Part shown: in pieces, positions 1 to 64,000 of the stretch
Position numbering within the stretch: the first letter of the stretch is position 1
Layout: each line of letters opens with the position of its first letter
Virus record (IMG/VR): IMGVR_UViG_3300029923_000015
Span: 1-64,000 of that record
DNA: 64,000 bases
Reading direction: 5' to 3' (one strand)
Source of the DNA: a virus
Made by a program: the position numbers and the translations under genes
The notes under the pieces: generated by a model
Seen by the model: only the letters and a program-made list of their open reading frames with translations
The model's database searches: none
What the model was told of the DNA's origin: nothing

Positions 1-131
1 GAAAGACTTTATTGCCAGTACTATTTAATTCAGCCTATTTCTGGTCTTATATCTTCCCCTTTCTACGATTTAGTCTTAGTTTATAAGACAAACTTAATAT
101 GACGCTTCATATAGTTTTTTGTTGCGTCTGA

Positions 132-437
132 CTATTTTATGCCGCCAAACAGGGCTTTGTGTTTTAATTCCCAGTAGTTTTTACGTTCTTCTTTTGTGGC
201 TTTTCTTACTTCGGATACTTCTTCGTGCCATAGTCCATTTTCTTTTGGATATGTTTTATGCATCCCATTTGAATTGCTCCATCCCAAGCCACTTAATGGA
301 GATATCAGTATATTCGAATTGGTAACTCTGGTTCTTCTAATTACAGCCAATCCTTTGTCTACACTCATAATTATCATTCCGACACGTGCTTGTATTCCGT
401 CAGACATTATTCTAGGTATTGCTTTCTGTCTTTTCAT
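132..437 (-). CDS. small hypothetical phage protein (101 aa)
   Basis: I do not recognise this protein. It is basic and soluble-looking, with no membrane segment. The C-terminal half holds a charged segment (KATKEERKNYW) of a kind I associate with small phage proteins in which a helical tail follows a short beta-rich domain. The start is supported by an A/T-rich leader (ATCAAATA directly before ATG) resembling those of the other leftward genes here. It is the leftmost of four widely spaced minus-strand genes, a different style from the packed rightward genes, so it probably belongs to the arm transcribed leftwards. A weak GACGC/GCGTC hairpin lies at about 102-128, just past its stop. Confidence 0.6.
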   Translation of the reverse strand: MKRQKAIPRIMSDGIQARVGMIIMSVDKGLAVIRRTRVTNSNILISPLSGLGWSNSNGMHKTYPKENGLWHEEVSEVRKATKEERKNYWELKHKALFGGIK

Positions 438-488
438 TATTTGATATAATGTATGGTTAATAATAGTAAGTTGCTTAAATCAGCTTAA

Positions 489-576
489 AATGCGTATTAG
501 GCAGTCTTTAGGGTACTTTCAGACCCTCGAACTCATATATTTGACTAATTGCTCAATGTTAGACTTTTTACGCATT
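489..576. other. intergenic nested stem-loop structure
   Basis: The spacer 438-814 has no gene that I can support but contains several inverted repeats. The largest is a perfect 8-bp helix, AATGCGTA (489-496) with TACGCATT (569-576). Inside it lie AGTCT/AGACT (503-507 with 561-565) and a hairpin AGGGT/ACCCT (510-514 with 523-527). A further hairpin, GGCTA/TAGCC, follows at 580-595. The region lies downstream of the leftward gene 815-1321, so it may be a 3' untranslated structure, a terminator complex or a small RNA. The transcribed strand cannot be decided from base pairing alone. Confidence 0.4.
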
Positions 577-735
577 AAAGGCTATATAATTAGCCAGTGT
601 TGGTAAATTTAGGGATTGTAAAATCTATCAATGGGGGCATGATTAAGACTCTCTCCCTCTCCCTCATTCGCATCAATTTATACAAACTTTTTCGCGTTAT
701 GAATAGATAATCACTACAATTCTCATAAAGAACAA

Positions 736-806
736 AGAGTAATACAGTATGTTGATCCTAACGCTACAATCAAGTACGTAATTTTCGAACAATACCATAT
801 TACTCT
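736..806. other. 9-bp stem closing a small three-way junction
   Basis: AGAGTAATA (736-744) pairs perfectly with TATTACTCT (798-806). The enclosed 53 bases contain two further arms: TTGAT/ATCAA (752-756 with 769-773) and an imperfect GTAAT/AATAC (778-782 with 791-795) whose loop contains TTCGAA. The outline recalls a tRNA without a D arm, but the 12-nt loop of the middle arm rules out a normal anticodon, so I do not call a tRNA. It starts only 9 nt past the stop of the leftward gene 815-1321, so a terminator or processed 3' end is an alternative. Confidence 0.35.
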
Positions 807-814
807 AATCCTTT

Positions 815-1321
815 TTAGCCAATTGGCACTCCATTTATTTCCCAACCACCTGTAACGGTGTTTAATACCGGTACTCCTGGAACTGCAACTGTCGGAACTA
901 CTGTTGTATCAGTGTTAGGCGTAATAACCGTCTCACTAATTTCAGCCTTTTCCATCATTGCATCAATGATCTGATTAGCAATAGCCAATGCAGATTCAAT
1001 AGCTTCGCCTGTATCAGGGTCAACCATTACCAATACTCGCATATCAGTATGAACCAATGGCAATACTTTACCATCCTTCTTCACACGAAATGGTTTAGTC
1101 TTTACGACTTCATATTTGCCAGGGAAATAAGGTAATTTACCGGCTGCAATCTGTTGTTTCCATTCAGCCAATCCATCAGGATTAGGGAAGAAACAAGTTT
1201 TATGCGTTGCCGATAGGAATTGAGAGACTGGTGCTACAATAGCTACGATATATTCAGAGCCTTCGTTCTGTTTTCCTGCTTCAACCACTTTGATCTCTGC
1301 AGATTGTACTTTAAATTTCAT
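815..1321 (-). CDS. hypothetical protein with Pro/Val/Thr-rich tail (168 aa)
   Basis: Unrecognised. The N-terminal ~115 residues look like a compact mixed alpha/beta domain. The segment from about residue 115 is acidic then Thr/Pro/Val-rich (TPNTDTTVVPTVAVPGVPV), probably a flexible linker before a short C-terminal hairpin ending GGWEINGVPIG. There is no signal peptide or membrane segment. Codon use and base composition are less AT-biased than in most of the window, which suits a well-expressed gene. It is flanked by structured spacers on both sides and stands alone rather than in an overlapping operon. A nucleic-acid-binding early protein is conceivable but I see no motif that shows it. Confidence 0.7.
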   Translation of the reverse strand: MKFKVQSAEIKVVEAGKQNEGSEYIVAIVAPVSQFLSATHKTCFFPNPDGLAEWKQQIAAGKLPYFPGKYEVVKTKPFRVKKDGKVLPLVHTDMRVLVMVDPDTGEAIESALAIANQIIDAMMEKAEISETVITPNTDTTVVPTVAVPGVPVLNTVTGGWEINGVPIG

Positions 1322-1483
1322 ACTTTATATTGTTTTAAGGGGTTAATAATCAATTTACAGAGAACACTGTCCCTGCGCAATTCCTTACAAAGGCGGCTTG
1401 ACCTTTCAAAAAAAAAATGCCTAAATGCTTCCATTTCAGCCTATGCTCTATTAATAAGTAGCTTGACCCGAATGGCATTATAA

Positions 1484-1529
1484 AGTAATAATAGTAGATC
1501 AGTATCTATCTGATAATACTATTATTACT
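1484..1529 (-). terminator. long AT-rich hairpin overlapping a stop codon
   Basis: AGTAATAATAGT (1484-1495) is a perfect 12-bp inverted repeat of ACTATTATTACT (1518-1529). An inner ATCAG/CTGAT stem is nested in the loop. It overlaps the stop codon of the minus-strand gene 1525-1746, so it is placed like a terminator or 3'-end stabiliser. There is no clear U-tract on the minus strand, so intrinsic termination is uncertain. Confidence 0.5.
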
Positions 1530-1746
1530 CTTCTTCGATTGTTAATTTCAATACCTGCAGCTCACCAAGAGCGTTTATTATGGTCCCAACTCGATTGTAG
1601 AGTTCTGCATTAAGCGCAGCATCCCTCAATTTTATCATAGAGATGTGGTTTGTTGCCATTTTGATTGAATTGAGTGAAGATATCATAACACTTGCTTCAT
1701 CTTCTGACATTTCTAATGTAAATGTTTTTCTAACTGTAAGTTTCAT
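1525..1746 (-). CDS. small hypothetical protein (73 aa)
   Basis: Unrecognised. The sequence reads as a beta hairpin followed by a long helix, acidic overall, with the highly charged end KLTIEEE. The ATG is preceded by ACATTATCAAA, similar to the leader of the 132-437 gene (ACATTATATCAAATA). This supports the start and suggests a shared translation signal on the leftward genes. The stop codon lies inside a 12-bp inverted repeat. It is short, so coding status rests on start context, strand continuity and plausible composition. Confidence 0.55.
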   Translation of the reverse strand: MKLTVRKTFTLEMSEDEASVMISSLNSIKMATNHISMIKLRDAALNAELYNRVGTIINALGELQVLKLTIEEE

Positions 1747-1876
1747 TTTGATAATGTATTACTTATGTTATTACTATGTTTTATTATACATTTTAAGCTC
1801 ATTTAAGACACTTTATATGCAATCTGGTATATTAGTACAATGAAGGTTTAGCATGCCACCTACAAGCTTGTATGCC

Positions 1877-2185
1877 CTATCTAAACACCGCGAATGGCTT
1901 ATTGATAGTGGCGATCTCTTTAATTGAACTCGAGCGATAATTATCACCACACTTCGCATCAAACATCCGTTGAGCATCATACTTGTCAGCTGCATAACAA
2001 TATGCATTAACAGTTACACCAGTATTGTAAGTTACGGTGTATTGATACAATTCGATAATGTTCTTTAGTGGCAATGGCTTCTCTGTATTATACTGACTTG
2101 GAGAAGAGCAACTTGTAGCAAGGCATGTTACTAAGATAGTAGCTACAAGAATAATAATTACTTTGATAAGATTAGATCTGCTCAT
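1877..2185 (-). CDS. predicted lipoprotein (102 aa)
   Basis: The N-terminus has a positively charged start (MSRSNLIK), a hydrophobic stretch at about residues 8-25 and a lipobox LATSC, which predicts cleavage and lipidation at Cys-26 by the host signal peptidase II. The mature part is Ser/Pro-rich then a small soluble domain with several Tyr residues and two Cys. Phage lipoproteins made early are often superinfection-exclusion factors; that role is inference here, since the mature domain is not one I recognise. The start is preceded by CATATCAA. It is the first leftward gene after the strand-switch region and would be transcribed immediately after the structured segment 2230-2727. Confidence 0.65.
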   Translation of the reverse strand: MSRSNLIKVIIILVATILVTCLATSCSSPSQYNTEKPLPLKNIIELYQYTVTYNTGVTVNAYCYAADKYDAQRMFDAKCGDNYRSSSIKEIATINKPFAVFR

Positions 2186-2229
2186 TTGATATGAATTTAT
2201 ATAGTTAATATTAATTAATTACAATGGTA

Positions 2230-2727
2230 GCCTGACTTCAACAGGGTACATATAAGGACACTATACACGTCACGTGGAGTATAATGCCCTTATAGTACGA
2301 ATTGTCTAAATTAGCCTTTAGAATGAGCTTCTATTAGCGTAAAAGTAGGATAGAATGTGGTCGAGTGCCCAATAGCTGTCTGTATTGCATTGCTGTATCC
2401 TATATCATTACATAGGCAGCATGACTGCAACACTATGCTTATTCTTATTACTAACTTAGTATAATGCTCAATCACATGCATCATGCATATGCAGAGAGAG
2501 TGGCAGTGCTGTACTAGCTCCATAGGTGTCTAAACCAATGTCTAAGTCTTAACTCGACAAAGTGTTCCTAACACTGCCCTAATGATTGTATGAGAGCAGT
2601 CTTACCATCATTATAGTAAGAATACTTGTCCGATCTTGATCGATTCAGACGAATAGACGGGGGACTTCCATCCCACTTCGTTACCCCGGGAGCTTGACAT
2701 AGACAGTTTCACGCACGCACATATGTC
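2230..2727 (-). ncRNA. candidate large structured RNA, family unknown
   Basis: No credible gene lies here, but perfect nested hairpins follow one another for 500 nt. They are: TATAAGG/CCTTATA (2251-2257 with 2288-2294) enclosing TATAC/GTATA; TCTAAA/TTTAGA (2305-2310 with 2317-2322); TAGGATA/TATCCTA (2346-2352 with 2396-2402) enclosing CAATA/TATTG; CATAG/CTATG enclosing GCAG/CTGC (2411-2437); AGTGTT/AACACT (2561-2575); TCTTAC/GTAAGA (2600-2621); and GGGAC/ATCCC (2661-2674). The last has a G-U pair and a GGAA tetraloop only when read on the minus strand, which favours leftward transcription. The alternatives are a long 5' leader of the lipoprotein gene or a cis-acting DNA element. I cannot assign a known RNA family. 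Confidence 0.45.
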
Positions 2728-2833
2728 ATCAATTTTTTATTTTACCAAAAATTTTTCATTTCACGCGGTCATACATGTGATTAATTATTTTTTTTAGAAA
2801 ATTTTTTACAACACTGACAACAAATTATAGGTT
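2728..2833. other. AT-rich centre of the strand switch
   Basis: This is a strongly AT-rich stretch with several T-runs (for example 2734-2738) and A/T homopolymers, lying between the two oppositely oriented structured elements. It follows a GACATA/TATGTC inverted repeat (2696-2701 with 2722-2727), which with the T-run could terminate rightward transcripts. It could also be a divergent promoter region or an easily melted origin segment. Nothing in the sequence decides between these. Confidence 0.3.
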
Positions 2834-2847
2834 AATACGTTTATATA
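2834..2847 (+). promoter_or_regulatory. promoter-like motif AATACGTTTATATA, copy 1
   Basis: This 14-mer is identical to the one at 4683-4696, and its 11-bp core TACGTTTATAT occurs again at 3259-3269. I found only these three intergenic copies, all facing the rightward arm. This one ends 2 nt before the first helix of the candidate RNA at 2850, as expected for a compact phage promoter with its start just downstream. No clear Bacteroidota TTTG/TAnnTTTG pair overlaps it. Which polymerase would read it is unknown. Confidence 0.5.
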
Positions 2848-3200
2848 GTCGATGCCAGTCTCCAAAGGCTGAATCACCCTAAGGTAATCAAATAAGGGTT
2901 AGACATCGGATTATAATAGATTAACAGAGGACGTATATAAAGGTAGTAGGTGAGTACTTAAATGAGATAAAGGTCAAGCGCCAAACTCTATGCATTTATA
3001 GTCAATAAAAGGCCGTTAGTTAGTCTATTAGTTTTCTCCGGTAGTATCAAAAGATTAAGAGTACAAGTTAAATGCTGCTGCTAGAAATAGCTAAGAAGGA
3101 GAGATTGCGATAGGCAGATGGGTGAAACCGAAAGGTTACGTACGGGTTTAACGAGGAAGTTAATTGAAAACAAACCGAATAATGGCCGGTCTCAAGGGGT
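2848..3200 (+). ncRNA. candidate structured RNA with two GAAA tetraloops
   Basis: A three-way junction opens the element. CGATG/CATCG (2850-2854 with 2904-2908) closes over CAGTCT-CCAA-AGGCTG (2856-2871, one G-U pair) and ACCCT/AGGGT (2876-2880 with 2895-2899). Further on are two short hairpins with GNRA loops: GCTA-GAAA-TAGC (3080-3091) and AACC-GAAA-GGTT (3126-3137). The G-U pair and GAAA loops exist only on the plus strand. No ORF of note lies here, and a phage-type promoter motif precedes it. I could not match it to group I or II introns, RNase P RNA or tmRNA by eye. The 3' end is a guess. Confidence 0.45.
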
Positions 3201-3256
3201 AAACTATGTTCAATTGATAAATAAAAACTAAGAGAAGTAAAACAAAGGCTGTTATA

Positions 3257-3270
3257 ATTACGTTTATATT
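3257..3270 (+). promoter_or_regulatory. promoter-like motif, copy 2
   Basis: ATTACGTTTATATT contains the 11-bp core TACGTTTATAT (3259-3269) shared with the motifs at 2834 and 4683. It lies 28 nt upstream of the ATG of the first rightward gene (3299), a suitable distance for a promoter with a short leader. Confidence 0.5.
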
Positions 3271-3298
3271 AATATGATGGAGCTCAAACAATGTTATC

Positions 3299-3490
3299 AT
3301 GACACTAATAGACGAATCAATAGTCTTTGTAATAGCTATCTGTATAGGGTATGCTCTACATCCGTTAATAAATAGTATGATACTATTACTAGCAAATGCT
3401 ATTATGAGGCAAATGTGGAGATTTAATTCATTATTAAACAAGTTAAAAGAGGATGGATTACAGCACCGAATTAGCAATAAGGATAAATAA
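3299..3490 (+). CDS. small membrane protein (63 aa)
   Basis: The first rightward gene. It has one or two hydrophobic segments (residues ~8-35, including IVFVIAICIGYAL and MILLLANAIM) followed by a basic soluble tail. A small inner-membrane protein is the natural reading; no family is recognised. It begins 28 nt after a promoter-like motif and ends 17 nt before the next gene, so it is probably cotranscribed with the GroES-like and RNase H genes. The minus-strand ORF covering the same bases lacks such context. Confidence 0.5.
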   Translation: MTLIDESIVFVIAICIGYALHPLINSMILLLANAIMRQMWRFNSLLNKLKEDGLQHRISNKDK

Positions 3491-3507
3491 CGCATTAGAC
3501 AAGTTAT

Positions 3508-4095
3508 ATGGAAAGTGATATAGATGATATAACTAAGGTTTCAAATAGGCATAAAGAAGAATATTTAAAAACAGAAAGCTCCAAATGGGCTGTATTAAAC
3601 ATAGGGAATATAGTAAATACAATATACGGTGGAGAATTAAAACCAATAAAAAGAGGAAAAATGGAAGAAGTAAATGATTATACAGTAAATGTCCAAGAGC
3701 AATTAACTATTGAAAACGTGGATAACACTATATTGGCAAACGCAGTGGCTAATAATGTAGGATACGAGTTCGCAAATATGATACTTGTAAAGCCAATGGA
3801 AATAGAAAAGGTCACAAAGACCCTAACTGTACCAGAGGACTCAGGAGAGAAGAACGAAGAAGGTGAACCAATTATGCAAATGACAATCAAAGATGTCGTT
3901 ACAGAGTCCCTATTGCGTAAGGGCACCATTATATCTATACCTGCATCATTACGGGTAACGGAATATAAAGATGGGCTGCTTCATTTGAACATAGGGGATG
4001 TAATTGTATTCCCAAATAAACGTTCAATTGATTTTGACCTGCTTAAAGACTCATTATTAGTACCTTACTACGAAGTATTAGCAAGAACGGTATAA
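3508..4095 (+). CDS. GroES-like co-chaperonin candidate (195 aa)
   Basis: The middle and C-terminal parts read like a chaperonin-10 domain. FANMILVKPMEIEKVTK (about residues 88-104) resembles the GroES start DRVLVKP..EEVTK. An acidic, flexible stretch (PEDSGEKNEEGEP) sits near the mobile-loop position. RKGTIISIP, then LNIGDVIVFP and LLVPYYEVLA resemble the KGxVxAVG, VGDxVxF and LxExDILA signatures. The first ~85 residues are an extra N-terminal extension. If right, it would partner host GroEL in folding phage proteins, as gp31 does in T4. The resemblance is by eye, so the call is tentative. It overlaps the RNase H gene by one base (TAATG), which implies coupled translation. Confidence 0.5.
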   Translation: MESDIDDITKVSNRHKEEYLKTESSKWAVLNIGNIVNTIYGGELKPIKRGKMEEVNDYTVNVQEQLTIENVDNTILANAVANNVGYEFANMILVKPMEIEKVTKTLTVPEDSGEKNEEGEPIMQMTIKDVVTESLLRKGTIISIPASLRVTEYKDGLLHLNIGDVIVFPNKRSIDFDLLKDSLLVPYYEVLARTV

Positions 4096-4568
4096 TGAAA
4101 GATGTATTGAACGCCTGGTGCGACGGAGCTTGCGCTGGCAACCCAGGCCCAGGCGGATTTTCGGCAGCAATAATATTCAAAGACTCTACTATATCTTTTT
4201 ACTCTGGCTACAGTGAGTATACTACAAACAATAGAATGGAACTAAATGGTTTTATACAGGCCATTAGATTAGTCTTAAATGAAGTATATAATGGATTTAG
4301 TGGAGAAGTAATAATACACACAGACTCTAAATATATAGAGAACGCTATCAATTGCGGGTGGTTAGATAAATGGGCAAGAAAAGGATTTGTTAAGATAAAA
4401 AATCCAGACTTATGGCAAGAGGTATATACCGTGATAAGTAAATGCGAATTTATAACTGTTAAATGGGTGAAAGGGCATTCAGGCATAATAGGAAACGATA
4501 TAGTAGATAGATTAGCCGTAGAAGCTATGAATTTAAAAAGAACTAGTGGGGGTGTAATGGAAATTTAA
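4095..4568 (+). CDS. rnhA: ribonuclease HI
   Basis: A full-length RNase H type I (157 aa, usual length ~155). It hydrolyses the RNA strand of RNA-DNA hybrids with two metal ions. The catalytic set is visible: Asp-10 in WCDGACAGNPGPGG, Glu-49 in NNRMEL, Asp-77 in HTDSKY, His-128 in VKGHSG and Asp-138 in NDIVDRLA. In a phage its likely roles are removal of primers or R-loops during replication. It is translationally coupled to the upstream gene (TAATG) and ends the first rightward operon, being followed by a strong intrinsic terminator. Confidence 0.95.
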   Translation: MKDVLNAWCDGACAGNPGPGGFSAAIIFKDSTISFYSGYSEYTTNNRMELNGFIQAIRLVLNEVYNGFSGEVIIHTDSKYIENAINCGWLDKWARKGFVKIKNPDLWQEVYTVISKCEFITVKWVKGHSGIIGNDIVDRLAVEAMNLKRTSGGVMEI

Positions 4569-4591
4569 AATTTGTTTTAGTTGTGTTATTT

Positions 4592-4634
4592 AAGGAGGTA
4601 CTGGACCAAAAGGTTGAGGCCTCCTTTCTTTTTT
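4592..4634 (+). terminator. intrinsic terminator after rnhA
   Basis: AAGGAGG (4592-4598) pairs with CCTCCTT (4620-4626). An inner ACC-AAAA-GGT hairpin sits in the loop, and a T-rich tail runs from 4625 to 4634. It separates the first rightward operon from the next promoter motif at 4683. Confidence 0.85.
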
Positions 4635-4682
4635 ATACAAAGTTTAATATTACTTTATTTCCGATACAACCTTTTTCATTTA

Positions 4683-4696
4683 AATACGTTTATATA
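4683..4696 (+). promoter_or_regulatory. promoter-like motif AATACGTTTATATA, copy 3
   Basis: Identical over 14 bp to the copy at 2834-2847. It lies between the rnhA terminator and the next ATG at 4738, a 41-nt distance, where a promoter for the following long operon is expected. Confidence 0.55.
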
Positions 4697-4737
4697 TATG
4701 TAGGTCCTTAAACTAATAACCCTACAATATAAACAAA

Positions 4738-4869
4738 ATGGAAAAGCAAGAAGCACTAAATACAATCGCTACCTTATCTGGTATGCTTGATGCATTAAAT
4801 AGAGCAAATAAAAAAGAGGCTATTGATACAGTTGTGTCAAAGATATTAGACCTAATAGATAGATTATGA
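4738..4869 (+). CDS. very small hypothetical protein (43 aa)
   Basis: The ORF starts at an ATG preceded by AAACAAA, the usual leader in this phage, and ends in TGA inside an ATGATG that also starts the next gene, so the two are probably translationally coupled. The product (MEKQEALNTIATLSGML...) reads as an amphipathic helical hairpin. Nothing more can be said of its function. It is the first gene after promoter-like motif copy 3. Confidence 0.6.
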   Translation: MEKQEALNTIATLSGMLDALNRANKKEAIDTVVSKILDLIDRL

Positions 4870-5471
4870 TGAGCAATATTAAGACAATTAAAGTAATTAA
4901 AGAGACGATGGGATTACTACCTGGGACTACACTATCAAGAATGGATAACACAAAAGACTTTTTTAATATAGAAGATTGTGTTGGAGAAGGCTATTTAATT
5001 AGCACCTCTATGGTCGTATCTCCAAATAGCGTAACAGATGAATTCTTTGAAGTAACTGAATGGTTTGATCCTATTAAAGATCCTAAGTCAAAACAAGAGC
5101 CAAAATTAACCTACAAACAATTGGCTAATGAATTAAAAATGTATATCGATTTGCACGATCTGCAATTAGAGACTATTAGTGAATTATCTAATACAATAAA
5201 TGACTTAAATAGTAAAGCCCAGTCTCAGCATGATGATATATATTCTTTGATTAAAGAAGTAACTAAATCGCGCAATATTATTAATAAAAGAGATAATAGA
5301 ATCGATTCTAAATTAATTGAGTTCAAGATAGAATTAGATAATATATCAAAACAACTAGAGTTAAATAAAATTGATGGACGTGATATCTCTGGAGAGCGTC
5401 TAGAGATGTTAAGCGAATCATACATAGTACATTATAATATGATTGATTTACTAGAAAAGATTAAAGCATAA
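4866..5471 (+). CDS. coiled-coil hypothetical protein (201 aa)
   Basis: Two parts are visible. The N-terminal ~75 residues form a small beta-rich domain (VIKETMGLLPGTTL, then EFFEVTEWFDP). I have seen segments of this type in small phage proteins without known role. Residues ~80-200 are a long charged helix with heptad character, likely a coiled coil that drives oligomerisation. The ATG overlaps the upstream stop (ATGA), and its own stop overlaps the next start (TAATG). It is soluble, without signal or membrane segment. Confidence 0.7.
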   Translation: MMSNIKTIKVIKETMGLLPGTTLSRMDNTKDFFNIEDCVGEGYLISTSMVVSPNSVTDEFFEVTEWFDPIKDPKSKQEPKLTYKQLANELKMYIDLHDLQLETISELSNTINDLNSKAQSQHDDIYSLIKEVTKSRNIINKRDNRIDSKLIEFKIELDNISKQLELNKIDGRDISGERLEMLSESYIVHYNMIDLLEKIKA

Positions 5472-5848
5472 TGAACAAGTTTATAAAAACCATATCTCCA
5501 GACAATCTAGGTTATGAGTTTTTACGTAGCTTAAATGGATTATTAGATCTAACAGATAGAGAGTTAGAATTGCTCTCTATCTTCTTGGACTTATACTTAA
5601 AGAACATGAAATCCAGAAGAGGTAAAGCTCCAATAGACTCTACGGAGAATAGACGTCATGTGATGAGAGTAACTACAGTTACAAAAGATAATCTATGTAG
5701 ATATATAAAAATGTTTAGAGAGAAAAAGATATTCGTAATAGAAGATGGGATGTTAGTTATGAGTAGAGCCTTAACCCCTATAGTAATAGGTTCAAAGACA
5801 GTCCAAATAACAATGATATTAAAACTAAAAGAAAATGAACTACTATAA
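5471..5848 (+). CDS. putative winged-helix DNA-binding protein (125 aa)
   Basis: Residues ~25-50 (DLTDRELELLSIFL) look like a first helix. Residues ~72-98 (VTKDNLCRYIKMFREKKIFVIEDG) look like a recognition helix followed by a beta wing, an arrangement typical of winged helix-turn-helix regulators. It is basic in the middle (MKSRRGK). A transcriptional regulator or replication-initiation accessory factor is possible, but no named family is recognised. It is coupled to the upstream gene by TAATG, and its tail overlaps the next ORF by 14 nt. Confidence 0.6.
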   Translation: MNKFIKTISPDNLGYEFLRSLNGLLDLTDRELELLSIFLDLYLKNMKSRRGKAPIDSTENRRHVMRVTTVTKDNLCRYIKMFREKKIFVIEDGMLVMSRALTPIVIGSKTVQITMILKLKENELL

Positions 5849-6095
5849 TCCAACTAGTTATACTAAATGTCCATCTCTATGGTCTAGATTATTCAGATCA
5901 GAAGATACCACATATTATTTTACTTCTGACAATAAACTTGAATGGAAATCAAAAGGCCAAAGGAAAGCAGAGAAGGAATTGGCTGAATACAAAACAAAAA
6001 GAAATAATAAATGTAATCGTAACTTATATAATGATTACTATATTATAGTAAATAAATCATGGTATCCAAAAACACAGACATATATACTGTTTTAG
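5835..6095 (+). CDS. small basic hypothetical protein (86 aa)
   Basis: Tyr- and Lys-rich, with no membrane segment. The centre (KSKGQRKAEKELAEYKTKRNNK) is strongly basic, which suggests nucleic-acid or ribosome contact, but no motif is recognised. It overlaps both neighbours (14 nt upstream, 37 nt downstream), as expected in this tightly packed operon. Confidence 0.55.
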   Translation: MNYYNPTSYTKCPSLWSRLFRSEDTTYYFTSDNKLEWKSKGQRKAEKELAEYKTKRNNKCNRNLYNDYYIIVNKSWYPKTQTYILF

Positions 6096-6322
6096 CAGAT
6101 AAGCACAAGCTACATAAATCGGTTGTGTCAATGATTTGTAATCACCCTTTCATATTTGCATCTAGGAGAATATCAAATCCAGATGATGAAAAAACTTTTA
6201 TGTTTGCGTATTTGTTTAAAATAAGATTAAAAAATAGACTAAAAGGTAAAAAAAGAATATTATCAGATGAACAAAAAGAAAGAAGATCTAATAACGAAGA
6301 ATGTAGCAACAAGGGCATTTGA
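6059..6322 (+). CDS. small conserved-looking phage protein (87 aa)
   Basis: The segment KHKLHKSVVSMICNHPFIFA followed by DDEKTFMFAYLFKIRLKNRLKGKKR resembles short proteins in other Bacteroides phages that I cannot name functionally. The second half is very basic. It starts inside the preceding gene, and its end overlaps the start of the next (6267) by 56 nt in another frame. All overlaps are in the same direction, typical of the region. Confidence 0.6.
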   Translation: MVSKNTDIYTVLADKHKLHKSVVSMICNHPFIFASRRISNPDDEKTFMFAYLFKIRLKNRLKGKKRILSDEQKERRSNNEECSNKGI

Positions 6323-6434
6323 TTATGCAGTATACAATGTAATTTGTAAGGGAAATAAAGAAAAATCAACTACTTGTATAGAGAGAAAGGCTGGTTGCGA
6401 TATTAGGAACACATTCATTAAAAAGTTAGGCTAA
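6267..6434 (+). CDS. very small hypothetical protein (55 aa)
   Basis: An ORF of 55 codons from an ATG within the end of the previous gene to TAA at 6432. It fills what would otherwise be a 113-base gap and ends 1 nt before the next ATG. The product is basic with three Cys (ICKGNK, TTCIERKAGC) and a helical end. A small zinc-bound fold is conceivable but has only three Cys. Function unknown. Confidence 0.55.
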   Translation: MNKKKEDLITKNVATRAFDYAVYNVICKGNKEKSTTCIERKAGCDIRNTFIKKLG

Positions 6435-6435
6435 T

Positions 6436-6618
6436 ATGGGCCACGATATTAATTTCTTCATAGATGAGGATGGGATGTCTTTAAATTGTACCGAAAGAGA
6501 CCTGGATAATTCAGATAAAGGATATGCATTGAAGCAACTTAAAGATGGGTTTAGACTTAGTATGATAAGAAAACAAATGATGGGGATAGTATATATATGG
6601 AGAAGAATAAGAAAATGA
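6436..6618 (+). CDS. small hypothetical protein (60 aa)
   Basis: The product starts MGHDINFFIDEDG and becomes basic at the C-terminus (WRRIRK). No family is recognised. It sits 1 nt after the preceding stop, and its TGA overlaps the ATG of the zincin gene (ATGA at 6615), which supports its being a translated link in the operon. Confidence 0.5.
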   Translation: MGHDINFFIDEDGMSLNCTERDLDNSDKGYALKQLKDGFRLSMIRKQMMGIVYIWRRIRK

Positions 6619-7046
6619 TAATACATGAGTTCTACTCAGATATATTCCCAATTCAATTTTGGGTTTTAATAAATCCATCACAAGAGCAGATAGATGATGT
6701 ATTCGAACCAAAAGATAGGGATGCATCAAATGAGATAATAGGAAACTGGAAAGCTTGCGTGTCTGAAATAAATATAAAAAAAGACACAGATAAATATGGT
6801 ATATGGGTTGCATTATTAGAGTTAGACAAAATAACGCCTGGAGTATTAGCGCATGAAGCATGTCATATAACAGATACAATATATACTCACCTTGGTGCTA
6901 AATTGATTGACCTAGGTGGAGAACCACATGCATATTTTATGGAGTGGGTAGTAAGGTGTATGGATGAAGCAATAACAGACAATAAAAAAGAAAAAATGAA
7001 TAAGTTAAAATGCGGCGGAAAAAAGAAACCACCTATTAAAAAATAA
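6615..7046 (+). CDS. zincin-type metallopeptidase-like protein
   Basis: HEACH (residues 80-84 from this start) is a canonical HExxH zinc site, preceded by a helix LLELDKITPGVLA and followed 19 residues later by GGEPHAY, in which Glu-103 or His-105 could be the third ligand. The C-terminal tail is Lys/Pro-rich (KCGGKKKPPIKK). It has the size and spacing of small phage zincins; the substrate is unknown. I chose ATG 6615 because it forms an ATGA overlap with the upstream stop; ATG 6597 in the same frame is an alternative that adds six residues. Confidence 0.75.
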   Translation: MIIHEFYSDIFPIQFWVLINPSQEQIDDVFEPKDRDASNEIIGNWKACVSEINIKKDTDKYGIWVALLELDKITPGVLAHEACHITDTIYTHLGAKLIDLGGEPHAYFMEWVVRCMDEAITDNKKEKMNKLKCGGKKKPPIKK

Positions 7047-7051
7047 ACAAA

Positions 7052-7510
7052 ATGGAATTAAGGATAAACAAAATAGACGAAAAGGCAACATTGCCACAAA
7101 TAGCTTCCAACGGAAATGCATTTGAATTAACTTGTACTAATATATCTACGGCAATCGGAAGAGATGGCAGACTTGTATTGGAATACAAAACGGGTCTAGA
7201 GATTGATGTTCCAGATGGGTATGTTGCAATGCTATTTATAAATGATAATTGCTATAGTAACTCGCTAGTATTGACTAATGCGGTAGCAACATTCATGTCT
7301 GATTCTCCACAAGAGATTGTAGCTAAATTTAAGACAAACACAGATTCAGTTCCTGCAATATATGAGATAGGTGAAGTGTTTGCAAAGATGATTATAGTAG
7401 AATTACCAACTGTAACTATAGTAGAAACTATGTCAAATAACGATACGCAGAAGTTAGTTGCTTCAGGACAAGCGACAATAGAAGAAGAATTATCACAGTC
7501 AAATGGATAA
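7052..7510 (+). CDS. dUTPase-fold protein, probably inactive
   Basis: The order of segments matches a trimeric dUTPase: NGNAFELTC (motif 1 region), TGLEIDVPDGYVAML (strand leading to motif 2), FMSDSPQEIVAKF at the motif 3 position and GEVFAKMIIVELP (motif 4). The catalytic signatures are eroded, however. The RSS of motif 2 is absent, the IDxDYRGE of motif 3 reads FMSDSPQE, and no glycine-rich motif 5 follows. It may have kept the fold for binding or regulation instead of dUTP hydrolysis. dUTPases occur in many crAss-like phages. It is preceded by AACAAA before the ATG. Confidence 0.6.
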   Translation: MELRINKIDEKATLPQIASNGNAFELTCTNISTAIGRDGRLVLEYKTGLEIDVPDGYVAMLFINDNCYSNSLVLTNAVATFMSDSPQEIVAKFKTNTDSVPAIYEIGEVFAKMIIVELPTVTIVETMSNNDTQKLVASGQATIEEELSQSNG

Positions 7511-7919
7511 GTATTATACCCCTACAATAGAAGAACTTTATGTCGGGTTCAAGTATGAATCAAAAGAAAATTTTCAAGATGGCACTGTAAAATCACAAGA
7601 GCAATTCGATAACGCTAAGTGGGTTAAAGAAATATTTGGAATTAATGATAACGCATATGTAAATAGATCATTAAATGGAAAGAATTCTGAAAATGGTAGA
7701 TGCGGAATTAGAGTTAAATATCTTGATAAAGAAGATATAGAATCATTAGGATTTATTCAAACAATTAAAGATCAATATTATAAAGATGATTTCGAATTAT
7801 TAATAGATGATGATTTGTTTATTCAAATTATAAAAGATGATGGGTTTGTATTTCAAGGTACAATTAAAAACAAATCACAACTTATTATATTACTAAAACA
7901 ACTAGGTATAAATGTTTAA
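7503..7919 (+). CDS. hypothetical protein, paralogue A (138 aa)
   Basis: Unrecognised and acidic. Its last ~45 residues (FIQIIKDDGFVFQGTIKN then LLKQLGINV) closely resemble the end of the next gene (IQLIRIKRDDNQIFSG then LLKQLSVL), so the two are tandem paralogues with this one carrying a longer N-terminal region (~90 residues). It overlaps the dUTPase-like gene by 8 nt and the next gene by 8 nt. Confidence 0.65.
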   Translation: MDKYYTPTIEELYVGFKYESKENFQDGTVKSQEQFDNAKWVKEIFGINDNAYVNRSLNGKNSENGRCGIRVKYLDKEDIESLGFIQTIKDQYYKDDFELLIDDDLFIQIIKDDGFVFQGTIKNKSQLIILLKQLGINV

Positions 7920-8235
7920 TAAGAAAATAAATAAAGACGTTATAGAATTATTTGGATTTAAATGTATAAAAGAATCTTATGACAAGAACTATAATAAACC
8001 AATCTTCTATTATAAATTTACAATGGGTCTTTTTACTTTTAGTTATGAATTAGAATATTTAAATTGGTATATTACTGGGTCAAAACATTCTATAAATGGA
8101 GGACCATTTGATTATAGAAATTGTAACGAGATCCAACTGATAAGAATAAAACGAGATGATAATCAAATTTTTTCTGGAATAATTAAAACCAAAAAAGAAT
8201 TTAAGATTCTATTAAAACAATTGAGTGTTCTATGA
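7912..8235 (+). CDS. hypothetical protein, paralogue B (107 aa)
   Basis: A shorter relative of the gene directly upstream. Both start from an alpha/beta part that describes a small domain (ELFGFKCIK, YNKPIFYYKF) and end in the shared IRxxRDDxxIFSGxIK...LLKQL unit. Function unknown. Its stop overlaps the next ATG (ATGA at 8232), which implies coupled translation. It arose most simply by tandem duplication followed by divergence. Confidence 0.65.
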   Translation: MFNKKINKDVIELFGFKCIKESYDKNYNKPIFYYKFTMGLFTFSYELEYLNWYITGSKHSINGGPFDYRNCNEIQLIRIKRDDNQIFSGIIKTKKEFKILLKQLSVL

Positions 8236-8768
8236 ACAATAAATTAGCAGATATAGTTGGTGGTAAAGTAGTAATACATCAAGACACATTAGAAATTCCA
8301 TGTTTTAAAAAGATATGGAATGATAATACAGATAAAGAATTAGCTACTAAATATATAGATTATATATTCTTTAAACATCACCCAGATAGTCCTTACGTAA
8401 TATCAATGCCTCTGGAATATAGAGATGCAAAATTACGCAAAGAATTATTTATTGAAGACTGGGAGCCTACTCAAGATATTATACACGCAGAAGAAATGTA
8501 TTTAGAATTCCTTGACACATTATTACTCCAGCTATTGACTGGATATAGAAATGCGTTAAGTGCCATAAGCAAATATTTAAACAGTATTGTGTCGGGGACT
8601 CTAGATATGAGGATGGTTAAAGAGGCATTAACTGCAGGTGGTCAATTAGACAAGACAGTTAAATCTATTACTTCGTTAGAGAAACAAGTGCGTAAGGACG
8701 AATTAGAATCTTCCAGGGTACAAGGAGGTAGCGAGGTTGGTCATTATGAAATGCCTAAATCAAGATAA
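8232..8768 (+). CDS. hypothetical protein upstream of terminase (178 aa)
   Basis: The N-terminal part (VVIHQDTLEIPCFKKIW, then YIDYIFFKHHPDSPYV) has a pattern I associate with conserved, uncharacterised phage proteins located before the terminase genes. The C-terminal half is helical (LLLQLLTGYRNALSAISKYL, then SLEKQVRKDELESS). It might be virion- or packaging-associated by position, but no motif proves this. Start overlaps the preceding stop in ATGA; the stop is followed one base later by the next ATG. Confidence 0.65.
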   Translation: MNNKLADIVGGKVVIHQDTLEIPCFKKIWNDNTDKELATKYIDYIFFKHHPDSPYVISMPLEYRDAKLRKELFIEDWEPTQDIIHAEEMYLEFLDTLLLQLLTGYRNALSAISKYLNSIVSGTLDMRMVKEALTAGGQLDKTVKSITSLEKQVRKDELESSRVQGGSEVGHYEMPKSR

Positions 8769-8769
8769 T

Positions 8770-8970
8770 ATGGCATATATAGATCAAACAATAAAATATT
8801 ATAAAGGTTCCCCTAAACTAAAGAAAGCAATAGCCGCAGGAACTCTTATTGATAATAGACTTAAATTAGAATACTCAAATAGCGGCACAACAGATTGTCA
8901 CTTTGATATGCAAAATTATTTAAAATATTTTAGTTACGAGGCATTATCAATAATACCTAAATCGATATAA
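8770..8970 (+). CDS. small hypothetical protein (66 aa)
   Basis: I place the start at ATG 8770, immediately after the previous stop (TAATATGG), rather than the in-frame ATG 8737 that lies inside the upstream gene. The product begins MAYIDQTIKYYKG and has a mixed charged body with no recognisable motif. It ends 1 nt before the membrane-anchored nuclease gene. Confidence 0.55.
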   Translation: MAYIDQTIKYYKGSPKLKKAIAAGTLIDNRLKLEYSNSGTTDCHFDMQNYLKYFSYEALSIIPKSI

Positions 8971-8971
8971 T

Positions 8972-9370
8972 ATGGATGGATTAACACAATTATTTTGGAT
9001 ACTATTTTATTTGCTTTGCGCTTGGGTCGCATGGAAAATACCATCATTATATATAAAGGTACTTTACTTAAGAGATAAAATAAAGGCAAAGGATTATGAA
9101 TATTCTACACTTTTATCGCAAAAGAAATCATCTGAAGTTAGACTTGGTCAGATATCAGAGAACTTAGCACCATTCTTAAAAGACTTTAAATACAATCCAA
9201 AGAAAGCACATTTCTTAGGTAATCCAATAGACTATATTATATTTGAAGAAAATAAGATAGTATTCCTCGAGATTAAATCAGGTGAGTCTAAGTTAAGTGA
9301 GGGCCAGAGGAATATAAAGAAATTAATACAAGATGGCAAGGTTGAATTTGACCAAATGAGAATTGATTAA
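8972..9370 (+). CDS. membrane-anchored Holliday-junction-resolvase-like nuclease
   Basis: Residues ~6-30 form a transmembrane helix (LFWILFYLLCAWVAW). Then comes a charged helix and a compact PD-(D/E)XK core: RLGQISENLAPFL, Asp-87 in NPIDYII and Glu-100/Lys-102 in FLEIKSG, followed by LSEGQRNIKKLIQDGKVEF. The pattern matches the family described as endonucleases related to archaeal Holliday junction resolvases (Pfam PF10107), whose members often carry an N-terminal membrane helix. It probably cuts branched DNA; the reason for membrane anchoring is unknown. The 57-nt spacer that follows holds no gene. Confidence 0.75.
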   Translation: MDGLTQLFWILFYLLCAWVAWKIPSLYIKVLYLRDKIKAKDYEYSTLLSQKKSSEVRLGQISENLAPFLKDFKYNPKKAHFLGNPIDYIIFEENKIVFLEIKSGESKLSEGQRNIKKLIQDGKVEFDQMRID

Positions 9371-9427
9371 TAAGGAGATGACGAAAACCTTTAATAGAGT
9401 AGTCGATATAAATAAATAAATACAATT

Positions 9428-9727
9428 ATGGATACAATTAAATTTAATAAGACACAAGATTGGACTATTTTTATTCTACGTAGAATAGATGAGAATATGG
9501 TAGAAACAGACACTATGCTCGGCGGATTTTATAGTTATATACAGGAAAATAAAAGTACAGACGTATTTAATGAATGTACACTTGGATGGTCTGACGAAGA
9601 TAAACAAGATGTATATGCGGTAATAACATTTTTTGATACATCGGTTATGCCATTGTATAAAAATTCAACATATTATATAATGACTGATACTGGTGGTACG
9701 GTTGCCAATAGATCATTTAAAGGATAA
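9428..9727 (+). CDS. hypothetical protein (99 aa)
   Basis: An acidic protein with alternating hydrophobic segments that suggest a small beta sandwich (WTIFILRRI, VYAVITFFDTS, TYYIMTDTGG). No family is recognised. The ATG is preceded by AATACAATT after a 57-nt spacer, the first real gap since 4738, so a local promoter or processing site could lie at 9371-9427. Confidence 0.6.
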   Translation: MDTIKFNKTQDWTIFILRRIDENMVETDTMLGGFYSYIQENKSTDVFNECTLGWSDEDKQDVYAVITFFDTSVMPLYKNSTYYIMTDTGGTVANRSFKG

Positions 9728-9730
9728 ACA

Positions 9731-9865
9731 ATGATTAAAGACGCGTGCACTCTGAGTGCCAAAGAGATTAAATCAACTATACATGAAGAGTGGATGGTCT
9801 TCTACAAATATAGAGCAAAACAAGAATTAGATAATATAAAATATCTTACAGATGGTAAATGTTAA
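9731..9865 (+). CDS. very small hypothetical protein (44 aa)
   Basis: A 44-codon ORF with ATG three bases after the preceding stop, preceded by AAACA. It ends in TAA within the ATGGTAAATG that starts the next gene (overlap with 9852). It fills a gap in an otherwise continuous operon. The product is helical and charged (KEIKSTIHEEWMVFYKYRAK). Function unknown. Confidence 0.5.
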   Translation: MIKDACTLSAKEIKSTIHEEWMVFYKYRAKQELDNIKYLTDGKC

Positions 9866-10328
9866 AGTAAAGAATGCAAAGACCCACGAATATGATGGTC
9901 AGAAGTTTAAATCAGGTTTAGAGCTATTCTGTTACAAACTACTTAAAGAGAATCGTATTCCATTTATATATCAACCAGCATCATATGTATTGATACAAAA
10001 GTTTAAATCAAACTTTAGATGTTATGAGGATACTGGTAAGATTACTAGGGATAGCAATAAGAAAATACTATCGTCTACTAAACGTTTTGATCTAATTGAG
10101 AACGTAAGAGAGATAGCCTATACACCAGATTTCTGTGGAGTGGATAATGACTGGATAATAGAGACAAAAGGATTTGCTAACGATGCATTCCCATTGAGAT
10201 GGAAGTTATTTAAAGCAAAACTAAATGAAGAAGATTTCCAAGGAATATTAATGAAACCAGAAAGCCAGAAGGAGGTTATGCAATGCATAGATATAATTAA
10301 AGACCAAACAATAATTGAGTATGTCTAA
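9852..10328 (+). CDS. PD-(D/E)XK endonuclease (DUF1064-like)
   Basis: The core of a restriction-endonuclease fold is visible: Glu-24 in FKSGLELFCYKLL, Asp-93 in YTPDF, Glu-104/Lys-106 in WIIETKG and a following basic helix PLRWKLFKAKL. Spacing resembles DUF1064/T7-endonuclease-I-like phage nucleases that resolve branched DNA or trim intermediates before packaging. It is the second such nuclease within 1 kb, and the terminase lies shortly downstream, so a part in DNA maturation is a reasonable inference. Confidence 0.75.
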   Translation: MVNVKVKNAKTHEYDGQKFKSGLELFCYKLLKENRIPFIYQPASYVLIQKFKSNFRCYEDTGKITRDSNKKILSSTKRFDLIENVREIAYTPDFCGVDNDWIIETKGFANDAFPLRWKLFKAKLNEEDFQGILMKPESQKEVMQCIDIIKDQTIIEYV

Positions 10329-10494
10329 AATAGTCTGTATATTAGAAAATGTATGGGGGAATATAGGAGACACCTGTCCCATGGTATTTGCACCACACCC
10401 AGCAAACAGATCATTGAGCAATATCCAGACAAGTAATATAAGTGATATAATAATAAATATACTAAAACAAAATGAACAAAATATTAATGAGTAA
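10321..10494 (+). CDS. small hypothetical protein (57 aa)
   Basis: An ORF from ATG 10321, overlapping the end of the nuclease gene, to TAA near 10494, overlapping the next start at 10472. The product (MSKIVCILENVWGN..., then MVFAPHPANRS) has a coherent small-protein look, with a beta strand and a conserved-looking PHPANRS segment. No function is known. Overlap on both sides in the same direction supports coding. Confidence 0.5.
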   Translation: MSKIVCILENVWGNIGDTCPMVFAPHPANRSLSNIQTSNISDIIINILKQNEQNINE

Positions 10495-10816
10495 AGGTGG
10501 TTATAGTGCTGCAATGTTTAATACAGAAACATTAGAACTAGTAGAAATAAACACTATTGATAGCGAAGTGAGCGCATGTTATCTAATCGAAGAAGACTCT
10601 GAATTGATTTATAATGAAGACATTGTTGATGTTAAATCTGGTGATATCGTATTCAAATTATATTCGTATAAAGGAGAAAGAAAACTAATAGTAATGGGCA
10701 AAAACGAATTAACCGATGAGATTAAATTACGCGAATTAGCAAGAAGGGCGAATTCTCAAAATGAAAAACTAGAAAGAGTATCTTCTGGTTCTGAGTCTAT
10801 GTGTGTCCCTGATTGA
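10472..10816 (+). CDS. hypothetical protein (114 aa)
   Basis: A first part rich in beta strands (YSAAMFNTETLELVEIN, then GDIVFKLYSYKG) is followed by a helical C-terminus (KLRELARRANSQNEKLERV). It is soluble and acidic. The ATG lies inside the previous short gene (AAAACAAAATG). Nothing identifies its function. Confidence 0.6.
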   Translation: MNKILMSKGGYSAAMFNTETLELVEINTIDSEVSACYLIEEDSELIYNEDIVDVKSGDIVFKLYSYKGERKLIVMGKNELTDEIKLRELARRANSQNEKLERVSSGSESMCVPD

Positions 10817-10870
10817 GGAATTAAGTTGTAGAATCATTAACTGCTAGTAAAACAAATTAAATTAAACAAC

Positions 10871-10886
10871 GTTTAGAATACTAAAC
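10871..10886 (+). promoter_or_regulatory. small perfect hairpin in a gene gap
   Basis: GTTTAG-AATA-CTAAAC is a 6-bp hairpin in the 84-nt gap before the next gene, 15 nt upstream of its ATG. It could be an operator, a processing site or a leader structure. There is no T-tract. Confidence 0.3.
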
Positions 10887-10900
10887 AATAATTATTGATT

Positions 10901-11209
10901 ATGAATAATACCACAAATAAGGTTCCAGCGAAAGCGGTTGAACCTAAAATTAATGAAATAGTAGCTCCGGTTGGTACAGGGTACACTGATGTTGTTACGC
11001 AAGTAAAAAAACCATATAATAAAAGACGTAAAAAGGCTAAAAACACACCTATAGATGTCACCAAATTGCCACAAGAAAATCAATTAAAACTTGAATCAGG
11101 AGATAGGATCATAATTGTTAAGTTATCTAAAAAATCTAAGCTATTTAGGCAATTATATAATTATATTAAAACAAAGTACGGACAATTTAAACTTTGGTTG
11201 AAAAATTAA
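10901..11209 (+). CDS. small basic protein (102 aa)
   Basis: Strongly basic (KKPYNKRRKKAKN near residue 40, KLSKKSKLFRQL near 80) with a probably disordered N-terminal third. A nucleic-acid-binding protein is plausible, and a small-terminase-type role is possible given that the large terminase follows, but no helix-turn-helix can be shown. I chose ATG 10901 over the in-frame TTG two codons earlier. The gene is followed by a long hairpin and then the terminase. Confidence 0.6.
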   Translation: MNNTTNKVPAKAVEPKINEIVAPVGTGYTDVVTQVKKPYNKRRKKAKNTPIDVTKLPQENQLKLESGDRIIIVKLSKKSKLFRQLYNYIKTKYGQFKLWLKN

Positions 11210-11259
11210 TATCATTTAATGATTAACTCTAGTAAAAGAATTTTAAATTCCAATAAATT

Positions 11260-11294
11260 CTCCCTTAGCAATTTAACCAATTGTTCTAAGGGAG
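11260..11294 (+). terminator. hairpin between the small genes and terminase
   Basis: CTCCCTTAG (11260-11268) pairs with CTAAGGGAG (11286-11294). The inner CAATT/AATTG extends the stem to 14 bp around a 2-nt bulge and a 5-nt loop. It ends 21 nt before the terminase ATG. The lack of a long U-tract makes it either a weak terminator or a leader structure that tunes terminase expression. Confidence 0.55.
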
Positions 11295-11315
11295 TTATTG
11301 GTATATATAAAGAGC

Positions 11316-13860
11316 ATGATAGATTTTAATAAAAAAATAAAAAATAGCGAAAAATTTAGAGCGCCAGCAATTTTTTTCCAAAAACATGGACTATACTGTT
11401 TTTCCCCATATGGAACTACTGAGTATCTAACCTATTGGGATACTGAGGCCATTAGATGCGTAGAAGGATATACTGCCCCTGATGGGGATTGGATAAGTGG
11501 GTATAATTATTTTTACTTAAATTATTGTCCGATACTTAGATTAGTCGAATTTGAATATAAGGATAGGTTTGGTAACATGAAGATGCGCAGAGAAAAGGCT
11601 AGGAAATTTCCTGACTTTTATGATTATGACTACTATTACTTTATGGGCGTTCAGGAAGCGCAAGAGGAAGGTGCTCACATGGCAGTTTTAAAGGCTCGTG
11701 GTAAAGGTTTTTCGTTTAAAGGAGGATCGATGCTCGATAGAAATTATTATCTGATACCAGACTCTAAAGGCTATGCAATTGCATCTGAAACTGAATATTT
11801 AGTTAGAGATGGTCTACTTACGAAGGCCTGGGATTACATGGACTTCATAGATGAACATACTGCATGGGCGAAAAAACGTCAGGCTATTAATACAAAGATG
11901 CATAGAAAGGCTTCTATTATTACTACAGATGAAATGGGTAATAAAATAGAGGTTGGTTATAAGTCTGAGATAATTGGAGTATCATTAAAGAATGATCCCA
12001 ATAAGGCTCGTGGTAAACGTGGTCAACTAATCCTATGGGAAGAGGCAGGATCGTTCAAGGATATACTTCAGGCGTGGCAGATAGCTAGACCTTCTGTAGA
12101 AGAAGATGGTAAAGCTTATGGTCTAATGATAGCATTTGGGACTGGTGGTGATGAAGGTTCTAGATTTGATGGACTGAAAGAAATGTTTTATAATCCATCT
12201 GGATATAATATAAAATCGTTTCCAAACATATGGGATGAAGGGGCTGATGCAAATCAATGTGCTTTTTTTGTTCCTGTATACGCCAATATGTCTGTACTAG
12301 ATGAAAATGGACATAGAATGTTTATGGATAAGAATGGTAATAGTCTTAAGACTAAAGCTGTTGATTATGCCATGACCGAGCGCAAGAAAGTAGTTGACGG
12401 ATCCTCTGACTCAAGGGCTATTGATAGGTATATTGCAGAGAACCCTATAACTCCTCAGGAAGCTGTTTTAGAACTCACAGGGAACATATTCCCTAAGAAG
12501 GAATTAATGGTACAGTTGGCCTCAATACGTACAAATAAGAAGCTACAGGCATATAAGCAGGTCGGTGATTTGAATTATGTTAATGGAATATTGAGTTGGG
12601 AAATAAAACAAAAAGGAGATATAACTAAATACCCATTAGGTAGAGACGATAAGCATGAAGGATCAATAGTAATATGGGAACACCCATCACAAGACACATC
12701 AGGGCAATTATACATAGCGGGGTGTTTATTACCAGGAGAGCAAGTAATTACTGACTATGGATTAAAAAACGTAGAAGATGTATCATTTGAAGATAAATTG
12801 ATAAATGAAGATGGATTGGAAAAGAGTATCGTAAATCTACAAAGATATGAAAAAGTAGATGAACCTATATTTAAAGTAAAACCAAATGGATCTTTTAGGA
12901 CTACGACGTTTACTCAAGAGCATCCTATATTATTAGATTCTGGATTCAAAAAAGCATCTGAATTAAAGAAAGGAGATGTACTTAAAATACCAAATAGATA
13001 TATAGATAGTAATAATAATTATATAGATATTATATCTAAATATTTTACAGAGGATTTTAATTACAATGATCCATTATTTTGGTGGTTTCTAGGTATATGG
13101 ATAGGAGATGGTTTTAATAATAAGAATAGTCAATCTCATGATATATATGTTGCATTTGGAATCAAACAAATTGAAGAAGCAAATTTTTATAAAAACGTAG
13201 TTTATTCATTGTTCCATAGAAAAACATTAGTTTGTGTTAAAAATGGTGGAAATACTACTAGGTTTACTTATAAAATATTATATGATTTCTTAGAGAATGA
13301 ATTTGGTAGATATTCATATGGAAAAAGAATTCCAGAATGGGTTAAATATGCACCAGAAGAATTAAAAAAATATTTTATATCTGGATATTTAGATTCAGAT
13401 GGATCTGCATATTTTGATAAAGGAAAATTAAGAGTATCATTTACTAGTATAAATTTAACATTACTAGAGTCTATCCAAGATATTTTATATTCAATGAAAA
13501 TTAGAAATAGTATAGTCAGACACTCAAAAGAAGGTATATCTATATTTAATAATAAAGAATATAAACACAAAGAATCATATAAGGTATCAATTCCAACATC
13601 AGAAATAAAAAAAATATTGCCACTAGATCTTAGTATACTAAATAGCAGAAAAATTAATGAAATAGAGAAATACTCATCGTCTTTACCCAGAAACACCGTA
13701 GAGAAAGCAGTAGTCTACTTCGTGAACAAATACATATTCCTTAAAATAGAGAATATAGCAGAATCAAAATACACTGGTACTGTTTATAACTTTGAATGTG
13801 ATACACACACATATATGTGTAGGAATATCGTCACACACAATTGTGACCCGTTGACAAACT
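11316..13860 (+). CDS. terL: large terminase subunit, 5' exon with in-frame intein
   Basis: This exon encodes the ATPase half of the packaging motor: Walker A-like KARGKGFS (residues 126-133) and Walker B LILWEE (238-243). At residue 470 the host protein stops at YIAG and an intein begins; the protein resumes at CDPLTN, the first metal-binding Asp of the RNase H-like nuclease. The frame then meets TAG, with the T at 13860. Joining 13860 to 14092 removes a group I intron and reads CDPLTN-YDHDKAGTNSLG. Mature terminase would be 692 residues, normal for crAss-like phages. I chose ATG 11316; an in-frame TTG at 11298 is less likely. Confidence 0.9.
12723..13841 (+). mobile_element. LAGLIDADG intein in terminase
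   Basis: The 373-residue insert begins with Cys (CLLPGEQVITDYG), has the block B signature TQEHPIL and ends VTHN before an extein Cys, the four features needed for protein splicing. Between the splicing halves lie two LAGLIDADG helices, LGIWIGDG (intein residues 123-130) and ISGYLDSDG (219-227), so it probably also encodes an active homing endonuclease. It sits directly before the conserved CDP of the terminase nuclease, a conserved site of the kind inteins favour. Splicing should release a seamless terminase. Confidence 0.92.
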
Positions 13861-14091
13861 AGCGGTGCGATGTATGTCGTAAGAATTGAGCAAAATCGGT
13901 GAAAGTCTCTAGTAGAAAACACCGAGGTAAATAATTAGATTTCGAAAGGCTAATTATCACCGTAACGCGTAGCAGATGAATAAATATAATTCTGCCAAGA
14001 GTGCTCGACAAGAATCAAACTTGATAATGTACGCTGAGCTATATGGCGACATATAGAAGTAAGGATAAAAAGCCTTGCGATAACAAAACTG
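13861..14091 (+). ncRNA. ORF-less group I intron in terminase
   Basis: The standard group I helices can be drawn in order: P3 TTGAGC (13886) with GCTCGA (14003); P4 CGGTG (13897) with CACCG (13920); P6 GGT..ATAATTAG (13926-13938) with CTAATTAT.ACC (13950-13961); P7 GCGTA (13967) with TACGC (14030); P7.1 GCAGA/TCTGC (13972-13995); P8 CAAG/CTTG (14009-14023); P9 CTATAT/ATATAG (14039-14056); P9.1 AAGG/CCTT (14061-14076). P7.1 points to subgroup IA. The 5' exon ends in U and the intron in G, as the mechanism requires. Excision restores the terminase frame. P1 (ACU with GGU, 13858-13866) is short, so the exact 5' site is the least certain point. Confidence 0.85.
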
Positions 14092-14744
14092 ATGATCACG
14101 ATAAAGCTGGGACCAACTCATTAGGTGCTACATTTATATATAAACGTATGCAAAACTTTGAATCATATTATGATATCCTAGTTGCCGAGTATACTGGTAG
14201 ACCTGATACGGCAGAAGATTATTATGAGAATGTACGTAAATTATTACTATATTATAATGCTAGATTGCTTTATGAAAATGAACGTAAAGGTATATTTCCA
14301 TACTTCACACAAAAGCATTGTGATTATTTGCTAGCGGATCAACCTGATATTATAAATGATATTATAGGCAAGTCTACAGTACAAAGACGAAAAGGCATCC
14401 ATATGAATACCCAAATAAAGGATTATGGGGAAGGTCTTATTAAGGAGTATCTTAATGAGGAATTTGCTCCCGGTAAAAAATGTCTTACTACTATTCTGTC
14501 AGAACCTTTACTAGAAGAGTTAATACAATATAATGATAAAGGTAATTTTGACCGAGTAATAGCACTTATTATGGTCATGATATATAGGCAGCAACTACAC
14601 AATATGCATGTGAAGAAAAAGAATATAGAAGTAAGAAAAAATATACTCTTTAATAAACCATTATTCGGCAAAGAGTGGTGGGATTCAAATGATAGCGGCC
14701 TAGAAGAAATAACAAAAAATTCAATAGATATAAATTGGAATTAA
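14092..14744 (+). CDS. terL: large terminase subunit, 3' exon
   Basis: This is the remainder of the nuclease domain, beginning YDHDKAGTNSLGATFIYKRM after splicing. The motif around SLGATFIY is the strand that follows the first catalytic Asp in crAss-type terminases. The rest is helical and basic and ends 1 nt before the portal ATG. An ATG at 14043 in the same frame lies within the intron and would add a non-homologous lead peptide, so I regard it as not used. Without splicing the nuclease would be separated from the ATPase by in-frame stops. Confidence 0.88.
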
Positions 14745-14745
14745 G

Positions 14746-17298
14746 ATGAATAACACAACAACTATGTTTCCTGCGCAAAAAATAGCGCTCAAGAAAAAGA
14801 ATAAAGAATGGGGCGAGGCTTGCGTAGACTATATTATTGGAATGGGCGAAATAGTTCCTTCTGGTTCCGATAGAACTAATTTCGAGGAGATGCAAACCTA
14901 TTACGACTTATATAATAGTATCTTCAATGAAAAAGATTTAAAATATGTAACAGACCCATTCAAACAGGATGATGGATTTCCAGCTAGCCCGCAAGACTTT
15001 AACATAATTAGATCTAAAATCGATTTGCTGTTAGGCGAAGAAACAAAACATCCATTTAACTTTAGGGTCATTAGGACTAGCCAAGATGCTGCCTCTGACG
15101 TTCAAGAGAAGATGAAGAAGATGATGGTTGATTATATGATGGCAGAAGTTATGGCCGGAATGTCGGAAGACCAAGCAAAAGAGTTTCAAGATAAATTATC
15201 TACTGGAGAATTGATGCCACCAGAAAAAATAGCATCATTTATAACAAAAGACTATAAGGATGTGGCAGAAAGTGCTGCGTATCATAGTCTAAATTATTTA
15301 AAAGAAAAACTTGGTTTAGATCATGAGTTCCAGAAAGGATGGAAGGATGCATTAATAGCTGGAAAAGAAATATACTATACTGGAGTAATTAATGGCGAAC
15401 CTAATATGGAGAGAGTGAACCCAATGTATTTTGGACATGATCATTCACCAGACTTAGAGTTTATTGAAAATGGAGATTGGGCAGTTAGAAGGATGAGGAT
15501 GTCTTATACTGAGATCTATGATAGATTGTATGATAAGATGGACGAAAAGCAATTAGACAAGCTCCTTGAAATGACAAATTCTAAACCAGGAGCTGCTGGA
15601 TATGGTTCAGACAGGTCTAAAGTCGACTACATTCATTTAGATGTGAAAACAGTTACAGGTCCTGGAGACGATAATATAAACCAATCAAACCAATTAAATT
15701 TATGGCACGCTACATGGAAATCATATAAGAAAATTGGGTTTGTTACTATACTGGATGAAAATAATCAACCACAACAAATGATCGTTAGTGAGGATTACAT
15801 GGTTATAGGAAATGAATTAAATATAGAATGGAAGTGGGTTATAGAGGTCTGGGAGGGATATAGATTCGGAGAAGATGGTTATGTTGGAGTTCAACCTTTA
15901 GAATATCAATTCGTATCTGCAGATAATTTAAATTCACAAAAATTACCATACTCTGGAGTTATTTATAGTAATACAAACTCGAAGTCAAGGTCTCTCGTAT
16001 CTATAATGAAGCCTCTCCAATATATGTACATAATTATATGGTACAGGCTAGAATTAGCCTTATCAAGGGATAAAGGTAAAGTAATCACAATGGATATTAC
16101 CCAAATCCCTAAATCCATGAATATTGATGCTGCTAAATGGATGCATTATCTATCAGCGGTTGGAGTTAACTTTGTTAATCCATATGAAGAAGGTTGGGAT
16201 ATACCAGGCAGAGAGGGCGGGAAGGCTGCTCAGTTTAATCAAATATCTGCACTCGATCTAACGATGTCTGATGTTATAAGCCAGTATATAAGTCTTATGG
16301 CAAAGATAGAAGACATGTTATCCGAGATATCTGGTGTTAGTAGGCAAAGACAGGGAGAGATTACATCAAGTGAATTGGTTGGGAATGTAAATCAGGCAGT
16401 TCAAAACTCTGCTAGTATAACTCAACCATTATTTTGGATGCATAATCAATGCAAAAAAAACGCACTAAGGATGTTGCTAAATACAGCAAAAGAATGTTGG
16501 AGGGATTCTGCTAGACAGAATATTCAATACGTTATGAATGACTCTACTAGGGTATTTATGAAACTTGCTGATGATTTCTTTTATGAAGAAATGGATATAT
16601 TTGTATCTGACTCTACAAAAGATTTACAGAATCTAGAGGCGATAAAATCATTGTATCAGCCTGCGATGCAAAATGGAGCCAGTATATTGGATATCGCCGA
16701 GATAATGACGCTAGATAGTATTTCTGCAATTAAGACTAAGTTGGCACAGATAGAGAAGACTAGGTCCGATCAAGCGCAACAGACGGCAGACGCAGAAAAT
16801 CAAAGACAAATGCAGTTGTCTCAGGTTCAGAATGAAGTTAAACAACAAGAGGTCCTACTGAAACAACAAGAACTTGATTTGACTAAATATAAGACTGATT
16901 CTGATAATTCTACTAGAATAACAGTAGCAGAAATTGGTGCATATAAAGGAACGGCTGATATGGATGCAGATGCAAGTGGGACTCCAGATGTAATGGAAAT
17001 AGCAGATATGGCATTAAAGCAAAGCCAACATGATGCCGCTGTTTTTGACAAAGATATGGAAAGAAGTCAAAAAGAAAGAGAGTCTTCATTAAAGCATGAC
17101 TTAGAAGGAAGAAAGATTGAAGCTGATAAACAGGCCGCAAAATTAAGGGCAGATGCTGATAGAGATAAAATAAATCTTGAGAATCGAAAAATGGATGTCC
17201 AAAAACAATTACAAAAAATGAAAGATGATTCTGCTATGGAGCGCGAGAGATTAAAAGCTAAAACTGCGATTTCTAACAAGGTAACTGGTGAAAAATAA
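14746..17298 (+). CDS. portal protein
   Basis: An 850-residue protein directly after the terminase, the usual place and size for a crAss-like portal, the dodecameric ring through which DNA enters and leaves the head. The first 480 residues are a mixed domain with the SPQDFNIIRSKIDLLLGEE and YPYSG-type segments seen in such portals. From about residue 660 to the end the protein is highly charged and helical (QQEVLLKQQELDL, then KLRADADRDKINLENRKMD), consistent with the long barrel or crown helices. ATG is preceded by TTAAG one base after the terminase stop. Confidence 0.88.
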   Translation: MNNTTTMFPAQKIALKKKNKEWGEACVDYIIGMGEIVPSGSDRTNFEEMQTYYDLYNSIFNEKDLKYVTDPFKQDDGFPASPQDFNIIRSKIDLLLGEETKHPFNFRVIRTSQDAASDVQEKMKKMMVDYMMAEVMAGMSEDQAKEFQDKLSTGELMPPEKIASFITKDYKDVAESAAYHSLNYLKEKLGLDHEFQKGWKDALIAGKEIYYTGVINGEPNMERVNPMYFGHDHSPDLEFIENGDWAVRRMRMSYTEIYDRLYDKMDEKQLDKLLEMTNSKPGAAGYGSDRSKVDYIHLDVKTVTGPGDDNINQSNQLNLWHATWKSYKKIGFVTILDENNQPQQMIVSEDYMVIGNELNIEWKWVIEVWEGYRFGEDGYVGVQPLEYQFVSADNLNSQKLPYSGVIYSNTNSKSRSLVSIMKPLQYMYIIIWYRLELALSRDKGKVITMDITQIPKSMNIDAAKWMHYLSAVGVNFVNPYEEGWDIPGREGGKAAQFNQISALDLTMSDVISQYISLMAKIEDMLSEISGVSRQRQGEITSSELVGNVNQAVQNSASITQPLFWMHNQCKKNALRMLLNTAKECWRDSARQNIQYVMNDSTRVFMKLADDFFYEEMDIFVSDSTKDLQNLEAIKSLYQPAMQNGASILDIAEIMTLDSISAIKTKLAQIEKTRSDQAQQTADAENQRQMQLSQVQNEVKQQEVLLKQQELDLTKYKTDSDNSTRITVAEIGAYKGTADMDADASGTPDVMEIADMALKQSQHDAAVFDKDMERSQKERESSLKHDLEGRKIEADKQAAKLRADADRDKINLENRKMDVQKQLQKMKDDSAMERERLKAKTAISNKVTGEK

Positions 17299-17299
17299 T

Positions 17300-18166
17300 A
17301 TGCCAAAGATAGTGACAAAAACAAACAAGTCACTTATTTCTGATTGGAGGAAGAACTTCTCTAAACCTCCAACAGAATTGACTACGCCAGGTGTCGGTTT
17401 ATTAGATACGCAACAACTACAATCGTCCACAATGGTATCTACTCCAAATAGAATAAAGTCTGAGACTAATCGCGTTCCAATAGTGAAAGGAGATCCAACG
17501 CCAAAGTATATAAATATAAAGGATAATAGAAAAATTAGAGCAACCACTGGTCTTGCCATTGATCCTAATAGAGATCTCAAGACTGGATCTTATCCAACTA
17601 CTCTTCCTGTTGATATAGCTGGCAGCGCAAATACATTAAATAAAGATGCGTGGACAGTGATGGCTATAGGCCTTGCAGAAAATGACTTAGACAAAAAAGA
17701 CTCTTTCTCCGGTCATATGACTTCACCACCAACAGAAGGTGCAACATCTCCCGGAGATGATATGGTTAGGACGTTATCTAAAAAGATGCAACTCGCAAAA
17801 AGACTTGGCTATAAAGATGAACCCCACCAGATACAGGCGTGGCAGGGATTAAGCCATAAGGGTCTAACTGCAAAGTCAGATCAAAAATACAATATAGAGA
17901 CAGGGCAAGGCTCTAGTCAAGGGTCCTGGTTTGGGGTTCCAATCCCCTCTAGTGGGCATATAGATACTTTTGAGAACCCTTTGTATGGAAAAGAGATAAT
18001 AGATCTTAGAGATAATGTATTAAAGCCGAATAAAGACTTAAAGAATATAGTAGATACTACCGGCACAAAAGGTGGCGTTGTTATAAATAATGGAATAAAA
18101 TATACTAACTCAAACTACGCCAGGAGACTTGCTGTCAATAAGTGGCTAGAGGGTAATAGAAAATAA
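17300..18166 (+). CDS. virion-associated protein after the portal (288 aa)
   Basis: Located between portal and scaffold-like gene. Rich in Pro, Ser, Thr and Asn in its first 110 residues, which look extended or disordered. The stretch TVMAIGLAENDLDKKDSF and the later QIQAWQGLSHKGL could form a small helical domain. It recalls lysozyme-like proteins weakly, but no catalytic motif is clear, so I leave it unnamed. I start at ATG 17300, just after the portal stop; an upstream in-frame GTG (17288) overlaps the portal. Confidence 0.65.
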   Translation: MPKIVTKTNKSLISDWRKNFSKPPTELTTPGVGLLDTQQLQSSTMVSTPNRIKSETNRVPIVKGDPTPKYINIKDNRKIRATTGLAIDPNRDLKTGSYPTTLPVDIAGSANTLNKDAWTVMAIGLAENDLDKKDSFSGHMTSPPTEGATSPGDDMVRTLSKKMQLAKRLGYKDEPHQIQAWQGLSHKGLTAKSDQKYNIETGQGSSQGSWFGVPIPSSGHIDTFENPLYGKEIIDLRDNVLKPNKDLKNIVDTTGTKGGVVINNGIKYTNSNYARRLAVNKWLEGNRK

Positions 18167-18187
18167 TACAATTGAAAATAAACAATT

Positions 18188-19354
18188 ATGATAGATAAAA
18201 ATAATGACGCTCTGGGAGGTTTTAGTGCAATTTTCGACACACTATCTCCTAATGAAGACATACAAAGATTTAAAGGGTTTGAAGTTGTAGAAGATCCAGA
18301 TGATCCTACGACAGACACTAAGGCAATTGATGGAAAGGACGTACAAAGTCCATTTGACTTAGCGGATGAGGACGATTCCGTGGAAGTCCCAGGTAAACCA
18401 GATTTGAAAAAAACTACTCCTACTGTAGAGAAAGATGAAGTAAAGGAAATTATTCCTATTACTGATGATGAGCCTGAAAAAGAGGACGAAGTAGATGAGT
18501 CTGAATCTCAACAGGTGACTGCATTTTTTGATGCAATAGCAGAACAAGTTGGATGGAATGATATTACTGATGATGAAAAGCCAAAGTCGGTAGAAGACTT
18601 CGTATCATATATGAAGTCAGCAGTAGAAGAAAGTAGCACGCCTCAATACGCTAACGATGAGGTCGCTTCTCTAGATCAGTATATAAAAACAGGTGGTACT
18701 ATGTATGACTACTTTAATGGTACCACATCAGTTGATTATGATTCTGTTGACTTATCAAATGTAGAGTCTCAAAAAGCCCTAGTAAGTGAATTCCTTACTA
18801 CAAAAGGGTTCAGTGATACCCAGATAAAAAGAAAATTAGAAAAATACCAAGATGCAGATCTTTTGGAAGATGAAGCTACTGACGCCATAGAATTTTTAAA
18901 AGAATCTAAAGAGCAAAACAGAAAAGCGCTATTAGAAGAACAAAGAACTGCATACGACAATACGGTTAAGGAGCAACAAATTTTTTACAACAGCGTTGTT
19001 GATCAAATAGAAGCCCTTTCGGATGTTAGAGGAATAAAAATACCAAAAGAAGATAAGAAAGTTTTTAAGGAATATCTTTTAAAAATAGAATCTGATGGTA
19101 AAACCAAATATCAAAAAGACTATTCAAATCCTAATCGGATGATCAAGAATCTTATAGAATCTGCATACTTCACAATGAAAGGTGATGTATTGATAGAAAA
19201 TGCTAAAAGATCTGGAGAAACGTCTGCTACAGAAAGACTGAAAAATACTTTGAAAACAAACAAAGTAAGTGGTTCGAAACAATCAATAAATAATGGGTCT
19301 CCAGCACCACTATGGTCTATAGCTTCGCAACAACTATTACGAAGACCCCAATAA
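18188..19354 (+). CDS. acidic scaffold-like protein
   Basis: A 388-residue, very acidic protein immediately before the major capsid gene, the classic position of a scaffold. Residues ~35-110 are almost wholly Asp/Glu/Pro/Thr and probably disordered. Residues ~120-320 are helical with heptads (LLEEQRTAYDNTVKEQQIFY), and the C-terminal ~50 residues are basic with KTNKVSGSKQS, which may bind the capsid shell. Composition and place fit; no family signature can be shown. ATG preceded by AATAAACAATT. Confidence 0.7.
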   Translation: MIDKNNDALGGFSAIFDTLSPNEDIQRFKGFEVVEDPDDPTTDTKAIDGKDVQSPFDLADEDDSVEVPGKPDLKKTTPTVEKDEVKEIIPITDDEPEKEDEVDESESQQVTAFFDAIAEQVGWNDITDDEKPKSVEDFVSYMKSAVEESSTPQYANDEVASLDQYIKTGGTMYDYFNGTTSVDYDSVDLSNVESQKALVSEFLTTKGFSDTQIKRKLEKYQDADLLEDEATDAIEFLKESKEQNRKALLEEQRTAYDNTVKEQQIFYNSVVDQIEALSDVRGIKIPKEDKKVFKEYLLKIESDGKTKYQKDYSNPNRMIKNLIESAYFTMKGDVLIENAKRSGETSATERLKNTLKTNKVSGSKQSINNGSPAPLWSIASQQLLRRPQ

Positions 19355-19378
19355 TAAACATAAAACTAAGTTTTAAAA

Positions 19379-20857
19379 ATGGATAATGGAATTTTAAACA
19401 ACCTACAGCTTTACAAAGGAAAATGGTTTTCTGATCTTGTAGATGAAAATATGCTTTCTAATGCACTTCTGGTTAAACCTCACGAAGTATCTAGCGTAAT
19501 TTCTTACGTATTTGGTGCTAAGGATGATGGTTATAGTTCTGCCTTAGATTTCTTAACAGGAGGTCTTGGAAAGACTATGGTAATTGACCAACGTGAATTT
19601 AGATGGTCTGTTATGATCGATTCTGATCGTGCAGTTACTATTCGTTCAGCTAAATGGAATGGTTCTACAGTAACCGATCCAACAACTCAGGCAGGTCTGG
19701 GTAATACTCCGATAATGCTATCTCTAGAAGATAAGTGGTTCGGTCCAGGTGCTATACTTGAATTAGACGATAAGGAATTTCAATTACGTGTGTCGGGCGC
19801 TCCTTACCAAGATGGAAATGAATGGGTTTATACTTGCTTCATTGCAGATAGTCAGGCTACTTCGTTTGTACCGGGTAAATATTTACTTTCTGGATGTCAG
19901 GTATCTCGTTTAGGTTCCGCCTACGAAGAGTACTCAGAAGAGGCAGATATCATCAATTACAATACTCATATTAAACTGCATAATCATTTGACTACGGTTC
20001 GTTTGTCTTACGATATTACAGGTACCGCTTATAGTACTGTATTGGCTATCGCATTGAAAGACCCTAAGACTGGTAAAACTTCTTACTTGTGGTCGGATTT
20101 CCAGGAATGGAAAGCTGCCCGTGAATGGAATAAACGTCAAGAACGTCAATTGGTATACTCTAAATATAATGCTAGTGCTGATGGTACTACTGAATTAATG
20201 GGTACTAATGGTCGTCCAGTATATATTGGTGCAGGTTTATTGCAACAGATAGCCCCGGCAAATCGTAGATATTATACAGAATTAAATGCCGATTTATTGG
20301 AAGATTTCTTATCTGACATGTCTTATAATATGCTTGGAACTAATGAACGTAAATTCGTTGCCTTTACAGGCGAAATGGGTATGCGTGAATTTGACCGCGT
20401 ATTAAAAGAAAAGGCAGGTACCTATAATCTTATTGACAGTAAATTTGTTACTGGTTCTGGTCAAGAACTAACTTTAGGTGGTCAGTTCACTACTTATAAA
20501 ATGACTAACGGTATTGAACTTACTGTTAAGCATTTGCCAATGTATGATGATATCGTACATAATCGTAAGTTACATCCAATTACTGGGAAACCGGTTGAGT
20601 CTTATAGATTTACCTTCTTGGACTTTGGTACAAGAGATGGAGAAGCTAATATCGTTAAGGTAGCTAGGAAAGACAGAGAGATGGTTATGTGGCATACTGC
20701 TGGTTCTGTAGCCCCTGGAGCTGGATATGGCAAATCAATCAACACCCTTCGTTCAAATGCAAAGGATGGTTATTCGGTAAACTTCTTAGGTGAAGTTGGT
20801 ATCATGGTTAGAGATCCACGTGCTTGTGGTGAGTTGATCATGGACGTTATTGATTAA
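19379..20857 (+). CDS. major capsid protein
   Basis: At 492 residues and placed after the scaffold-like gene, this has the size and sequence character of the crAss-like HK97-fold major capsid protein. The N-terminal segment LQLYKGKWFSDLVDENM and later EFDRVLKEKAGTYNLIDSKF are typical. It uses mainly CGT for Arg, whereas genes such as the muzzle use AGA/AGG, as expected of the most highly expressed virion gene. It is followed by a strong hairpin. It would form most of the icosahedral shell. Confidence 0.9.
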   Translation: MDNGILNNLQLYKGKWFSDLVDENMLSNALLVKPHEVSSVISYVFGAKDDGYSSALDFLTGGLGKTMVIDQREFRWSVMIDSDRAVTIRSAKWNGSTVTDPTTQAGLGNTPIMLSLEDKWFGPGAILELDDKEFQLRVSGAPYQDGNEWVYTCFIADSQATSFVPGKYLLSGCQVSRLGSAYEEYSEEADIINYNTHIKLHNHLTTVRLSYDITGTAYSTVLAIALKDPKTGKTSYLWSDFQEWKAAREWNKRQERQLVYSKYNASADGTTELMGTNGRPVYIGAGLLQQIAPANRRYYTELNADLLEDFLSDMSYNMLGTNERKFVAFTGEMGMREFDRVLKEKAGTYNLIDSKFVTGSGQELTLGGQFTTYKMTNGIELTVKHLPMYDDIVHNRKLHPITGKPVESYRFTFLDFGTRDGEANIVKVARKDREMVMWHTAGSVAPGAGYGKSINTLRSNAKDGYSVNFLGEVGIMVRDPRACGELIMDVID

Positions 20858-20866
20858 TAAAAATTA

Positions 20867-20896
20867 AGTATAGGTAAATTGGTTTTTACCTATACT
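20867..20896 (+). terminator. hairpin after the major capsid gene
   Basis: AGTATAGGTAAA (20867-20878) and TTTACCTATACT (20885-20896) form a 12-bp stem around a 6-nt loop, 10 nt past the capsid stop. There is no T-tract downstream, so it may act mainly to stabilise the capsid mRNA 3' end. The remaining spacer to 21047 contains only a weak CTAAT/ATTAG pair and no gene. Confidence 0.6.
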
Positions 20897-21047
20897 ACAT
20901 TAATTAGATTAGTTTGATTCATAATAAAATCAAAACTATCGAAATGGAAGTAAAAATATTTTGAATTGCGATTGCATTCATAGGTTATAGCTAATCTACA
21001 ATGTGTGATTAGTTATTTTTAGTATTAACTTTTAAATCTTTAGAATT

Positions 21048-21821
21048 ATGGCACTTACTTTAGATGGTACAACGACTTTACCTGCAATGGGTGGAAGTGG
21101 TCTAGGCTCGGGCGTTGGTCTCGGGGCAGTTGGCGGTGGTATTGCTGGGTTAATCCTTGGTGGATTAATAGGCAATAACGGAAATGGATTATTTGGTGGC
21201 GGGTCTAGTACCGCTAATGTAGCAGAATTTGGAGCAATAAATAACCAACTGCAAACATTACAATCTCAGATCGGCGCAAATGATTTAAGGAATGAATTGG
21301 AAAGTATGGAGAACACATACGCTACAATATCATCCGGACAGACTGCTGCTAATGCAGCTGGATTCGCGTCAATCGGGAGTCAAATAGGAAACGTTGCAAC
21401 GGCACAAGCAACTAATAACTTTACTACACTTACATCTATCAATGATTTAGGCCGTGATATTACTGCTCAATCGAATCAAAATGCTTTACAGCAATTGAAT
21501 TCTTTTAATCAGCAAAATACCACAATGCTGCAAGGATTTAACTCATCCGCAATGCAGGTTCAAAATGCAACTAATCAAATAATTGCTCAAGGAACTGCAA
21601 ATGCAATGGCAATGGCTAATTGTTGCTGCGAAATAAAGAGTACTATCCTATCAGACGGAAATGCAACTCGCGCATTGATAAATGATCTTAATGTTCAAAA
21701 CTTAAGAGATCAATTAACTGCTGCTAATAATAAGATCAGTAATAACGATCAGAATCAATATTTGTTAAGTTCCATCTTGACACATATTCACCCAACAGTT
21801 ACTGGGACTACTATTGTCTAA
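21048..21821 (+). CDS. glycine-rich virion protein with coiled coil (257 aa)
   Basis: Residues ~14-45 are an almost uninterrupted Gly/Leu/Val stretch (GLGAVGGGIAGLILGGLIG) that could insert in a membrane or pack tightly. It is followed by Gln/Asn-rich heptads (NQLQTLQSQIGANDLRNELESM) suited to a trimeric coiled coil. A CCC triplet sits near residue 192 (MANCCCEIKS), and the C-terminus has QNLRDQLTAANNKISNNDQ. Proteins of this type, including the CCCxxK segment, occur beside capsid genes in other phages, but their function is not settled. Head fibre or minor capsid component is my inference. Confidence 0.65.
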   Translation: MALTLDGTTTLPAMGGSGLGSGVGLGAVGGGIAGLILGGLIGNNGNGLFGGGSSTANVAEFGAINNQLQTLQSQIGANDLRNELESMENTYATISSGQTAANAAGFASIGSQIGNVATAQATNNFTTLTSINDLGRDITAQSNQNALQQLNSFNQQNTTMLQGFNSSAMQVQNATNQIIAQGTANAMAMANCCCEIKSTILSDGNATRALINDLNVQNLRDQLTAANNKISNNDQNQYLLSSILTHIHPTVTGTTIV

Positions 21822-21835
21822 TAAAAAACACCAAC

Positions 21836-21849
21836 GGGGCTTCGGCCCC
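21836..21849 (+). terminator. UUCG-tetraloop hairpin
   Basis: GGGGC-TTCG-GCCCC is an exceptionally stable hairpin in an AT-rich genome, placed 15 nt after the preceding stop and 21 nt before the next ATG. The following TTAGGTT is a poor U-tract, so it may be a partial terminator or an mRNA-end stabiliser. Confidence 0.55.
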
Positions 21850-21870
21850 TTAGGTTAAAACTAAAGAGAT

Positions 21871-22167
21871 ATGGCAAGTCCAATAACAGTAGGCACTACA
21901 GCAATTGTAGTCGCTTTAGCTAATTTGTCTAGGGCTGATATTCGATTTCAGAATACAAGTCTAACACAGACAATTTATTTGAAAAGGGTCCCTAGTACTG
22001 GGTTATTTACTCCAGTATCTACAACTGATTATGATGTAAGAATGCTTCCAGATTCAGCAACTGGTGAAGGCGGAGAGCCATTTGAAACTAACTCAGTTTC
22101 TGCTTTCCAAGCAATTTCATCGGCAGCAGCAGGAACATTGGCAATTTATGAAACGGTTAAAGTTTAA
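21871..22167 (+). CDS. small beta-rich virion protein (98 aa)
   Basis: Short, Ser/Thr-rich and beta-like (IVVALANLSRADIRFQNTS, TIYLKRVPS), without charge clusters. It has the look of a capsid-decoration or adhesin-like beta sandwich of the kind encoded near phage head genes. This is inference from composition and place. It follows the UUCG hairpin and precedes four small genes of unknown role. Confidence 0.55.
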   Translation: MASPITVGTTAIVVALANLSRADIRFQNTSLTQTIYLKRVPSTGLFTPVSTTDYDVRMLPDSATGEGGEPFETNSVSAFQAISSAAAGTLAIYETVKV

Positions 22168-22171
22168 GATC

Positions 22172-22348
22172 ATGGAAGAAAATTATTTTAAAATAAGTTT
22201 CGATAAAGTCATGGAAATGATTTTAATCGAAGAAAGACAAAAGATACATAAGTTTATCTTAGATACATTAGGGAAGGCTACTGCAGATATATTCGAAACA
22301 TACAAAGCGACTCCTTCCGAAACTCTTAAGTTATTTGTAACAGTTTAA
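22172..22348 (+). CDS. small helical hypothetical protein (58 aa)
   Basis: I start at ATG 22172, 4 nt after the previous stop, although the same frame is open further upstream inside the previous gene. The product (MEENYFKISFDKVMEMILIEERQKI...) is a run of amphipathic helices. Function unknown. Confidence 0.55.
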   Translation: MEENYFKISFDKVMEMILIEERQKIHKFILDTLGKATADIFETYKATPSETLKLFVTV

Positions 22349-22359
22349 CCTAAGCTAAG

Positions 22360-22611
22360 ATGGAAGATAATATTACTGTACAAGATACAGCCGTAGACAC
22401 AAAGAAAGTCTATCCAATGGTAGAAGAGATGACGTTCAGATCTCCTGTAAAGAGTGAAGAAGAAGCATATAGACTATTAATGGCAATACAAACTTTAGTC
22501 AATGAAGTAGGATCAATTGAGATTATCTCACTATTCGATTATTTTGTAAAAAATCCATCAGCAATAGCAAAGGCTAAAAAGTACTTACCTTACTTAAAAA
22601 TGTTAGGATGA
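22360..22611 (+). CDS. small helical hypothetical protein (83 aa)
   Basis: Acidic N-terminus, then helices (SEEEAYRLLMAIQTLVNEVG, then KNPSAIAKAKKYLPYL). No motif known to me. Its TGA overlaps the ATG of the next gene (ATGA at 22608), so the two are coupled. By place it may be a minor virion or assembly protein. Confidence 0.6.
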   Translation: MEDNITVQDTAVDTKKVYPMVEEMTFRSPVKSEEEAYRLLMAIQTLVNEVGSIEIISLFDYFVKNPSAIAKAKKYLPYLKMLG

Positions 22612-23072
22612 GCAAATTTATGAATTTAATAGAAAAAGCAGCTCCGATTGTTATTCAGTCTAAGCCAATGATAGAAATTATTAATATAGTTAATGAGCAT
22701 CTAGATGATATGTGCTTATTGCATCCTAATCAATATGATGATCTTATTAATGAAATATATATGGTAGCAAATGGACCTTATTTCGATCTTGATATAGCCA
22801 ATAAGGCTGTAGCTGCTATGCATAATGAAGATGGCACTATGGGCCAGAAACTTAGTCTAAATGATACTAATCAAATAGCATCATCAATGAGTATTTATTT
22901 TGATAAATTTAATCAATACGATTGGTACTATACCGTAAACATGATATATTCTGATTACAGCGTAGTCTTATCAAATAACTCTTCATTATTAAATGAAATG
23001 GCAAAAGCCTTTTTAATGGATAAGGACGCCCCAGCAGGGAAGGCCTATCTGTACTATAAGGCAATGTGCTAA
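22608..23072 (+). CDS. conserved-looking helical phage protein (154 aa)
   Basis: The middle (GPYFDLDIANKAVAAMHNEDG) and end (YYTVNMIYSDYSVVLSN, then DKDAPAGKAYLYYKA) resemble a phage family of unknown function that I have seen in several Bacteroidota and Firmicutes phages (DUF7841-like, from memory). All-helical, soluble. It is followed by a perfect 10-bp hairpin, which suggests that this small-gene block ends here. Confidence 0.6.
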   Translation: MSKFMNLIEKAAPIVIQSKPMIEIINIVNEHLDDMCLLHPNQYDDLINEIYMVANGPYFDLDIANKAVAAMHNEDGTMGQKLSLNDTNQIASSMSIYFDKFNQYDWYYTVNMIYSDYSVVLSNNSSLLNEMAKAFLMDKDAPAGKAYLYYKAMC

Positions 23073-23077
23073 AATAC

Positions 23078-23109
23078 TTATGTGGGGCGATTGATTTTAC
23101 CCCACATAA
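23078..23109 (+). terminator. hairpin ending the post-capsid block
   Basis: TTATGTGGGG (23078-23087) pairs perfectly with CCCCACATAA (23100-23109) around a 12-nt loop. It begins 5 nt after a stop codon; no T-run follows, but the placement and stability fit a transcription terminator. Confidence 0.65.
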
Positions 23110-23152
23110 CAATTAAATAAATATAAAAATTACTATACTTAAGTAAACTTAA

Positions 23153-23905
23153 ATGGAAGTATTATTGAAACATAAGCGCAAAGACGCTTGGGCCCAAGTA
23201 ATAAAATATAAATCATGCTTTGATTATATTGCGCCTGCATTAACAAGATCGGGAAATAGACACACTGGATTAACAGAAGAAGACGCCCTTAGACTTGAAA
23301 AGGAATTAAATTTAGGACCAAATACTTTAGCCCCTTATAGCAAGTATTGGGTTACGTTTATTATAAAAATAACTAATAAAGAGCTTGCTCTAGACACTAG
23401 TAGACCCTGGGATGAATTGCAATATCTATTTTTAAAGAATCATCACAGAGTTGCAATTGGATTAAACGATTTAAAACCAGGAGCAGACTATGTATTAATA
23501 AACAAAGATTCTGAGGCTCAAGAGTCTAATAGGATCAATAAGAGAAAGCGCGATGCTATTAAAGAATTTGACAAACTATCGCTAGAAGACATGAGAAAGT
23601 GTTTGCGACTATTTGGATATAAAGCAGATACTATGTCGGCTGAACTCGTAGAAAGCAAATTATTTGAACAAGTGGAAGGAAGCCCAGAGAGATTCTTTTC
23701 TAAATGGGTTGATAATAAATCAAAAAATACTGAATTCCTAATTGAGGCTGCAATAGCAAAAAATATTTTACGAAAAAATAAAAATGCTTATTTGTACGGA
23801 ACGGATGTTATAGGGACTTCATTATCTGATGCAGTATCTTATTTAGATAATAAGATGAACCAAGATCTGAAGATGACTATAAAAAATGAATTAGAAAGTA
23901 AATAA
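23153..23905 (+). CDS. virion structural protein (250 aa), crAss-type
   Basis: The segment GLTEEDALRLEKELNLGPNT followed by YWVTFIIKITNKELALDTSRPWDELQYLFLK resembles a protein conserved in crAss-like phages between capsid and ring genes. The second half is helical and charged, with KLSLEDMRKCLRLFGYKADTM as a possible SAP-like or helix-turn-helix unit. Head completion or auxiliary capsid are possible roles. It begins after the 23078 hairpin, so it may open a new transcription unit, and ends 2 nt before the next gene. Confidence 0.65.
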   Translation: MEVLLKHKRKDAWAQVIKYKSCFDYIAPALTRSGNRHTGLTEEDALRLEKELNLGPNTLAPYSKYWVTFIIKITNKELALDTSRPWDELQYLFLKNHHRVAIGLNDLKPGADYVLINKDSEAQESNRINKRKRDAIKEFDKLSLEDMRKCLRLFGYKADTMSAELVESKLFEQVEGSPERFFSKWVDNKSKNTEFLIEAAIAKNILRKNKNAYLYGTDVIGTSLSDAVSYLDNKMNQDLKMTIKNELESK

Positions 23906-23907
23906 AT

Positions 23908-24624
23908 ATGACAAACGAATTAGTACACAGGAATTTTAATATAGAGGCCGATAAATCTAATCTAATTACTAGTTCGCCTTCATTTCTTCCAGAAGAAATA
24001 GATTATTTTGTTAATACAGAAATAGAACGATTTATTAAGACTAGATATTCTGGCTTAAATATACATAAAGATGGCTTCCAGCAAAGTCAAAAAAGATCAG
24101 ATGATCTTAGAACTGTTACCAAGTCTGTAGATATTATCCCAACCATATCAATGATATCAAAAAGTGATGATCTAAAGTCCTCTAAATATACTTTCGAGTA
24201 CCCTATAGATTACTTTATTGGACTTGGAGAGACTGCGTACATTAGTACTCCCAATGCACTGCCGTCAGGAGTACATAGAGTCGATGTAATGGAGTCTACA
24301 ATAGAGAATATAGATTCGAGTCTCCAGAACTCATTAAGCCCTTACAGGTACCACAATGGGACGGCAAGGCCATTAAGAGTCTATTCAGATGGGAAGATAA
24401 ATTTATATACTGACGAAAACTATATTATAAATAAATATACTATAACTTACTTATTCCTGCCAGCGAAACTAGATTGGTACTCTGGAGATAGGAATGTAGA
24501 ATTAACTATAATGCCAGACCACACTTGGGATGAAATAATCGTAAATGCGGTAAAATTAGCATTATTAAATACTTCTGATGACAGGTATCAAGCCTACTCT
24601 CAGGAGGCTCAAATAATTGAGTAA
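23908..24624 (+). CDS. probable head-tail adaptor or ring protein (238 aa)
   Basis: An alternating helix and beta protein. It ends in LTIMPDHTWDEIIVNAVKLALLN, a helix of a type seen at the end of adaptor-like proteins of Bacteroides phages. The early part (EEIDYFVNTEIERFIKTRYSG) is a helical pair. Its place between capsid and fibre genes supports a connector role. Not certain; another minor head protein is possible. Confidence 0.6.
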   Translation: MTNELVHRNFNIEADKSNLITSSPSFLPEEIDYFVNTEIERFIKTRYSGLNIHKDGFQQSQKRSDDLRTVTKSVDIIPTISMISKSDDLKSSKYTFEYPIDYFIGLGETAYISTPNALPSGVHRVDVMESTIENIDSSLQNSLSPYRYHNGTARPLRVYSDGKINLYTDENYIINKYTITYLFLPAKLDWYSGDRNVELTIMPDHTWDEIIVNAVKLALLNTSDDRYQAYSQEAQIIE

Positions 24625-24630
24625 TAAAAT

Positions 24631-24697
24631 CTCAGTTTAGTTCAACGTGGAAATCTTTAACGAAAGTAGAAAAAACTAAACGATAGTTTAAACTGAG
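24631..24697 (+). promoter_or_regulatory. mutually exclusive leader hairpins
   Basis: CTCAGTTTA (24631-24639) is a perfect complement of TAAACTGAG (24689-24697). The overlapping GTTTAGTT (24635-24642) is instead complementary to AACTAAAC (24674-24681). The two helices share five bases and cannot form together, an arrangement typical of attenuators or mRNA stability switches. It sits in the 106-nt leader of the next structural gene. Confidence 0.45.
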
Positions 24698-24730
24698 TCG
24701 ACAAAAATTTAAACTAATAAAAATAAAAAT

Positions 24731-25708
24731 ATGTTACAAAAACCAAATACGGTATTCGTTGCTAAAAAAGTAAACACGGCTGGCACCTCGCTTGTTGCTG
24801 GAGACTTAGTGGTAATTAACGCCGAGACTGGAGCAGTTTCTGCATCTAGTGTAATTACAACTCTTGCTTCTGCCCCAAAATCGATTCAGTTCGGATTTGT
24901 TAAAACCGATGGTACTATTGCTAAAACGCAAGTTATCTCTAGGAAGAATATTACCAACATCGTATACGATGCATATGTTGCAAAAACAGTGGCATCTGCA
25001 GTAATTAGTTTTGCTGGAGTTACTCCTGTAATCGGTCATCGTTATGTATTGCGTTGTATCTATAGGGATCTATACGAGCATCCTGGACAATTTACTCATT
25101 CTTATGAGGTAATAGCAAAGACTACTGTCCCTGCTGATTTGGCTATTGCTTTTAATGCTTTAATTAATACAAGTTCTAGTGCTCGTGTAACTTCTACTAT
25201 CGTAGGGAGCATAATAACTCTTACTGCAAAAAGTGTAACTGATAATGGATTTGGAACTCAAGGTAAAGAGGCAATCACTCCTTATTCTCAAGTTCAATTG
25301 AGAGTAGTTGCATATGTTACTGATCCTAAGGCTAGATTTACAATTAGCGCAAAAGACGCTATTGTTGGATTGACTATAGTTCAGACAGAAAGTCAACCAG
25401 GTAAAGGTAATGCTTATATTGTTAGAGATCGCGAACAAGCTGCTCTTGCGTATAAAGGTATTACTTATCGTACAGAATGGCCAGTAATTAAACCAGAATT
25501 AAATGTAGACTTAACTGCTACTTACGATTCTCTTGTTATTGAATATAGCAAACAATATCAAAGTCCAGACAACCAATATATGAAATCTACTGATTTGGCC
25601 GCTGAAATTTATGTTGACCACTCAAATACGGGTACTCTATCTGCTTTGAATACACTTATTTCTGATTGGGCATCACTAGTTGGACCACAAGGGATACAGG
25701 GAGTTTAA
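24731..25708 (+). CDS. beta-rich virion protein with collagen-like end (325 aa)
   Basis: Small residues and beta strands predominate (SLVAGDLVVINAETGAVSAS), with no long helix. The last residues GPQGIQGV are a minimal collagen-like Gly-X-Y repeat. Several Arg residues use CGT, as in the major capsid gene, which suggests high expression. Auxiliary capsid protein or tail/fibre base are the leading possibilities. It has its own structured leader and a strong terminator, so it is probably a single-gene transcript made in quantity. Confidence 0.65.
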   Translation: MLQKPNTVFVAKKVNTAGTSLVAGDLVVINAETGAVSASSVITTLASAPKSIQFGFVKTDGTIAKTQVISRKNITNIVYDAYVAKTVASAVISFAGVTPVIGHRYVLRCIYRDLYEHPGQFTHSYEVIAKTTVPADLAIAFNALINTSSSARVTSTIVGSIITLTAKSVTDNGFGTQGKEAITPYSQVQLRVVAYVTDPKARFTISAKDAIVGLTIVQTESQPGKGNAYIVRDREQAALAYKGITYRTEWPVIKPELNVDLTATYDSLVIEYSKQYQSPDNQYMKSTDLAAEIYVDHSNTGTLSALNTLISDWASLVGPQGIQGV

Positions 25709-25724
25709 TTTATTCTATAAAATA

Positions 25725-25760
25725 AAAATAGGGACGGGTTTAATTAGTCGTCCCTATTTT
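25725..25760 (+). terminator. strong intrinsic terminator
   Basis: AAAATAGGGACG (25725-25736) and CGTCCCTATTTT (25749-25760) form a perfect 12-bp stem ending in four T residues, 17 nt after the stop of the preceding virion gene. The matching A and T ends make it able to work in either direction. Confidence 0.85.
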
Positions 25761-25777
25761 AATATAAAGTCATCAAT

Positions 25778-26143
25778 ATGAAGAGATACCAAGGGGAGGA
25801 TATTTATTTCTCATTAAATTTTAGTACTTCTACGATTCCGGACATAACAAGTTTTAATGATCTGGAAAATATGATAGTCTATGCATATACTCAAAGCGAT
25901 ATTGTTACAAAATTCTCTAGGATAGCAAAAGAAGGCTATGGCCCACTATTAGATACTAATGGAAATGGATTAACACTTAAAGGCGTTATATCCAGTGATA
26001 ATACTAAAGATATGCTTGGGCAAATAGTACTAGACATAATGTGTATAAAATCATCTACGGAAGGAGATCTTACTGAAAATCTAATACAAAAAGCATTAAC
26101 TGGTATTTTTATTATGCCAAGTGTAATTAAAGAAGAAGCTTAA
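25778..26143 (+). CDS. baseplate/fibre N-terminal-domain-like protein (121 aa)
   Basis: A small beta-rich protein starting MKRYQGEDIYFSLNFST, a pattern seen at the start of receptor-binding or baseplate upper proteins in which a short beta sandwich attaches fibres to the tail. Later strands (GLTLKGVIS, GQIVLDIMC) fit that fold. It overlaps the next gene by one base (TAATG), so the two are probably made and assembled together. Confidence 0.5.
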   Translation: MKRYQGEDIYFSLNFSTSTIPDITSFNDLENMIVYAYTQSDIVTKFSRIAKEGYGPLLDTNGNGLTLKGVISSDNTKDMLGQIVLDIMCIKSSTEGDLTENLIQKALTGIFIMPSVIKEEA

Positions 26144-27120
26144 TGGATTTAAACGTAGAGATAATCCCCGGAGAGGGGATGTTAGATTTAGATGTTAGTA
26201 TATCTAATGTAGAGCTATCAGTAGATGTTATTATTGGAAGTTCTTATGGTGGCACGACAGAAGAGTTACCGGAAGTATTTATTACTGACGCAGCCCCTAC
26301 CGAGCATAGTGCAAAAATATGGATAGCAGGAGAGCCTTCAATAGTAGGAGAGAGCAATTTATATAATTGGTATGCAGTTGCAGATCCAAGGGGTATTGCC
26401 CCGATTGGTTGGCATGTCCCATCAATCTCTGAATGGAAAACTCTATATGACTATGTTGATGATGCAACTGGACTATCGTTAAGGGAGGTTGGATATGATC
26501 ATTGGCTTGCTAATCAAGGGCCTATTGATTTCGAACAAGGGACTGATATATATGGATTTAAAGCTATTGCTAATGGAACTTATTATAGAGGGGAGTTCGG
26601 GGCTATAAAATACTATAGTTTATACTGGTCTACTAGTGAATCTATTACAAATGATAATAGGATTGACGCTGCTATAATAAGCGCTGATTCCATTTTTGGT
26701 TTTACTTATGCAAAGAAAGAACCAGCTATAACAATTAGATTAATAAGAGATAGTGATAATACTGCTCAAATTGCTACTGATTATGATGGGAATGCGTATC
26801 AATCGATAACGATTGGGACTCAGACTTGGCTTCAAAAAGACTTGAATGTTACACATTATCTTAATGGAGATTTAATAGGGTCTAATTTTAATGGAGTAGA
26901 TGGCGCATTTATAAAATATAGCGAATCTGGACAATCCAGCCTTAAGTATAGAAAAAATAGCAATTGGATAGAATTACATGATTCTCAAAAAGAAGATAAA
27001 GGTGTAGTTGCTGATTTGATTAGTAAAATGCCACTCTCTTTGCCAGAGATTCAAGTATCTAAAGAATCACCTACAGATTTAAATGTTACAATGTGGATTC
27101 AGCAAGTTGAAGAACAATAG
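26143..27120 (+). CDS. adhesin with FISUMP-type domain (325 aa)
   Basis: Residues ~73-202 carry the FISUMP (Fibrobacter succinogenes major paralogous) signature: LYNWYAV, then IAPIGWHVPSISEWKTL, YWSTSE and ITIRLIR. The part normally found first in that domain, DYDGNAYQSITIG..TWLQKDLNVTHYLNGD, comes after it (213-247), so the domain appears circularly permuted. The N-terminal ~60 residues are beta-rich and probably attach it to the virion. Such domains are used by phages as variable surface binders, so host recognition is likely. Ends in TAG. Confidence 0.7.
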   Translation: MDLNVEIIPGEGMLDLDVSISNVELSVDVIIGSSYGGTTEELPEVFITDAAPTEHSAKIWIAGEPSIVGESNLYNWYAVADPRGIAPIGWHVPSISEWKTLYDYVDDATGLSLREVGYDHWLANQGPIDFEQGTDIYGFKAIANGTYYRGEFGAIKYYSLYWSTSESITNDNRIDAAIISADSIFGFTYAKKEPAITIRLIRDSDNTAQIATDYDGNAYQSITIGTQTWLQKDLNVTHYLNGDLIGSNFNGVDGAFIKYSESGQSSLKYRKNSNWIELHDSQKEDKGVVADLISKMPLSLPEIQVSKESPTDLNVTMWIQQVEEQ

Positions 27121-27131
27121 ACAATCATAAT

Positions 27132-28970
27132 ATGAAAAACATACTAAAACAAATACGTAATCCGCAAACTAATCTTTTAGAAGACGTGTTTACTATTCCT
27201 GATCCATCCACGTTATTACCTTATGAAAAGAAAGGAGTTGCTAAAACTTTAGTTGATGCTGAGGGTGTAACTAGACAAGAAGAAGATCAGAATTTGCAAA
27301 CTCAAATTAATGGCATTGATCAATCTAAATGGGAACCTGCAACTATTGAGACTAAAACTATAATATATGGTAGATTATATAATTGGTATGCAGCAACTGA
27401 TCCAAGAGGTATAGCACCTAATGGATGGCATGTACCAAGTCAGGAAGAATGGCAAACTTTAATTGATTTTGCTGGTACCCCAATAACGGCCTTTTCTAAA
27501 TTATCAGAAAGTAGTGATACATATTGGACAGTAAATGAACAAGTAAGAACCAATGAACTTGGATTTTCAGCGCTACCAGGAGGGTGTATTAATGGAGGGA
27601 CTGGAAATCCTTTTATATTAGGCTTGGGTGCTAATTTTATTACTACGACACTACTATCTGATGATTATGAACGAGTAGTAACATTTGGATATAAGGATTA
27701 TGGTATAACATTTGACCAAGGGAGTACTTTCTCATTTGGAGGTTCTATCCGACTAATCAAAGACAATTCAATTAACGAAGGTGATGTAATAATAGATGGA
27801 GATACTTACCATGCAGTAACAATAGGGGATCAAGTTTGGTTACAACAGAATCTTGCAGTTAAACATTATCAAAACGGTGATTTAATTGGTTCAGATTTTA
27901 GTGGTACAATTGGGGCTGTAACTGCATACAATAATGATGAATCAAATGTTTATGATATTGTACAAGTTGAAGATTCAGCTCATATTCAACCCAAGGAATC
28001 TAAACGTATAAATGCTAATATAATTGATAATTTACCTATAATAGATCCTAATGCAGTTATTGATGAAAATTATGTTCATACAGACAATAATTATACCACT
28101 ACTGAAAAAAATAAACTTGCTGGAATAAATGAATATTTTAGAGGAACGTATCCTACATTAACAGACTTAAAAACTGCTATTCCTATAGGATCAGAAGGTA
28201 ATGAAGCTGTAGTTGATGCAGGAATTGGAAGTGATCCACAAAAATACATATGGGATGTTTCGGATCAAGATTGGAGGTTAGGAAGCGGGACGGCTATCAC
28301 AGTAGACCAATCCATTAACGAAGGTTCAGTTAATCCGGTTTCGGGTGGTTCAGTATTTAGTGGATTAGCGGCAAAGGCAAAGCAGTCATCAACTCATATT
28401 AATGATCCAGATGCAATCACAACGGAAAATCCTTCAGGTGATGTCATTGCAGATGTTGATAGATCAGCTTTTGCACAGGCGTCAATTACAGCGAATTCAG
28501 CTGCAACTGACGACGGAAATCATGTGTTTACTTTATATTATGCAACTAAAGAAGAAAATGACGCAAAAGAAGATATAGGAGTAGCATCTCAATTAATATC
28601 TGAAATTCAATTTTTAGATATATTAGGTTACGCTTTATCAGATCAAACAACAGATATTACTACTGGAATAAAAATAACTGATACTATATTAAATACATTC
28701 ACATTAACAGATATTTTATTAAGCTTATCAACTGCTGCTACAGGCGGTATATTTACTGTTAATATCAAAAAAAATGGGGTATCTATATTTACTACCAAAG
28801 TAACTATTGATGCAACTGAATTGTCTAATTTAACAGCTACTACTCCATATGTACTAGTATCAGATTCCACCACACTTATAGTAGGTGATCGTATTGAGAT
28901 AAGTGTTGATGCTGTAGGAGCGGTTACAACAGGAAAAGGTGCAATAATTCATATTAAAGGAACATTATAA
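27132..28970 (+). CDS. tail fibre / receptor-binding protein with FISUMP-type domain
   Basis: A modular 612-residue fibre. Residues 82-210 show RLYNWYAATDPRGIAPNGWHVPS and the NELGFSALPGG core. Residues 219-250 show DGDTYHAVTIGDQVWLQQNL..HYQNGD after, not before, that core, the same permuted order as in the upstream gene. Then follow FRGTYPTLTDLKTAIPIGSEG (a carbohydrate-fibre element common in phages) and a C-terminal beta-rich domain (~450-612) likely to bind the receptor. The two FISUMP genes are probably paralogues. Confidence 0.72.
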   Translation: MKNILKQIRNPQTNLLEDVFTIPDPSTLLPYEKKGVAKTLVDAEGVTRQEEDQNLQTQINGIDQSKWEPATIETKTIIYGRLYNWYAATDPRGIAPNGWHVPSQEEWQTLIDFAGTPITAFSKLSESSDTYWTVNEQVRTNELGFSALPGGCINGGTGNPFILGLGANFITTTLLSDDYERVVTFGYKDYGITFDQGSTFSFGGSIRLIKDNSINEGDVIIDGDTYHAVTIGDQVWLQQNLAVKHYQNGDLIGSDFSGTIGAVTAYNNDESNVYDIVQVEDSAHIQPKESKRINANIIDNLPIIDPNAVIDENYVHTDNNYTTTEKNKLAGINEYFRGTYPTLTDLKTAIPIGSEGNEAVVDAGIGSDPQKYIWDVSDQDWRLGSGTAITVDQSINEGSVNPVSGGSVFSGLAAKAKQSSTHINDPDAITTENPSGDVIADVDRSAFAQASITANSAATDDGNHVFTLYYATKEENDAKEDIGVASQLISEIQFLDILGYALSDQTTDITTGIKITDTILNTFTLTDILLSLSTAATGGIFTVNIKKNGVSIFTTKVTIDATELSNLTATTPYVLVSDSTTLIVGDRIEISVDAVGAVTTGKGAIIHIKGTL

Positions 28971-28994
28971 ATTAAATATATAAATTAAAAAATT

Positions 28995-29576
28995 ATGTTA
29001 AAGGGAAGATTAATTCAGTGGAGTGCTGACAGAATGAGTTTTGAAACATTAAATTATAACCCATGTCCGGTTATGTTAGGTGAACCATTACAAGATATGG
29101 GTGAGGGAATAGAGTGGTATGCCGATTATGAACCGTTACCTCCAATTGATTACGACCAACGTATTTATATTCGTGTTGTAAAGCAACAACCAACGGAGAT
29201 ACCACATCCGGAGTGGGCAATGTACAAAACTTTTCAAATCACGTATGACAAAGAAAAACGTTCAATTGAGGACATTATCAAGTCGATTCAGATTGAAGAA
29301 CAAAATGCCAATGCTGCATTACTCAAGGAAGCTGAAGAATCAAAACTGAACTTCTTTATGGCTGCCTATACATTAGCTATTGCCCAGGGCGTTGAACCAT
29401 CTGACGAAGCTAAGAATGCCGAAATACGCCACTCAGATGTAACTTACAAAATGGCACAGAATGCAGCCAGGCGTGTTTATTTGATTGATGAATTCACAGC
29501 AGGGAATGTCCTCGATATTTCATCAGGTTTTGAACGTGATAATATCGCTATTGGAAATGCACCTTTTCAAAATTAG
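28995..29576 (+). CDS. hypothetical fibre-associated protein (193 aa)
   Basis: The N-terminal half is a small beta domain with Trp/Tyr (LIQWSADRMSFETLNYNPCP). The C-terminal half is helical (IQIEEQNANAALLKEAEESKLNFFMAAYTLAIAQG). It sits between fibre genes, which suggests a fibre chaperone or adaptor. Its composition is visibly less AT-rich than its neighbours, with many CGT, CCG and GCC codons, so it may have entered recently from another genome. Ends in TAG, 3 nt before the next gene. Confidence 0.55.
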   Translation: MLKGRLIQWSADRMSFETLNYNPCPVMLGEPLQDMGEGIEWYADYEPLPPIDYDQRIYIRVVKQQPTEIPHPEWAMYKTFQITYDKEKRSIEDIIKSIQIEEQNANAALLKEAEESKLNFFMAAYTLAIAQGVEPSDEAKNAEIRHSDVTYKMAQNAARRVYLIDEFTAGNVLDISSGFERDNIAIGNAPFQN

Positions 29577-29579
29577 ACT

Positions 29580-30308
29580 ATGGGATACGTCAATGATCCA
29601 CGAAAAAATATTCATAAGATATATACAAAAGAGATGATAATTAATCCTTATGCATTTGGAAAATCTACACCAGCCATATTGAATGACGGTAATACAGTCG
29701 CATGGTGGGATTTTACAGATTTATCAAAGATAGAGTTATATGCGAGTGGGAATGATATAAAAACAGTTAACCCAGTAATAGCAGGCCAGGTTCCACTCGC
29801 AGGAGATGCTGGGGTAACTCCCACGTGGAGTATTAACGGAGCTCTCTTTGACGGAGGAGCTGCTTCCTTACGGAATTCGCAAGAACTTCTTGTTAGTCCT
29901 CCTTTTATAATTTATTATGTTATGCGACAAATATCTATTATTCCAAATAGGTATAATATGCTCCTGTCAGGTAGTAATGCTTTTCAAAATGGTCAAGAAC
30001 CAAATACTAACAGGATGTATATGTATGATGGTTCGAATGTAATTTATGATGGTTATATGCCTCTTAATACATTCTCAATAATAAAATTAGCATGTTATTC
30101 TGGCGGAGATTCCTTCGCATCTATTAACGAAAATAAGACATTAGGGAGCGTAGTAGGTGGAATAACTGATATTACGGTAGGTAAACACGTTAGCAATCAA
30201 TATGCGAGTAATATTGAGGTAAAGGAAATGATCATAAGACGCGTGATTGAAACGTCCCAAAACGAGTCCGATATTTATGCTTATTTAAAAACTAAATATC
30301 GTTTATAA
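29580..30308 (+). CDS. LamG/concanavalin-like fibre protein (242 aa)
   Basis: The phrase TVAWWDFTDLSKIELYASGN followed by a jelly-roll-like series of strands and an ending DIYAYLKTKYRL is the usual layout of phage LamG-type lectin domains, which bind host glycans. No signal peptide is present, as expected of a virion fibre tip. It closes the fibre block; a 136-nt stretch with a GGAGG/CCTCC hairpin (30315-30335) but no T-tract lies before the next ORF. Confidence 0.65.
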   Translation: MGYVNDPRKNIHKIYTKEMIINPYAFGKSTPAILNDGNTVAWWDFTDLSKIELYASGNDIKTVNPVIAGQVPLAGDAGVTPTWSINGALFDGGAASLRNSQELLVSPPFIIYYVMRQISIIPNRYNMLLSGSNAFQNGQEPNTNRMYMYDGSNVIYDGYMPLNTFSIIKLACYSGGDSFASINENKTLGSVVGGITDITVGKHVSNQYASNIEVKEMIIRRVIETSQNESDIYAYLKTKYRL

Positions 30309-30444
30309 TTTTTAGGAGGAATTAAAAAAGCCTCCATCTCCACTCAACCGGCTCTCACACCGTGCAAATATTTAAGGTACTGATGGAATAACATCTGCAT
30401 TTAGAGAAAGTAATTTTACTAGAGATATTAATCAATATAATGCA

Positions 30445-30621
30445 TTGATAGCAATATTATTAAGTCAAATTTCTATTCTATTTTGTTACTATTTATATTA
30501 TTTAAATATTGTACTGATAAGCAATGCTATAACTCTTTATTTATTAAAAAACCCTTTTAAACAATGGATGACAATTCTTGAATGGATTGCATTTATAACT
30601 ATAACAATAACTTTATTATGA
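30445..30621 (+). CDS. small membrane protein, TTG start, holin-like
   Basis: The reading frame is open from 30376 to TGA at 30619, but its first usable start is TTG 30445, giving a 58-residue protein with two strongly hydrophobic segments (ILLSQISILFCYYLYYL and WIAFITITITLL). Its TGA overlaps the ATG of the next gene (ATGA), so it is probably translated. A small membrane protein next to spanin-like and lysin-like genes suggests a holin or antiholin. The open codons upstream of TTG (TDGITSAFRESNFTRD) may be the end of a longer gene that has lost its start. Confidence 0.45.
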   Translation: MIAILLSQISILFCYYLYYLNIVLISNAITLYLLKNPFKQWMTILEWIAFITITITLL

Positions 30622-30911
30622 TAACAAATAAAACAGACATCTCAAAGTTTTCATTTCCAGAAGCTGTAAGTTCAAGCACTGGAAAGACATCAGGCAGCAA
30701 AGTCGCCGGAGCAATAGTAGTTGTTACTGGATGTATTACATTTGCATCAGCGTCAGTCGCGACTATTCTTAACAATCCATTCGGGATAGCATTAGCAGGG
30801 ATATGTGCCGGAGTAATTGCTTCTGGATTGGCTATATTTAGCTATTCAAAAAAGAAGGATATTGATAATAATACCATAACAAAAATCGAAACGTCTCCGA
30901 TAGAGGATTGA
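30618..30911 (+). CDS. holin-like two-helix membrane protein
   Basis: From ATG 30618 the 97-residue product has a soluble N-terminus, then two hydrophobic helices (VAGAIVVVTGCITFASASVATIL and GIALAGICAGVIASGLAIFSY) separated by a short turn and a charged tail (KKKDIDNN). This is a class II holin-like topology. Position directly upstream of a spanin-like and a lysin-like gene supports a lysis role. The in-frame TTG at 30582 is unlikely as the start. Confidence 0.6.
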   Translation: MITNKTDISKFSFPEAVSSSTGKTSGSKVAGAIVVVTGCITFASASVATILNNPFGIALAGICAGVIASGLAIFSYSKKKDIDNNTITKIETSPIED

Positions 30912-30944
30912 AAATAATCCTAGAATACAATAAATTGTTTTATA

Positions 30945-31304
30945 ATGGCACTTAAGAAAGAAGTAAATATAAATAATGAAGAAAATAAGGGTAAAAATAA
31001 ATCAGAAAAATATATTTATATACACGAATCAGATTATAAAAAAGACATACTTCCAGTCCAAGGATTAACATTCTCTCAAATATTATCTATGCTTGGCCTA
31101 CTAGCCCTACTTGGTGCCGCTTGGGTTGATTTGAGCGTTAAGATGGAGAGAATAGATGTAAAATATGGAGAAAAGACAGAGTTTCTAGAAAAAGGGAGAG
31201 AAACGAATGCTAGGGCCATAGAATTAAATAGAACTGAGAATAAACAAGAACATGCTAAAATGCTTGATAAACTTGACTTATTACTAGAGAGAAGAAAAAA
31301 TTAA
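30945..31304 (+). CDS. membrane protein with coiled-coil tail, lysis cassette
   Basis: A basic, hydrophilic N-terminus of ~45 residues, one transmembrane helix (LSMLGLLALLGAAWVDL) and a charged helical tail (EKTEFLEKGRETNARAIELN). A holin partner, antiholin or spanin-associated protein are all possible. Located 4 nt before the spanin-like gene. Confidence 0.55.
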   Translation: MALKKEVNINNEENKGKNKSEKYIYIHESDYKKDILPVQGLTFSQILSMLGLLALLGAAWVDLSVKMERIDVKYGEKTEFLEKGRETNARAIELNRTENKQEHAKMLDKLDLLLERRKN

Positions 31305-31308
31305 AAAT

Positions 31309-31932
31309 ATGTTAAACAAAACAAAATTAATATTATATATAATAGGTGCATTATTTGTTATTGGCTCTGGGCTTGGAATCAAGTTGGCTTATAGCAAATA
31401 TGTATCTATTGTAAATGAAAGAGACAGTTACAGAGGAAATCAAAGAGCGTATGAAGATCTAATATCAGGTAAAACGTCTGAGAATAGGGCTCTAAGGCTT
31501 TCTAATGCTGATTTAAGGAACTCAAATGACAAATTCATACAATCTATCGATTCTGTTAGAAAGTCCTTTAAAGGAGCTAAGAATAAGCCTGGTGATGTTG
31601 CTACCGGGATAGGGAGTTCTATCCACACCTCCACTTCCGTATTACTACAAAATAATGGTGGTTGCGTAGTGGATACTGTCCTATATTTTAATAAATATAC
31701 TAAAAGTCATATAACTTTAAAAAATAATTTGTTAAAAGATTCTTTGGATGTAAACAATGTACAGAGTTTATACGTTTACACTACTAGTGAGTACGTTAAT
31801 ACATACAAGAGTGGTTGGATTAGGTTCTGGCATTTTGATTGGCATAAGGAAGATGTAGATAGGTATGACATAGATAATACAAATAAACTAATAAAGGTTG
31901 ACAGCGTTAGGGTATATAAAATAAGGGAATGA
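31309..31932 (+). CDS. spanin-like protein (DUF6549-like)
   Basis: N-terminal membrane anchor (LILYIIGALFVIGSGLGIKLAY), then a long coiled coil with SENRALRLSNADLRNSNDKF, and a C-terminal periplasmic beta domain with WIRFWHFDWHKEDVDRYD. This layout resembles the inner-membrane spanins or DUF6549 proteins of Bacteroides phages. It would span the periplasm and help to disrupt the outer membrane at lysis. The single Cys (GGCVVD) might form a disulfide. Next gene starts one base after its stop. Confidence 0.65.
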   Translation: MLNKTKLILYIIGALFVIGSGLGIKLAYSKYVSIVNERDSYRGNQRAYEDLISGKTSENRALRLSNADLRNSNDKFIQSIDSVRKSFKGAKNKPGDVATGIGSSIHTSTSVLLQNNGGCVVDTVLYFNKYTKSHITLKNNLLKDSLDVNNVQSLYVYTTSEYVNTYKSGWIRFWHFDWHKEDVDRYDIDNTNKLIKVDSVRVYKIRE

Positions 31933-31933
31933 T

Positions 31934-32365
31934 ATGAAACTAAAATTAATAAGGAAGGCACTAGAGGCTGACTATACTATCGGTGATTTATTGGTAAATG
32001 GCATATTTGAATGTAATGTTCTAGAGGATACAGTTAGAGACCTTAATAAAGACGGTGATCTTAACGAGAAGGGAGAAACTAAAGTATATGGAAAAACCGC
32101 AATACCTTATGGAATCTATACAATTGATTTAACATATTCAAATAGATTTAAGAAGATCTTGCCATTACTAGAAGATGTTAATGGATTTGAAGGAATTCGC
32201 ATACATCCCGGAAATACTGCCGTTGACACTCACGGGTGCTTACTCGTTGGTATAAATTCCACAAAAGGAATGGTAACTAATTCTAAAAAGACATTCGACA
32301 AATTAATGATAAAATTAGTAGACGCCCATCAAATGAAAGAAACTATAACCATAGAAATAGCATAA
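31934..32365 (+). CDS. DUF5675-like putative cell-wall lysin
   Basis: The sequence EDTVRD (residues ~31-36), GKTAIPYGIY (53-62), GIRIHPGNTAVDTHGCLLVG (87-106) is the signature of DUF5675. It carries His-91, His-100 and Cys-102 in an arrangement like an L,D-transpeptidase/hydrolase active site. As the only enzyme-like protein beside the holin- and spanin-like genes it is probably the endolysin or a peptidoglycan-active enzyme. Biochemical function of DUF5675 is not established to my knowledge. No signal peptide, so it would need a holin for export. Confidence 0.65.
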   Translation: MKLKLIRKALEADYTIGDLLVNGIFECNVLEDTVRDLNKDGDLNEKGETKVYGKTAIPYGIYTIDLTYSNRFKKILPLLEDVNGFEGIRIHPGNTAVDTHGCLLVGINSTKGMVTNSKKTFDKLMIKLVDAHQMKETITIEIA

Positions 32366-32368
32366 TAA

Positions 32369-33067
32369 ATGATACAATTTAATTCTCTAAATACGATCAT
32401 AGACGATATCTTATTAGAGTATCGGAATAATCAACTAGCAGAAAGCGATCCACTTAGTAGAATTCAAATAGAACAATGGATTATCCACTATCGCGCATTC
32501 CTTATAAAACAAGATATAGATAGGGGCAGAGAAATAAATTCTGCATATGTACAAGAGGTTTTAAATTTGCCTGTTATCTATAAAGATTCGAACGGAGTCA
32601 CTATTTCTACCTCAAATCTAATAGTCGGAAGAACTACTGACACTATTCCAAATGGAATAGATTTCCATTTTGCAGACAATATAATATCTATAACAGATAA
32701 GTATGATAATCTCATACAATTAACTTCTGAGCAGAGAGCAAAGATGCAAGTCAATAGGAGGTATACCAATAATAATCCAATGGCATATGAAAGAGATGGT
32801 TATATATACGTTGTATGCCAAGGGGATGTTAAATTTTTAAACATAAAAGGAGTATTTGAGAATCCGTTAGAAGATGTATTCGGACTAAATGCAGATGATC
32901 AATATCCAATTCCAGTAAATATGATCCCAACACTAAAGGATCTAATAATGACTAAAGAGTTAGATATAGTAGCGTTGTCTGATCTCTCAAATGATTCTTC
33001 AAATGATTTAGCAAAAGCGACACTAAACGCAAGAGACTATAAAAAACTATCACGTGGTATCAAATAA
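32369..33067 (+). CDS. putative tail ring protein (232 aa)
   Basis: The first helix LNTIIDDILLEYRNNQLAES and QIEQWIIHYRAFLIKQDID, followed by a beta domain and IPVNMIPTLKDLIMTKEL, match a protein placed before the HU/IHF-like and tail-stabilisation genes of crAss-like phages. It is probably one of the ring proteins between portal and muzzle. Identity rests on order and on these helices. It overlaps the next gene by 14 nt. Confidence 0.6.
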   Translation: MIQFNSLNTIIDDILLEYRNNQLAESDPLSRIQIEQWIIHYRAFLIKQDIDRGREINSAYVQEVLNLPVIYKDSNGVTISTSNLIVGRTTDTIPNGIDFHFADNIISITDKYDNLIQLTSEQRAKMQVNRRYTNNNPMAYERDGYIYVVCQGDVKFLNIKGVFENPLEDVFGLNADDQYPIPVNMIPTLKDLIMTKELDIVALSDLSNDSSNDLAKATLNARDYKKLSRGIK

Positions 33068-33506
33068 ACATCAATCATATACGCTGGAAGACTACTTTAA
33101 TTCCTATAAGGAATATACTAGTGGCAATCCGGCGTATACTGTTTCAAGGAAACAATTCAATTCTTTGCTTAAGGATTACTTTAAATTTCTATCGGCGGAA
33201 TTGATAGATAACTCAAAAGAAATAAGATTACCTGCAAGGATGGGTACGTTAGTAGTAACCAAGAAGAAGCCAAAAAGATATGATTTTACTTATTTGCGAG
33301 TCGACTTTCACAGTACAAAAGAGTCAGAAAAAACCATATTACATCTAAATGAACATTCCGATGGATATAACTTTAGATTCCATTGGTGCAAGAAGGACAT
33401 GCTAATAAGTAATAAAAATATGTATGAATTAGTTATGTCTAGGGCAAACAAAAGGAGACTAGCTTACATGATAAAAGTAGAACACAAAGATTATATAGAG
33501 AAATAA
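33054..33506 (+). CDS. HU/IHF-like ring protein (150 aa)
   Basis: The core SRKQFNSLLKDYFKFLSAELIDNSKEIRLPARMGTLVV resembles the helical base and first strands of the HU/IHF fold. Genes annotated as IHF subunit lie at this place in crAss-like genomes. Here it may serve as a tail ring component instead of a free DNA binder. No ATG is available near the 5' end; GTG 33054, overlapping the previous gene by 14 nt, is the best start. Next gene begins 1 nt after its stop. Confidence 0.6.
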   Translation: MVSNKHQSYTLEDYFNSYKEYTSGNPAYTVSRKQFNSLLKDYFKFLSAELIDNSKEIRLPARMGTLVVTKKKPKRYDFTYLRVDFHSTKESEKTILHLNEHSDGYNFRFHWCKKDMLISNKNMYELVMSRANKRRLAYMIKVEHKDYIEK

Positions 33507-33507
33507 T

Positions 33508-34272
33508 ATGGTTTATAAAATGATCAGCGTGCAGCAGGTAATAGCAAAGGTATTGTCCGACTTGGATATAAGAGAAGAGGCTATAAGGATATCAGACTGT
33601 ATTGAGTGGGCCTCAGAGGCTGTTGAGAAGATAGGATCAGTGAAGCAATTAAACAGAAAGGTTTCTGGAACAAATGGACTTGGGGTATTGCCAATAGTTG
33701 GTCATCAGGTACAAATACCATTTGATTTACACCGACTAAATAGTGTTGCGTGGTCTAGAACTGGTACCGGAAATTGGCATCCAATGACTTTGGCTACCGG
33801 AGCATTTAGCGTCTGGTCTGCAAAAGATATTAAAAATACAGTGGATACGTCTATGGGTCCAGGGATTCTAAATCAAGAATTAAAGTACTCCATAAAGCCG
33901 AGGTATATAATGACAAATGTAGAAGATGGATTCTTGAAATTAAGTTACGACTCCATACCTTTGGATGAAAATGGATATCCATTAATACCAGATATTATAT
34001 CATATATAGAAGCTATATATTGGTATATTACTGTTAAGTTAAAATATCCAGATTATATGGCCGGAAGACTTAATAGAGAAGTATATTATGATATGCGTAG
34101 ATCATGGAATTTTTATTGTAAGCAAGCATATGGTGATTCACTAATGCCTACTTCTGACGAAATGGAGACTATAAAAAATAATTGGACAAAATTAGTTCCA
34201 GATGTATATGCCAATAATAATTTTTATGATACTATTGGAGATATTCAGGTAATTAAAACACAGAATAACTAA
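33508..34272 (+). CDS. tail stabilisation / ring protein (P22 gp4-like)
   Basis: The segment QQVIAKVLSDLDIREEAIRISDCIEWASEAVEKIG, then a beta domain (VQIPFDLHRLNSVAWS) and a helical end (YDMRRSWNFYCKQAYGDSLMPTSDEMETIKNNW) follow the pattern of tail stabilisation proteins in crAss-like phages, related to P22 gp4. It would seat on the portal or adjacent ring and hold the muzzle. Its stop overlaps the muzzle start (TAATG). Confidence 0.68.
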   Translation: MVYKMISVQQVIAKVLSDLDIREEAIRISDCIEWASEAVEKIGSVKQLNRKVSGTNGLGVLPIVGHQVQIPFDLHRLNSVAWSRTGTGNWHPMTLATGAFSVWSAKDIKNTVDTSMGPGILNQELKYSIKPRYIMTNVEDGFLKLSYDSIPLDENGYPLIPDIISYIEAIYWYITVKLKYPDYMAGRLNREVYYDMRRSWNFYCKQAYGDSLMPTSDEMETIKNNWTKLVPDVYANNNFYDTIGDIQVIKTQNN

Positions 34273-37200
34273 TGAGTAGCAAGAACGGAAAGACTACTGT
34301 GAATACATTTAGTGGAGGAATCCAACTAGATATTGATAAAAGTCTGTTAAAAGAAAATCAATATAGATACGCGGAAAATGTTCGTATTGTATCAAATGAG
34401 GGCGCTACTACTGGCGCCCTAACTAATATAGAAGGATCTACTATTCTTAGCCTTGGCTCTGATACATTCTCTGTAGATGAAGATATAATTGCCACTACCA
34501 CAATAAGGGATCTAGGCGTAGTAATAACAGCGCTGCCATCAAAAAGAACTGGTATGCTTACTTACGATTGGAATGAGCAGCCAGACACTGGCACTATAAC
34601 AATACCAGCTAAGGCAGAGGAAACAATAGTTATAGAAGATTCTAGAACGACCCCAGATCCTGTTAGTCCAAATGCAAATTTACTTTATGTAGAATGGACT
34701 GGTATAGGGACAAAGGAACTTAGATGCCAATTTCAGGATCTTCTGACTACAACTGTATCATTTAAAGTTACAGTTACGTACACAGATAGTTCCAATGAGG
34801 TATTCAATGTATTCTTAGACCAATCTGCTACCCCTAGGAGCGTAAATCCTGCGTCCCCATATGTCATAACCACAGTATTAAGGATGGATCTTAAATCGCC
34901 TTATATGCAGTATATCTCTGTTAACTCATTCTTACCAACTCATGATGGTGCAATGTGTGACAATAACGGTGTAGAAGGATATTATCCAGTAGAGACAAGG
35001 AGGTACAAAAATGTAACGCAATACTATTTATACGAGACGGATTATTACTCTCCAGACCCTGTAACATATAGAGGCGTAGATATAGTTACTTCTCACAATG
35101 TGGTCCATGACGAACAGTTTTACGAGGTAGCTACTATTATCGGCATATATAATAGCTACGTATCGGGAAGGGTCAATTTAGCGATATCAACCCCATTAAC
35201 ATTAAATTTAAATGCATATTTATATGATGTTGATATAAATACTATTTCTGGGAGATATAATGGCGCTAACACTCTGCATTTTAATTCCGCAACTATATAT
35301 TCTTTTGATGGAGAATATATTTCGTCTGTACAATCAAGAAGCGTAGAGATACAAGATATTATAAAAAATTCAGATGGGATTCATTCTGATATTATAGCGG
35401 CAAATCATCAAATTCCTATATATACACAGCAAGATATATCTATAGATTGTATAGACAAAAATTACAATAATGTATCAGCTATTGCTACATATTTAACGGA
35501 TGGCCGTTTAAGTACTAATTTAGTATATAATAAATCAGCCATAACATCAAATAAAATATATAGAGTATCATTTCCTGATGATAAATCTCCTGTGTTTAAA
35601 AATGTTCTAAATCCAAATGGAGTAAACTTCAACACACCATTAAATCCAAACCTAAGTATGGTTGGGAGGTATGAGGATTTTGATAACATAAAATTATATT
35701 GGGCCGATGGGGTAAACTTTATTAGATGCGTAAATATAGCGAGTACTAATGATTTAAATAATTCAGTATTAACAGACTCATCTATATTTGATTTAATCCC
35801 ATCTTCAAAACTAGTTAGCCCATCTATAGTTTCTATAGGGAGTGGAAGATTGGACGCGGGATTAATACAGTACTGTTATCAACTATACAGCCCATCAGGA
35901 GGAGAGACTGAATTAAGCCCAATGAGTCCTGTAGTACACTTGACTAATAGCGAGGTACTGGACTACAGTGTAAAATATATGGGGACTGGTATTGGTGACA
36001 TTCATGGTAAGTCAACAGGCAAATCTGTCAAGGTTGGAATAAAGATACCAGATAACAATAAATTTATCAGAGCAAAATTAATATCTGTTTATTACTTTAA
36101 TTACTCCGACGTCCCTGTTATCTCCGTGGTAAAGGAATTAGATATAAAATCAGAACAAGACAATGGATATATATATCTTGAAGATGGTGGGGTTGGAGCG
36201 GTAGGCGAATTAACTCAATCTGAATTTAATTTGATTGGCGGTAATTTATTTATACCAAACTATATAGAAAGCAAGGACAATATATTGTTTGCAGCTAATA
36301 CGAAGGAAGACACCTGGGACTTATCAACTGAAGAGTACGATACTAGGTCTTATCAATTTAAGGATGAGTTTACAGGAGTCACTATTCCAGCAAATCCAAA
36401 ATTGGTTACCCTCAGAACGGTAGTTATGAAGGGAAGCGCTACAATAGAAGTCAACATAGTTGATGACTATACTACTGTAAGCTCAGCTGTATCTATTGGA
36501 GATATACTAAAAGAAATAAATGGGGTCCCTATTGCTAGAGAGATAAAAGTAATATCTATATCTGACGATAAGAATTGGATTGGATTTGACTCTTCCGAGA
36601 TAGGCCTAACATATGTTAATGGCTGTAGTATAGTGATATCAGAGCCATATACAGTTGAGATTCAGAAAAAGGCCAAATTAAGTATGGCCTCTGGCGAGTC
36701 AAGCAGTTACTCTTTGTCTCAATTGCAATCTATACTTCCAACACACGACTGTATACATGACGAGATATACAAAGAAGATAGATATGCTGATTTACAGTAT
36801 AGGTATGATAAAGATGGCAACCTTGGTGGAAGCGGGCTTAATGTAGATTATAAGTTTACAAATGCATTCTTTATTGAATCATATGGGGACTATTATGGCA
36901 AAAGGGTTAATTCTACTTCTGGAGATACTTATTCAGAATCATGGGTTACAGACGCAGATAAATACATAGATCAGAGGACTGCTAGAATAGGAGATAAGAA
37001 AAGAAATATCTCAAGTATAAAACTACAGGATAGTGATGGAACTATATATGACGCTCCATTATCTAATTTCGGATTGCCGGTACATGATGGGTTTCTAAAT
37101 TACGCAAATCCATATCTGTCAAACAATTTCACTTCGTATCAAAGAGATGAAATATATAGATTTGGGGCCATTTTTAGGGATACAAAAGGGAGAAAGACGC

Positions 37201-39968
37201 CAGTAAAATGGATAGCAGACATAAGATTCCCTGCTGGGTATGTCGAGAATAGTAAATGGGCTCCAAATATATTTGAGGTCCCAGAGGAGACGTATAATTT
37301 ACCATATGTAGGTACTGAATTAGAATTTCAAGAATTGATAGTTAAACCCCTTGGACTAAAATTTAATTTCAGAAATTTACCGAAATCAGTAGTAAGTGTT
37401 GAGATAGTAAGAGCAAAAAGAGATATAAATAATAAGACTATATACGCCCAAGGGATTATACAAAAAACTGGGACTCAATATCCATCATACCAGCAAGATC
37501 ATTTAAATGATACTGGGTATATAATAGACGAGGGAATAACTAATACTCTAAGGCCTCACCCAATAGTATCTATGGGATATGCTACGTCAATATGTGGGAT
37601 AGTCAGAAATCAAAATGGGAATATACCTCATTCTATAAATATAGAGAATGAAGGTTCTTTTTGGTATGATTTTAATGATTATACTGGTAACACGTTTTCT
37701 CAAGATAATTCCCAAGTAAGAACTACTGCTAGATACACCGACCATGCTCTTTCTCCATATTTTTATTATAAGAACAGTGTTCTATTTGTAAATCCAGAGA
37801 CTTCGTACTATGGAGTTGATTTTACAGAGCAGTTAAGGAATATTGCAGATTCAATTAAAATGGATATTGTTGATATTGCATATCCAATATCTACTCCCCC
37901 ATTAACAGCAATGGCCCCTAATGTAAAGGGTCGATATTATATTGGTGGACTAGAGCAAGATAGACTGCAATTTAAAGTAGTAGGAGACTCTGCAAATAGA
38001 TGGTATCCTACTGCAATGTATTTTGCGGCAGATTTGAATAAGAAAATAAGGTCATCGTTCCCAATTCCATCTACTACCGCTCCAATATTTACAATAGGAT
38101 TAGTTGGAGCCGATTACAGAAGAATAGCAAGTGAGACCACTGGATATACTAGTTATAATCATATGTGGAATGCTATAAATGCATCACCAGTATCTGATAT
38201 TACTATACAAAGCAGTTGGAATGCTTTAGAAAAAGGAGATAGGGCTTATATATCACTCGGGGGGCTATTAGCATATGCTGGAGATAATAAATATATATAT
38301 AAAAATGGTTATGTATATGATGTTGCTAGTGCAACTACTGATGATCCATTTATATTGGTGGACGCAGCAAGTACTAATGGTGCTTCTGGTGCTACGTTTA
38401 AGTATTTTAATAGATATGTGTCCAGATCAAGCACGATACAAAATAATATAAGTCTTGTTTTTCAAAAGACTTCTAATTTAGAGGATGCCACTGTTTACAC
38501 TTTTGCCGGATTAGACGTACCAAAAACAAATCCATATAGTAGTAGCACCGTAGAGAGCTTCTCATTAATAAGAAAGGTGTCATCGTTTGAGTACTCTGGT
38601 TCCATAAATCCAGGACTTCCTATAGAGAAAGTCTCTGGATCAGACTATGTTACCGCTGGCAGTATACAGTATTTAAATTGGTCTAAGCCATTAACTGGAG
38701 GAAATGAAGGTCAAACGAATTCTACTGACATAAAGAATATAATATCTGTGCTTACTAAAACTAAAGTTGGCGGTCCACATGGAGCTGGTATAATCTTGTC
38801 TTTAGAAGATATGGAACAATTCCCAACAATATCAGATGTAAATCAGTCTAAGAAAATATATGACGGAGTAAATGGACTATATTCCGGGTATAAAACTCTT
38901 GATAGGATAGGAAGTTCTTCTCTTTCTACATATATTACAAACATGAAAATGATGAATTCATATATATATGGTGGTTCTTCATTATTAGATAGGCAGTTTA
39001 CTGAATATATATCTACTGGATGTTCATTTGACAATATAGATGGTAATGGGACTAGTGTTGTCTTTGGTGGTGATACATTTATAGGTATATTCGATTATAC
39101 GGCAGTAAAAGCAACAGATCCATATGTAGCATATGACTCCTCAACTAAAATAGGCAGAGGGGCTAATATCGCTAGCCAAGTAAGACACATAGGGGCGTTA
39201 ATTCCATTAGAATCATCTATAAATTTGCATCTAGTTAATTCTAAATCATACATAGCTGATGGAAATAATTTTGCCATACAAGACGAGCCAGGAGTATATT
39301 CTCCAGGAGCTAGTATAGGAAGTAAATGGAAGCATACTCAGTTGCTCCCTCAGTATAAATATAATTCTGCATATTCTTCAGAAATGACGGCTATTGGCTC
39401 TTTATCGAAACTCCTAATCACTCAAAGTAACAAAACGTTTGATTGTAGGGTTTGGTCTTCAGAGCCAAAAACAAATGATGAATTATATGATAATTGGTCT
39501 AAGTTTAAAGTCGCCAACTATATAGATGTTGATACTAAGTACGGGGAAATTACTGGTTTAAAAGCATTTAGAGATAAGTTATTGTTTTGGCAAAGAGATT
39601 CTTTTGGCGTTTTATCTGTTAATGAGAGGTCATTAATAAAAGATAATAATATAAGTTTACTTACTCTTGGAACTGGTGGGATACTATCAAGATTTGATTA
39701 TATATCTACATCTAATGGAATGAAGAAAGGAATGATAGGTGGAGTAACAGAATCTGAATCTAATCTATATTGGTTCGACCTAAATAATCTTGAATTATGT
39801 ACGTTTGGCGGATCGCTATCGGTACTATCTAAAGCAAAAGGTATACAGACTATATTAAATATGAATAGAGAGAATATTACAGATAAGATACCAATGGTCT
39901 TCGATAAAAAATATAATGAAGTGATGATAACTTTAGATGGACTTCAGGGAGTCGACAATATAAGATAA
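34272..39968 (+). CDS. tail muzzle protein, main part (1,898 aa)
   Basis: The N-terminus TFSGGIQLDIDKSLLKENQYRYAENVRIVSNEG is characteristic of the crAss-like muzzle (P22 gp10-like) protein that forms the end of the tail. The bulk is beta-rich, with repeated small domains of Ser, Thr, Asn and Tyr. The last part (DTKYGEITGLKAFRDKLLFWQRDSFGVLSVNER, then KKYNEVMITLDG) normally leads straight on into a segment that here is found in the next ORF, so the muzzle appears to be divided in two, with a one-base TAATG overlap. Confidence 0.8.
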   Translation: MSSKNGKTTVNTFSGGIQLDIDKSLLKENQYRYAENVRIVSNEGATTGALTNIEGSTILSLGSDTFSVDEDIIATTTIRDLGVVITALPSKRTGMLTYDWNEQPDTGTITIPAKAEETIVIEDSRTTPDPVSPNANLLYVEWTGIGTKELRCQFQDLLTTTVSFKVTVTYTDSSNEVFNVFLDQSATPRSVNPASPYVITTVLRMDLKSPYMQYISVNSFLPTHDGAMCDNNGVEGYYPVETRRYKNVTQYYLYETDYYSPDPVTYRGVDIVTSHNVVHDEQFYEVATIIGIYNSYVSGRVNLAISTPLTLNLNAYLYDVDINTISGRYNGANTLHFNSATIYSFDGEYISSVQSRSVEIQDIIKNSDGIHSDIIAANHQIPIYTQQDISIDCIDKNYNNVSAIATYLTDGRLSTNLVYNKSAITSNKIYRVSFPDDKSPVFKNVLNPNGVNFNTPLNPNLSMVGRYEDFDNIKLYWADGVNFIRCVNIASTNDLNNSVLTDSSIFDLIPSSKLVSPSIVSIGSGRLDAGLIQYCYQLYSPSGGETELSPMSPVVHLTNSEVLDYSVKYMGTGIGDIHGKSTGKSVKVGIKIPDNNKFIRAKLISVYYFNYSDVPVISVVKELDIKSEQDNGYIYLEDGGVGAVGELTQSEFNLIGGNLFIPNYIESKDNILFAANTKEDTWDLSTEEYDTRSYQFKDEFTGVTIPANPKLVTLRTVVMKGSATIEVNIVDDYTTVSSAVSIGDILKEINGVPIAREIKVISISDDKNWIGFDSSEIGLTYVNGCSIVISEPYTVEIQKKAKLSMASGESSSYSLSQLQSILPTHDCIHDEIYKEDRYADLQYRYDKDGNLGGSGLNVDYKFTNAFFIESYGDYYGKRVNSTSGDTYSESWVTDADKYIDQRTARIGDKKRNISSIKLQDSDGTIYDAPLSNFGLPVHDGFLNYANPYLSNNFTSYQRDEIYRFGAIFRDTKGRKTPVKWIADIRFPAGYVENSKWAPNIFEVPEETYNLPYVGTELEFQELIVKPLGLKFNFRNLPKSVVSVEIVRAKRDINNKTIYAQGIIQKTGTQYPSYQQDHLNDTGYIIDEGITNTLRPHPIVSMGYATSICGIVRNQNGNIPHSINIENEGSFWYDFNDYTGNTFSQDNSQVRTTARYTDHALSPYFYYKNSVLFVNPETSYYGVDFTEQLRNIADSIKMDIVDIAYPISTPPLTAMAPNVKGRYYIGGLEQDRLQFKVVGDSANRWYPTAMYFAADLNKKIRSSFPIPSTTAPIFTIGLVGADYRRIASETTGYTSYNHMWNAINASPVSDITIQSSWNALEKGDRAYISLGGLLAYAGDNKYIYKNGYVYDVASATTDDPFILVDAASTNGASGATFKYFNRYVSRSSTIQNNISLVFQKTSNLEDATVYTFAGLDVPKTNPYSSSTVESFSLIRKVSSFEYSGSINPGLPIEKVSGSDYVTAGSIQYLNWSKPLTGGNEGQTNSTDIKNIISVLTKTKVGGPHGAGIILSLEDMEQFPTISDVNQSKKIYDGVNGLYSGYKTLDRIGSSSLSTYITNMKMMNSYIYGGSSLLDRQFTEYISTGCSFDNIDGNGTSVVFGGDTFIGIFDYTAVKATDPYVAYDSSTKIGRGANIASQVRHIGALIPLESSINLHLVNSKSYIADGNNFAIQDEPGVYSPGASIGSKWKHTQLLPQYKYNSAYSSEMTAIGSLSKLLITQSNKTFDCRVWSSEPKTNDELYDNWSKFKVANYIDVDTKYGEITGLKAFRDKLLFWQRDSFGVLSVNERSLIKDNNISLLTLGTGGILSRFDYISTSNGMKKGMIGGVTESESNLYWFDLNNLELCTFGGSLSVLSKAKGIQTILNMNRENITDKIPMVFDKKYNEVMITLDGLQGVDNIR

Positions 39969-41029
39969 TGCTGAATACTATAAACTACTCTGAGATGACT
40001 CAAGCATTTTGCTCTTTCATCTCTATGAACCCAAAATGGTACTTTGATTTTAAAAACAAGTACTATTCATTTGACTCTTTTGGGAACTTGGAGTTGCACA
40101 ACTCAAATGACAAATATAATATTGCTGGCACTTCTCAAGTTCCATATAGGTCATTTATAAGACTTATTATAAATGACCTATATCACTATACCAAGGTTTT
40201 TGATAACGTATCATATAGTGGAGATAATTTAGATTTTATGACGAATTTGCATAAATTCTATACAACGACACAGACAAGTTCGGAGATAAACTCGTTACTT
40301 ATAGATAAAAGAGAGGATACATATAAATTTGCTATTCCAAGGAATACAAAGAGTGGGGAGTATGTTAAAATATTAGTCCCATCAACAACAGTATATACTA
40401 TCGGTCAGGCTTTTCAAGGTGGAAAGATCGGATACATACTACAACAAGGAGACTCTGGGTATGTATCTACTGAAAAAAGGTTAATAATAGTAGCAACGTC
40501 CGATCAAGCTATAGATACATCTTGGGGTCCAAATACAGTAGGTATAGGAACCACTAGCTCTGATATATACTCTGGGACAGACAATACAAATGAAATAATA
40601 TCAAAAATACATAGTTATGGGGTTGCAGCTAATGCATGCAAAAACTATAATAGTGGAGGCTTCACTGATTGGTGTCTACCTAGCAGTGGTGATTTAAACT
40701 CTATAATGAGCAATGCAACCGTGCTAGGAATGGATAATGGATTAACATATCTTAGTTCTACCGAGGTGACTGATAGTAATTCAAATATATATACCTCTAG
40801 TGGATACACAACGAAAGAAGACTCTTCTGGCATATACACAAGGGCTGTAAGATACTTTATAGACAAAGGAACTACTATTAATGGGTCGGAGATAGATATT
40901 GCGCCAGGAGCCTTCGCAGACAGAATGAGAGGCAAGTATCTAGTCTCAGATTACTCATTTCAAAATAATAATGGTATAATGTTTACCTTACCATCAATAG
41001 AAACAACATATAGATATTCAATGATATAA
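39968..41029 (+). CDS. muzzle C-terminal part with inserted DUF1566-like domain
   Basis: Residues ~1-125 (SEMTQAFCSFISMNPKWYFDF, TKVFDNVSY, DTYKFAIPRN) and ~315-353 (FADRMRGKYLVSDYSFQNNN) look like the continuous end of a crAss-like muzzle. Between them, at ~145-297, is a separate DUF1566/Lcl-C-like domain: GGKIGYIL, LIIVATSDQ, ANACKNYNSGGFTDWCLPSSGDLN, YLSSTEV and TRAVRYF. Such domains occur in bacterial and phage surface adhesins, so a host-binding insertion at the tail tip is likely. It starts in the TAATG stop-start overlap of the main muzzle gene. Confidence 0.68.
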   Translation: MLNTINYSEMTQAFCSFISMNPKWYFDFKNKYYSFDSFGNLELHNSNDKYNIAGTSQVPYRSFIRLIINDLYHYTKVFDNVSYSGDNLDFMTNLHKFYTTTQTSSEINSLLIDKREDTYKFAIPRNTKSGEYVKILVPSTTVYTIGQAFQGGKIGYILQQGDSGYVSTEKRLIIVATSDQAIDTSWGPNTVGIGTTSSDIYSGTDNTNEIISKIHSYGVAANACKNYNSGGFTDWCLPSSGDLNSIMSNATVLGMDNGLTYLSSTEVTDSNSNIYTSSGYTTKEDSSGIYTRAVRYFIDKGTTINGSEIDIAPGAFADRMRGKYLVSDYSFQNNNGIMFTLPSIETTYRYSMI

Positions 41030-41030
41030 T

Positions 41031-43544
41031 ATGAAGCAAAAAATAAAAGTGAAGCCATTGTTTGCTTCTAAAAAGAAATTGCCAAGATATGGTGAAGGAG
41101 GCGTTAGTACAATAGATCCATTAGCCGCCTACCGTACTTCGATCAAACCACAAATTGGACCCGTTAACCCAACAAATACAAATGCGTTAATGACTGGTAC
41201 TGCCGGTTCAGTACCGTCTACTGCGTCCGCTCCAGTAGATGTTTCCGGAATAGGGAATATTGCGTCTGGAGTAGGATCCATGATGATGACAGATGATGCT
41301 AGCAGTTCGCTTAATTACGCTGGAGATATGATAGGAAATGCCGGTAAAGGGGCTTCTATGGGCGCAGCGTTAGGTCCATGGGGGGCTGCTGCTGGGGCTG
41401 CAATTGGTGGAATATATGGAGCTTTTGATGCTGCTAATGCAGAGAAAATGCAAAATAGAGCTAAAGAAAAAGAGCAGATAAATACTAATCTTGCATCAAA
41501 TAACTCAATGTCTGGGTCTGTTAATTCTAATTACAATTTAAGGAATTCATATAATGATAGGGTTCCTGGATTAAACAAAGGGGTTGCTAAATTTAAATCT
41601 GGAATTTCTAATACAAATCAGCCTAATGCTATGATAGCTCCAGAAGAGGGGGTTATGGATGGTGACACTGGAAGGCTATCAATAGTCCCCGGGAAATATA
41701 ACACATCTAATCCAGATACTGTACCGGCCAACCTAACTAATGGCAGTTCTGTATTTTCAAACAAACAATCACAAGTACTTCCAGGTGGAAAAAGTACACC
41801 GGCTGACATTATGGCAAAGGCAGAAAAGATGCAAAAAATAAATGATAAGATATTAACTCCAAAAGAGGGAGAAAGAAAGCTCAGTAGAATAGACCAACTA
41901 ACAGCAAAATTAAATCAAAGGAATATCCAGTTACAGGCTGAGAATTTGAATAAATTTAATATGCTATCTAATCCCATGCAGCAGCAATCAAATGTACTTC
42001 CAGGATATGCAAGAGGGACTGCTAGTTCTGGGGATAGGGAGATAGAGAATGAAATACCAGCCACAGTCTTAAGACAGAGTTTTACTAAGCCGAGCAGAAG
42101 TACAAGGCCAAATGGGACTAGGATAAATATAAGTCCAGCAGATTATTACGCACTTCCAGAAGACCAGAAAAAGCAATATAGGATCGACGAGGAAGCTGTT
42201 CCATACTCAGAGAAAGGTAATACTCCTGGTATATATAATTATGATATAAGAGTAAATAAAGATGTTCCTGCAGAAGCCAAGCCTCAATCAACTCTAACTA
42301 CTAATAATATAAATACGATAGCTGATCCTACTAATAACGTCATTAATAACGTCTCTAACCCAAATACTTTCTCTACGAATATAACTGTCCCAAAAGGAGG
42401 AACAATGGCTCATGAGGCCTTAAAAGCTGTCCAAAAAGCTCATCCAGAGTTAAACGTTAAAGTTATTCCAAAAGATATAGCACTCGGTATTCAAACTCAA
42501 AATAATCAGCAGAAAGGTCAATTATACAAACCTGGCTCATATAACGCTAACTTAGATTTGGGCCAATGGGCTGCTGCAAATAAACCTCAATCGAACTTTC
42601 AACCACAACCAGTTTCTGGAAGCAATTGGAACACTAATATCCAAAACAATAGGTCATTAGATAGAATAGGAGGGCAGAATGATTATACGTCTACATATGT
42701 TCCAGAAAACGATATGAGGTTGGATAATCCAGAAATAGCAAAAATACAAGCTCCGTTAACAAATCAAAATTCAACTAATACGTCTGGGTCATATAGATTT
42801 AATACTCCTATGACCCAACCATTTATAACTACTCCTAATATTGGAGATGTGAAAATGGGAACAAATTATAACTCACAGGCGAGTCAGCCTACTAACCCAG
42901 AAACTCAGGTAGAACAACCTAGGTCTCCGGTAAATTCACCAGCACAAGATCAACCCTCCGCTAACTTTGGGGGAATTAATAAACTTGGGAACAGTTTGAT
43001 GTCATTAGCTCCTATAGCATACAATTCTTGGAACTCGGAACCAGAAGTCGCAACTCCAATATATCAAAACTATACTAACCCCAACCAAAGATATAACATA
43101 GCTCCAGAATTAGCCGAAGCAACAAAGCAAAGGCAAATATCTAGATATGGAAATGCATCTACAAATACAGGAACTGGTGCTAATATGGCGTATGGTGCTG
43201 ATGCCTATTCAAGAGGCAATGATCAGGTATCTGAACTAATGGGTAAGGCTCAAACCGTTAATGCTGGATATAGGAATGATTATGTAAATAGATATAATCA
43301 AATAGCTGGAATGGATGCTTCTGAAAATAGAAGGATATATGATTTGAATGCAAGGAACAGAGCTGCATCTAGAACATTTGGAGCTAAAAATGCAGAGATG
43401 TTAAGTCAGTATGGGCAAACTCAACAATTAATGAACAACCAACTGAACTCTGATAGATTAAACACATATGTTTACAGTCTATATAATACGGCAATGACTA
43501 AAGATCAAAGAGCAGAAGTTAATAGAAGATTAAATCAAAGATAA
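41031..43544 (+). CDS. ejection/cargo protein with Gly/Ala-rich segment (837 aa)
   Basis: Starts one base after the muzzle C-part. A basic start (PLFASKKKLPRYGEGG) is followed at residues ~95-135 by a Gly/Ala/Met segment (MGAALGPWGAAAGAAIGGIYGAF) that resembles a membrane-inserting helix. The central ~450 residues are Asn/Gln/Pro/Thr-rich and likely disordered. The end is helical (ENRRIYDLNARNRAASRTFGAKN). In crAss-like virions proteins in this position are packed in the tail lumen and delivered with the DNA; I infer the same here. Stop overlaps the next start (TAATG). Confidence 0.65.
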   Translation: MKQKIKVKPLFASKKKLPRYGEGGVSTIDPLAAYRTSIKPQIGPVNPTNTNALMTGTAGSVPSTASAPVDVSGIGNIASGVGSMMMTDDASSSLNYAGDMIGNAGKGASMGAALGPWGAAAGAAIGGIYGAFDAANAEKMQNRAKEKEQINTNLASNNSMSGSVNSNYNLRNSYNDRVPGLNKGVAKFKSGISNTNQPNAMIAPEEGVMDGDTGRLSIVPGKYNTSNPDTVPANLTNGSSVFSNKQSQVLPGGKSTPADIMAKAEKMQKINDKILTPKEGERKLSRIDQLTAKLNQRNIQLQAENLNKFNMLSNPMQQQSNVLPGYARGTASSGDREIENEIPATVLRQSFTKPSRSTRPNGTRINISPADYYALPEDQKKQYRIDEEAVPYSEKGNTPGIYNYDIRVNKDVPAEAKPQSTLTTNNINTIADPTNNVINNVSNPNTFSTNITVPKGGTMAHEALKAVQKAHPELNVKVIPKDIALGIQTQNNQQKGQLYKPGSYNANLDLGQWAAANKPQSNFQPQPVSGSNWNTNIQNNRSLDRIGGQNDYTSTYVPENDMRLDNPEIAKIQAPLTNQNSTNTSGSYRFNTPMTQPFITTPNIGDVKMGTNYNSQASQPTNPETQVEQPRSPVNSPAQDQPSANFGGINKLGNSLMSLAPIAYNSWNSEPEVATPIYQNYTNPNQRYNIAPELAEATKQRQISRYGNASTNTGTGANMAYGADAYSRGNDQVSELMGKAQTVNAGYRNDYVNRYNQIAGMDASENRRIYDLNARNRAASRTFGAKNAEMLSQYGQTQQLMNNQLNSDRLNTYVYSLYNTAMTKDQRAEVNRRLNQR

Positions 43545-45436
43545 TGGTAAATTTATACGATAGTCCTGCACAGGCTCAATTCATTAATACATACGTGCCA
43601 ATTCAATTTGAAGGGTTATATAAAGTGGCAGATAAAGCTCAGAAAAATCTGGACGAAGCAACCGCAATGGAAGATGATGCCATTACTAATTACTCTACAT
43701 TAAACACCCCAATAGCGTCTCATAGAAAAGCTTGGGACACTAACGTATACGGTTCGTTTAGGGATTTAGTAAATAATACTCTTACTGACCCAGAAGCTTT
43801 AAAAGATCCAGTGAATCAGGCAAAATTAAAATCAGCTGTTAGAAAAATGAAATCTAACCCATTGGCTGCCAATTTGCTTATAAGCGCTCAGAATGCGAAA
43901 GCGTACATAAAAGCATCTGATCCTAGGTGGGGCGATTATGAGATAAATAAAGCAAAAAACTTTGACCCAAATGGAACTGGCCAATTGTTTGAGGGATCTA
44001 ATCAACAATATAAATCTGATGAAGAAATCTTCGAACCATTATTCAAGGATCTACATCCAGGAGGAACTGACTTAGGCCAAACTAAGGGCGGTGCATATGA
44101 TTTAAAGGGATGGGATAAAACCCATACTGATCAAAAGTTAGTACCAGCTATTGGCGAGTTGAGGCAACAAGAGGGAGTTCAATCTAGGATTGATCAGATG
44201 AGACAAGAGAATACAATTCCGGATAGATACTATACTACTGATAAAAATACTGGAGTAAAGAGTTTAGATGAGAATGCGTTAATCTATGATATGGGTAGAA
44301 ATATTGCAGTTAGGCATGAATGGGTCAATAAGACTCCAAATGAATTCTACCTAAAAAGGTATGAAGAATCATTGAGACCTAAACCCGTTGCAAAACAAGA
44401 AGGATACACTCCGAATCTAAATGATATTGAACAATATTCGATGTCTAACCAAGTGGCAGGAGCTCTAGAGGATAATGCATATATGAAGCTTATATCTAAT
44501 AGAATTTTACCTGGAGGGAAAATGCAGTCATATATATCTAAAAATTCCCAAGGAGTACCAGTAGTATCAAAAAATAATCCAATGGGGATAGTTGGTAGCG
44601 AGTATGCTAGAATTAGACTAAATAGAGATGCAGTTGGGAGTAGACTTAAGCAGATGGCAGCAATGTTTATAAACAGGCAAGCAACCACTCAAGAAACGAA
44701 TGAATATGATAAAGTGGAAAGAAACTACAAGCACTTAAATCAAGAATTTGAACCAGCTAGAAAGGCATTTTTATCTCAAGTTGCAGCGCATAGAACGTTA
44801 GCAGAGAATAACGTTATTGACCCTGAGACCAGAAGACCAATGAAGAGTATATTTACTAAAGATGACTTATATAGTTCGGCAAAAGTACAAAACAGCCCTT
44901 TGTTTATAAATAAACAACTTACTGATGCACTAGGAAATCCTTCGACAGTAAAAACATCAACTAAGGTACAAACTGATTTATATCCAGTTAAGAATTCTGG
45001 GCTACTTACATTAATCGATCCTAGAAATGGAAGACAAATATATACGTCTGATATAAAAGATAATGACGTATCTAAAATGAAAAAATCTATTGAGTCTGGT
45101 AAGTTTAGCAACGCGGCATCATTTGAACCTACAACTACATCTATGAAGTATTCTGACAGGGTAGATAACATAGGTAGTACTTATATTAGGGCTGGAAAAT
45201 TTGAATCAGAAATGTATCCTCAGTTAGTAAAAGATAAAGACGTGAACACATTAGATAAAAAAATAAAAAAGCTTACACAAATGGGGTTATTATCATCTGA
45301 AGAAGTAACTGTTGGTACTGGACCAAATGCAACTACTGAAACATATTATAGAATACCCACTTCCATAGATTTGGAAAGCCCTATAATCAATCCATATAGT
45401 AGAGTTACAAAACAAGATCCAATTAAAGCTAGATAA
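43544..45436 (+). CDS. ejection/cargo protein (630 aa)
   Basis: Begins VNLYDSPAQAQFINTYVPIQFEGLYKVADK, a start I associate with a conserved cargo protein of crAss-like phages that precedes the giant RNA polymerase gene. It is helical and charged over the first 200 residues, then contains Gly/Asp/Lys-rich turns, with no membrane segment or enzyme motif. It is translationally coupled upstream (TAATG) and ends 3 nt before the polymerase gene. The role in genome delivery is inferred from gene order. Confidence 0.65.
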   Translation: MVNLYDSPAQAQFINTYVPIQFEGLYKVADKAQKNLDEATAMEDDAITNYSTLNTPIASHRKAWDTNVYGSFRDLVNNTLTDPEALKDPVNQAKLKSAVRKMKSNPLAANLLISAQNAKAYIKASDPRWGDYEINKAKNFDPNGTGQLFEGSNQQYKSDEEIFEPLFKDLHPGGTDLGQTKGGAYDLKGWDKTHTDQKLVPAIGELRQQEGVQSRIDQMRQENTIPDRYYTTDKNTGVKSLDENALIYDMGRNIAVRHEWVNKTPNEFYLKRYEESLRPKPVAKQEGYTPNLNDIEQYSMSNQVAGALEDNAYMKLISNRILPGGKMQSYISKNSQGVPVVSKNNPMGIVGSEYARIRLNRDAVGSRLKQMAAMFINRQATTQETNEYDKVERNYKHLNQEFEPARKAFLSQVAAHRTLAENNVIDPETRRPMKSIFTKDDLYSSAKVQNSPLFINKQLTDALGNPSTVKTSTKVQTDLYPVKNSGLLTLIDPRNGRQIYTSDIKDNDVSKMKKSIESGKFSNAASFEPTTTSMKYSDRVDNIGSTYIRAGKFESEMYPQLVKDKDVNTLDKKIKKLTQMGLLSSEEVTVGTGPNATTETYYRIPTSIDLESPIINPYSRVTKQDPIKAR

Positions 45437-45439
45437 TAG

Positions 45440-48400
45440 ATGCCTACAAATAAACAAAACAGAGCATTAGCTCCTAAATCATTTACTGATAAATTAAGGG
45501 TCGAAAATACAATTGGGGGGCTAGTCTCTAGCTCCTCTGCTTTAAGCGAATCGGTAGATGAATTAAAACAAAGTACCGGTGTGGTTGATAGAACTCCATC
45601 ACAAATTCAAGATGATAACGAATCTGTGTTTGACAAAGTTACTGATGCTGTTAGTTGGATTACCCCATCTACTAAGAACTCATTGAAAGTTGTTGATTGG
45701 CTGTCTGGGTCCAGAATAACGCTAGCTAATGATCTAGATAGGACGAAGGTGGATACAGATAATGGAGACCTAAAAATGCTTCAAAACAAATCTGACGCGG
45801 TAGACTATATACAGAATATAGCCCCTCTAGAACCTTTATGGCCAGAAGTCCTAAGGCAGGTTAATCTATGGAAAAATAGACCAATGTCTGAAAGAAAATC
45901 AGAAGATGTTAAAACGTCGGCTCCAGAACCTATTTCGAAAAAAAATCCATTTTCTGATTTAAATAAATTTGTAAGTTCTACTTATGGAAGACAGACTACT
46001 ACTGAAAAACTTTTATCAGAAAAAAAACAAATAGAAGATAGAAATAGTCCAATAGACAAAAATGGGAATGTTAAAAATTGGGTATCCGACCAACACAAAG
46101 CCGAAGTGTTAGCAGGAAACTATAAGCCATCAGATGATAATACATTAAAGGGTTCTAATGTATATAAATACCTTAGTGACTATGAGAAATCAGTAGCGGA
46201 CCAAACTAAATTTCCATTCGTTGAATTTGGGGGTGATCTTCCTGGTATAGGAGACATGCCTCCATATCTAAGAGCCGCGTATATTAAACATTCTGGGGCC
46301 CTTAGATACTATGAGCAGGCTAGGAAACAGATGGGCGGAAAAGATGCATTTAAAAACACGTTTGAAAATACAGTATACAACTATACACCAGATCAATCTG
46401 TCAATAAACAAAAGCAGTTGCCATCTACATGGGATTTGGAGAAACATATAAACGAGATAGATTATGGTAATTCAGACTCATTTAATAGTTATAAAAAAAC
46501 TGCTGTAGATTATTCTAAAAGGGTGAATGCTGAAATTGTAGACTATAGAAAATCGTTATTAGCTAGGAGCCAGCCAAGTGAGTATTATAAACAAAAAATG
46601 GAAGAAGGTAATCTTCTATATACTACCCCTGGCACCATAGGTTCATCATCGTCTGAGGCATTATCTCAGTGGGGATCTATGGCTGCAGAAATAACAATAG
46701 CTGCCATACCATCTATTTTGAAAATGCCATCACTTCAGCCAATAGCGGATATAGTTGCTGCCGGGGTTAATGTAATGATGAACGTTCACCAAAGGAATAA
46801 AGAAGATTTAGCAGAAGTCGAACAACAAGGTAATACGAAGATAGATAATACAATAAAAGCGGCATATGGTAAAACAATAGAAGATTTTACTGATCAAGAG
46901 TTGTTAGCAAAAGTTCCATATGATAAATCTAATTTAACCTTCATGGCTAATGCAAAGGGTGAGTTTAAAAGAGATGGAAAGCTATCAGAGAACACTAAAT
47001 ATGATTTAACTAGGGGGATTAGAAATGGTACATATAAGACCAATGATCCAGTAATAAATGAAGCTATAAAATCAGAGAGAAAGGGCCTTCAGGAGTATTG
47101 GGACAGAGATCAGGCATTCATGCTTGGAGACATCGTAACTAGTGCTTCCGTCGCTATTCCTGGTGCTAGTTTTATAAAAAGTTCATTCTCTAGACTTGCT
47201 AAGAATGCAGTAGAGGAGACTTCGGAGAGAATGGTAGGTAAGTTATTATCTGGTGAATCAAGAGCTGTGAGAGGCCTTAAAACGATCACAGACGCCACTA
47301 GGATGGCTTATGATAAGTCATTGGGAAGATTCTCTAAGTCTAAGGCTGCACCATACCTGTCTTTAGCTGCAATACATACAATTAATGCAGGTTCTGAATA
47401 CTTAGAAGAGGGCGGACAATATGTGAATGGACAAAATTATATATATGACAATCAAGTAGAGAACACTAAATATATGAATTCTCTTATAGATGGTTATGCC
47501 GGAGGGTTAACTGGTGTTGCTCAAGTCCTTGGTCTATCAAACGATAATAGGTACATTAATAGAGATGATTTTCAACGGAACGCTGTACCTGGATTTGTGT
47601 TAGGGATGATAATGCCATTGCCATTTACTGCAATGCATGTTAATAGTAAAATTCAAGAACAAGTAAAAGATAAGCAAGCTAGGAAATTTGTTGAAAGTCA
47701 AATATTACCATCTGTAAAAAAAGACTTTATTGATGGTAGTATAATATCTGATTTAGATTCTAATACCAGAATGATTAAATCTCAGGCATATGTGAATTCT
47801 GCAATACAAGGCAGAGGCGCACATGTAATCTCTAATATAGAGAAGATGATTGCAAATCCACCTGAGGGAACTACTAGAGAGCAACTACAGGAAGAGTTAG
47901 AAATAGCAAAAGAAACTATAGGAATTGCAGAAAGTAAGCAAGTAAAGAAATTTGCTAAAACTGATGCTGATTTAGAAGGGACAGAACAATATGGATCTAA
48001 TAATCATAAGTTACTAGTTGGTCTTATAATGGATCATAGGCGCTCCAGAAGTCTATCAGAAACTGCTGTAGCTGAAACAAATTCTACCGTAGTCAATACT
48101 GAACGTAAAGACTTTGCTGCAAATCCAGTACTTGGAGAGTATTTTAAAACTATAAATGCAAAAAGACAAGAAGAAGGCAAGCCTGTTATTGATACTATTC
48201 AACAGATTAAGTTAGTTGGACTAGATAATAGATTGAATTCTATTGCTATAGCAATTAAAACTAAAAATGCTAGCAATGACAATGAAAAGGCGCAAGGAGT
48301 AGATGGATATTTATCTGATAGCAGTAAGCATTTTATGCATGAACTATTACAAGATCAAAAATCTACTGCGGCTCAAATATTTAAAATAAAATCAGACTAC

Positions 48401-51400
48401 GAGATTACTGATGAGGAATATAATGATTTACCAGATGCGATTCTATCTAATGATCACAACGCTGCATTAAATAAGAATGTAGTAGCTCAAGCTGGTATAA
48501 GATATGACTCTTATATGGAAGCTGGATTACTTGGTTATAAAACTAAGGCAACTAATACTGGTTATTCATTAGAGAAAATGAGTGATAGTTCTCATGAAAA
48601 TTTTGTATTAAAACATTTAAATAAATACAAAGACTCTAGAGATATTGAGACGACCAATGAAGATAGTCGATTACAGAAAGAGGTTGACGATGCAAATTAT
48701 GAAGAGAATCATGATAATGCGGAATCTCAAGGCGTATCTCATCCAGGAGAAAGGGTAGAACCCTCAGAAAAAGTAGCTCCAGAACCAATATACACAGATG
48801 ACGCTGCTAATGATTTAGCAATGACGTTCCCACCTACAGACGATACTAATCCCCCTGTTATCTCTGAGACTAATGAAGAAAGAGAATCTAAATTTAATCA
48901 GGAAGCTATAGACAGAGAAACTAGGAGAGCCGGTCAAGAGGCGCAAGCAGAAGCATTTAAAATAGCTCAAGAAAAAGATAAGGTCCAAGCTAAAACTCTT
49001 CCATCAGACGATATTAAAACTCCATCAGAGGAATCAAACTCAGAACAGTCAGAGAATACAGAGGCTATTGACTCCGAAGAACAGGAAATATTGAAGGGAG
49101 ACATAGAATCTCTTGAGCAGTCTATGCAGGATCTAATCCACAGTGAAGAAGATGTAGCAAGTCCGACCCAAGAAGAAGGTTCAGAATCTGTGGAGGTAGC
49201 AGAAAAAAAGGACGAAGTAAAAGATATAGAAGAAGCTGGTGGATTTGTTTCGTCGTTTAGAGTAAATAGACTATTCTTTGGAGTTATGTCTGACGAATTA
49301 GCTAAATCAGTTAGGAAACTTTCTACTGGTGGCTTTAAAAGTTCAAAACAACTTGGAGAAATGCTTCGCTCAGAGAATGCTTTATCTGATTGCGAGTTCG
49401 AAATATATGTTACTCCTGATAATAATGGAATATTTGCAATTGGTAGTAAATCTACGTACGATTATGCTAATATCTTAGTAAAAATAACTAAGAGATCAGG
49501 AGATCATTCAGGAGATTATCTGTCTGTTGTTAGGGACCCTCGCGTCTTGCTAAAAGATAGTGACGCAACTCCGACTGGAGATGATACCACGGACTTGTCT
49601 AAGTTCAGAGAGAATATAATAAATCTAGTCCCATTGACCATGACCAAAAGTGATGGTAAAACGACTAAGACTAGAAAGATTGTGGCTACTTCTATAAAAC
49701 TAGTTGATGGCATAATTAATACTTTGAGAGATAAGACAAACCCAATTATTCATGTCCAAAGGAAGCTAGAAGAGATTCCTGGTTTTAACTTACCTAGATT
49801 GGGAGATGGGAAGGTTAATTGGAATTTAGTTAATACAAAAACAATAAATTTACTTTATGGTGGTGGGGAAACAAATTATAACGATTTACTCACTCCGGGA
49901 GGATCCGCATCTGGGTTTAGCACCAGAGAAACTAATGCTGGTAATGCATACTTATTAGTTCCTGGCAATGTTTCAAAATCCCCTAAAAGGGTCCATGTTA
50001 ATATGAAGCAATTTAGCAGGGAAGATCCATCTGTGGTTAACTTCATAATTGGGTTATTGACTGGTGATGGGAGAACGTATATAAATACTAAAGGGAAATT
50101 AACAGATTCTGGTATCAGTGCTTTTGACATGATCAATAAAATTGTTAATTTTGGACCAACAACAGAAGTTGGAGAGAACAGGACTGCAGAACAAAGAATA
50201 TTTCTTACGCCTAAACAGTTTTACGTAGACTCTAAATTTGGGTTTATTCAACTTGGAGAAAACAAAATGAATCTAGATGAACTTAGAACAGAGTCTGGAA
50301 TAACTAAGTTAAGAGAATTTGTAACATCTAATTTGCACTGGAATCTAGATAAAAATGATCTTGTAAATACTAGCGAGAATGTTATTGGAGAAAAAGACAA
50401 TAAGATAAAGGATCTATTTCCATCATTAAGTAGGGTGTTTAATGACGAGACAAATAGTATCACGTCGGCTACATTTGCAGAAGGATTAACTATATCTAAA
50501 GATGATATGGAATTGACATGGGCTGCGTGGTTGCTAAAGAATGGCAAAATTACATCTGACGCCATTGACGATATATTTACTCCTCCATTTATGCATTTAG
50601 AGGCATTTAAGGTTATCGATAATGAAGATAATGCAATTGTATCAACTAATGGTGGAGAGTTGCTTAAAACGCCTCCAGTGAATCCACAACTGCTGTCTAG
50701 CGTAATAGATTCTGTATCGGATAAAGATATAGACGTCCCAATCAAAAAAGAGACAGGAAAGACTCCAACATTTGCGGATCTGAAACGGAAAAAACGTAAT
50801 CTTCCGAAGGGCCCTTCTGCTTTAAGTATACTGAAAGAGGACATAAAGGAAAGAGTTAACTTCGCTGTTGAGTCAAAATGGATTGTGTCCAAGTTAGGTA
50901 TGGAAATAGAAGACATCCACGAACTAGATAGAGTATTAACTCTTGCTGGCGATAGACAGGCTATGGGCGCTATGTATGAAGATTCTATAGCAATATGGAA
51001 AGGGTCTGAAGAAGGTACTGGGTATCATGAAGCTTGGCATAGAATTTCTTTACTTATGTTTAGTAGGGCTGAACGAGTTAAAGTCTATCAAATAGTAAGA
51101 GATTCTGTTAAGTCAATGAAAAATGCGGATAGTAATTCCGTTGAAGAGTACTTAGCAGAAAGATTTAGACAATGGAAACTAGATAATGAATCTATTAATG
51201 ACCATTATGGGATAAAGAGATTCTTTAGGATAGTTGCTAATTTTACTAATAAACTACTTGGTTTATCGCCAAAAAGCCTAGATAGGTTATTTAAGGATGT
51301 TGAACTTGGTGTGTTTAAAGGTCATTCTATTAATCAAAACAGCTTAAGAGAATTTAAAGACAAGTATGGTGATGCTGCTCCCTATGGAATAACGGAACTT

Positions 51401-54400
51401 AATTTAAATAATATACAAACTTATACTCAATTGTTTGAGATAAGGGATGCGCTGTTATATACTTTATTTAGAGTAAATGGAGTTTCAGGAATAGACAAAA
51501 ATGTTGAGGATATTGACTTTGGTAAATTAAATGCTACTATAAAACAATCAGCAGAAGAAGAGACTGACCCACAAAGAAAAGCTTTGTTCGAAGAAATCCA
51601 TGATCGATTCGAAGAGGTATTTATTCCTAAATTGAAACGCTCTCTAACATTAATGGGAATAAGAGAGATTGACGAGTATAATGCTACCGATACTAGTTCT
51701 AATCAACTTGCTGATGAAATGGCTGACCACTCCAAAGCCTCTTATGAGATATCCAAAAAGGATAATATAAGGACTGGAGTAAAGATGTTCATTGCAACAA
51801 TGGAGCACTCTGAAATTAAAGATGGCGAATTAGAGTTTATTGAAGAACCAATGACCGGTTTATACAAATTTATACCATTTGACGTTGCGTGGAATACCAT
51901 GATATCTCATTTGTCAAATGAAAGGACTGTAGAGTCTATGATTGGAAAGATATCTAGACTATCTGAAAATAACGCATTTTATAGGAATTTACTTGAGAGA
52001 ATAAGCGAATTAGACGAAGATGGGAATCCCATGCTAGACGAGAACTTTAAGACTCAATTTTGGAATACAATGTTCAGCTTAAGACATGAGTTCATTAACA
52101 TTGGATATAAAGAGCAATTGCAGTCCCAAAACCAAGTAGAGTCATTGTTTAATGTAATGGACAGTGATGTGGATAGGGCTACCAAGACGTTGCCATTGGC
52201 TTGGGGCCAAATGTTATCAGAAGATGAAAATATATATCCTACTGATGCGAATGGACAAAAAACATTTAATGCAAAATACGTTGAATCAATTAGAACTGAG
52301 TTTAGAGATGGTATTTCTAATCCAGTTAATTGGTCTAAAAATGGTATAGATATCGCTACGGAAGAAGGAAGACGTCAAGTAATAAACAAAATAGTATCAT
52401 TATACAGCAAACTCGGAGTTAACATAGACTCTGAAACAATAGAATACATGCTATCTAGTGGTAATGGAGGCCCAGAGAATTCAATAGAATCACTTATGGA
52501 TTATCTTACCAATAGGAAGTCAGGCAAAATGTATTTACTGTTCAATAATATACTTAAGTCTCTTATTGATAACGATGGGTCCATCTATAAAAAAGATAGA
52601 TATACTAAGATTAATAGGAAGATGAGCACAAAAAACATATTCCTAGGTGAAAAGTTTGCTAAAAACCTAGCCGCAGCATATATTAAGGTCCATCCATCCC
52701 CAGAAGAGGTAACTGTACTTGGTGCCGATGGAGCTAAATTATATCAGATATCATTAAATAATTACTTATCAGATAAAGTAAGAGACATAAATCAATCTCC
52801 AGAAGCTATTGATGAGTTACTAAAGTCTACTTATAATAGAGGAAGATTAGATCAAGGTGGAATTGGTACTGGATCCAGATTGCTTAGTCAACTTAGAACT
52901 GGGGTCGCTTCTAAAATCCAATTAAAAACATTCGTAAAGCTGTACGAAGAAGAGACTAAGGATAAAGGTAGAGACTATTTAGATATATCTCCCGCAGAAG
53001 ACTATGTGATGAAAATGGCAGCAATGTCAAAAGATTATATGTGTTTACCAACCATGGCAGATAAGAAAACATACATGTTTATATCTGGAATAAAACTTAT
53101 ACATGAAGGTATTATATATAATAGAACGGTCGTAGATAATCCAGATGGGACCTCTAATAATGTTATAAATATAGATTTCGGACCAGAGGCTAAGGATCAA
53201 TTAGGAGAATATTTTATTGCAGAATTATATACAATAAGAGATGCTTGGGATGAATATCAATTACAAGGAGGTGATCAGAATAAACTAGAAAAAGTGTATC
53301 ACTTTGGTGGCGAGAATATGAACACAGGCAAAAAGTGGTCTGAAAATCATGGCAATGGTTTGCGATTTAGGCACTTTGGAGATATGGTTCATGCGCTTTC
53401 AATTGGAGGCGAAGTAAAAACTTCTAATTTAAGTTTAAATGACTACTTAGATGCTGCAGTATTAGCAGATCCAAAAGATGGTTTAACTATTGCCTTAAAC
53501 AACTTAGAACGTATATTTATTACTAATAAAGATAGTGACATAGAACAGGGTGCTACTACCGTTAGAAATGATATGATTAATGCATCGTTAACTACTGCAT
53601 TATACCAGGAACTGGAATATTGTAAATCTATAGGTGTAATACAATATGATGGGTCAAATACATATACATTAAATAATAAACTATTAGATAAAGGCGATTT
53701 CAACAAACACTCATCAAATGCTAAAAATTCAGTATTCAGCAACACTTACGGCGGATACGAAAATCAAGCAGCTACTATTCAAATGATTGGGGAGGGATTA
53801 GTTAATGGAATCATATCTGTCAATGAGTTTGAAAAAATCATATCAAAAGACCCTTCGTTCTATCCAAATCCAGACTCTAAAATAAAGAGATTATCATCTA
53901 TACTTTCTACCGGGTCTAATCTTAGAACTGATTGGCCTGTTGGGCATAGACTAAGTGGAGTAACTAAATTTAATTCTTCCGAGTTAAATGACAATAAAGT
54001 AGGTAGCAATCAATTTGCTGAACTTAGAAATAGATTCCTTGCAAGTTCCATTAATAGTGAATTAAGAAAGTCGTTAAAACAGACAATACCTAATTTGCTA
54101 GACTTAATAAATAACAAGTTTTTGCCTATAGCCGAAAGAGATGTTGGTAAATTATCTGAATTAGAAGAGTTAAATAAACAATACAAAAAACAATTTGCTA
54201 TAGGATCTAAGTCTGTTGAAAATAGTTTCCTTGGATATGGTGAGAAAAAGATAAATGAGACTGATGCTACTGTTTATATATCTCCATCTATGTATAGGAA
54301 TATAGTAGAGATGCTTGGCGAATGGTCTCCGGAAATGGAAGATGCATTTAATTTACTTGAATCACCAGATCAATCATGGATGAATGATGATGTTAAGTAC

Positions 54401-57400
54401 ACTTCAGTTATGAATTTGGCTCTTAAACCATTGAAAATGATCTATTTTGGCGACAGAATCGATGAAATAAGGAATTTAGATATACCTAAACTTGATAAGA
54501 TGGCTATGTTCCCTCTTTTCAGGGCTCTAGCTGGAGGCGATCTATCTACTTTATATGACAGAATGAATATAGATGAAGTTGCCACAGGAATGCGTAAAAT
54601 CGATATGGTGGCATTTAATAGTGCTGTTAAAGTTGGTAATGGGAAAACTATGTCTTTTTACAAGGATGGTACTCAGTCAGAGATTAATGATCTATCGAAT
54701 ATGGCTCATGAAGAACAGGAGTATAAATATCTTAGACGTCAGCTATTAACAGATCCTCACGAGAGCGCTAACATTAATCTAGGCACACAAGCTAATAAAA
54801 CTGGATTATCAAACATATTATCAGATAAAACATACAGTAATATAGATCTAAATGGTAAAAAAGGTGCTACCGGCGCTGAATTGATTGCAATCGCAAGAGA
54901 GTCTAATATTGCCTTGTCTGATCTTGGTGTTAATTCCCTTTCTAAAGAATTAGGAGTTACAACAAATGAGAGTGGACAACAGGAGGTAAATGAAGACGAT
55001 TTATATAAATTATTATCTGAGGACGCTGAAAATTCTGGCATGTCTGTCGATATTATAGAAAAACTTAGTACTAAAGATGGTGAAAAAAGATATCCACTTC
55101 AGGGTTTACTAGATTGGAAATGGATTGAGTCAAGAATAATGGCTACTATTGGGAAGAAAGTTATTGACGTTCAGACCCCAGGAGGTATGTTTATTCAAAT
55201 GACTCCATTTGGTTTAAAATCTATAATGTCTCAACAATTAAATGAAGGTAAGATAAGTCAAGAAGATTATGATAAATCACATAAAGGGAAACATCTTATA
55301 AATAATGGTATGCCATTAAGATTCTTTGACGATGGATCTATGGAAACAGTTATTTCTATTACTATGTTTAAAGATGTACTACCAAAAGAAATAAAGAACT
55401 TTTCTGCTCAAAAACAATGGCTTATTGATAATAAAATAATAGGCCCAAATTCACAAGCATCATCTATTGGTTATAGAATTCCTACACAAGGCTTATCATC
55501 GATGTCATCATTAAAAATAGTAGACGTAATGCCTGCTAATATTGGAGATACAATAGTATTGCCTACTGAGTTTACCAAACTAACTGGTTCTGATTTTGAT
55601 ATTGATAAACTTTATATTGCTAGATATAACTTTAAAAAGAACGAATCAGGAGTGGTCGAAAAAATGAAATTCGATGATTCATTGTCTATCGATGGAAAAG
55701 ACTCGTATCATTCTAATTCAAAAGAAGCAGTTCAAAATAGACTTTTAGATGTATTTATGGCAGTTCTAACTGACCCAGATAGTACTCATGAAACTAGAAT
55801 GCCACTTGATACTGTGACTGATGAATTAAAAGACAATATACTTAGTGATGTTGAATCATTAATAAATGTAAGCGAAAAAACGTCTCCATTCAAATACTTA
55901 TCTCCATCATTTCAATCCAGGAAGAAAGAAGAGTATTCTACTGGTAAGCGTGGTATAGCTCCATTTGCATTAGGTAATGCCCATCATGTATTAACTCAAA
56001 CTGCAAAATTGGAGTTTAATAATAGAGGCCCAATTAGAAAATTCGAAATGAGTAGTTTGCACGATATAGATGGTATAGATGGTAAACGTATACTTGACTG
56101 GCTATCTGCTATGATTAATGCTCACGTCGATGTTGCTAAGGACCCTTATATTACTAGACTTAATGTTAATCAATACACATATAATACTGTCAGTTTATTA
56201 TTGAGAACAGGTATTGGTGGAAATTCGTTCTATTTTATGCCACAGCCCATATTAAAAGAAATAGCTAACGGTGTAAGACTTGTAGATGGTCAATATGGCG
56301 CCGACAAAATGGCTTCTGCTTTTGAAAAAGAAGAGCGCGTAGTTAGATCAGTCAGCAGAAAATATATGAATATGGCAAAGGTTGCTATATTAGCAGAAGG
56401 CGATGTCGATGAGAGGAAACAAAGATTACTTGATGGATTGAATAAATTTGATAAAAATAAACACAAAATACTAGATAATGGACACGTATTTGATAAAGAA
56501 TATTTAAGGACTCAATTAGCTAGCATTTCTGGAACATTTGAACATGCATATAATCAGCTACTCATATTTGAAACATATCAAGAACTTCAACCATTTTCTA
56601 AGTCATTGGCAGAATTAGTTAAGTATTCTCAGATTGACAATAAAAAATGGGGGAATAGCCTCACCTCTATTAAACTATTTGCCAAGAACGTTCAAGCAAT
56701 TAAAGAACTTGGTAATAAGAGCGTATTTAGAAATGTATCTCAATTCTACGCTGAAACATTTTTGAATGCTAAACTAAAGAATGCATTGAGTATGTCTAAT
56801 TTAGTCGGAAATGGTAGATTCTTCAGAACTACTGACTCGGTTGAAAATTTCATAAATAAAATTGCATCTAGAATAAATAGTAGAAATGTAATGAATGAAG
56901 ATACTGTAGTAGAAATTGCTAATGCAGTTGACTCATTAATAAAATCTAAATTCTATATTGATTTAGCTAAAGAGAATAATACAGATATAGGTGGAATATT
57001 CTTTGGCGATAATACAATTGCAAAAAGATTATATAAGATTAAACAAAAGATTAAAGACGAGGTTAGTGCATATGCATTATTAAGTAATAATACATTTTTA
57101 AATAATATTGAACCTGAAATATCAGAAGTAAATATAGATCCATATAATCAACGTCCTGATCATGTATATGTTACATCTTCTGTAAAAAACGATAATTATG
57201 CAACTGAAATAAAAGAATACTGGGGCGAGTTATTAGATAGTCCAATTCCTGAGGTCAAATCATTTGCACATGATTTTATACTTTATCAATACTTCTCTAA
57301 TGGTGAAAATGGTGCATTTAATCAAGTCAAACTTGGAGAAGATGTTAGATCTGATATTGGGTTTGGTGATTTTGTAAATAATAAATTAGAGGAATTTAAA

Positions 57401-59140
57401 AAGACTCAAGATCCATTTGAAAATGAGCAAGAAGCGATAGATCAGGTATTTAGAAATAGATGGTATGATGATAAAATAGTTCCTTCTACTTATATACATA
57501 AGAATCTAGGTACGTTTACAGATATAGGCGGTATGAGAATACCTGATACTTATAATGCCCCATCAATTCCTTCTAGGGCTGAGTACATTAAAGGTAAGAC
57601 TCATGAGGTAGTATTTATTCAATCTGATGCTAAAAACATAGGAATGGATGACATGAAAAACCCTATATTCAGGCCATATGTTAAAGTAGCCTATGATGCT
57701 GGTAGTGAAGGTAAATTCTATGTATTATACAAACAAGTTGGTACCGTTACTGATGAAGATGGTAAAATTAAACCAGTATATACTGCTACTGACAAGTCTA
57801 GTGAGAAAGTATCAGGCAGATCTATAGTTGAATTAGGTTTAGATAAGTCTATTGTTCCATCTAATACACTTAGAGAAAATGGTACTATACCGAATTTCTT
57901 ATTTACCTCTAATGAAATGTTTACTAGCGCTATTCAACAATTAGTTGCAGCGTATAATAATGATCCTAGATTTCAATCTGCTAGAGTTTCAAAAGATTCT
58001 GCAGATGCATTTTCTACTTTTAGACCACTTGATGAGCAAATAGAAGATGGTGAAGTATATGAAGATCAATATGATGAAGATATGATGGAAGCAAATCCAA
58101 TTGAGGATTTAAGGAATCAAATAAAAGAATACCTAGAAGTAGCAGAGAATACCAAAGATTATGAATCTGCTGCTAATTCATTAAATGATGACTTATCTGA
58201 ACAAGGATATTCTGACGCTCAAATAGATGCTTCTATGTACGAGTTTTCTAGATTACTATCTAACTCTCAACTTACAAAAAATAATACTACAGAAGAGCTT
58301 AAAACAAGCGTAGAAGCCTATTCTAAGGTAGTTATGGATACTTTATTAGATAATAACGTTTCTACAGACTATTTTAATGAGGCTGTTACTACCCCGACTA
58401 AGGTTACAACAGAAGCTGCCCCAGAAACGTTATTAACAGATATGAAAGATATAACGAATCACTCCGGAGGAGCTATCGGTGCTGATAGTATGTTTGATAC
58501 TATAGGCAGAGAATATGGAGTAATAAATCATATTCATTATTACCATGGATCTAAAACTCCGCTTGGCAATAGGGTATTGACACAATCAGAGCTAGAAGAA
58601 GGATGGTCTGAGGTTCAAAAAGCAAATACCCTCTTACATAGAAGGCCAGATGCATATAAAGATCTACTTAGTCGCAATTGGTTTCAGGTTAAAAATAGTA
58701 CTCAGGTGGTTGCAATAGCACCTATAGAAAATAATATGAAAACTGTTAAAGGCGGAACTGGGTGGGCCGTAGCAATGGCCCAAGTTAATGGAAAAGAAGT
58801 TAATGTTTTCAATCTTACAGATAACCTATGGTATAAATGGAATGGTGATACTTTCGTTAAGTCAGCAACCCCAATACTAGAAAAAGATTTTGCAGGAATA
58901 GGTAGTAGACAAGATGCTGGTAAAATGACTTTAGAGTCCATACAGGCAATTAGAGATGTATATGAAAATACTAAAAATTCTATTGAAAATAAACCAATTT
59001 CTTCTGTATCTATTTCAGAACAGGAATTATCTACTATAAATAAAACATTTCAAGATGCTGGGTTCCCAGCTATGACTATGGAAGAATATAATAATCTATC
59101 AGACGAAGACAAAGATAACTTAAAACCCTGCTTTTCATAA
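45440..59140 (+). CDS. giant virion RNA polymerase with zincin and SLOG-like domains (4,566 aa)
   Basis: DFDID at residues 3385-3389 (context TKLTGSDFDIDKLYIARYN) is the metal-binding motif of crAss-like single-chain RNA polymerases, established for phage phi14:2, in which the injected enzyme makes early transcripts. Other parts: a Gly/Ala helical segment near 405-455; an acidic low-complexity linker at ~1110-1270; HEAWH at 1863-1867, a zincin site that could process this polyprotein; and a C-terminal Rossmann-type SLOG-like domain with HSGGAIGADSMFD (~4340), KGGTGWAVAMAQ and FAGIGSRQD (~4484). It is presumably packed in the virion. The stop overlaps the next start (TAATG). Confidence 0.85.
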   Translation: MPTNKQNRALAPKSFTDKLRVENTIGGLVSSSSALSESVDELKQSTGVVDRTPSQIQDDNESVFDKVTDAVSWITPSTKNSLKVVDWLSGSRITLANDLDRTKVDTDNGDLKMLQNKSDAVDYIQNIAPLEPLWPEVLRQVNLWKNRPMSERKSEDVKTSAPEPISKKNPFSDLNKFVSSTYGRQTTTEKLLSEKKQIEDRNSPIDKNGNVKNWVSDQHKAEVLAGNYKPSDDNTLKGSNVYKYLSDYEKSVADQTKFPFVEFGGDLPGIGDMPPYLRAAYIKHSGALRYYEQARKQMGGKDAFKNTFENTVYNYTPDQSVNKQKQLPSTWDLEKHINEIDYGNSDSFNSYKKTAVDYSKRVNAEIVDYRKSLLARSQPSEYYKQKMEEGNLLYTTPGTIGSSSSEALSQWGSMAAEITIAAIPSILKMPSLQPIADIVAAGVNVMMNVHQRNKEDLAEVEQQGNTKIDNTIKAAYGKTIEDFTDQELLAKVPYDKSNLTFMANAKGEFKRDGKLSENTKYDLTRGIRNGTYKTNDPVINEAIKSERKGLQEYWDRDQAFMLGDIVTSASVAIPGASFIKSSFSRLAKNAVEETSERMVGKLLSGESRAVRGLKTITDATRMAYDKSLGRFSKSKAAPYLSLAAIHTINAGSEYLEEGGQYVNGQNYIYDNQVENTKYMNSLIDGYAGGLTGVAQVLGLSNDNRYINRDDFQRNAVPGFVLGMIMPLPFTAMHVNSKIQEQVKDKQARKFVESQILPSVKKDFIDGSIISDLDSNTRMIKSQAYVNSAIQGRGAHVISNIEKMIANPPEGTTREQLQEELEIAKETIGIAESKQVKKFAKTDADLEGTEQYGSNNHKLLVGLIMDHRRSRSLSETAVAETNSTVVNTERKDFAANPVLGEYFKTINAKRQEEGKPVIDTIQQIKLVGLDNRLNSIAIAIKTKNASNDNEKAQGVDGYLSDSSKHFMHELLQDQKSTAAQIFKIKSDYEITDEEYNDLPDAILSNDHNAALNKNVVAQAGIRYDSYMEAGLLGYKTKATNTGYSLEKMSDSSHENFVLKHLNKYKDSRDIETTNEDSRLQKEVDDANYEENHDNAESQGVSHPGERVEPSEKVAPEPIYTDDAANDLAMTFPPTDDTNPPVISETNEERESKFNQEAIDRETRRAGQEAQAEAFKIAQEKDKVQAKTLPSDDIKTPSEESNSEQSENTEAIDSEEQEILKGDIESLEQSMQDLIHSEEDVASPTQEEGSESVEVAEKKDEVKDIEEAGGFVSSFRVNRLFFGVMSDELAKSVRKLSTGGFKSSKQLGEMLRSENALSDCEFEIYVTPDNNGIFAIGSKSTYDYANILVKITKRSGDHSGDYLSVVRDPRVLLKDSDATPTGDDTTDLSKFRENIINLVPLTMTKSDGKTTKTRKIVATSIKLVDGIINTLRDKTNPIIHVQRKLEEIPGFNLPRLGDGKVNWNLVNTKTINLLYGGGETNYNDLLTPGGSASGFSTRETNAGNAYLLVPGNVSKSPKRVHVNMKQFSREDPSVVNFIIGLLTGDGRTYINTKGKLTDSGISAFDMINKIVNFGPTTEVGENRTAEQRIFLTPKQFYVDSKFGFIQLGENKMNLDELRTESGITKLREFVTSNLHWNLDKNDLVNTSENVIGEKDNKIKDLFPSLSRVFNDETNSITSATFAEGLTISKDDMELTWAAWLLKNGKITSDAIDDIFTPPFMHLEAFKVIDNEDNAIVSTNGGELLKTPPVNPQLLSSVIDSVSDKDIDVPIKKETGKTPTFADLKRKKRNLPKGPSALSILKEDIKERVNFAVESKWIVSKLGMEIEDIHELDRVLTLAGDRQAMGAMYEDSIAIWKGSEEGTGYHEAWHRISLLMFSRAERVKVYQIVRDSVKSMKNADSNSVEEYLAERFRQWKLDNESINDHYGIKRFFRIVANFTNKLLGLSPKSLDRLFKDVELGVFKGHSINQNSLREFKDKYGDAAPYGITELNLNNIQTYTQLFEIRDALLYTLFRVNGVSGIDKNVEDIDFGKLNATIKQSAEEETDPQRKALFEEIHDRFEEVFIPKLKRSLTLMGIREIDEYNATDTSSNQLADEMADHSKASYEISKKDNIRTGVKMFIATMEHSEIKDGELEFIEEPMTGLYKFIPFDVAWNTMISHLSNERTVESMIGKISRLSENNAFYRNLLERISELDEDGNPMLDENFKTQFWNTMFSLRHEFINIGYKEQLQSQNQVESLFNVMDSDVDRATKTLPLAWGQMLSEDENIYPTDANGQKTFNAKYVESIRTEFRDGISNPVNWSKNGIDIATEEGRRQVINKIVSLYSKLGVNIDSETIEYMLSSGNGGPENSIESLMDYLTNRKSGKMYLLFNNILKSLIDNDGSIYKKDRYTKINRKMSTKNIFLGEKFAKNLAAAYIKVHPSPEEVTVLGADGAKLYQISLNNYLSDKVRDINQSPEAIDELLKSTYNRGRLDQGGIGTGSRLLSQLRTGVASKIQLKTFVKLYEEETKDKGRDYLDISPAEDYVMKMAAMSKDYMCLPTMADKKTYMFISGIKLIHEGIIYNRTVVDNPDGTSNNVINIDFGPEAKDQLGEYFIAELYTIRDAWDEYQLQGGDQNKLEKVYHFGGENMNTGKKWSENHGNGLRFRHFGDMVHALSIGGEVKTSNLSLNDYLDAAVLADPKDGLTIALNNLERIFITNKDSDIEQGATTVRNDMINASLTTALYQELEYCKSIGVIQYDGSNTYTLNNKLLDKGDFNKHSSNAKNSVFSNTYGGYENQAATIQMIGEGLVNGIISVNEFEKIISKDPSFYPNPDSKIKRLSSILSTGSNLRTDWPVGHRLSGVTKFNSSELNDNKVGSNQFAELRNRFLASSINSELRKSLKQTIPNLLDLINNKFLPIAERDVGKLSELEELNKQYKKQFAIGSKSVENSFLGYGEKKINETDATVYISPSMYRNIVEMLGEWSPEMEDAFNLLESPDQSWMNDDVKYTSVMNLALKPLKMIYFGDRIDEIRNLDIPKLDKMAMFPLFRALAGGDLSTLYDRMNIDEVATGMRKIDMVAFNSAVKVGNGKTMSFYKDGTQSEINDLSNMAHEEQEYKYLRRQLLTDPHESANINLGTQANKTGLSNILSDKTYSNIDLNGKKGATGAELIAIARESNIALSDLGVNSLSKELGVTTNESGQQEVNEDDLYKLLSEDAENSGMSVDIIEKLSTKDGEKRYPLQGLLDWKWIESRIMATIGKKVIDVQTPGGMFIQMTPFGLKSIMSQQLNEGKISQEDYDKSHKGKHLINNGMPLRFFDDGSMETVISITMFKDVLPKEIKNFSAQKQWLIDNKIIGPNSQASSIGYRIPTQGLSSMSSLKIVDVMPANIGDTIVLPTEFTKLTGSDFDIDKLYIARYNFKKNESGVVEKMKFDDSLSIDGKDSYHSNSKEAVQNRLLDVFMAVLTDPDSTHETRMPLDTVTDELKDNILSDVESLINVSEKTSPFKYLSPSFQSRKKEEYSTGKRGIAPFALGNAHHVLTQTAKLEFNNRGPIRKFEMSSLHDIDGIDGKRILDWLSAMINAHVDVAKDPYITRLNVNQYTYNTVSLLLRTGIGGNSFYFMPQPILKEIANGVRLVDGQYGADKMASAFEKEERVVRSVSRKYMNMAKVAILAEGDVDERKQRLLDGLNKFDKNKHKILDNGHVFDKEYLRTQLASISGTFEHAYNQLLIFETYQELQPFSKSLAELVKYSQIDNKKWGNSLTSIKLFAKNVQAIKELGNKSVFRNVSQFYAETFLNAKLKNALSMSNLVGNGRFFRTTDSVENFINKIASRINSRNVMNEDTVVEIANAVDSLIKSKFYIDLAKENNTDIGGIFFGDNTIAKRLYKIKQKIKDEVSAYALLSNNTFLNNIEPEISEVNIDPYNQRPDHVYVTSSVKNDNYATEIKEYWGELLDSPIPEVKSFAHDFILYQYFSNGENGAFNQVKLGEDVRSDIGFGDFVNNKLEEFKKTQDPFENEQEAIDQVFRNRWYDDKIVPSTYIHKNLGTFTDIGGMRIPDTYNAPSIPSRAEYIKGKTHEVVFIQSDAKNIGMDDMKNPIFRPYVKVAYDAGSEGKFYVLYKQVGTVTDEDGKIKPVYTATDKSSEKVSGRSIVELGLDKSIVPSNTLRENGTIPNFLFTSNEMFTSAIQQLVAAYNNDPRFQSARVSKDSADAFSTFRPLDEQIEDGEVYEDQYDEDMMEANPIEDLRNQIKEYLEVAENTKDYESAANSLNDDLSEQGYSDAQIDASMYEFSRLLSNSQLTKNNTTEELKTSVEAYSKVVMDTLLDNNVSTDYFNEAVTTPTKVTTEAAPETLLTDMKDITNHSGGAIGADSMFDTIGREYGVINHIHYYHGSKTPLGNRVLTQSELEEGWSEVQKANTLLHRRPDAYKDLLSRNWFQVKNSTQVVAIAPIENNMKTVKGGTGWAVAMAQVNGKEVNVFNLTDNLWYKWNGDTFVKSATPILEKDFAGIGSRQDAGKMTLESIQAIRDVYENTKNSIENKPISSVSISEQELSTINKTFQDAGFPAMTMEEYNNLSDEDKDNLKPCFS

Positions 59141-62100
59141 TGAAACATTGTATAAATATTCGCTTGAAAGAGTTTCAGGCACTTACAGAACAAACTAATA
59201 TGCATCCAATGGTACTTGCTGCCAAGATGGGTGTATATATGGAAAAGAATAATACTACTGAATGGCCTACATTAGAGCAAATAGAATCTATAATTTTATC
59301 TGAAAAATCATTTGACGAACAATTATCTCAATATGAAAAAGATTATGAATTATATCAGACAAAATTAAGATTTGACGAAAAGCCTACACACCCAATGTCC
59401 GAAGAAGAGGCTGATAGTGAGTTTAATGAGTTTAGTATTATATTTCCAGAGTCGGCGTTATCTATAGTTCCATTCGAAACACTTAAAACCATAAATGGAG
59501 AAACTGCGTATAGAATAGATATTAATTTAGATAAGCCAATAAAACCAGTTAAAAGTAAAATAGAGTTATCTAAAGAAGAAGAATTAACTGCTGATCAGAT
59601 ATCTGAAAATGCATTAAAAGAACAAGAGGAAAAAGATTCCCAATTAAGTATAAACTTACAAAAGAAGAATCAAATATTTGATATGTATGAAGGTACTTCT
59701 AAGGCTGAGTCTGCATTAGGAGAAGACAAACCAGGTACATTTACTAAAGATGAAACTGAATTAGACAAAAGAACTGAGAAAGAGTTAAAGAAATTAAAAA
59801 AGGTCCAACGTAGAACTCAAGCAGTTTTACATATGTTAGCTACTAATATAGGTAAAAGAACTGGTGTTAGTTTTAAAGTAGTTACAGATTCTGAGATGCA
59901 AGAGATATTTCCATGGTTTCAGTCTGGAGATCTTGGAGCATATGATGATACTAGTAATACCGCATATATAGTAAGTAATAATGCAGATGAAACTACTGTT
60001 GTTCACGAATTATTTAGTCACCCATTTCTAGATTATATAAAATCAGTACTATCCTTAAAGTCTATATATGAAAATCTGCTTTTTGAAGCAAAGGCTACAG
60101 AAGGATTAGAAGAAAATGTACGTGAGACATATAAATCTGAGAATATTGATGAAGATGCAATGAACGATGAGATCGTTGCAAGAGCTTTAGATATGGCAGT
60201 TCAGGGCATTTTGAATGAAGAACGACATAAAACACTTATAGATGCCATTAAAGCCTATTTTAAGGCGTTTACAGACACTATTAAGGAGGCTCTGGGCATT
60301 CGTTCCGGTCTAGTGTTTACTATCAATGAGAAGACTACAATTAGCGAATTAGCTAAGTGGGCTTTAAATGGCGAAGGACAAATGAGGGTACTTGGAGACC
60401 TAAATGAAAGAGAAAGTATAGTTGAGTCATTAGATATTATATTTACTGACAAAGGCGAATCTAAATTTGATGAATTATATAAAGGAATGACTATAGATCA
60501 GTTTATAGATAGTTTTGATGTTAATTCTAAAGATTCTGAATTGCTTAAAAATTGGATGTACGAACATAATCCAGCTAATATAGACGATTTAGTTAGGGGG
60601 GTATTGTCTGATTTAAATAGAGAGGAGGTATTAATAGATAAAAAAGGTTTTGTCTCATTACAAAAGAAAATATTTTGGAAACCAGGAGATATGACTGAAA
60701 ATGCTATTAAAGCAAAAGAGTTTTATGTCCATGGATTAAAATCTAGAGCCGCAATATTAAAGAAAAGTAAGGCTTTAACTAGATCGCAAAGAGATGAATT
60801 CGATAAAGTAATTAATGAAATAGAAAATTCGGACGAAGTGGTTGCGGCAATGAAATTTGTTGAATACGCAATGCAAGAAGGATTGTCTACTGAGAAGGAG
60901 TTGAAAGAAATGACAACGAAAATGAAAGTTGGAGATGATATTGATGCAAATAGATTAATTTCTATTTATAATGACTTTCTTAAAATGTTTGATCAGTCGA
61001 TTAAGAATATTTCAGTAATAAATAATAACGAAGATAGTATAATAAATAAATATGCTAGCAAAACTAAACTTAAGGAGTTTAAAGAAAACTTAAATTCAGT
61101 AAAGGAAGCATTTCAAAATTTAGATGAATTATTTCAGCCATTATTTGAATATAAATACAGGAATAAGCTACAGGAAATAGCAGCTACTGCAGGATCTCCT
61201 ACTATGGATATGGTAGTTGAGGATTTGTATAATTCAGAAAGAGATGTTACCTGGATGTCTACATTTGTAGGGAGCCCATCTATGTCTAGAGTTGAGCAAA
61301 TCAGAGCGTTAGATTTTTTACTTACTAACATAAATAATCAAGTAAGACATGATGTGAGTAATTCTGGATGGATATCTAAATTATCTATATTATCTAAAAA
61401 GATGGCTGGTACTAATCCATATGTTAGTTTTATGAGTTTTTACGAGCATCACGAAGGTAAAGCTACTGGATTTTTACTGTCTAAACTTAAATATGGCGTC
61501 TTCTTAAAGGATTATAATAAATTTATGGACGAACTCGCTGAAGAGTTTGACCTTAATAATACATATGAATCACCACTAGATCCAGTAGAGTATAAAAAGT
61601 TTATAGAGAAAAAGGATAAGTTTTTAGAAGAACATGCCGAGAGGATGTTTACTCCAGAATATTATAATTTAAAACACTCATTGTCTCCTATGACTAGTGA
61701 AGTTTTAGATGATTCAAATAAGTCGATTCGCGCCATAACTGATAAATATATAAATGAGTTTGGAGTTCCAGATGCATTTAATATGACGTTAGAGGATAGT
61801 GAGAGATTATTTACACTAAGGAAAGAAAAAGAATTTCTTTCGTCTGATAAATACCAAGGAACTGGACTCCCTAAATTTGGAAGAGATCTGGAGATAGCAA
61901 ATGAATTAAAATCATATAATGAGAATATGAAGGGTAAATTAGATTATCACACTAATAAAACCAAATTTAATCAAGCTAAATCTATTATGAAATCTACATT
62001 GGCTCCAGAAGAGTATATGAGATGGGTGCAAGCAAATACTAAAGTAGAATATGAGCAGTCATTTTGGGACGATTTAGCTTCTTTAGAAAAAGAAAATCAA

Positions 62101-64000
62101 ACTCCACAATGGCAAGCTTTATATGATCAAAAACAAGCTATATTAAAATCATTCAGAGACACTAATACAATGGAGATTAGAGTTAACCGAATGGAAGCAT
62201 CTAGAATTGGCCTAAAATCAGTAAAAGAATGGATTGATAGTGCTGATTCCATGTTAAGCAAATATAAAAATCAATCTAAAAACAAAAATGCTAGACAGTT
62301 TGGTAGTATCGCTGACATGGTGAAGACTAAGGCGTATCTTGCTGAAAATGCAAAATATACTGAAATGGCATTAGGAAATTCTATCGAGCAAAAAATATCT
62401 GAAGAATGGTTTGCAGAAAATCATACTGTTAGAAGTGATGGTGTTTCATTAGTACCTAAAGGATATTGGATGAAAATAGAACCTAAAGATAAATCTTTAA
62501 TAAAAAGAGACGTCCCTAATGCTTCTTGGTCTGAGCTAGATGAGAATTCTATCTTCTATAACAACAAGTATGAAAAAGATATGTCTGATTACGGGTTGCA
62601 ACCTAACAAAATATTATACGATAACTCTTCTGAATTCAATAAAATGATGAGTTCTTCAGATAAGGCAGAATTCTATAATACTATTATTGAAATGAGGAAA
62701 GAAGCTGATTCTATGCTTGATTTTATAGAGAGGCCAAATCCATTACTTATGCCACAGATATCTGGTAATAGCGTTCGTAGAATGTTTTCTGAGAATAATT
62801 TACTAAAAGGTATATGGAATGAAATAAAAGACATATTTGCAGTTAGATCAGATGAGTCTGAATATGGTGGAGATGTAGATAAATTATTTAGGCCAGATAG
62901 CTCTATAGTAAAAAATATCCCTGTATTTTATAGGAAGATGCTTGATAACCCATCTGCTATTTCAAAAGATATGATACATATATATACTTTGTATTATACT
63001 ATGGCTGCTAATTATAAGAGACAGAATGAAAATCATGCTGATGTACAAGTATTATTAGAAGGCCTGAATAGGACTTCCGCCTCAAATAAAACATTGTTTA
63101 ATAAGATTGGTGGAGCAATAAAAAATAAAGGTTTAGATAGATCTGATTTAGAGACTACTAAAGCTGGCGAAACTAATATAATTAAACGAGCTAGAGGAAT
63201 GGTTGATAGGTCTATGTACGGTATAAACTCAAATAGAATGACGGCCTCCTTGAACTTCGCTGACTGGAGGCGGAGTATAGGAATATTTAAAGTTTTATTA
63301 CCAAATTCAAATATTAAGATAGATATAGCTAAACCTTTTAAAAGTATGCTATCTTGGTTTAGAATGATAAACCTTGCATACAATCCACTAGCTATTGTAG
63401 CTAATTATGCTACTGCAGAGATAAATATGAAGATTGAAGCCGAGATTGGATTAAATATGAATGAAAAGGACTTGTGGAATGCAAATATAGAACTAATTAA
63501 AATTTTACCTGAAGCATTGATGAGTCTTACTAGAAGAAGATTTAATAATAAAGTGGTTGCCTTGACTAGATTGTATGGAGTTGCTGGGTCAGAAGCGGAA
63601 TCTACTAAAGATACATATGGATTACAATTAGCCCAATTTACAGGAGAACATATAATGTATGGTCCATATACAGCAGGTGACTTCTTAGTTAAATCTAGAA
63701 TGCTTATAGCAGTATTAAAAGGGTATAAATTAGATGGAGATACATATGTAAATAGGAATGAATTTATTACTAAATTTATGTCTACAACTCCAGGATCTAA
63801 CAGAAAGGATGCTATTGAATTTTTTAATGCATTACCAACTAATCTATATGACTCATTTATAATTGATAAGAAAAGTGGTCAATTATCAGTAGACCCAAAA
63901 TACAAAGCGTTTGTTACTCAAGAAGTAATGAATAAGTCTAATATGGTTGCAGAAAGATTAGCTGCTAAATTAGATGGTGTTCTCGTATCTTCAGATAGAA
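59140..64000 (+). CDS. second giant virion/ejection protein, 3' end outside window
   Basis: The frame is open from the ATG in TAATG at 59140 to the window edge, more than 1,620 residues. It is mostly helical and charged. Near residues 285-297 it has TTVVHELFSHPFLDY, which resembles the zincin helix of other phage giant proteins but has His residues 5 apart instead of 4 (HELFSH), so the metal site may be altered. A more hydrophobic region near 1425-1440 (MINLAYNPLAIVANYATA) could contact membrane. Placement after the polymerase matches the other giant virion proteins of crAss-like phages, which are delivered with the DNA. Confidence 0.75.
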   Translation, partial: MKHCINIRLKEFQALTEQTNMHPMVLAAKMGVYMEKNNTTEWPTLEQIESIILSEKSFDEQLSQYEKDYELYQTKLRFDEKPTHPMSEEEADSEFNEFSIIFPESALSIVPFETLKTINGETAYRIDINLDKPIKPVKSKIELSKEEELTADQISENALKEQEEKDSQLSINLQKKNQIFDMYEGTSKAESALGEDKPGTFTKDETELDKRTEKELKKLKKVQRRTQAVLHMLATNIGKRTGVSFKVVTDSEMQEIFPWFQSGDLGAYDDTSNTAYIVSNNADETTVVHELFSHPFLDYIKSVLSLKSIYENLLFEAKATEGLEENVRETYKSENIDEDAMNDEIVARALDMAVQGILNEERHKTLIDAIKAYFKAFTDTIKEALGIRSGLVFTINEKTTISELAKWALNGEGQMRVLGDLNERESIVESLDIIFTDKGESKFDELYKGMTIDQFIDSFDVNSKDSELLKNWMYEHNPANIDDLVRGVLSDLNREEVLIDKKGFVSLQKKIFWKPGDMTENAIKAKEFYVHGLKSRAAILKKSKALTRSQRDEFDKVINEIENSDEVVAAMKFVEYAMQEGLSTEKELKEMTTKMKVGDDIDANRLISIYNDFLKMFDQSIKNISVINNNEDSIINKYASKTKLKEFKENLNSVKEAFQNLDELFQPLFEYKYRNKLQEIAATAGSPTMDMVVEDLYNSERDVTWMSTFVGSPSMSRVEQIRALDFLLTNINNQVRHDVSNSGWISKLSILSKKMAGTNPYVSFMSFYEHHEGKATGFLLSKLKYGVFLKDYNKFMDELAEEFDLNNTYESPLDPVEYKKFIEKKDKFLEEHAERMFTPEYYNLKHSLSPMTSEVLDDSNKSIRAITDKYINEFGVPDAFNMTLEDSERLFTLRKEKEFLSSDKYQGTGLPKFGRDLEIANELKSYNENMKGKLDYHTNKTKFNQAKSIMKSTLAPEEYMRWVQANTKVEYEQSFWDDLASLEKENQTPQWQALYDQKQAILKSFRDTNTMEIRVNRMEASRIGLKSVKEWIDSADSMLSKYKNQSKNKNARQFGSIADMVKTKAYLAENAKYTEMALGNSIEQKISEEWFAENHTVRSDGVSLVPKGYWMKIEPKDKSLIKRDVPNASWSELDENSIFYNNKYEKDMSDYGLQPNKILYDNSSEFNKMMSSSDKAEFYNTIIEMRKEADSMLDFIERPNPLLMPQISGNSVRRMFSENNLLKGIWNEIKDIFAVRSDESEYGGDVDKLFRPDSSIVKNIPVFYRKMLDNPSAISKDMIHIYTLYYTMAANYKRQNENHADVQVLLEGLNRTSASNKTLFNKIGGAIKNKGLDRSDLETTKAGETNIIKRARGMVDRSMYGINSNRMTASLNFADWRRSIGIFKVLLPNSNIKIDIAKPFKSMLSWFRMINLAYNPLAIVANYATAEINMKIEAEIGLNMNEKDLWNANIELIKILPEALMSLTRRRFNNKVVALTRLYGVAGSEAESTKDTYGLQLAQFTGEHIMYGPYTAGDFLVKSRMLIAVLKGYKLDGDTYVNRNEFITKFMSTTPGSNRKDAIEFFNALPTNLYDSFIIDKKSGQLSVDPKYKAFVTQEVMNKSNMVAERLAAKLDGVLVSSDR

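Follow-up and report, generated by a model that had tools for sequence, protein, structure and literature searches.

The virus record IMGVR_UViG_3300029923_000015 (IMG/VR, 78.7 kb) includes the 64-kb stretch analysed here in its entirety, which we refer to as the window. CrAss-like phages rank with the most abundant viruses in the human gut and, judged by its structural genes, the phage represented here is crAss-like (Crassvirales); it encodes a portal of crAss type and a major head protein according to PHROG matches, and the portal gene has 73–74% DNA identity to three gut Suoliviridae, including cr4_1. An ORF upstream of the portal gene (11298–13862) is probably the large terminase, and looks interrupted by an intein that starts CLLPGEQV and ends VTHN. 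No tRNA was found within the 64-kb window and no RNA-polymerase DxDxD motif in its large ORFs, nor was a virion polymerase located in the window. Minus-strand genes end at 2185 and plus-strand genes begin at 3299, leaving a divergent gap of 1.1 kb in and around which we distinguish the following features.

2186–2700, minus strand: divergent conserved element, the partner locus of the RNA (fold z = -3.35; blocks present in relatives)
2707–2810, plus strand: two 52-bp tandem repeats, 73% alike, within the AT-rich centre upstream of the promoter
2819–2845, plus strand: bipartite promoter-like element, AAC-N14-TACGTT(T)ATA, ahead of the RNA
2834–2847, plus strand: AATACGTTTATATA motif in front of the RNA
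2848–3216, plus strand: structured non-coding RNA, its 5' end placed from the promoter and P1 and its 3' end from where conserved sequence stops
2850–2908, plus strand: 5' three-way junction (RNAalifold on seven homologues; strand pairing assessed helix by helix)
2850–2854/2904–2908, plus strand: P1, a weak helix (28/34 pairs)
2856–2860/2867–2871, plus strand: P2
2876–2880/2895–2899, plus strand: P3
2914–2920/3024–3030, plus strand: P4 (whole domain 2914–3030)
2921–3023, plus strand: P4 expansion of 103 nt, found in the window's subclade
3033–3039/3098–3104, plus strand: possible pseudoknot helix UUUCUCC/GGAGAGA, tentative
3053–3165, plus strand: long-range core LR1-LR2-LR3, with the strongest covariation
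3053–3058/3160–3165, plus strand: LR1
3067–3073/3146–3152, plus strand: LR2 (65/66 pairs over 10 distinct helices, strands picked by eye)
3075–3078/3114–3117, plus strand: LR3 (33/33 pairs over 8 distinct helices, strands likewise picked by eye)
3080–3091, plus strand: P6 hairpin, GCTA-GAAA-TAGC, with a GNRA loop (per-helix pairing and the 11-sequence alignment A6)
3127–3136, plus strand: P7 hairpin, ACC-GAAA-GGT (A6 and RNAalifold)
3174–3177/3187–3190, plus strand: P9 hairpin (alignments of homologues)
3193–3199, plus strand: conserved CAAGGGG, which completes the P9 element (3174–3199)
3242–3268, plus strand: a further promoter-like box (TACGTTTATATT at 3259), 3' of the RNA and ahead of the first gene

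The folding energy of 2848–3236 is ordinary (z = +0.41 against shuffled sequence), so that folding alone is uninformative and the case for an RNA rests on comparison. Homologues were sought by pattern scans with conserved blocks, with a covariance model of the 3' core trained on seven sequences (R1), and by a synteny-guided scan that used the neighbouring MNKFIKT regulator. There are 11 distinct RNAs in 15 records, most of them metagenomic: 14 are contigs from IMG/VR and the remaining one is cr118_1 (NC_055872.1), a phage of the human gut. The first relatives (L065/L025) showed 87.5% identity over 448 nt across the RNA, above the 71% over 663 nt of the coding region behind it. R1 recovered the divergent contigs L166, L169 and L168, on which it had not been trained, with E = 4e-21, 1e-20 and 1e-12 respectively, and cr118_1 with E = 2e-6; the value for cr118_1 was 5e-12 with model R2, which by then included it in the training set. 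In several gut Suoliviridae a covariance-model search detected no copy, which suggests that the RNA is dispensable to some relatives, and crAss001 likewise has no detectable homologue. BLASTN against phage records gave chance matches only, because the RNA diverges too fast.

Several candidates were discarded. Matches to Bhargavaea in a genome scan were judged to be chance, this being the wrong host group, as were pattern matches in L124 and L133, where the alignment ends at the pattern itself; weak model matches in L195 and L196 (E 0.002–0.013) were rejected by eye, their cores lacking both the conserved motifs and a promoter box. Three further observations concern these and related records. 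At its edge, contig L166 has a second, nearly identical RNA 3' end (1–110), which precedes the full copy by about 1 kb and is either a duplication or an assembly artefact. L181, which bears RNase HI and no detectable RNA, has a divergent gap (5830–5960) in which short hairpins, perhaps those of a reduced RNA, come after a GCGTTATAT box. The MNK regulator gene contains in-frame stops in some gut crAss-like records (L123, 11973–12362; L177, L187 and L147), perhaps through stop-codon recoding.

Pairing is conserved well beyond chance. In a MAFFT alignment of seven homologues (A4), 95.1% of pairings at the 38 proposed pairs are standard and there are 16 two-sided changes; shuffles gave 82.5% and 9.0, neither observed value being reached in any of 500, and standard pairing drops to 36–50% when the partner is slid. 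The alignment of all 11 sequences (A6) was fitted to the model and is biased toward it; here 95.7% of model pairs are standard, two-sided changes occur at 19 of 25 pairs (0/500 shuffles), and sliding the partner leaves 25–37% standard. Allowed its own structure on A6, RNAalifold returned LR2, LR3 and P7 with a GUG/UAC pair, with two-sided changes at 13 of 17 pairs, while on the seven-sequence set it recovered the three-way junction, with such changes in six of 13 pairs. For all 11 5' domains it predicted no structure, owing to misalignment of the divergent members by MAFFT. Across the homologues G-U pairs outnumber A-C mismatches by 22 to 2, identifying the plus strand as the folded one. On these comparative grounds we consider 2848–3216 of the plus strand to be a genuine structured non-coding RNA, some 290 nt in length (approximately 370 nt in the window's subclade); evolution has preserved its shape in at least 11 phage lineages, one of them from the human gut. 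A sequence-only reading of the window had proposed such an RNA, folded on the plus strand only and comprising the three-way junction and the two GNRA hairpins P6 and P7; conservation and covariation in the sets of 7 and 11 sequences uphold this, and its helices were correctly placed, the homologues retaining the pairing of both hairpins. It missed the long-range core, however, and the RNA is more extensive than the two hairpins had indicated.

Within the core, the 3' strand of LR2 has a fixed position directly after (A/G)CG(U/A)ACRG, and its two strands change in step: GUUAAAU/GUUUAAC, CAUAU/AUAUG, AUUAAGU/ACUUAAU and GUUAUGU/ACAUAAU, as well as GUUUAUG/CAUAAAC, GUUCAUG/CAUGAAU, GAAUCA/UGAUUC and AAUCUA/UAGAUU. 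P7 is flanked by near-invariant GUG and ACGUAC (the element spanning 3122–3143), and the near-invariant unpaired motifs GGUGUA...GACGUACRG, UCAAAA, AAGGRGAGANUGNGAUAA and AGGGG are of the kind that a binding or active site would show. The UUUCUCC/GGAGAGA helix is invariant in seven homologues except for one U-A/U-G change, and is partial or absent in L166, L169, L168 and cr118_1, where its inner part is lost; since these four divergent members do not keep it, a universal pseudoknot is held as tentative. The sequence of cr118_1 hinted that the 5' CUCC might instead pair with the terminal GGGG, which L166 and L169 contradict. The P4 expansion is replaced by a small loop in L172, L167, L170, L166, L168 and cr118_1. 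In two relatives of the window's subclade P4 and its expansion are identical to the window at 116/117 and 113/117 positions (97–99%), against 143/176 and 141/176 in the 3' core (80–81%), such that the expansion domain may be either more strongly constrained than the core or recently acquired.

The sequence-only reading had also placed the RNA directly behind a phage promoter motif, and the box indeed recurs: a TRCGTT(T)ATA-type sequence precedes P1 by 3–8 nt in 10 of the 11 homologues, the box of L168 being degenerate (CGTTAGTATA), and upstream of the RNA the offset from AAC to TAC is 17 nt in most homologues. The bipartite motif occurs before the RNA, before the first small gene and before the operon approximately 1.4–1.5 kb further on, and it also precedes genes in Suoliviridae that lack the RNA. 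AAC-N14-TACGTT is present twice in the window against an expectation of 0.25, and reversed-pattern controls for the bipartite motif yielded one match per search. As for the box that separates the RNA and the first gene, L163, L161, L172, L167, L170, L166 and L168 retain it in the equivalent position. The Bacteroidota -7 box is TAnnTTTG, which TACGTTTA resembles at the sequence level, and the polymerase concerned may be of the phage virion or the host type. Early genes of phi14:2 are reported to be read by a virion polymerase (PMC8375218, the crAss001 paper).

Homologous RNAs occupy the same position in the divergent gap throughout, 5' of GroES-like and RNase HI genes, both of which lie downstream wherever the neighbouring genes were examined, and RNase HI was found in every RNA-bearing record searched. 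Facing the RNA is the minus-strand element: seven relatives keep a block of it (TTGTCGAGCTAAGACTAAGACA..TGTTTAGAC), and its C-rich 5' part (..CAAGCCCCCGG...AATACCCCCGTC) is present in 11/11, including cr118_1. Between the two lie the tandem repeats (TTTCACGC..CATAYATG.. with T/A tracts), which appear iteron-like and have counterparts in relatives (TTTCGCG..GTCATA in several homologues); these repeats and the G-rich blocks near the RNA are probably DNA elements. The divergent pair around an AT-rich centre that the sequence-only reading described is thus present; that the pair forms an RNA-based control or replication locus, as it suggested, is conjectural. GC skew in the window does change sign at the AT-rich centre, and record G003 has a local minimum at the RNA; however, skew tracks gene direction, which confounds any reading as an origin, and the cumulative minimum of cr118_1 lies about 5 kb from the RNA.

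We are inclined, with some reserve, to regard the RNA as a free-standing, trans-acting scaffold made from the phage promoter at the strand switch. The promoter would yield a separate transcript, some 290 nt long or, in the subclade, 370 nt, folding into the 5' three-way junction, P4 with its variable expansion and the long-range stack LR1-LR2-LR3, which would bring together P6, P7 and the near-invariant single-stranded motifs. The folded RNA might then bind a phage or host protein in trans, this putative partner recognising the 3' AGGGG together with the invariant motifs left unpaired around P7. An independent RNA is consistent with the conserved structure, the plus-strand bias, the synteny and the promoter-like motif at the 5' end, and the further promoter box that follows it, ahead of the first gene, favours a separate transcription unit. 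The RNA carries no mark of a terminator at its 3' end, and could for that reason be the leader of a longer mRNA. As a structured 5' UTR it would control both the small genes that come after it and the GroES-like/RNase HI operon, to which it is always directly 5' and co-oriented, with no clear terminator between them. We think such a cis-acting role improbable, since in most homologues a further promoter box, nearer the gene, intervenes between the RNA and the genes; moreover, the structure stops approximately 80 nt short of the first start codon, which is not obviously masked.

The main rival to a trans-acting scaffold, unlikely in our estimation but to be taken seriously, is a replication-origin RNA: the transcript would run across the strand switch on its origin side and either prime replication or regulate the primer, on the model of ColE1 RNA II, and RNase HI would process the RNA-DNA hybrid. 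ColE1 RNA II is a plasmid replication primer, and the likeness consists in a structured RNA at a putative origin with RNase H encoded nearby; RNase H is available in the RNA-bearing records, though this is not specific, and the RNA described here belongs to a phage rather than a plasmid, with sequence similarity to RNA II not demonstrated. The location at a strand switch, beside the tandem repeats and AT-rich tract, the sign change of skew in the window and the minimum in G003 all suit an origin, as does RNase HI in all tested RNA-bearing records, when among RNA-less records it was found only in L181/G012 (G005 being cut off before the region). Against this, skew follows the genes, as noted, and co-occurrence of RNase HI and the RNA is explicable by one shared ancestry and one loss: in a tree of the regulator the RNA-bearing contigs form one group and cr118_1 stands beside L181, so that the correlation reduces to very few independent events and the link, although nearly perfect as a raw count, is phylogenetically confounded. 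A bolder scheme, in which paired divergent RNAs flanking the tandem repeats constitute an RNA-based switch for replication or takeover in Suoliviridae crAss-like phages, the plus-strand RNA acting with the adjacent RNase HI, is speculative and in our view doubtful. Large size, abundant junctions, GNRA loops and the possible pseudoknot might recall a mobile or self-processing RNA, an intron-like ribozyme or its remnant, which we consider very improbable: the RNA has a fixed position, its promoter lies exactly at the 5' end, it interrupts no gene, and Rfam models of introns and ribozymes were matched under neither curated nor relaxed thresholds. Equally little credence is due to a conserved DNA element, such as a protein-binding or packaging site; adjoining repeats and G-rich blocks are probably of that nature, but without an RNA it is difficult to account for long-range compensatory changes with G-U pairs confined to one strand.

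Searches of the window and its relatives with cmscan against Rfam 15 at curated thresholds gave no family match, whether to a ribozyme or to a phage RNA, and relaxed searches gave unrelated sub-threshold matches only. The packaging RNA of phi29 (pRNA) is similar as a phage non-coding RNA of conserved fold and variable sequence; the crAss-like phage RNA is longer, differs in architecture, phage group and position, and has no Rfam match. A link to bacterial Y RNAs and other partners of TROVE proteins comes to mind because the early genes of the crAss-like phage crAss001 include one for a TROVE protein (PMC8375218); this idea was rejected, since a TROVE (Ro-like) partner (PF05731) is absent from all RNA-bearing records tested and crAss001 itself lacks a detectable RNA homologue. 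Nearest in kind are GOLLD and ROOL, large ornate RNAs of phages and prophages (PMC12286853), which are also phage-encoded, extensively structured, non-coding and of unknown function; unlike them, the crAss-like phage RNA is at most half the size, has a different core and no Rfam covariance-model match, and lies at an early-region strand switch rather than in a tRNA island. In open-access full-text literature we found no description of a structured non-coding RNA in crAss-like phages. An RNA of approximately 290–370 nt at the head of a gene block offers a direct target on which transcripts can be mapped, the structure probed and solved, and partners sought by pull-down, and the field also gains a promoter-like motif common to many Suoliviridae.

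Follow-up and report, generated by a model that had tools for sequence, protein, structure and literature searches.

We find that the large terminase subunit gene (terL) of a crAss-like virus fragment is interrupted by two self-splicing elements, an intein and an ORF-less group I-type intron, which lie 10 nt apart, and that across related terL alleles the two occur together far more often than expected by chance. The reading we favor, to which we assign a probability of roughly 0.6, is that the intron often hitchhikes on the homing endonuclease of the intein, the pair forming a loose partnership of two selfish elements with adjacent homing sites. A more ambitious version, in which one intein-borne endonuclease moves the intein and the neighboring intron into the same conserved codons repeatedly across crAss-like phages, as a composite mobile unit across chemistries, strikes us as somewhat short of an even bet. 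The DNA analyzed, referred to here as the window, is the whole stretch of 64,000 nucleotides taken from a viral record of 78,731 bases (78.7 kb); terL and the parts of both elements described below lie on its plus strand.

An intein and an intron at the terminase nuclease site

The gene is placed in the crAss-like family by both of its exons. The 5' exon, which is also the N-extein (11316-12722, 469 aa ending in LYIAG), matches the terminase large subunit family phrog_6681 with E=1.8e-82, and the 3' exon (14092-14744), which carries the rest of the C-extein as AT followed by DHDKAG and continues to the stop codon, matches the same family with E=6.7e-54. The best named relative is cr118_1 (Crassvirales, Suoliviridae), at 63% over the N-terminal exon, and the start Met at 11316 is the same Met in relatives. 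From this start the frame is open, enters the intein at 12723-13841 and hits a stop at 13860-13862; terL coding resumes at 14092, and in empty alleles this 3' sequence is contiguous with exon 1. The ORF that a mechanical call places at 14043-14744 uses an ATG within the intron and extends into the terL 3' exon; it owes its existence to the intron and is not a gene in its own right.

The intein (373 aa) spans exactly 12723-13841, from C1 to H372 and N373 followed by Cys, with the end that a sequence-only reading of this DNA had given it. Pfam (LAGLIDADG_3, E=1.6e-8 for the endonuclease domain, and Intein_splicing), alignment, an AlphaFold2 model and fold matches in the PDB all describe Hint ends that enclose a LAGLIDADG endonuclease domain. 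C1, H372 and N373 are invariant among 20-21 aligned inteins, and the +1 residue here is Cys. In the aligned set, G124, G128, D129 and G130 of the first LAGLIDADG motif (LGIWIGDG, 13089-13112) and G221, L223, D224, D226 and G227 of the second (GYLDSDG, 13383-13403) are also invariant, which keeps the acidic residues of both motifs (IGDG, LDSDG) throughout. The model (pLDDT 91.3) has a Hint fold whose best PDB matches are the HEN-bearing inteins TliVMA, PI-SceI and PI-PfuI, and its endonuclease part also matches I-DmoI. Intein-less orthologues run contiguous across the insertion site, reading CDPY. Three close pairs of inteins give dN/dS values of 0.04, 0.07 and 0.08. Among relatives in the window's own clade, three pairs give 0.09-0.16; for the window's own intein against two of those clade relatives the ratio is about 0.4. 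Judged by sequence and model, the intein looks intact.

The boundaries of the intron follow from alleles that lack both elements. Empty relatives (e.g. L008, L010) have exactly 12 nt, TGT GAC CCN TAT, between the terL codons that border the insertion in the window; because these 12 nt encode C-D-P-Y, the exon must read TGT GAC CCG T/AT GAT CAC, with the slash marking the junction, and the intron is 13852-14091 (240 nt). The sequence-only reading had started the intron at 13861, nine bases too far downstream, a position ruled out by the empty alleles and by the P1 guide; the 5' splice site follows T13851. Its spacing of seven codons shrinks with this correction to 10 nt, or three codons and one base: the exon piece between intein and intron, TGT GAC CCG T (13842-13851), encodes Cys, Asp, Pro and the first base of Tyr, where empty alleles read C-D-P-Y.

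The structure of the intron was examined across 21 homologues at this site. Its P1 guide GCGG (13862-13865) pairs with exon CCGT (13848-13851), and both are constant across introns, whereas the intervening loop differs from one intron to the next in length as well as in sequence. Two divergent intron-only alleles, L341 (4437-4667) and L353 (4435-4660), pair exon CCCT with guide GGGG, and in L353 the insertion point has moved by one base; in either form (CCGU/GCGG or CCCU/GGGG) P1 ends in a U.G pair. The core common to the homologues comprises P3, P4, P5, P6, P7, P7.1, P8 and P9, helix names that we give by analogy with group I introns. The 5' strand of P3 (13886-13891, partner 14003-14008) is 100% paired, with two-sided changes at two pairs, and that of P7 (GCGTA, 13967-13971, partner 14030-14034), which is pseudoknotted with P3, is 100% paired with a change from G-C to A-U in 6 of the 21 introns. 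Overall, 99.5% of structure cells pair, two-sided changes occur in 27 of 51 pairs, none of 500 shuffles is as good as the observed structure, and pairing falls to 26-46% when the partners are shifted by 1-3 columns. The intron ends in a 3' terminal G at 14091 with an exon junction that agrees with the empty alleles, and it is the single profile match in the window. No 60-codon ORF is complete within it; the downstream frame begins there and continues into the exon. By covariation it appears to be a compact, intact-looking group I-type intron. Rfam group I models gave no match to it up to E=10, a negative that is uninformative because the terL intron of Lactobacillus phage JCL1032, where terL is annotated as a joined CDS, likewise has no Rfam group I match. 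The sequence-only reading had considered that either element might be a defunct remnant, and this is not what we see: dN/dS of the intein is 0.04-0.16 in pairs from two clades, and the intron is held together by covariation.

Relatives of the intron are present in terL of JCL1032 (L082, 2478-2695) and of Staphylococcus phage VB-SauS-SA2 (L083, 2990-3204). These belong to the same intron sequence family (72-76% identity by blastn), but they sit in other TerL families and at other positions, and no intein of the present family was found in either phage. The same intron family also occurs in L084 and L093-L125, apparently in other genes of unrelated viral contigs.

Where do the two elements fall in the protein? 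The intein enters immediately before Cys470 of TerL and the intron is inserted inside the codon of Tyr473. A PDB sequence search with TerL gave no match; a fold search with the TerL model, whose confidence is moderate (pLDDT 62), returned T4 gp17 as the top structural match. In this model strand 464-471, the first strand of the nuclease, terminates in the conserved Asp471 (codon GAC, 13845-13847), and two strands and a helix follow as in the terminase nuclease fold. Its position in the predicted fold suggests that Asp471 is the first catalytic Asp. The elements thus sit at adjacent sites where the terminase nuclease is highly conserved. The earlier proposal that two unrelated self-splicing elements flank CDPLTN, with the first catalytic Asp, survives for the conserved Asp codon in a T4 gp17-like predicted fold; its LTN is intron sequence and falls in the variable P1 loop.

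Co-occurrence of the two elements across terL alleles

We classified 155 distinct terL flanks collected by TerL, intein and intron scans together with public phage records. The sequence-only reading had called for such a survey, and all four allele classes turn up: 113 alleles are empty, 21 carry the intein only, 6 the intron only and 15 both. Among loci found by TerL queries alone the corresponding numbers are 113, 10, 4 and 10. An early impression that the intron occurs exclusively beside the intein was overturned by the intron-only alleles, found by a DNA pattern scan and in the census. Each element also occurs alone, and each can be separately gained or lost.

The same census bears on what the elements do for the phage, if anything. 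The sequence-only reading had raised a delay or gate on DNA packaging, in which RNA splicing and then protein splicing would time the activation of TerL. The elements do break up the coding sequence around the nuclease Asp, so that a complete TerL would depend on both kinds of splicing, and the idea of a 'molecular on-switch' has been voiced for introns of phage terminase genes (PMC11878797). We nonetheless found no support for a two-step gate and regard it as highly improbable: presence is patchy, with most alleles empty, and the sister phage cr124_1, whose flanks are nearly identical to those of cr7_1, has neither element, so neither is needed; in addition, infection by phage SIOphi showed only spliced terminase transcripts (PMC11878797).

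Intein and intron co-occur strongly (Fisher p=4e-7 for the full set, p=3e-7 for the TerL-query loci). These Fisher tests ignore relatedness, which the tree-based tests account for. On the TerL tree the 15 alleles with both elements require 15 changes, and dependent evolution of the two elements is favored over independent evolution with LR 38.3 (p=1e-7). In independent tree pairs, the intron changes with the intein in about 9 cases versus 0.1-0.2 in the opposite direction (median p=0.004). Adding joint gain and loss steps to a four-state model gives p=0.20 for the full set and p=0.08 for the TerL-query loci, with rates at their bounds. The improvement is not significant, so the tree by itself does not require joint gain.

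Could two elements that merely like the same place produce this pattern? Intein and intron might be independent invaders of one permissive hot spot, sharing receptive codons and phage lineages, with the intron arriving by reverse splicing or through an endonuclease that acts in trans or has escaped recognition. Alleles with the intein alone and alleles with the intron alone fit such a history, as do related introns in other genes without this intein, and the intein-only alleles lack GACCCGT, the sequence paired by the common intron guide. Against it, the association persists when the site is held constant. Among Cys+1 sites it remains at p=3e-5, and it is strongest at fully permissive sites: those reading TGYGACCCGT comprise 15 alleles with both elements, 0 intein-only, 4 intron-only and 19 empty (p=5e-7), meaning that the intron is present in 15/15 alleles with the intein versus 4/23 without. 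Taken with the intron swaps described below, this leads us to consider independent invasion unlikely.

The sequence-only reading had suggested that the two elements may home to the same conserved site and might even be mobilized as a unit, with independent distributions at distinct targets as the contrary outcome. What we find lies between these. There are two target sites, 10 bp apart, and not one; the distributions over these distinct targets are nevertheless dependent. Co-occurrence and signs of joint replacement fit mobilization by the intein endonuclease, and the 21 intein-only and 6 intron-only alleles argue against a strict unit.

Possible traces of joint movement

Hitchhiking would work as follows. 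The intron would leave the mRNA (CCGU/UGACA...AACUG/AUGAUC), joining the C-D-P-Y codons, and the intein would then excise from the protein (IAG/C...HN/C), giving normal TerL. In an empty allele, the intein endonuclease would cut the DNA, and repair from a doubly occupied donor would bring in the intron too. The 10 bp of homology between the two elements can hardly keep them apart, and co-copying of the intron would be expected nearly always. We infer splicing, cleavage and co-homing here from sequence.

Drawing on the content of the record, we consider hitchhiking the best explanation because the intron is ORF-less and the LAGLIDADG domain of the intein is the sole recognised homing endonuclease present. 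Searches of the record for HNH, HNH_3 and GIY-YIG found none, and LAGLIDADG_3 was found once. Genes related to known free-standing homing endonucleases were seen close to terL in 1/15 loci with both elements, 2/6 intron-only loci and 17/113 empty loci; with none in the record and a single case among the loci with both elements, we set aside a free-standing HNH or GIY-YIG helper. Other candidates for the intron's helper would be an unrecognised nuclease or, as a guess, the product of an upstream ORF at 9852-10328. This ORF has weak similarity to DUF1064 (E=1.7e-4, below that family's cut-off), and a nuclease role for it is a guess. The introns of intron-only alleles still look intact, which makes a role of the intein as maturase for the intron unlikely.

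In 208 of 210 pairs the intron has diverged less than the terL flanks. The two exceptions, L138/L271 and L149/L086, each join two almost identical terL alleles of which one has the intein and the other lacks it. For L149/L086 the flanks are 95.9% identical and the introns 95.2%, and SNPs are concentrated within 80 bp of the site (17/160 versus 37/1278, p=3e-5), a cluster that resembles what co-conversion would leave. For L138/L271 the flanks are 98.8% identical and the introns 92.0%. Here the flanks show no difference between -130 and +255, the introns are 8% apart and the intein is in one allele. Simple co-conversion of flanking sequence does not account for this combination. The introns have been swapped in both of these recent intein-plus/intein-minus pairs, which speaks against independent invaders.

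In a third pair, L143/L140, synonymous differences are 0.77 in terL and 0.40 in the intein, and the intron is 97.8% identical, suggesting that intein and intron were shared more recently than terL, as for joint transfer. The flanks of the public genomes cr7_1 (both elements) and cr124_1 (empty) are about 98-99% identical, with 22 differences across 2,000 bp on the upstream side and 33 across 1,500 bp on the downstream side; the two elements are present together in one genome and absent together from the other. A difference of this kind is explained equally well by joint loss, in which co-inherited elements were removed together by recombination with an empty allele and their linkage reflects no more than the 10-bp spacing; gain and loss are inseparable on the tree. 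Joint loss sits poorly with the recent sharing in L143/L140, and the intron replacement that accompanies intein presence in L149/L086 is no plain loss, so we think it improbable, more so than independent invasion, as a general account.

Over the whole set, intron and intein distances agree beyond what terL predicts (partial r=0.41, p=0.001), and they do so within the cr7_1 clade (partial r=0.44, p=0.008). The window's own clade of 5 alleles has no such agreement (partial r=-0.55), as independent invasion would have it. Between the window and L003 the intein is 58% identical (aa), the intron 92% (nt) and the terL flanks 81% (nt); with inteins this divergent and introns closer, the history of the window's intein differs from that of its intron. 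We do not claim that the intron moved alone between cr7_1 and cr131_1 (intron 96%, terL flank 76%), because introns evolve far slower than synonymous sites.

Relation to known systems

In collaborative homing, an endonuclease encoded outside an ORF-less group I intron mobilizes it, and the helper is a free-standing gene. In the terL case, by contrast, the helper we propose is part of an intein in the very gene that hosts the intron. The term itself is used in PMC3984707, among others. Coincidence of the two kinds of element has a precedent in Bacillus phage SPbeta, whose nrdE (bnrdE) has a group I intron and an intein ('Lightning strikes twice: intron-intein coincidence', cited in PMC3653736; also PMC8270828), in a gene different from terL. 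In Haloferax, a study that asked whether the neighboring inteins MCM-a and MCM-d co-home found that they interfere and that co-homing is inefficient; HEN-less neighbors would depend on co-homing, a case named for further research (PMC10643990). The likeness to terL is that two homing elements lie close together in one conserved gene. Both Haloferax elements, however, are inteins with their own endonucleases, whereas in terL the intein has as its neighbor, at 10 bp, an RNA intron with no ORF, and the distributions are dependent.

For the crAss-like phages, an intein has been described as a typical feature of TerL in the Delta group (Yutin et al. 2021, PMC7886860), and the inteins of the public Delta-group members cr118_1, cr7_1 and cr131_1 are 47-52% identical to the window's. 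An intron beside the terL intein is not described in the passages of PMC7886860 that we consulted. To that account we add the 10-bp spacing of the pair, its repeated occurrence, the four allele classes and signs that the two elements are linked. In cr7_1 (L059, NC_055895.1, 3654-4486) and cr131_1 (L060, NC_055902.1, 6500-7342) the annotated TerL ends at the intron start and the C-terminal nuclease exon is unannotated in the records, a truncation that should serve as a warning for annotators.

The system addresses two questions: how introns that lack an endonuclease spread, and whether neighboring homing elements help or hinder each other. With four allele states, near-identical backgrounds differing in one element or in both, and public relatives at hand (cr7_1, cr131_1, cr118_1 and cr124_1), it offers a natural test system for both.

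Follow-up and report, generated by a model that had tools for sequence, protein, structure and literature searches.

The window, the whole stretch of DNA analysed here, comprises positions 1 to 64,000 (64,000 nucleotides) of the IMG/VR virus record IMGVR_UViG_3300029923_000015. The source record has 78,731 bases, its kin are crAss-like phages of the Suoliviridae, and a megablast search against a phage collection returned no relative. In this window, the gene for the large terminase subunit (terL) spans approximately 11316–14744 on the plus strand and is interrupted twice, by an intein and then by a group I intron. The first exon (11316–12722) encodes the ATPase and the N-extein (ending in ...QLYIAG) and matches the terminase large subunit family phrog_6681 (E = 2e-82); the upstream terL ORF opens at a TTG at 11298, and the start used by relatives is the ATG at 11316 (MIDFNKK). 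This exon is followed by the 373-aa intein (12723–13841), a 10-nt exon piece (13842–13851; TGT GAC CCG T, that is, Cys-Asp-Pro and the first base of a Tyr codon), the ORF-less intron of 240 nt (13852–14091, with the omega-G at 14091), and the exon for the nuclease domain (14092–14744; Y-DHDKAGTNSLG...; phrog_6681, E = 7e-54). Because the intein ends 10 nt 5' of the intron, the codon of the presumed nuclease motif sits between the sites of protein splicing and RNA splicing.

To place these two sites in the protein, the TerL structure of an uninterrupted relative was predicted (34 sequences; mean pLDDT 84, pTM 0.61). The predicted structure resembles T4 gp17 (E = 3.6e-15), and a PDB sequence search with TerL gave no match. 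The Asp of the CDP motif closes a strand in this model (residues 466–471 of the relative's TerL) and is invariant in 34 TerLs; judging from the usual place of that residue, we take it to be the first nuclease aspartate. According to the model, the intein and the intron would thus interrupt the strand and loop that hold this presumed catalytic residue.

The insert at 12723–13841 has the sequence features of an intein with a LAGLIDADG endonuclease, and both splicing and cleavage activities are predicted. An alignment of eight inteins shows Cys1 (CLLPGEQV), an EHP block and the C-terminal VYNFECDTHTYMC...HN followed by Cys+1, and the insert carries two LAGLIDADG motifs (FLGIWIGDG and GYLDSDG). 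Its Pfam match to LAGLIDADG_3 (E = 1.6e-8) is above the cut-off, that to Intein_splicing (E = 1.1e-7, 32.3 bits) falls just under the cut-off of 35.8, and a PDB comparison returned PI-PkoII (E = 7e-5). Inteins of the same family were also observed without the intron in L086 (4001–5227) and similar loci, in T4-like terminases, at an Asp that looks homologous (G|CDVSRGD). At L038 (1969–3081, with flanks), TAG occurs in frame in the terL exons, at 5 of 400 and 3 of 190 codons examined; the 371-codon intein itself contains none, as if it had recently arrived from a donor with the standard code. In addition, four loci with the intein/intron site empty have terL ORFs of more than 1000 aa (L024, 2558–5674; L137, 1035–4145; L145, 344–3421; L166, 912–4136), which probably reflect a further intein elsewhere in terL.

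A sequence-only reading of this DNA had proposed that a compact, ORF-less group I intron splits the terminase nuclease, and this proposal is borne out by three lines of evidence: covariation, the intron-free relatives and the intron's kinship with the terL intron of phage JCL1032. However, that reading had set the 5' boundary 9 nt too far downstream (start 13861, length 231 nt). The relatives and P1 place the 5' splice site after CCGT (base 13851), so that the 'LTN' codons are intronic and the earlier splice product, CDPLTN-YDHDK, was wrong by three codons. A comparison with intron-free terL relatives had been suggested as a check: these genes are continuous through CDPYDHDK (CDPYDHDKAGT or close variants), removal of the intron restores the frame, and the spliced terL reads CDP-Y-DHDKAGTNSLG, matching them. 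An unspliced transcript runs into a TAG at 13860–13862, and the ATG at 14043 is intronic and no gene start. P1 pairs the 5' exon CCGU (13848–13851) with GCGG (13862–13865), with a U.G pair at the splice site in all 19 alleles. In 19/19 alleles a U precedes the intron and a G closes it, in agreement with the ends read from the window. The earlier statement that no endonuclease ORF is present likewise holds, the longest stop-free frame across the 19 terL-site introns being 32 codons.

Helix positions were assigned manually in the window sequence and then tested on alignments that had not been fitted to the structure. Besides P1, the fold consists of P2 (13868–13871 with 13876–13879; missing in cr131_1 and cr7_1), P3 (13886–13892 with 14002–14008; 99.2% of cells paired), P4 (13896–13901 with 13920–13925), P5 (13906–13908 with 13914–13916), P6 (13926–13928 with 13959–13961) and P6a (13931–13938 with 13950–13957), these last two with changes on both sides in 8 of 11 pairs. 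The 3' half contains P7 (13967–13971 with 14030–14034; 100% paired, with one pair changing on both sides, in 6 sequences), P7.1 (13972–13976 with 13991–13995), P8 (14009–14012 with 14020–14023), P9 (14039–14044 with 14051–14056) and P9.1 (14059–14064 with 14073–14078). P4, P5, P7.1, P8, P9 and P9.1 were all supported by the 19-allele pairing test, and every helix named in the sequence-only reading (P3, P4, P6, P7, P7.1, P8, P9 and P9.1) is present. With six alleles, 97.9% of 340 cells were paired, and 23 of 58 pairs changed on both sides. With 19 alleles, 99.4% of 1007 cells were paired (shuffles, 84.8%), and both sides changed in 27 of 53 pairs; none of 500 shuffles scored as high for pairing or covariation, and sliding the partner strand by 1–3 columns reduced pairing to 26–48%. 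Chance is excluded as the source of this fold. Single-sequence folding gave a weaker signal (z = -2.5). The strands of P3 and P7 cross to form a pseudoknot, and the order P3-P4-P5-P6-P7-P8-P9 is that of group I introns. P7.1 and P9.1, elements of subgroup IA, are both present with covariation, and the intron may belong to that subgroup. Overall, the group I identity of the terL intron is close to certain, and self-splicing is predicted from its sequence.

A covariance model built from the core of six terL-site introns and searched against 56 sources matched introns of staphylococcal, lactobacillar, clostridial and crAss-like phages, including the JCL1032 terL intron (E = 4.7e-34), with which blastn aligned 71.6% identity over 83% of the query. 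The Rfam model RF00028, which had been proposed as a test, did not match the window even at E ≤ 10, but it also failed at E ≤ 0.1 on eight control loci including JCL1032; because JCL1032 and the seven other controls fail too, the missing match carries no weight and the test was uninformative. When genome contigs were searched for the intron-core pattern, 31 loci emerged, the majority from Firmicutes judging by record titles and none at the terL site. Most of the 23 family members examined at other sites adjoin or contain an endonuclease-like ORF, whereas none of the 19 terL-site introns contains one. Such ORFs were assigned by Pfam to GIY-YIG (L045, L052, L222 and L225) or LAGLIDADG (L048, L050 and L053), and by eye at introns akin to those of L222 and L225 and at L213; those at L051 and L055 look HNH-like by eye with no Pfam match, the ORF upstream of the L212 intron matches only DUF7487 in Pfam, and the introns of L046, L047, L049 and L054 contain no endonuclease-like ORF. 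As a side observation, the gene that same-family introns split in L222 (34–1876), L224 (9539–11339) and L225 (3926–5925), adjoining GIY-YIG endonuclease ORFs, is probably, by eye, a phage DNA polymerase. For the terL intron, the sequence-only reading had remarked that mobility would depend on another factor; this was sensible, but it overlooked a candidate, the LAGLIDADG intein that ends 10 nt upstream.

The occupancy of the terL site was then surveyed with exon, intein and intron scans, from which only the best 80 or the matches listed were taken, so that all counts are those of samples. The scans gave 235 sequences, of which 163 had both terL exons and the 72 others were dropped, and sequences of the same state were clustered at 97% identity. 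Among the matches listed, 115 clusters comprised 79 with neither element, 17 with the intein only, 17 with both and 2 with the intron only. Since the intein had itself served as query in one scan, a fair sample is limited to the window and the exon-queried scans; their 113 loci formed 92 clusters, of which, among the matches listed, 78 had neither element, 6 the intein only, 6 both and 2 the intron only. Exon-queried scans account for six of the 17 two-element clusters, and the intron occurs in 6/12 intein-bearing versus 2/80 intein-free clusters among the exon-queried matches listed (Fisher p = 3.2e-5). The ORF-less intron therefore tends to accompany an endonuclease gene close to its own site, as is expected of collaborative homing. 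The sequence GACCCGT precedes the intron site in 19/19 intron alleles of the first set, 18/78 empty alleles and 0/17 intein-only alleles among the matches listed. When only alleles with this 5' site are compared, the intron is present in 6/6 intein-bearing versus 2/20 intein-free alleles (matches listed; p = 1.2e-4).

An early set of loci had shown no intron without an intein, and this rule was rejected when wider scans gave at least five intron-only alleles (L185, L200, L248, L286 and L295), of which L248, L286 and L295 came from an intron-pattern search that contributed at least three. The L295 intron (reverse strand, around 8968–9210 of the reversed locus) is displaced 1 nt upstream, with the guide changed to match (CCCU with GGGG), and the L295 terL has Asn, not Cys, at the position of the intein's Cys+1. 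Two other features were noted by eye. The intron-only phage L185 carries inserts that resemble inteins, both in terL, within its ATPase portion (1127–1522), and in the portal gene (5425–6699), and reverse-transcriptase-like ORFs, possibly belonging to a diversity-generating element, lie upstream of terL in L200 (287–607) and in L072 (1594–2040).

The phylogenies link the intron to one kind of intein. The tree of terL exons, with 115 rows, requires 15 changes of the intron label and 27 of the intein label. In 9 independent pairs that differ in the intron across well-supported branches, the intein differs in the same direction in a mean of 7.0 pairs and in the opposite direction in 0.0, which barely reaches significance (median p = 0.016, range 0.008–0.125); with the three intron-pattern finds included, the numbers are 6.0 versus 0.7 and significance is lost (median p = 0.125). 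On the intein tree (34 rows), all 17 intron partners fall within one clade of 19 inteins (100/100 support), so that among the 34 intein-bearing alleles the intron accompanies 17/19 inteins of this clade versus 0/15 others (p = 1.5e-7). The two intein groups are interleaved on the terL tree, and for the same 34 rows the intron label requires 3 changes on the intein tree versus 5 on the exon tree. Intein and intron similarity remain correlated after removal of exon similarity, both across 17 alleles (r = 0.67, p = 0.0005) and within 11 alleles (r = 0.33, p = 0.02).

Individual alleles speak both for and against joint movement. The clearest jump is L059, whose terL is sister to the intron-free L073 (100/100) and whose intein and intron both group with those of the window. 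Similarly, L072 and L076 share 60–88% nucleotide identity in their exons (100-nt windows), 90.5% in the intein and 97.8% in the intron. L070 and L200 share 96–100% identity in the windows closest to the site, but the intein is missing from L200, and the L200 intron is 98.7% identical to that of L072/L076 versus 91.6% to that of L070; near-identical flanks with different intron types imply that introns can move between alleles independently of the intein. The window and L008 share 92% amino acid identity in the exon and 92% nucleotide identity in the intron, but only 58% amino acid identity in the intein. Strict co-inheritance of the two elements is rejected by these last two comparisons.

Models of gain and loss gave a consistent answer on one point. 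For the 92 exon-scan clusters, the AIC was 120.2 for joint gain plus loss, 124.0 for dependent single steps and 134.4 for independent gains, and joint gain also had the lowest AIC at three other rate caps. Joint gain was better than independent gains by 14 AIC units for these clusters and by 20 for the set of 118 rows. The dependent single-step model was best at the highest rate cap with 115 rows, where joint gain was best at two lower caps. With 118 rows, joint gain and dependent steps scored 247.4 versus 248.1 at one cap, and dependent steps in which the intein follows the intron scored 235.6 versus 242.2 for joint gain at a higher cap. Because the fitted rates reach their caps, the trees say little about the order of gain. 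Independence of the intein and the intron, however, is firmly a poor fit.

Several explanations compete with cooperation between the two elements. An intein and an intron might each target the same conserved nuclease motif without cooperating, their association reflecting shared exposure in some lineages. Both elements do insert within a conserved stretch, intron-only (at least 5) and intein-only (at least 17) clusters both occur, and L070 and L200 show separate exchange; but independent-gain models are worse by 14–20 or more AIC units and the intron tracks one intein clade (17/19 versus 0/15), which leaves this account unlikely. We consider it somewhat less probable still that another, free-standing endonuclease cuts the intron site, with the intein as a passenger or competitor. 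Such collaborative homing is known (PMC3984707, PMC10448857; sections considered here), the intron-only alleles need some driver, and genes of this type occur in the terL neighbourhoods of cr6_1, cr115_1, cr131_1 and JCL1032, yet inspection by eye of ORFs of at least 90 aa near terL in L200 and L070, and of the surroundings of the window terL, revealed none.

The order of events could also have been reversed, with the intron settling alone and the intein then preferentially invading, or persisting in, intron-bearing alleles. The best model for 118 rows at the higher rate cap has this form: alleles with the intron acquire the intein quickly, the intron is lost slowly where the intein is present, and it is hardly ever gained after the intein. 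However, joint gain has the lower AIC at every rate cap tried on the exon-scan set, and three intron-only rows of the 118 came from the intron pattern and so inflate the intron-only state; we regard this order as improbable. Finally, there might be no intron at all, terL being split and its nuclease part translated separately from the ATG at 14043. ORF calling does give an ORF at 14043–14744, and the cr131_1 and cr7_1 entries leave the C-terminal part unannotated, but the covariation of the fold across 19 alleles, the 79 of 115 terL clusters (matches listed) that carry neither element and the annotation of JCL1032 terL as a joined CDS speak strongly against it. Separate translation from 14043 was rejected, and its probability is very small.

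The explanation that we moderately favour over all of these is that an endonuclease-free intron often travels with the intein by co-conversion; for intein–intron cooperation as such, we put the chances at even or somewhat better. Under co-conversion, the RNA would splice first: with P1 formed at CCGU, guanosine attack and the omega-G at 14091 would lead to the assembly of the Tyr codon. The spliced mRNA would be translated, and the intein would then excise itself, joining G to CDPY. Since the stop codon within the intron comes after the intein, unspliced RNA could already yield the endonuclease. This enzyme would cut an intein-free terL near the shared site, and repair from the donor would copy the intein, the 10-nt spacer and the intron as a single tract, so that the intron needs no endonuclease of its own. 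Recombination or loss may occasionally separate the two. A more specific picture, to which we give slightly less than an even chance, is a two-part mobile element in which a nuclease-free ribozyme and a protein-splicing nuclease would share one target with a 10-bp spacing, one cut would spread both, and RNA splicing followed by protein splicing would flank a single presumed catalytic codon.

ORF-less group I introns are common. The survey data suggest, without proving, that an intein endonuclease helps the terL intron to spread. Natural alleles with neither, either or both elements, some of them near-identical elsewhere in terL, make it directly testable whether an intein carries a ribozyme along. 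If true, this would extend collaborative homing to inteins and would offer a contrast to the interference reported between neighbouring inteins. On the practical side, the nuclease half of terL has been left unannotated in the cr131_1 and cr7_1 database records.

Among known systems, the closest to the window's intron is found in Lactobacillus delbrueckii phage JCL1032, for which group I introns have been proven. Its terL intron belongs to the same RNA family, is small with no long ORF seen, and likewise interrupts a terminase gene, which is annotated as a joined CDS; it differs in lying in the early ATPase part of terL, in having an HNH gene adjoining terL and in having no intein at the intron. 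Delta-group crAss-like phages have TerL inteins, as well as introns in other genes (Yutin et al. 2021, PMC7886860), but those elements were found through their endonuclease domains, and the sections of that article considered here mention neither an ORF-less terL intron nor a shared site. In the gut Jug phages, small group I introns divide terL (2,513 introns with a mean length of about 206 nt), and metatranscriptome reads back the splicing of part of them (PMC12363816); these phages form an unrelated clade, and no terL intron–intein link is mentioned in the portion of the report drawn on here. Collaborative homing, in which an ORF-less intron spreads through a separate endonuclease cutting at or near its site (PMC3984707, PMC10448857; sections considered here), differs in that the endonuclease proposed here is encoded within an intein that lies 10 nt from the intron in the same gene. 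The nrdE gene of Bacillus phage SPbetac2 holds both an intron and an intein, but the accounts of it considered here describe no closely shared site or co-movement, and no title or abstract opening that we found described an intein endonuclease mobilising a group I intron. The Haloferax MCM inteins resemble the terL pair in being two self-splicing elements close together in one gene; when their co-homing was tested, both nucleases were active and interfered, with no sign of frequent co-homing in the sections considered (PMC10643990). Unlike those two inteins with two active nucleases, the terL pair has one nuclease only, joint gain is favoured over independence, and one break may serve both elements. 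Lacking a nuclease, the intron would escape the clash between two breaks that has been reported for neighbouring inteins. By kind, the terL intron is an ordinary group I intron; its partnership is unusual.
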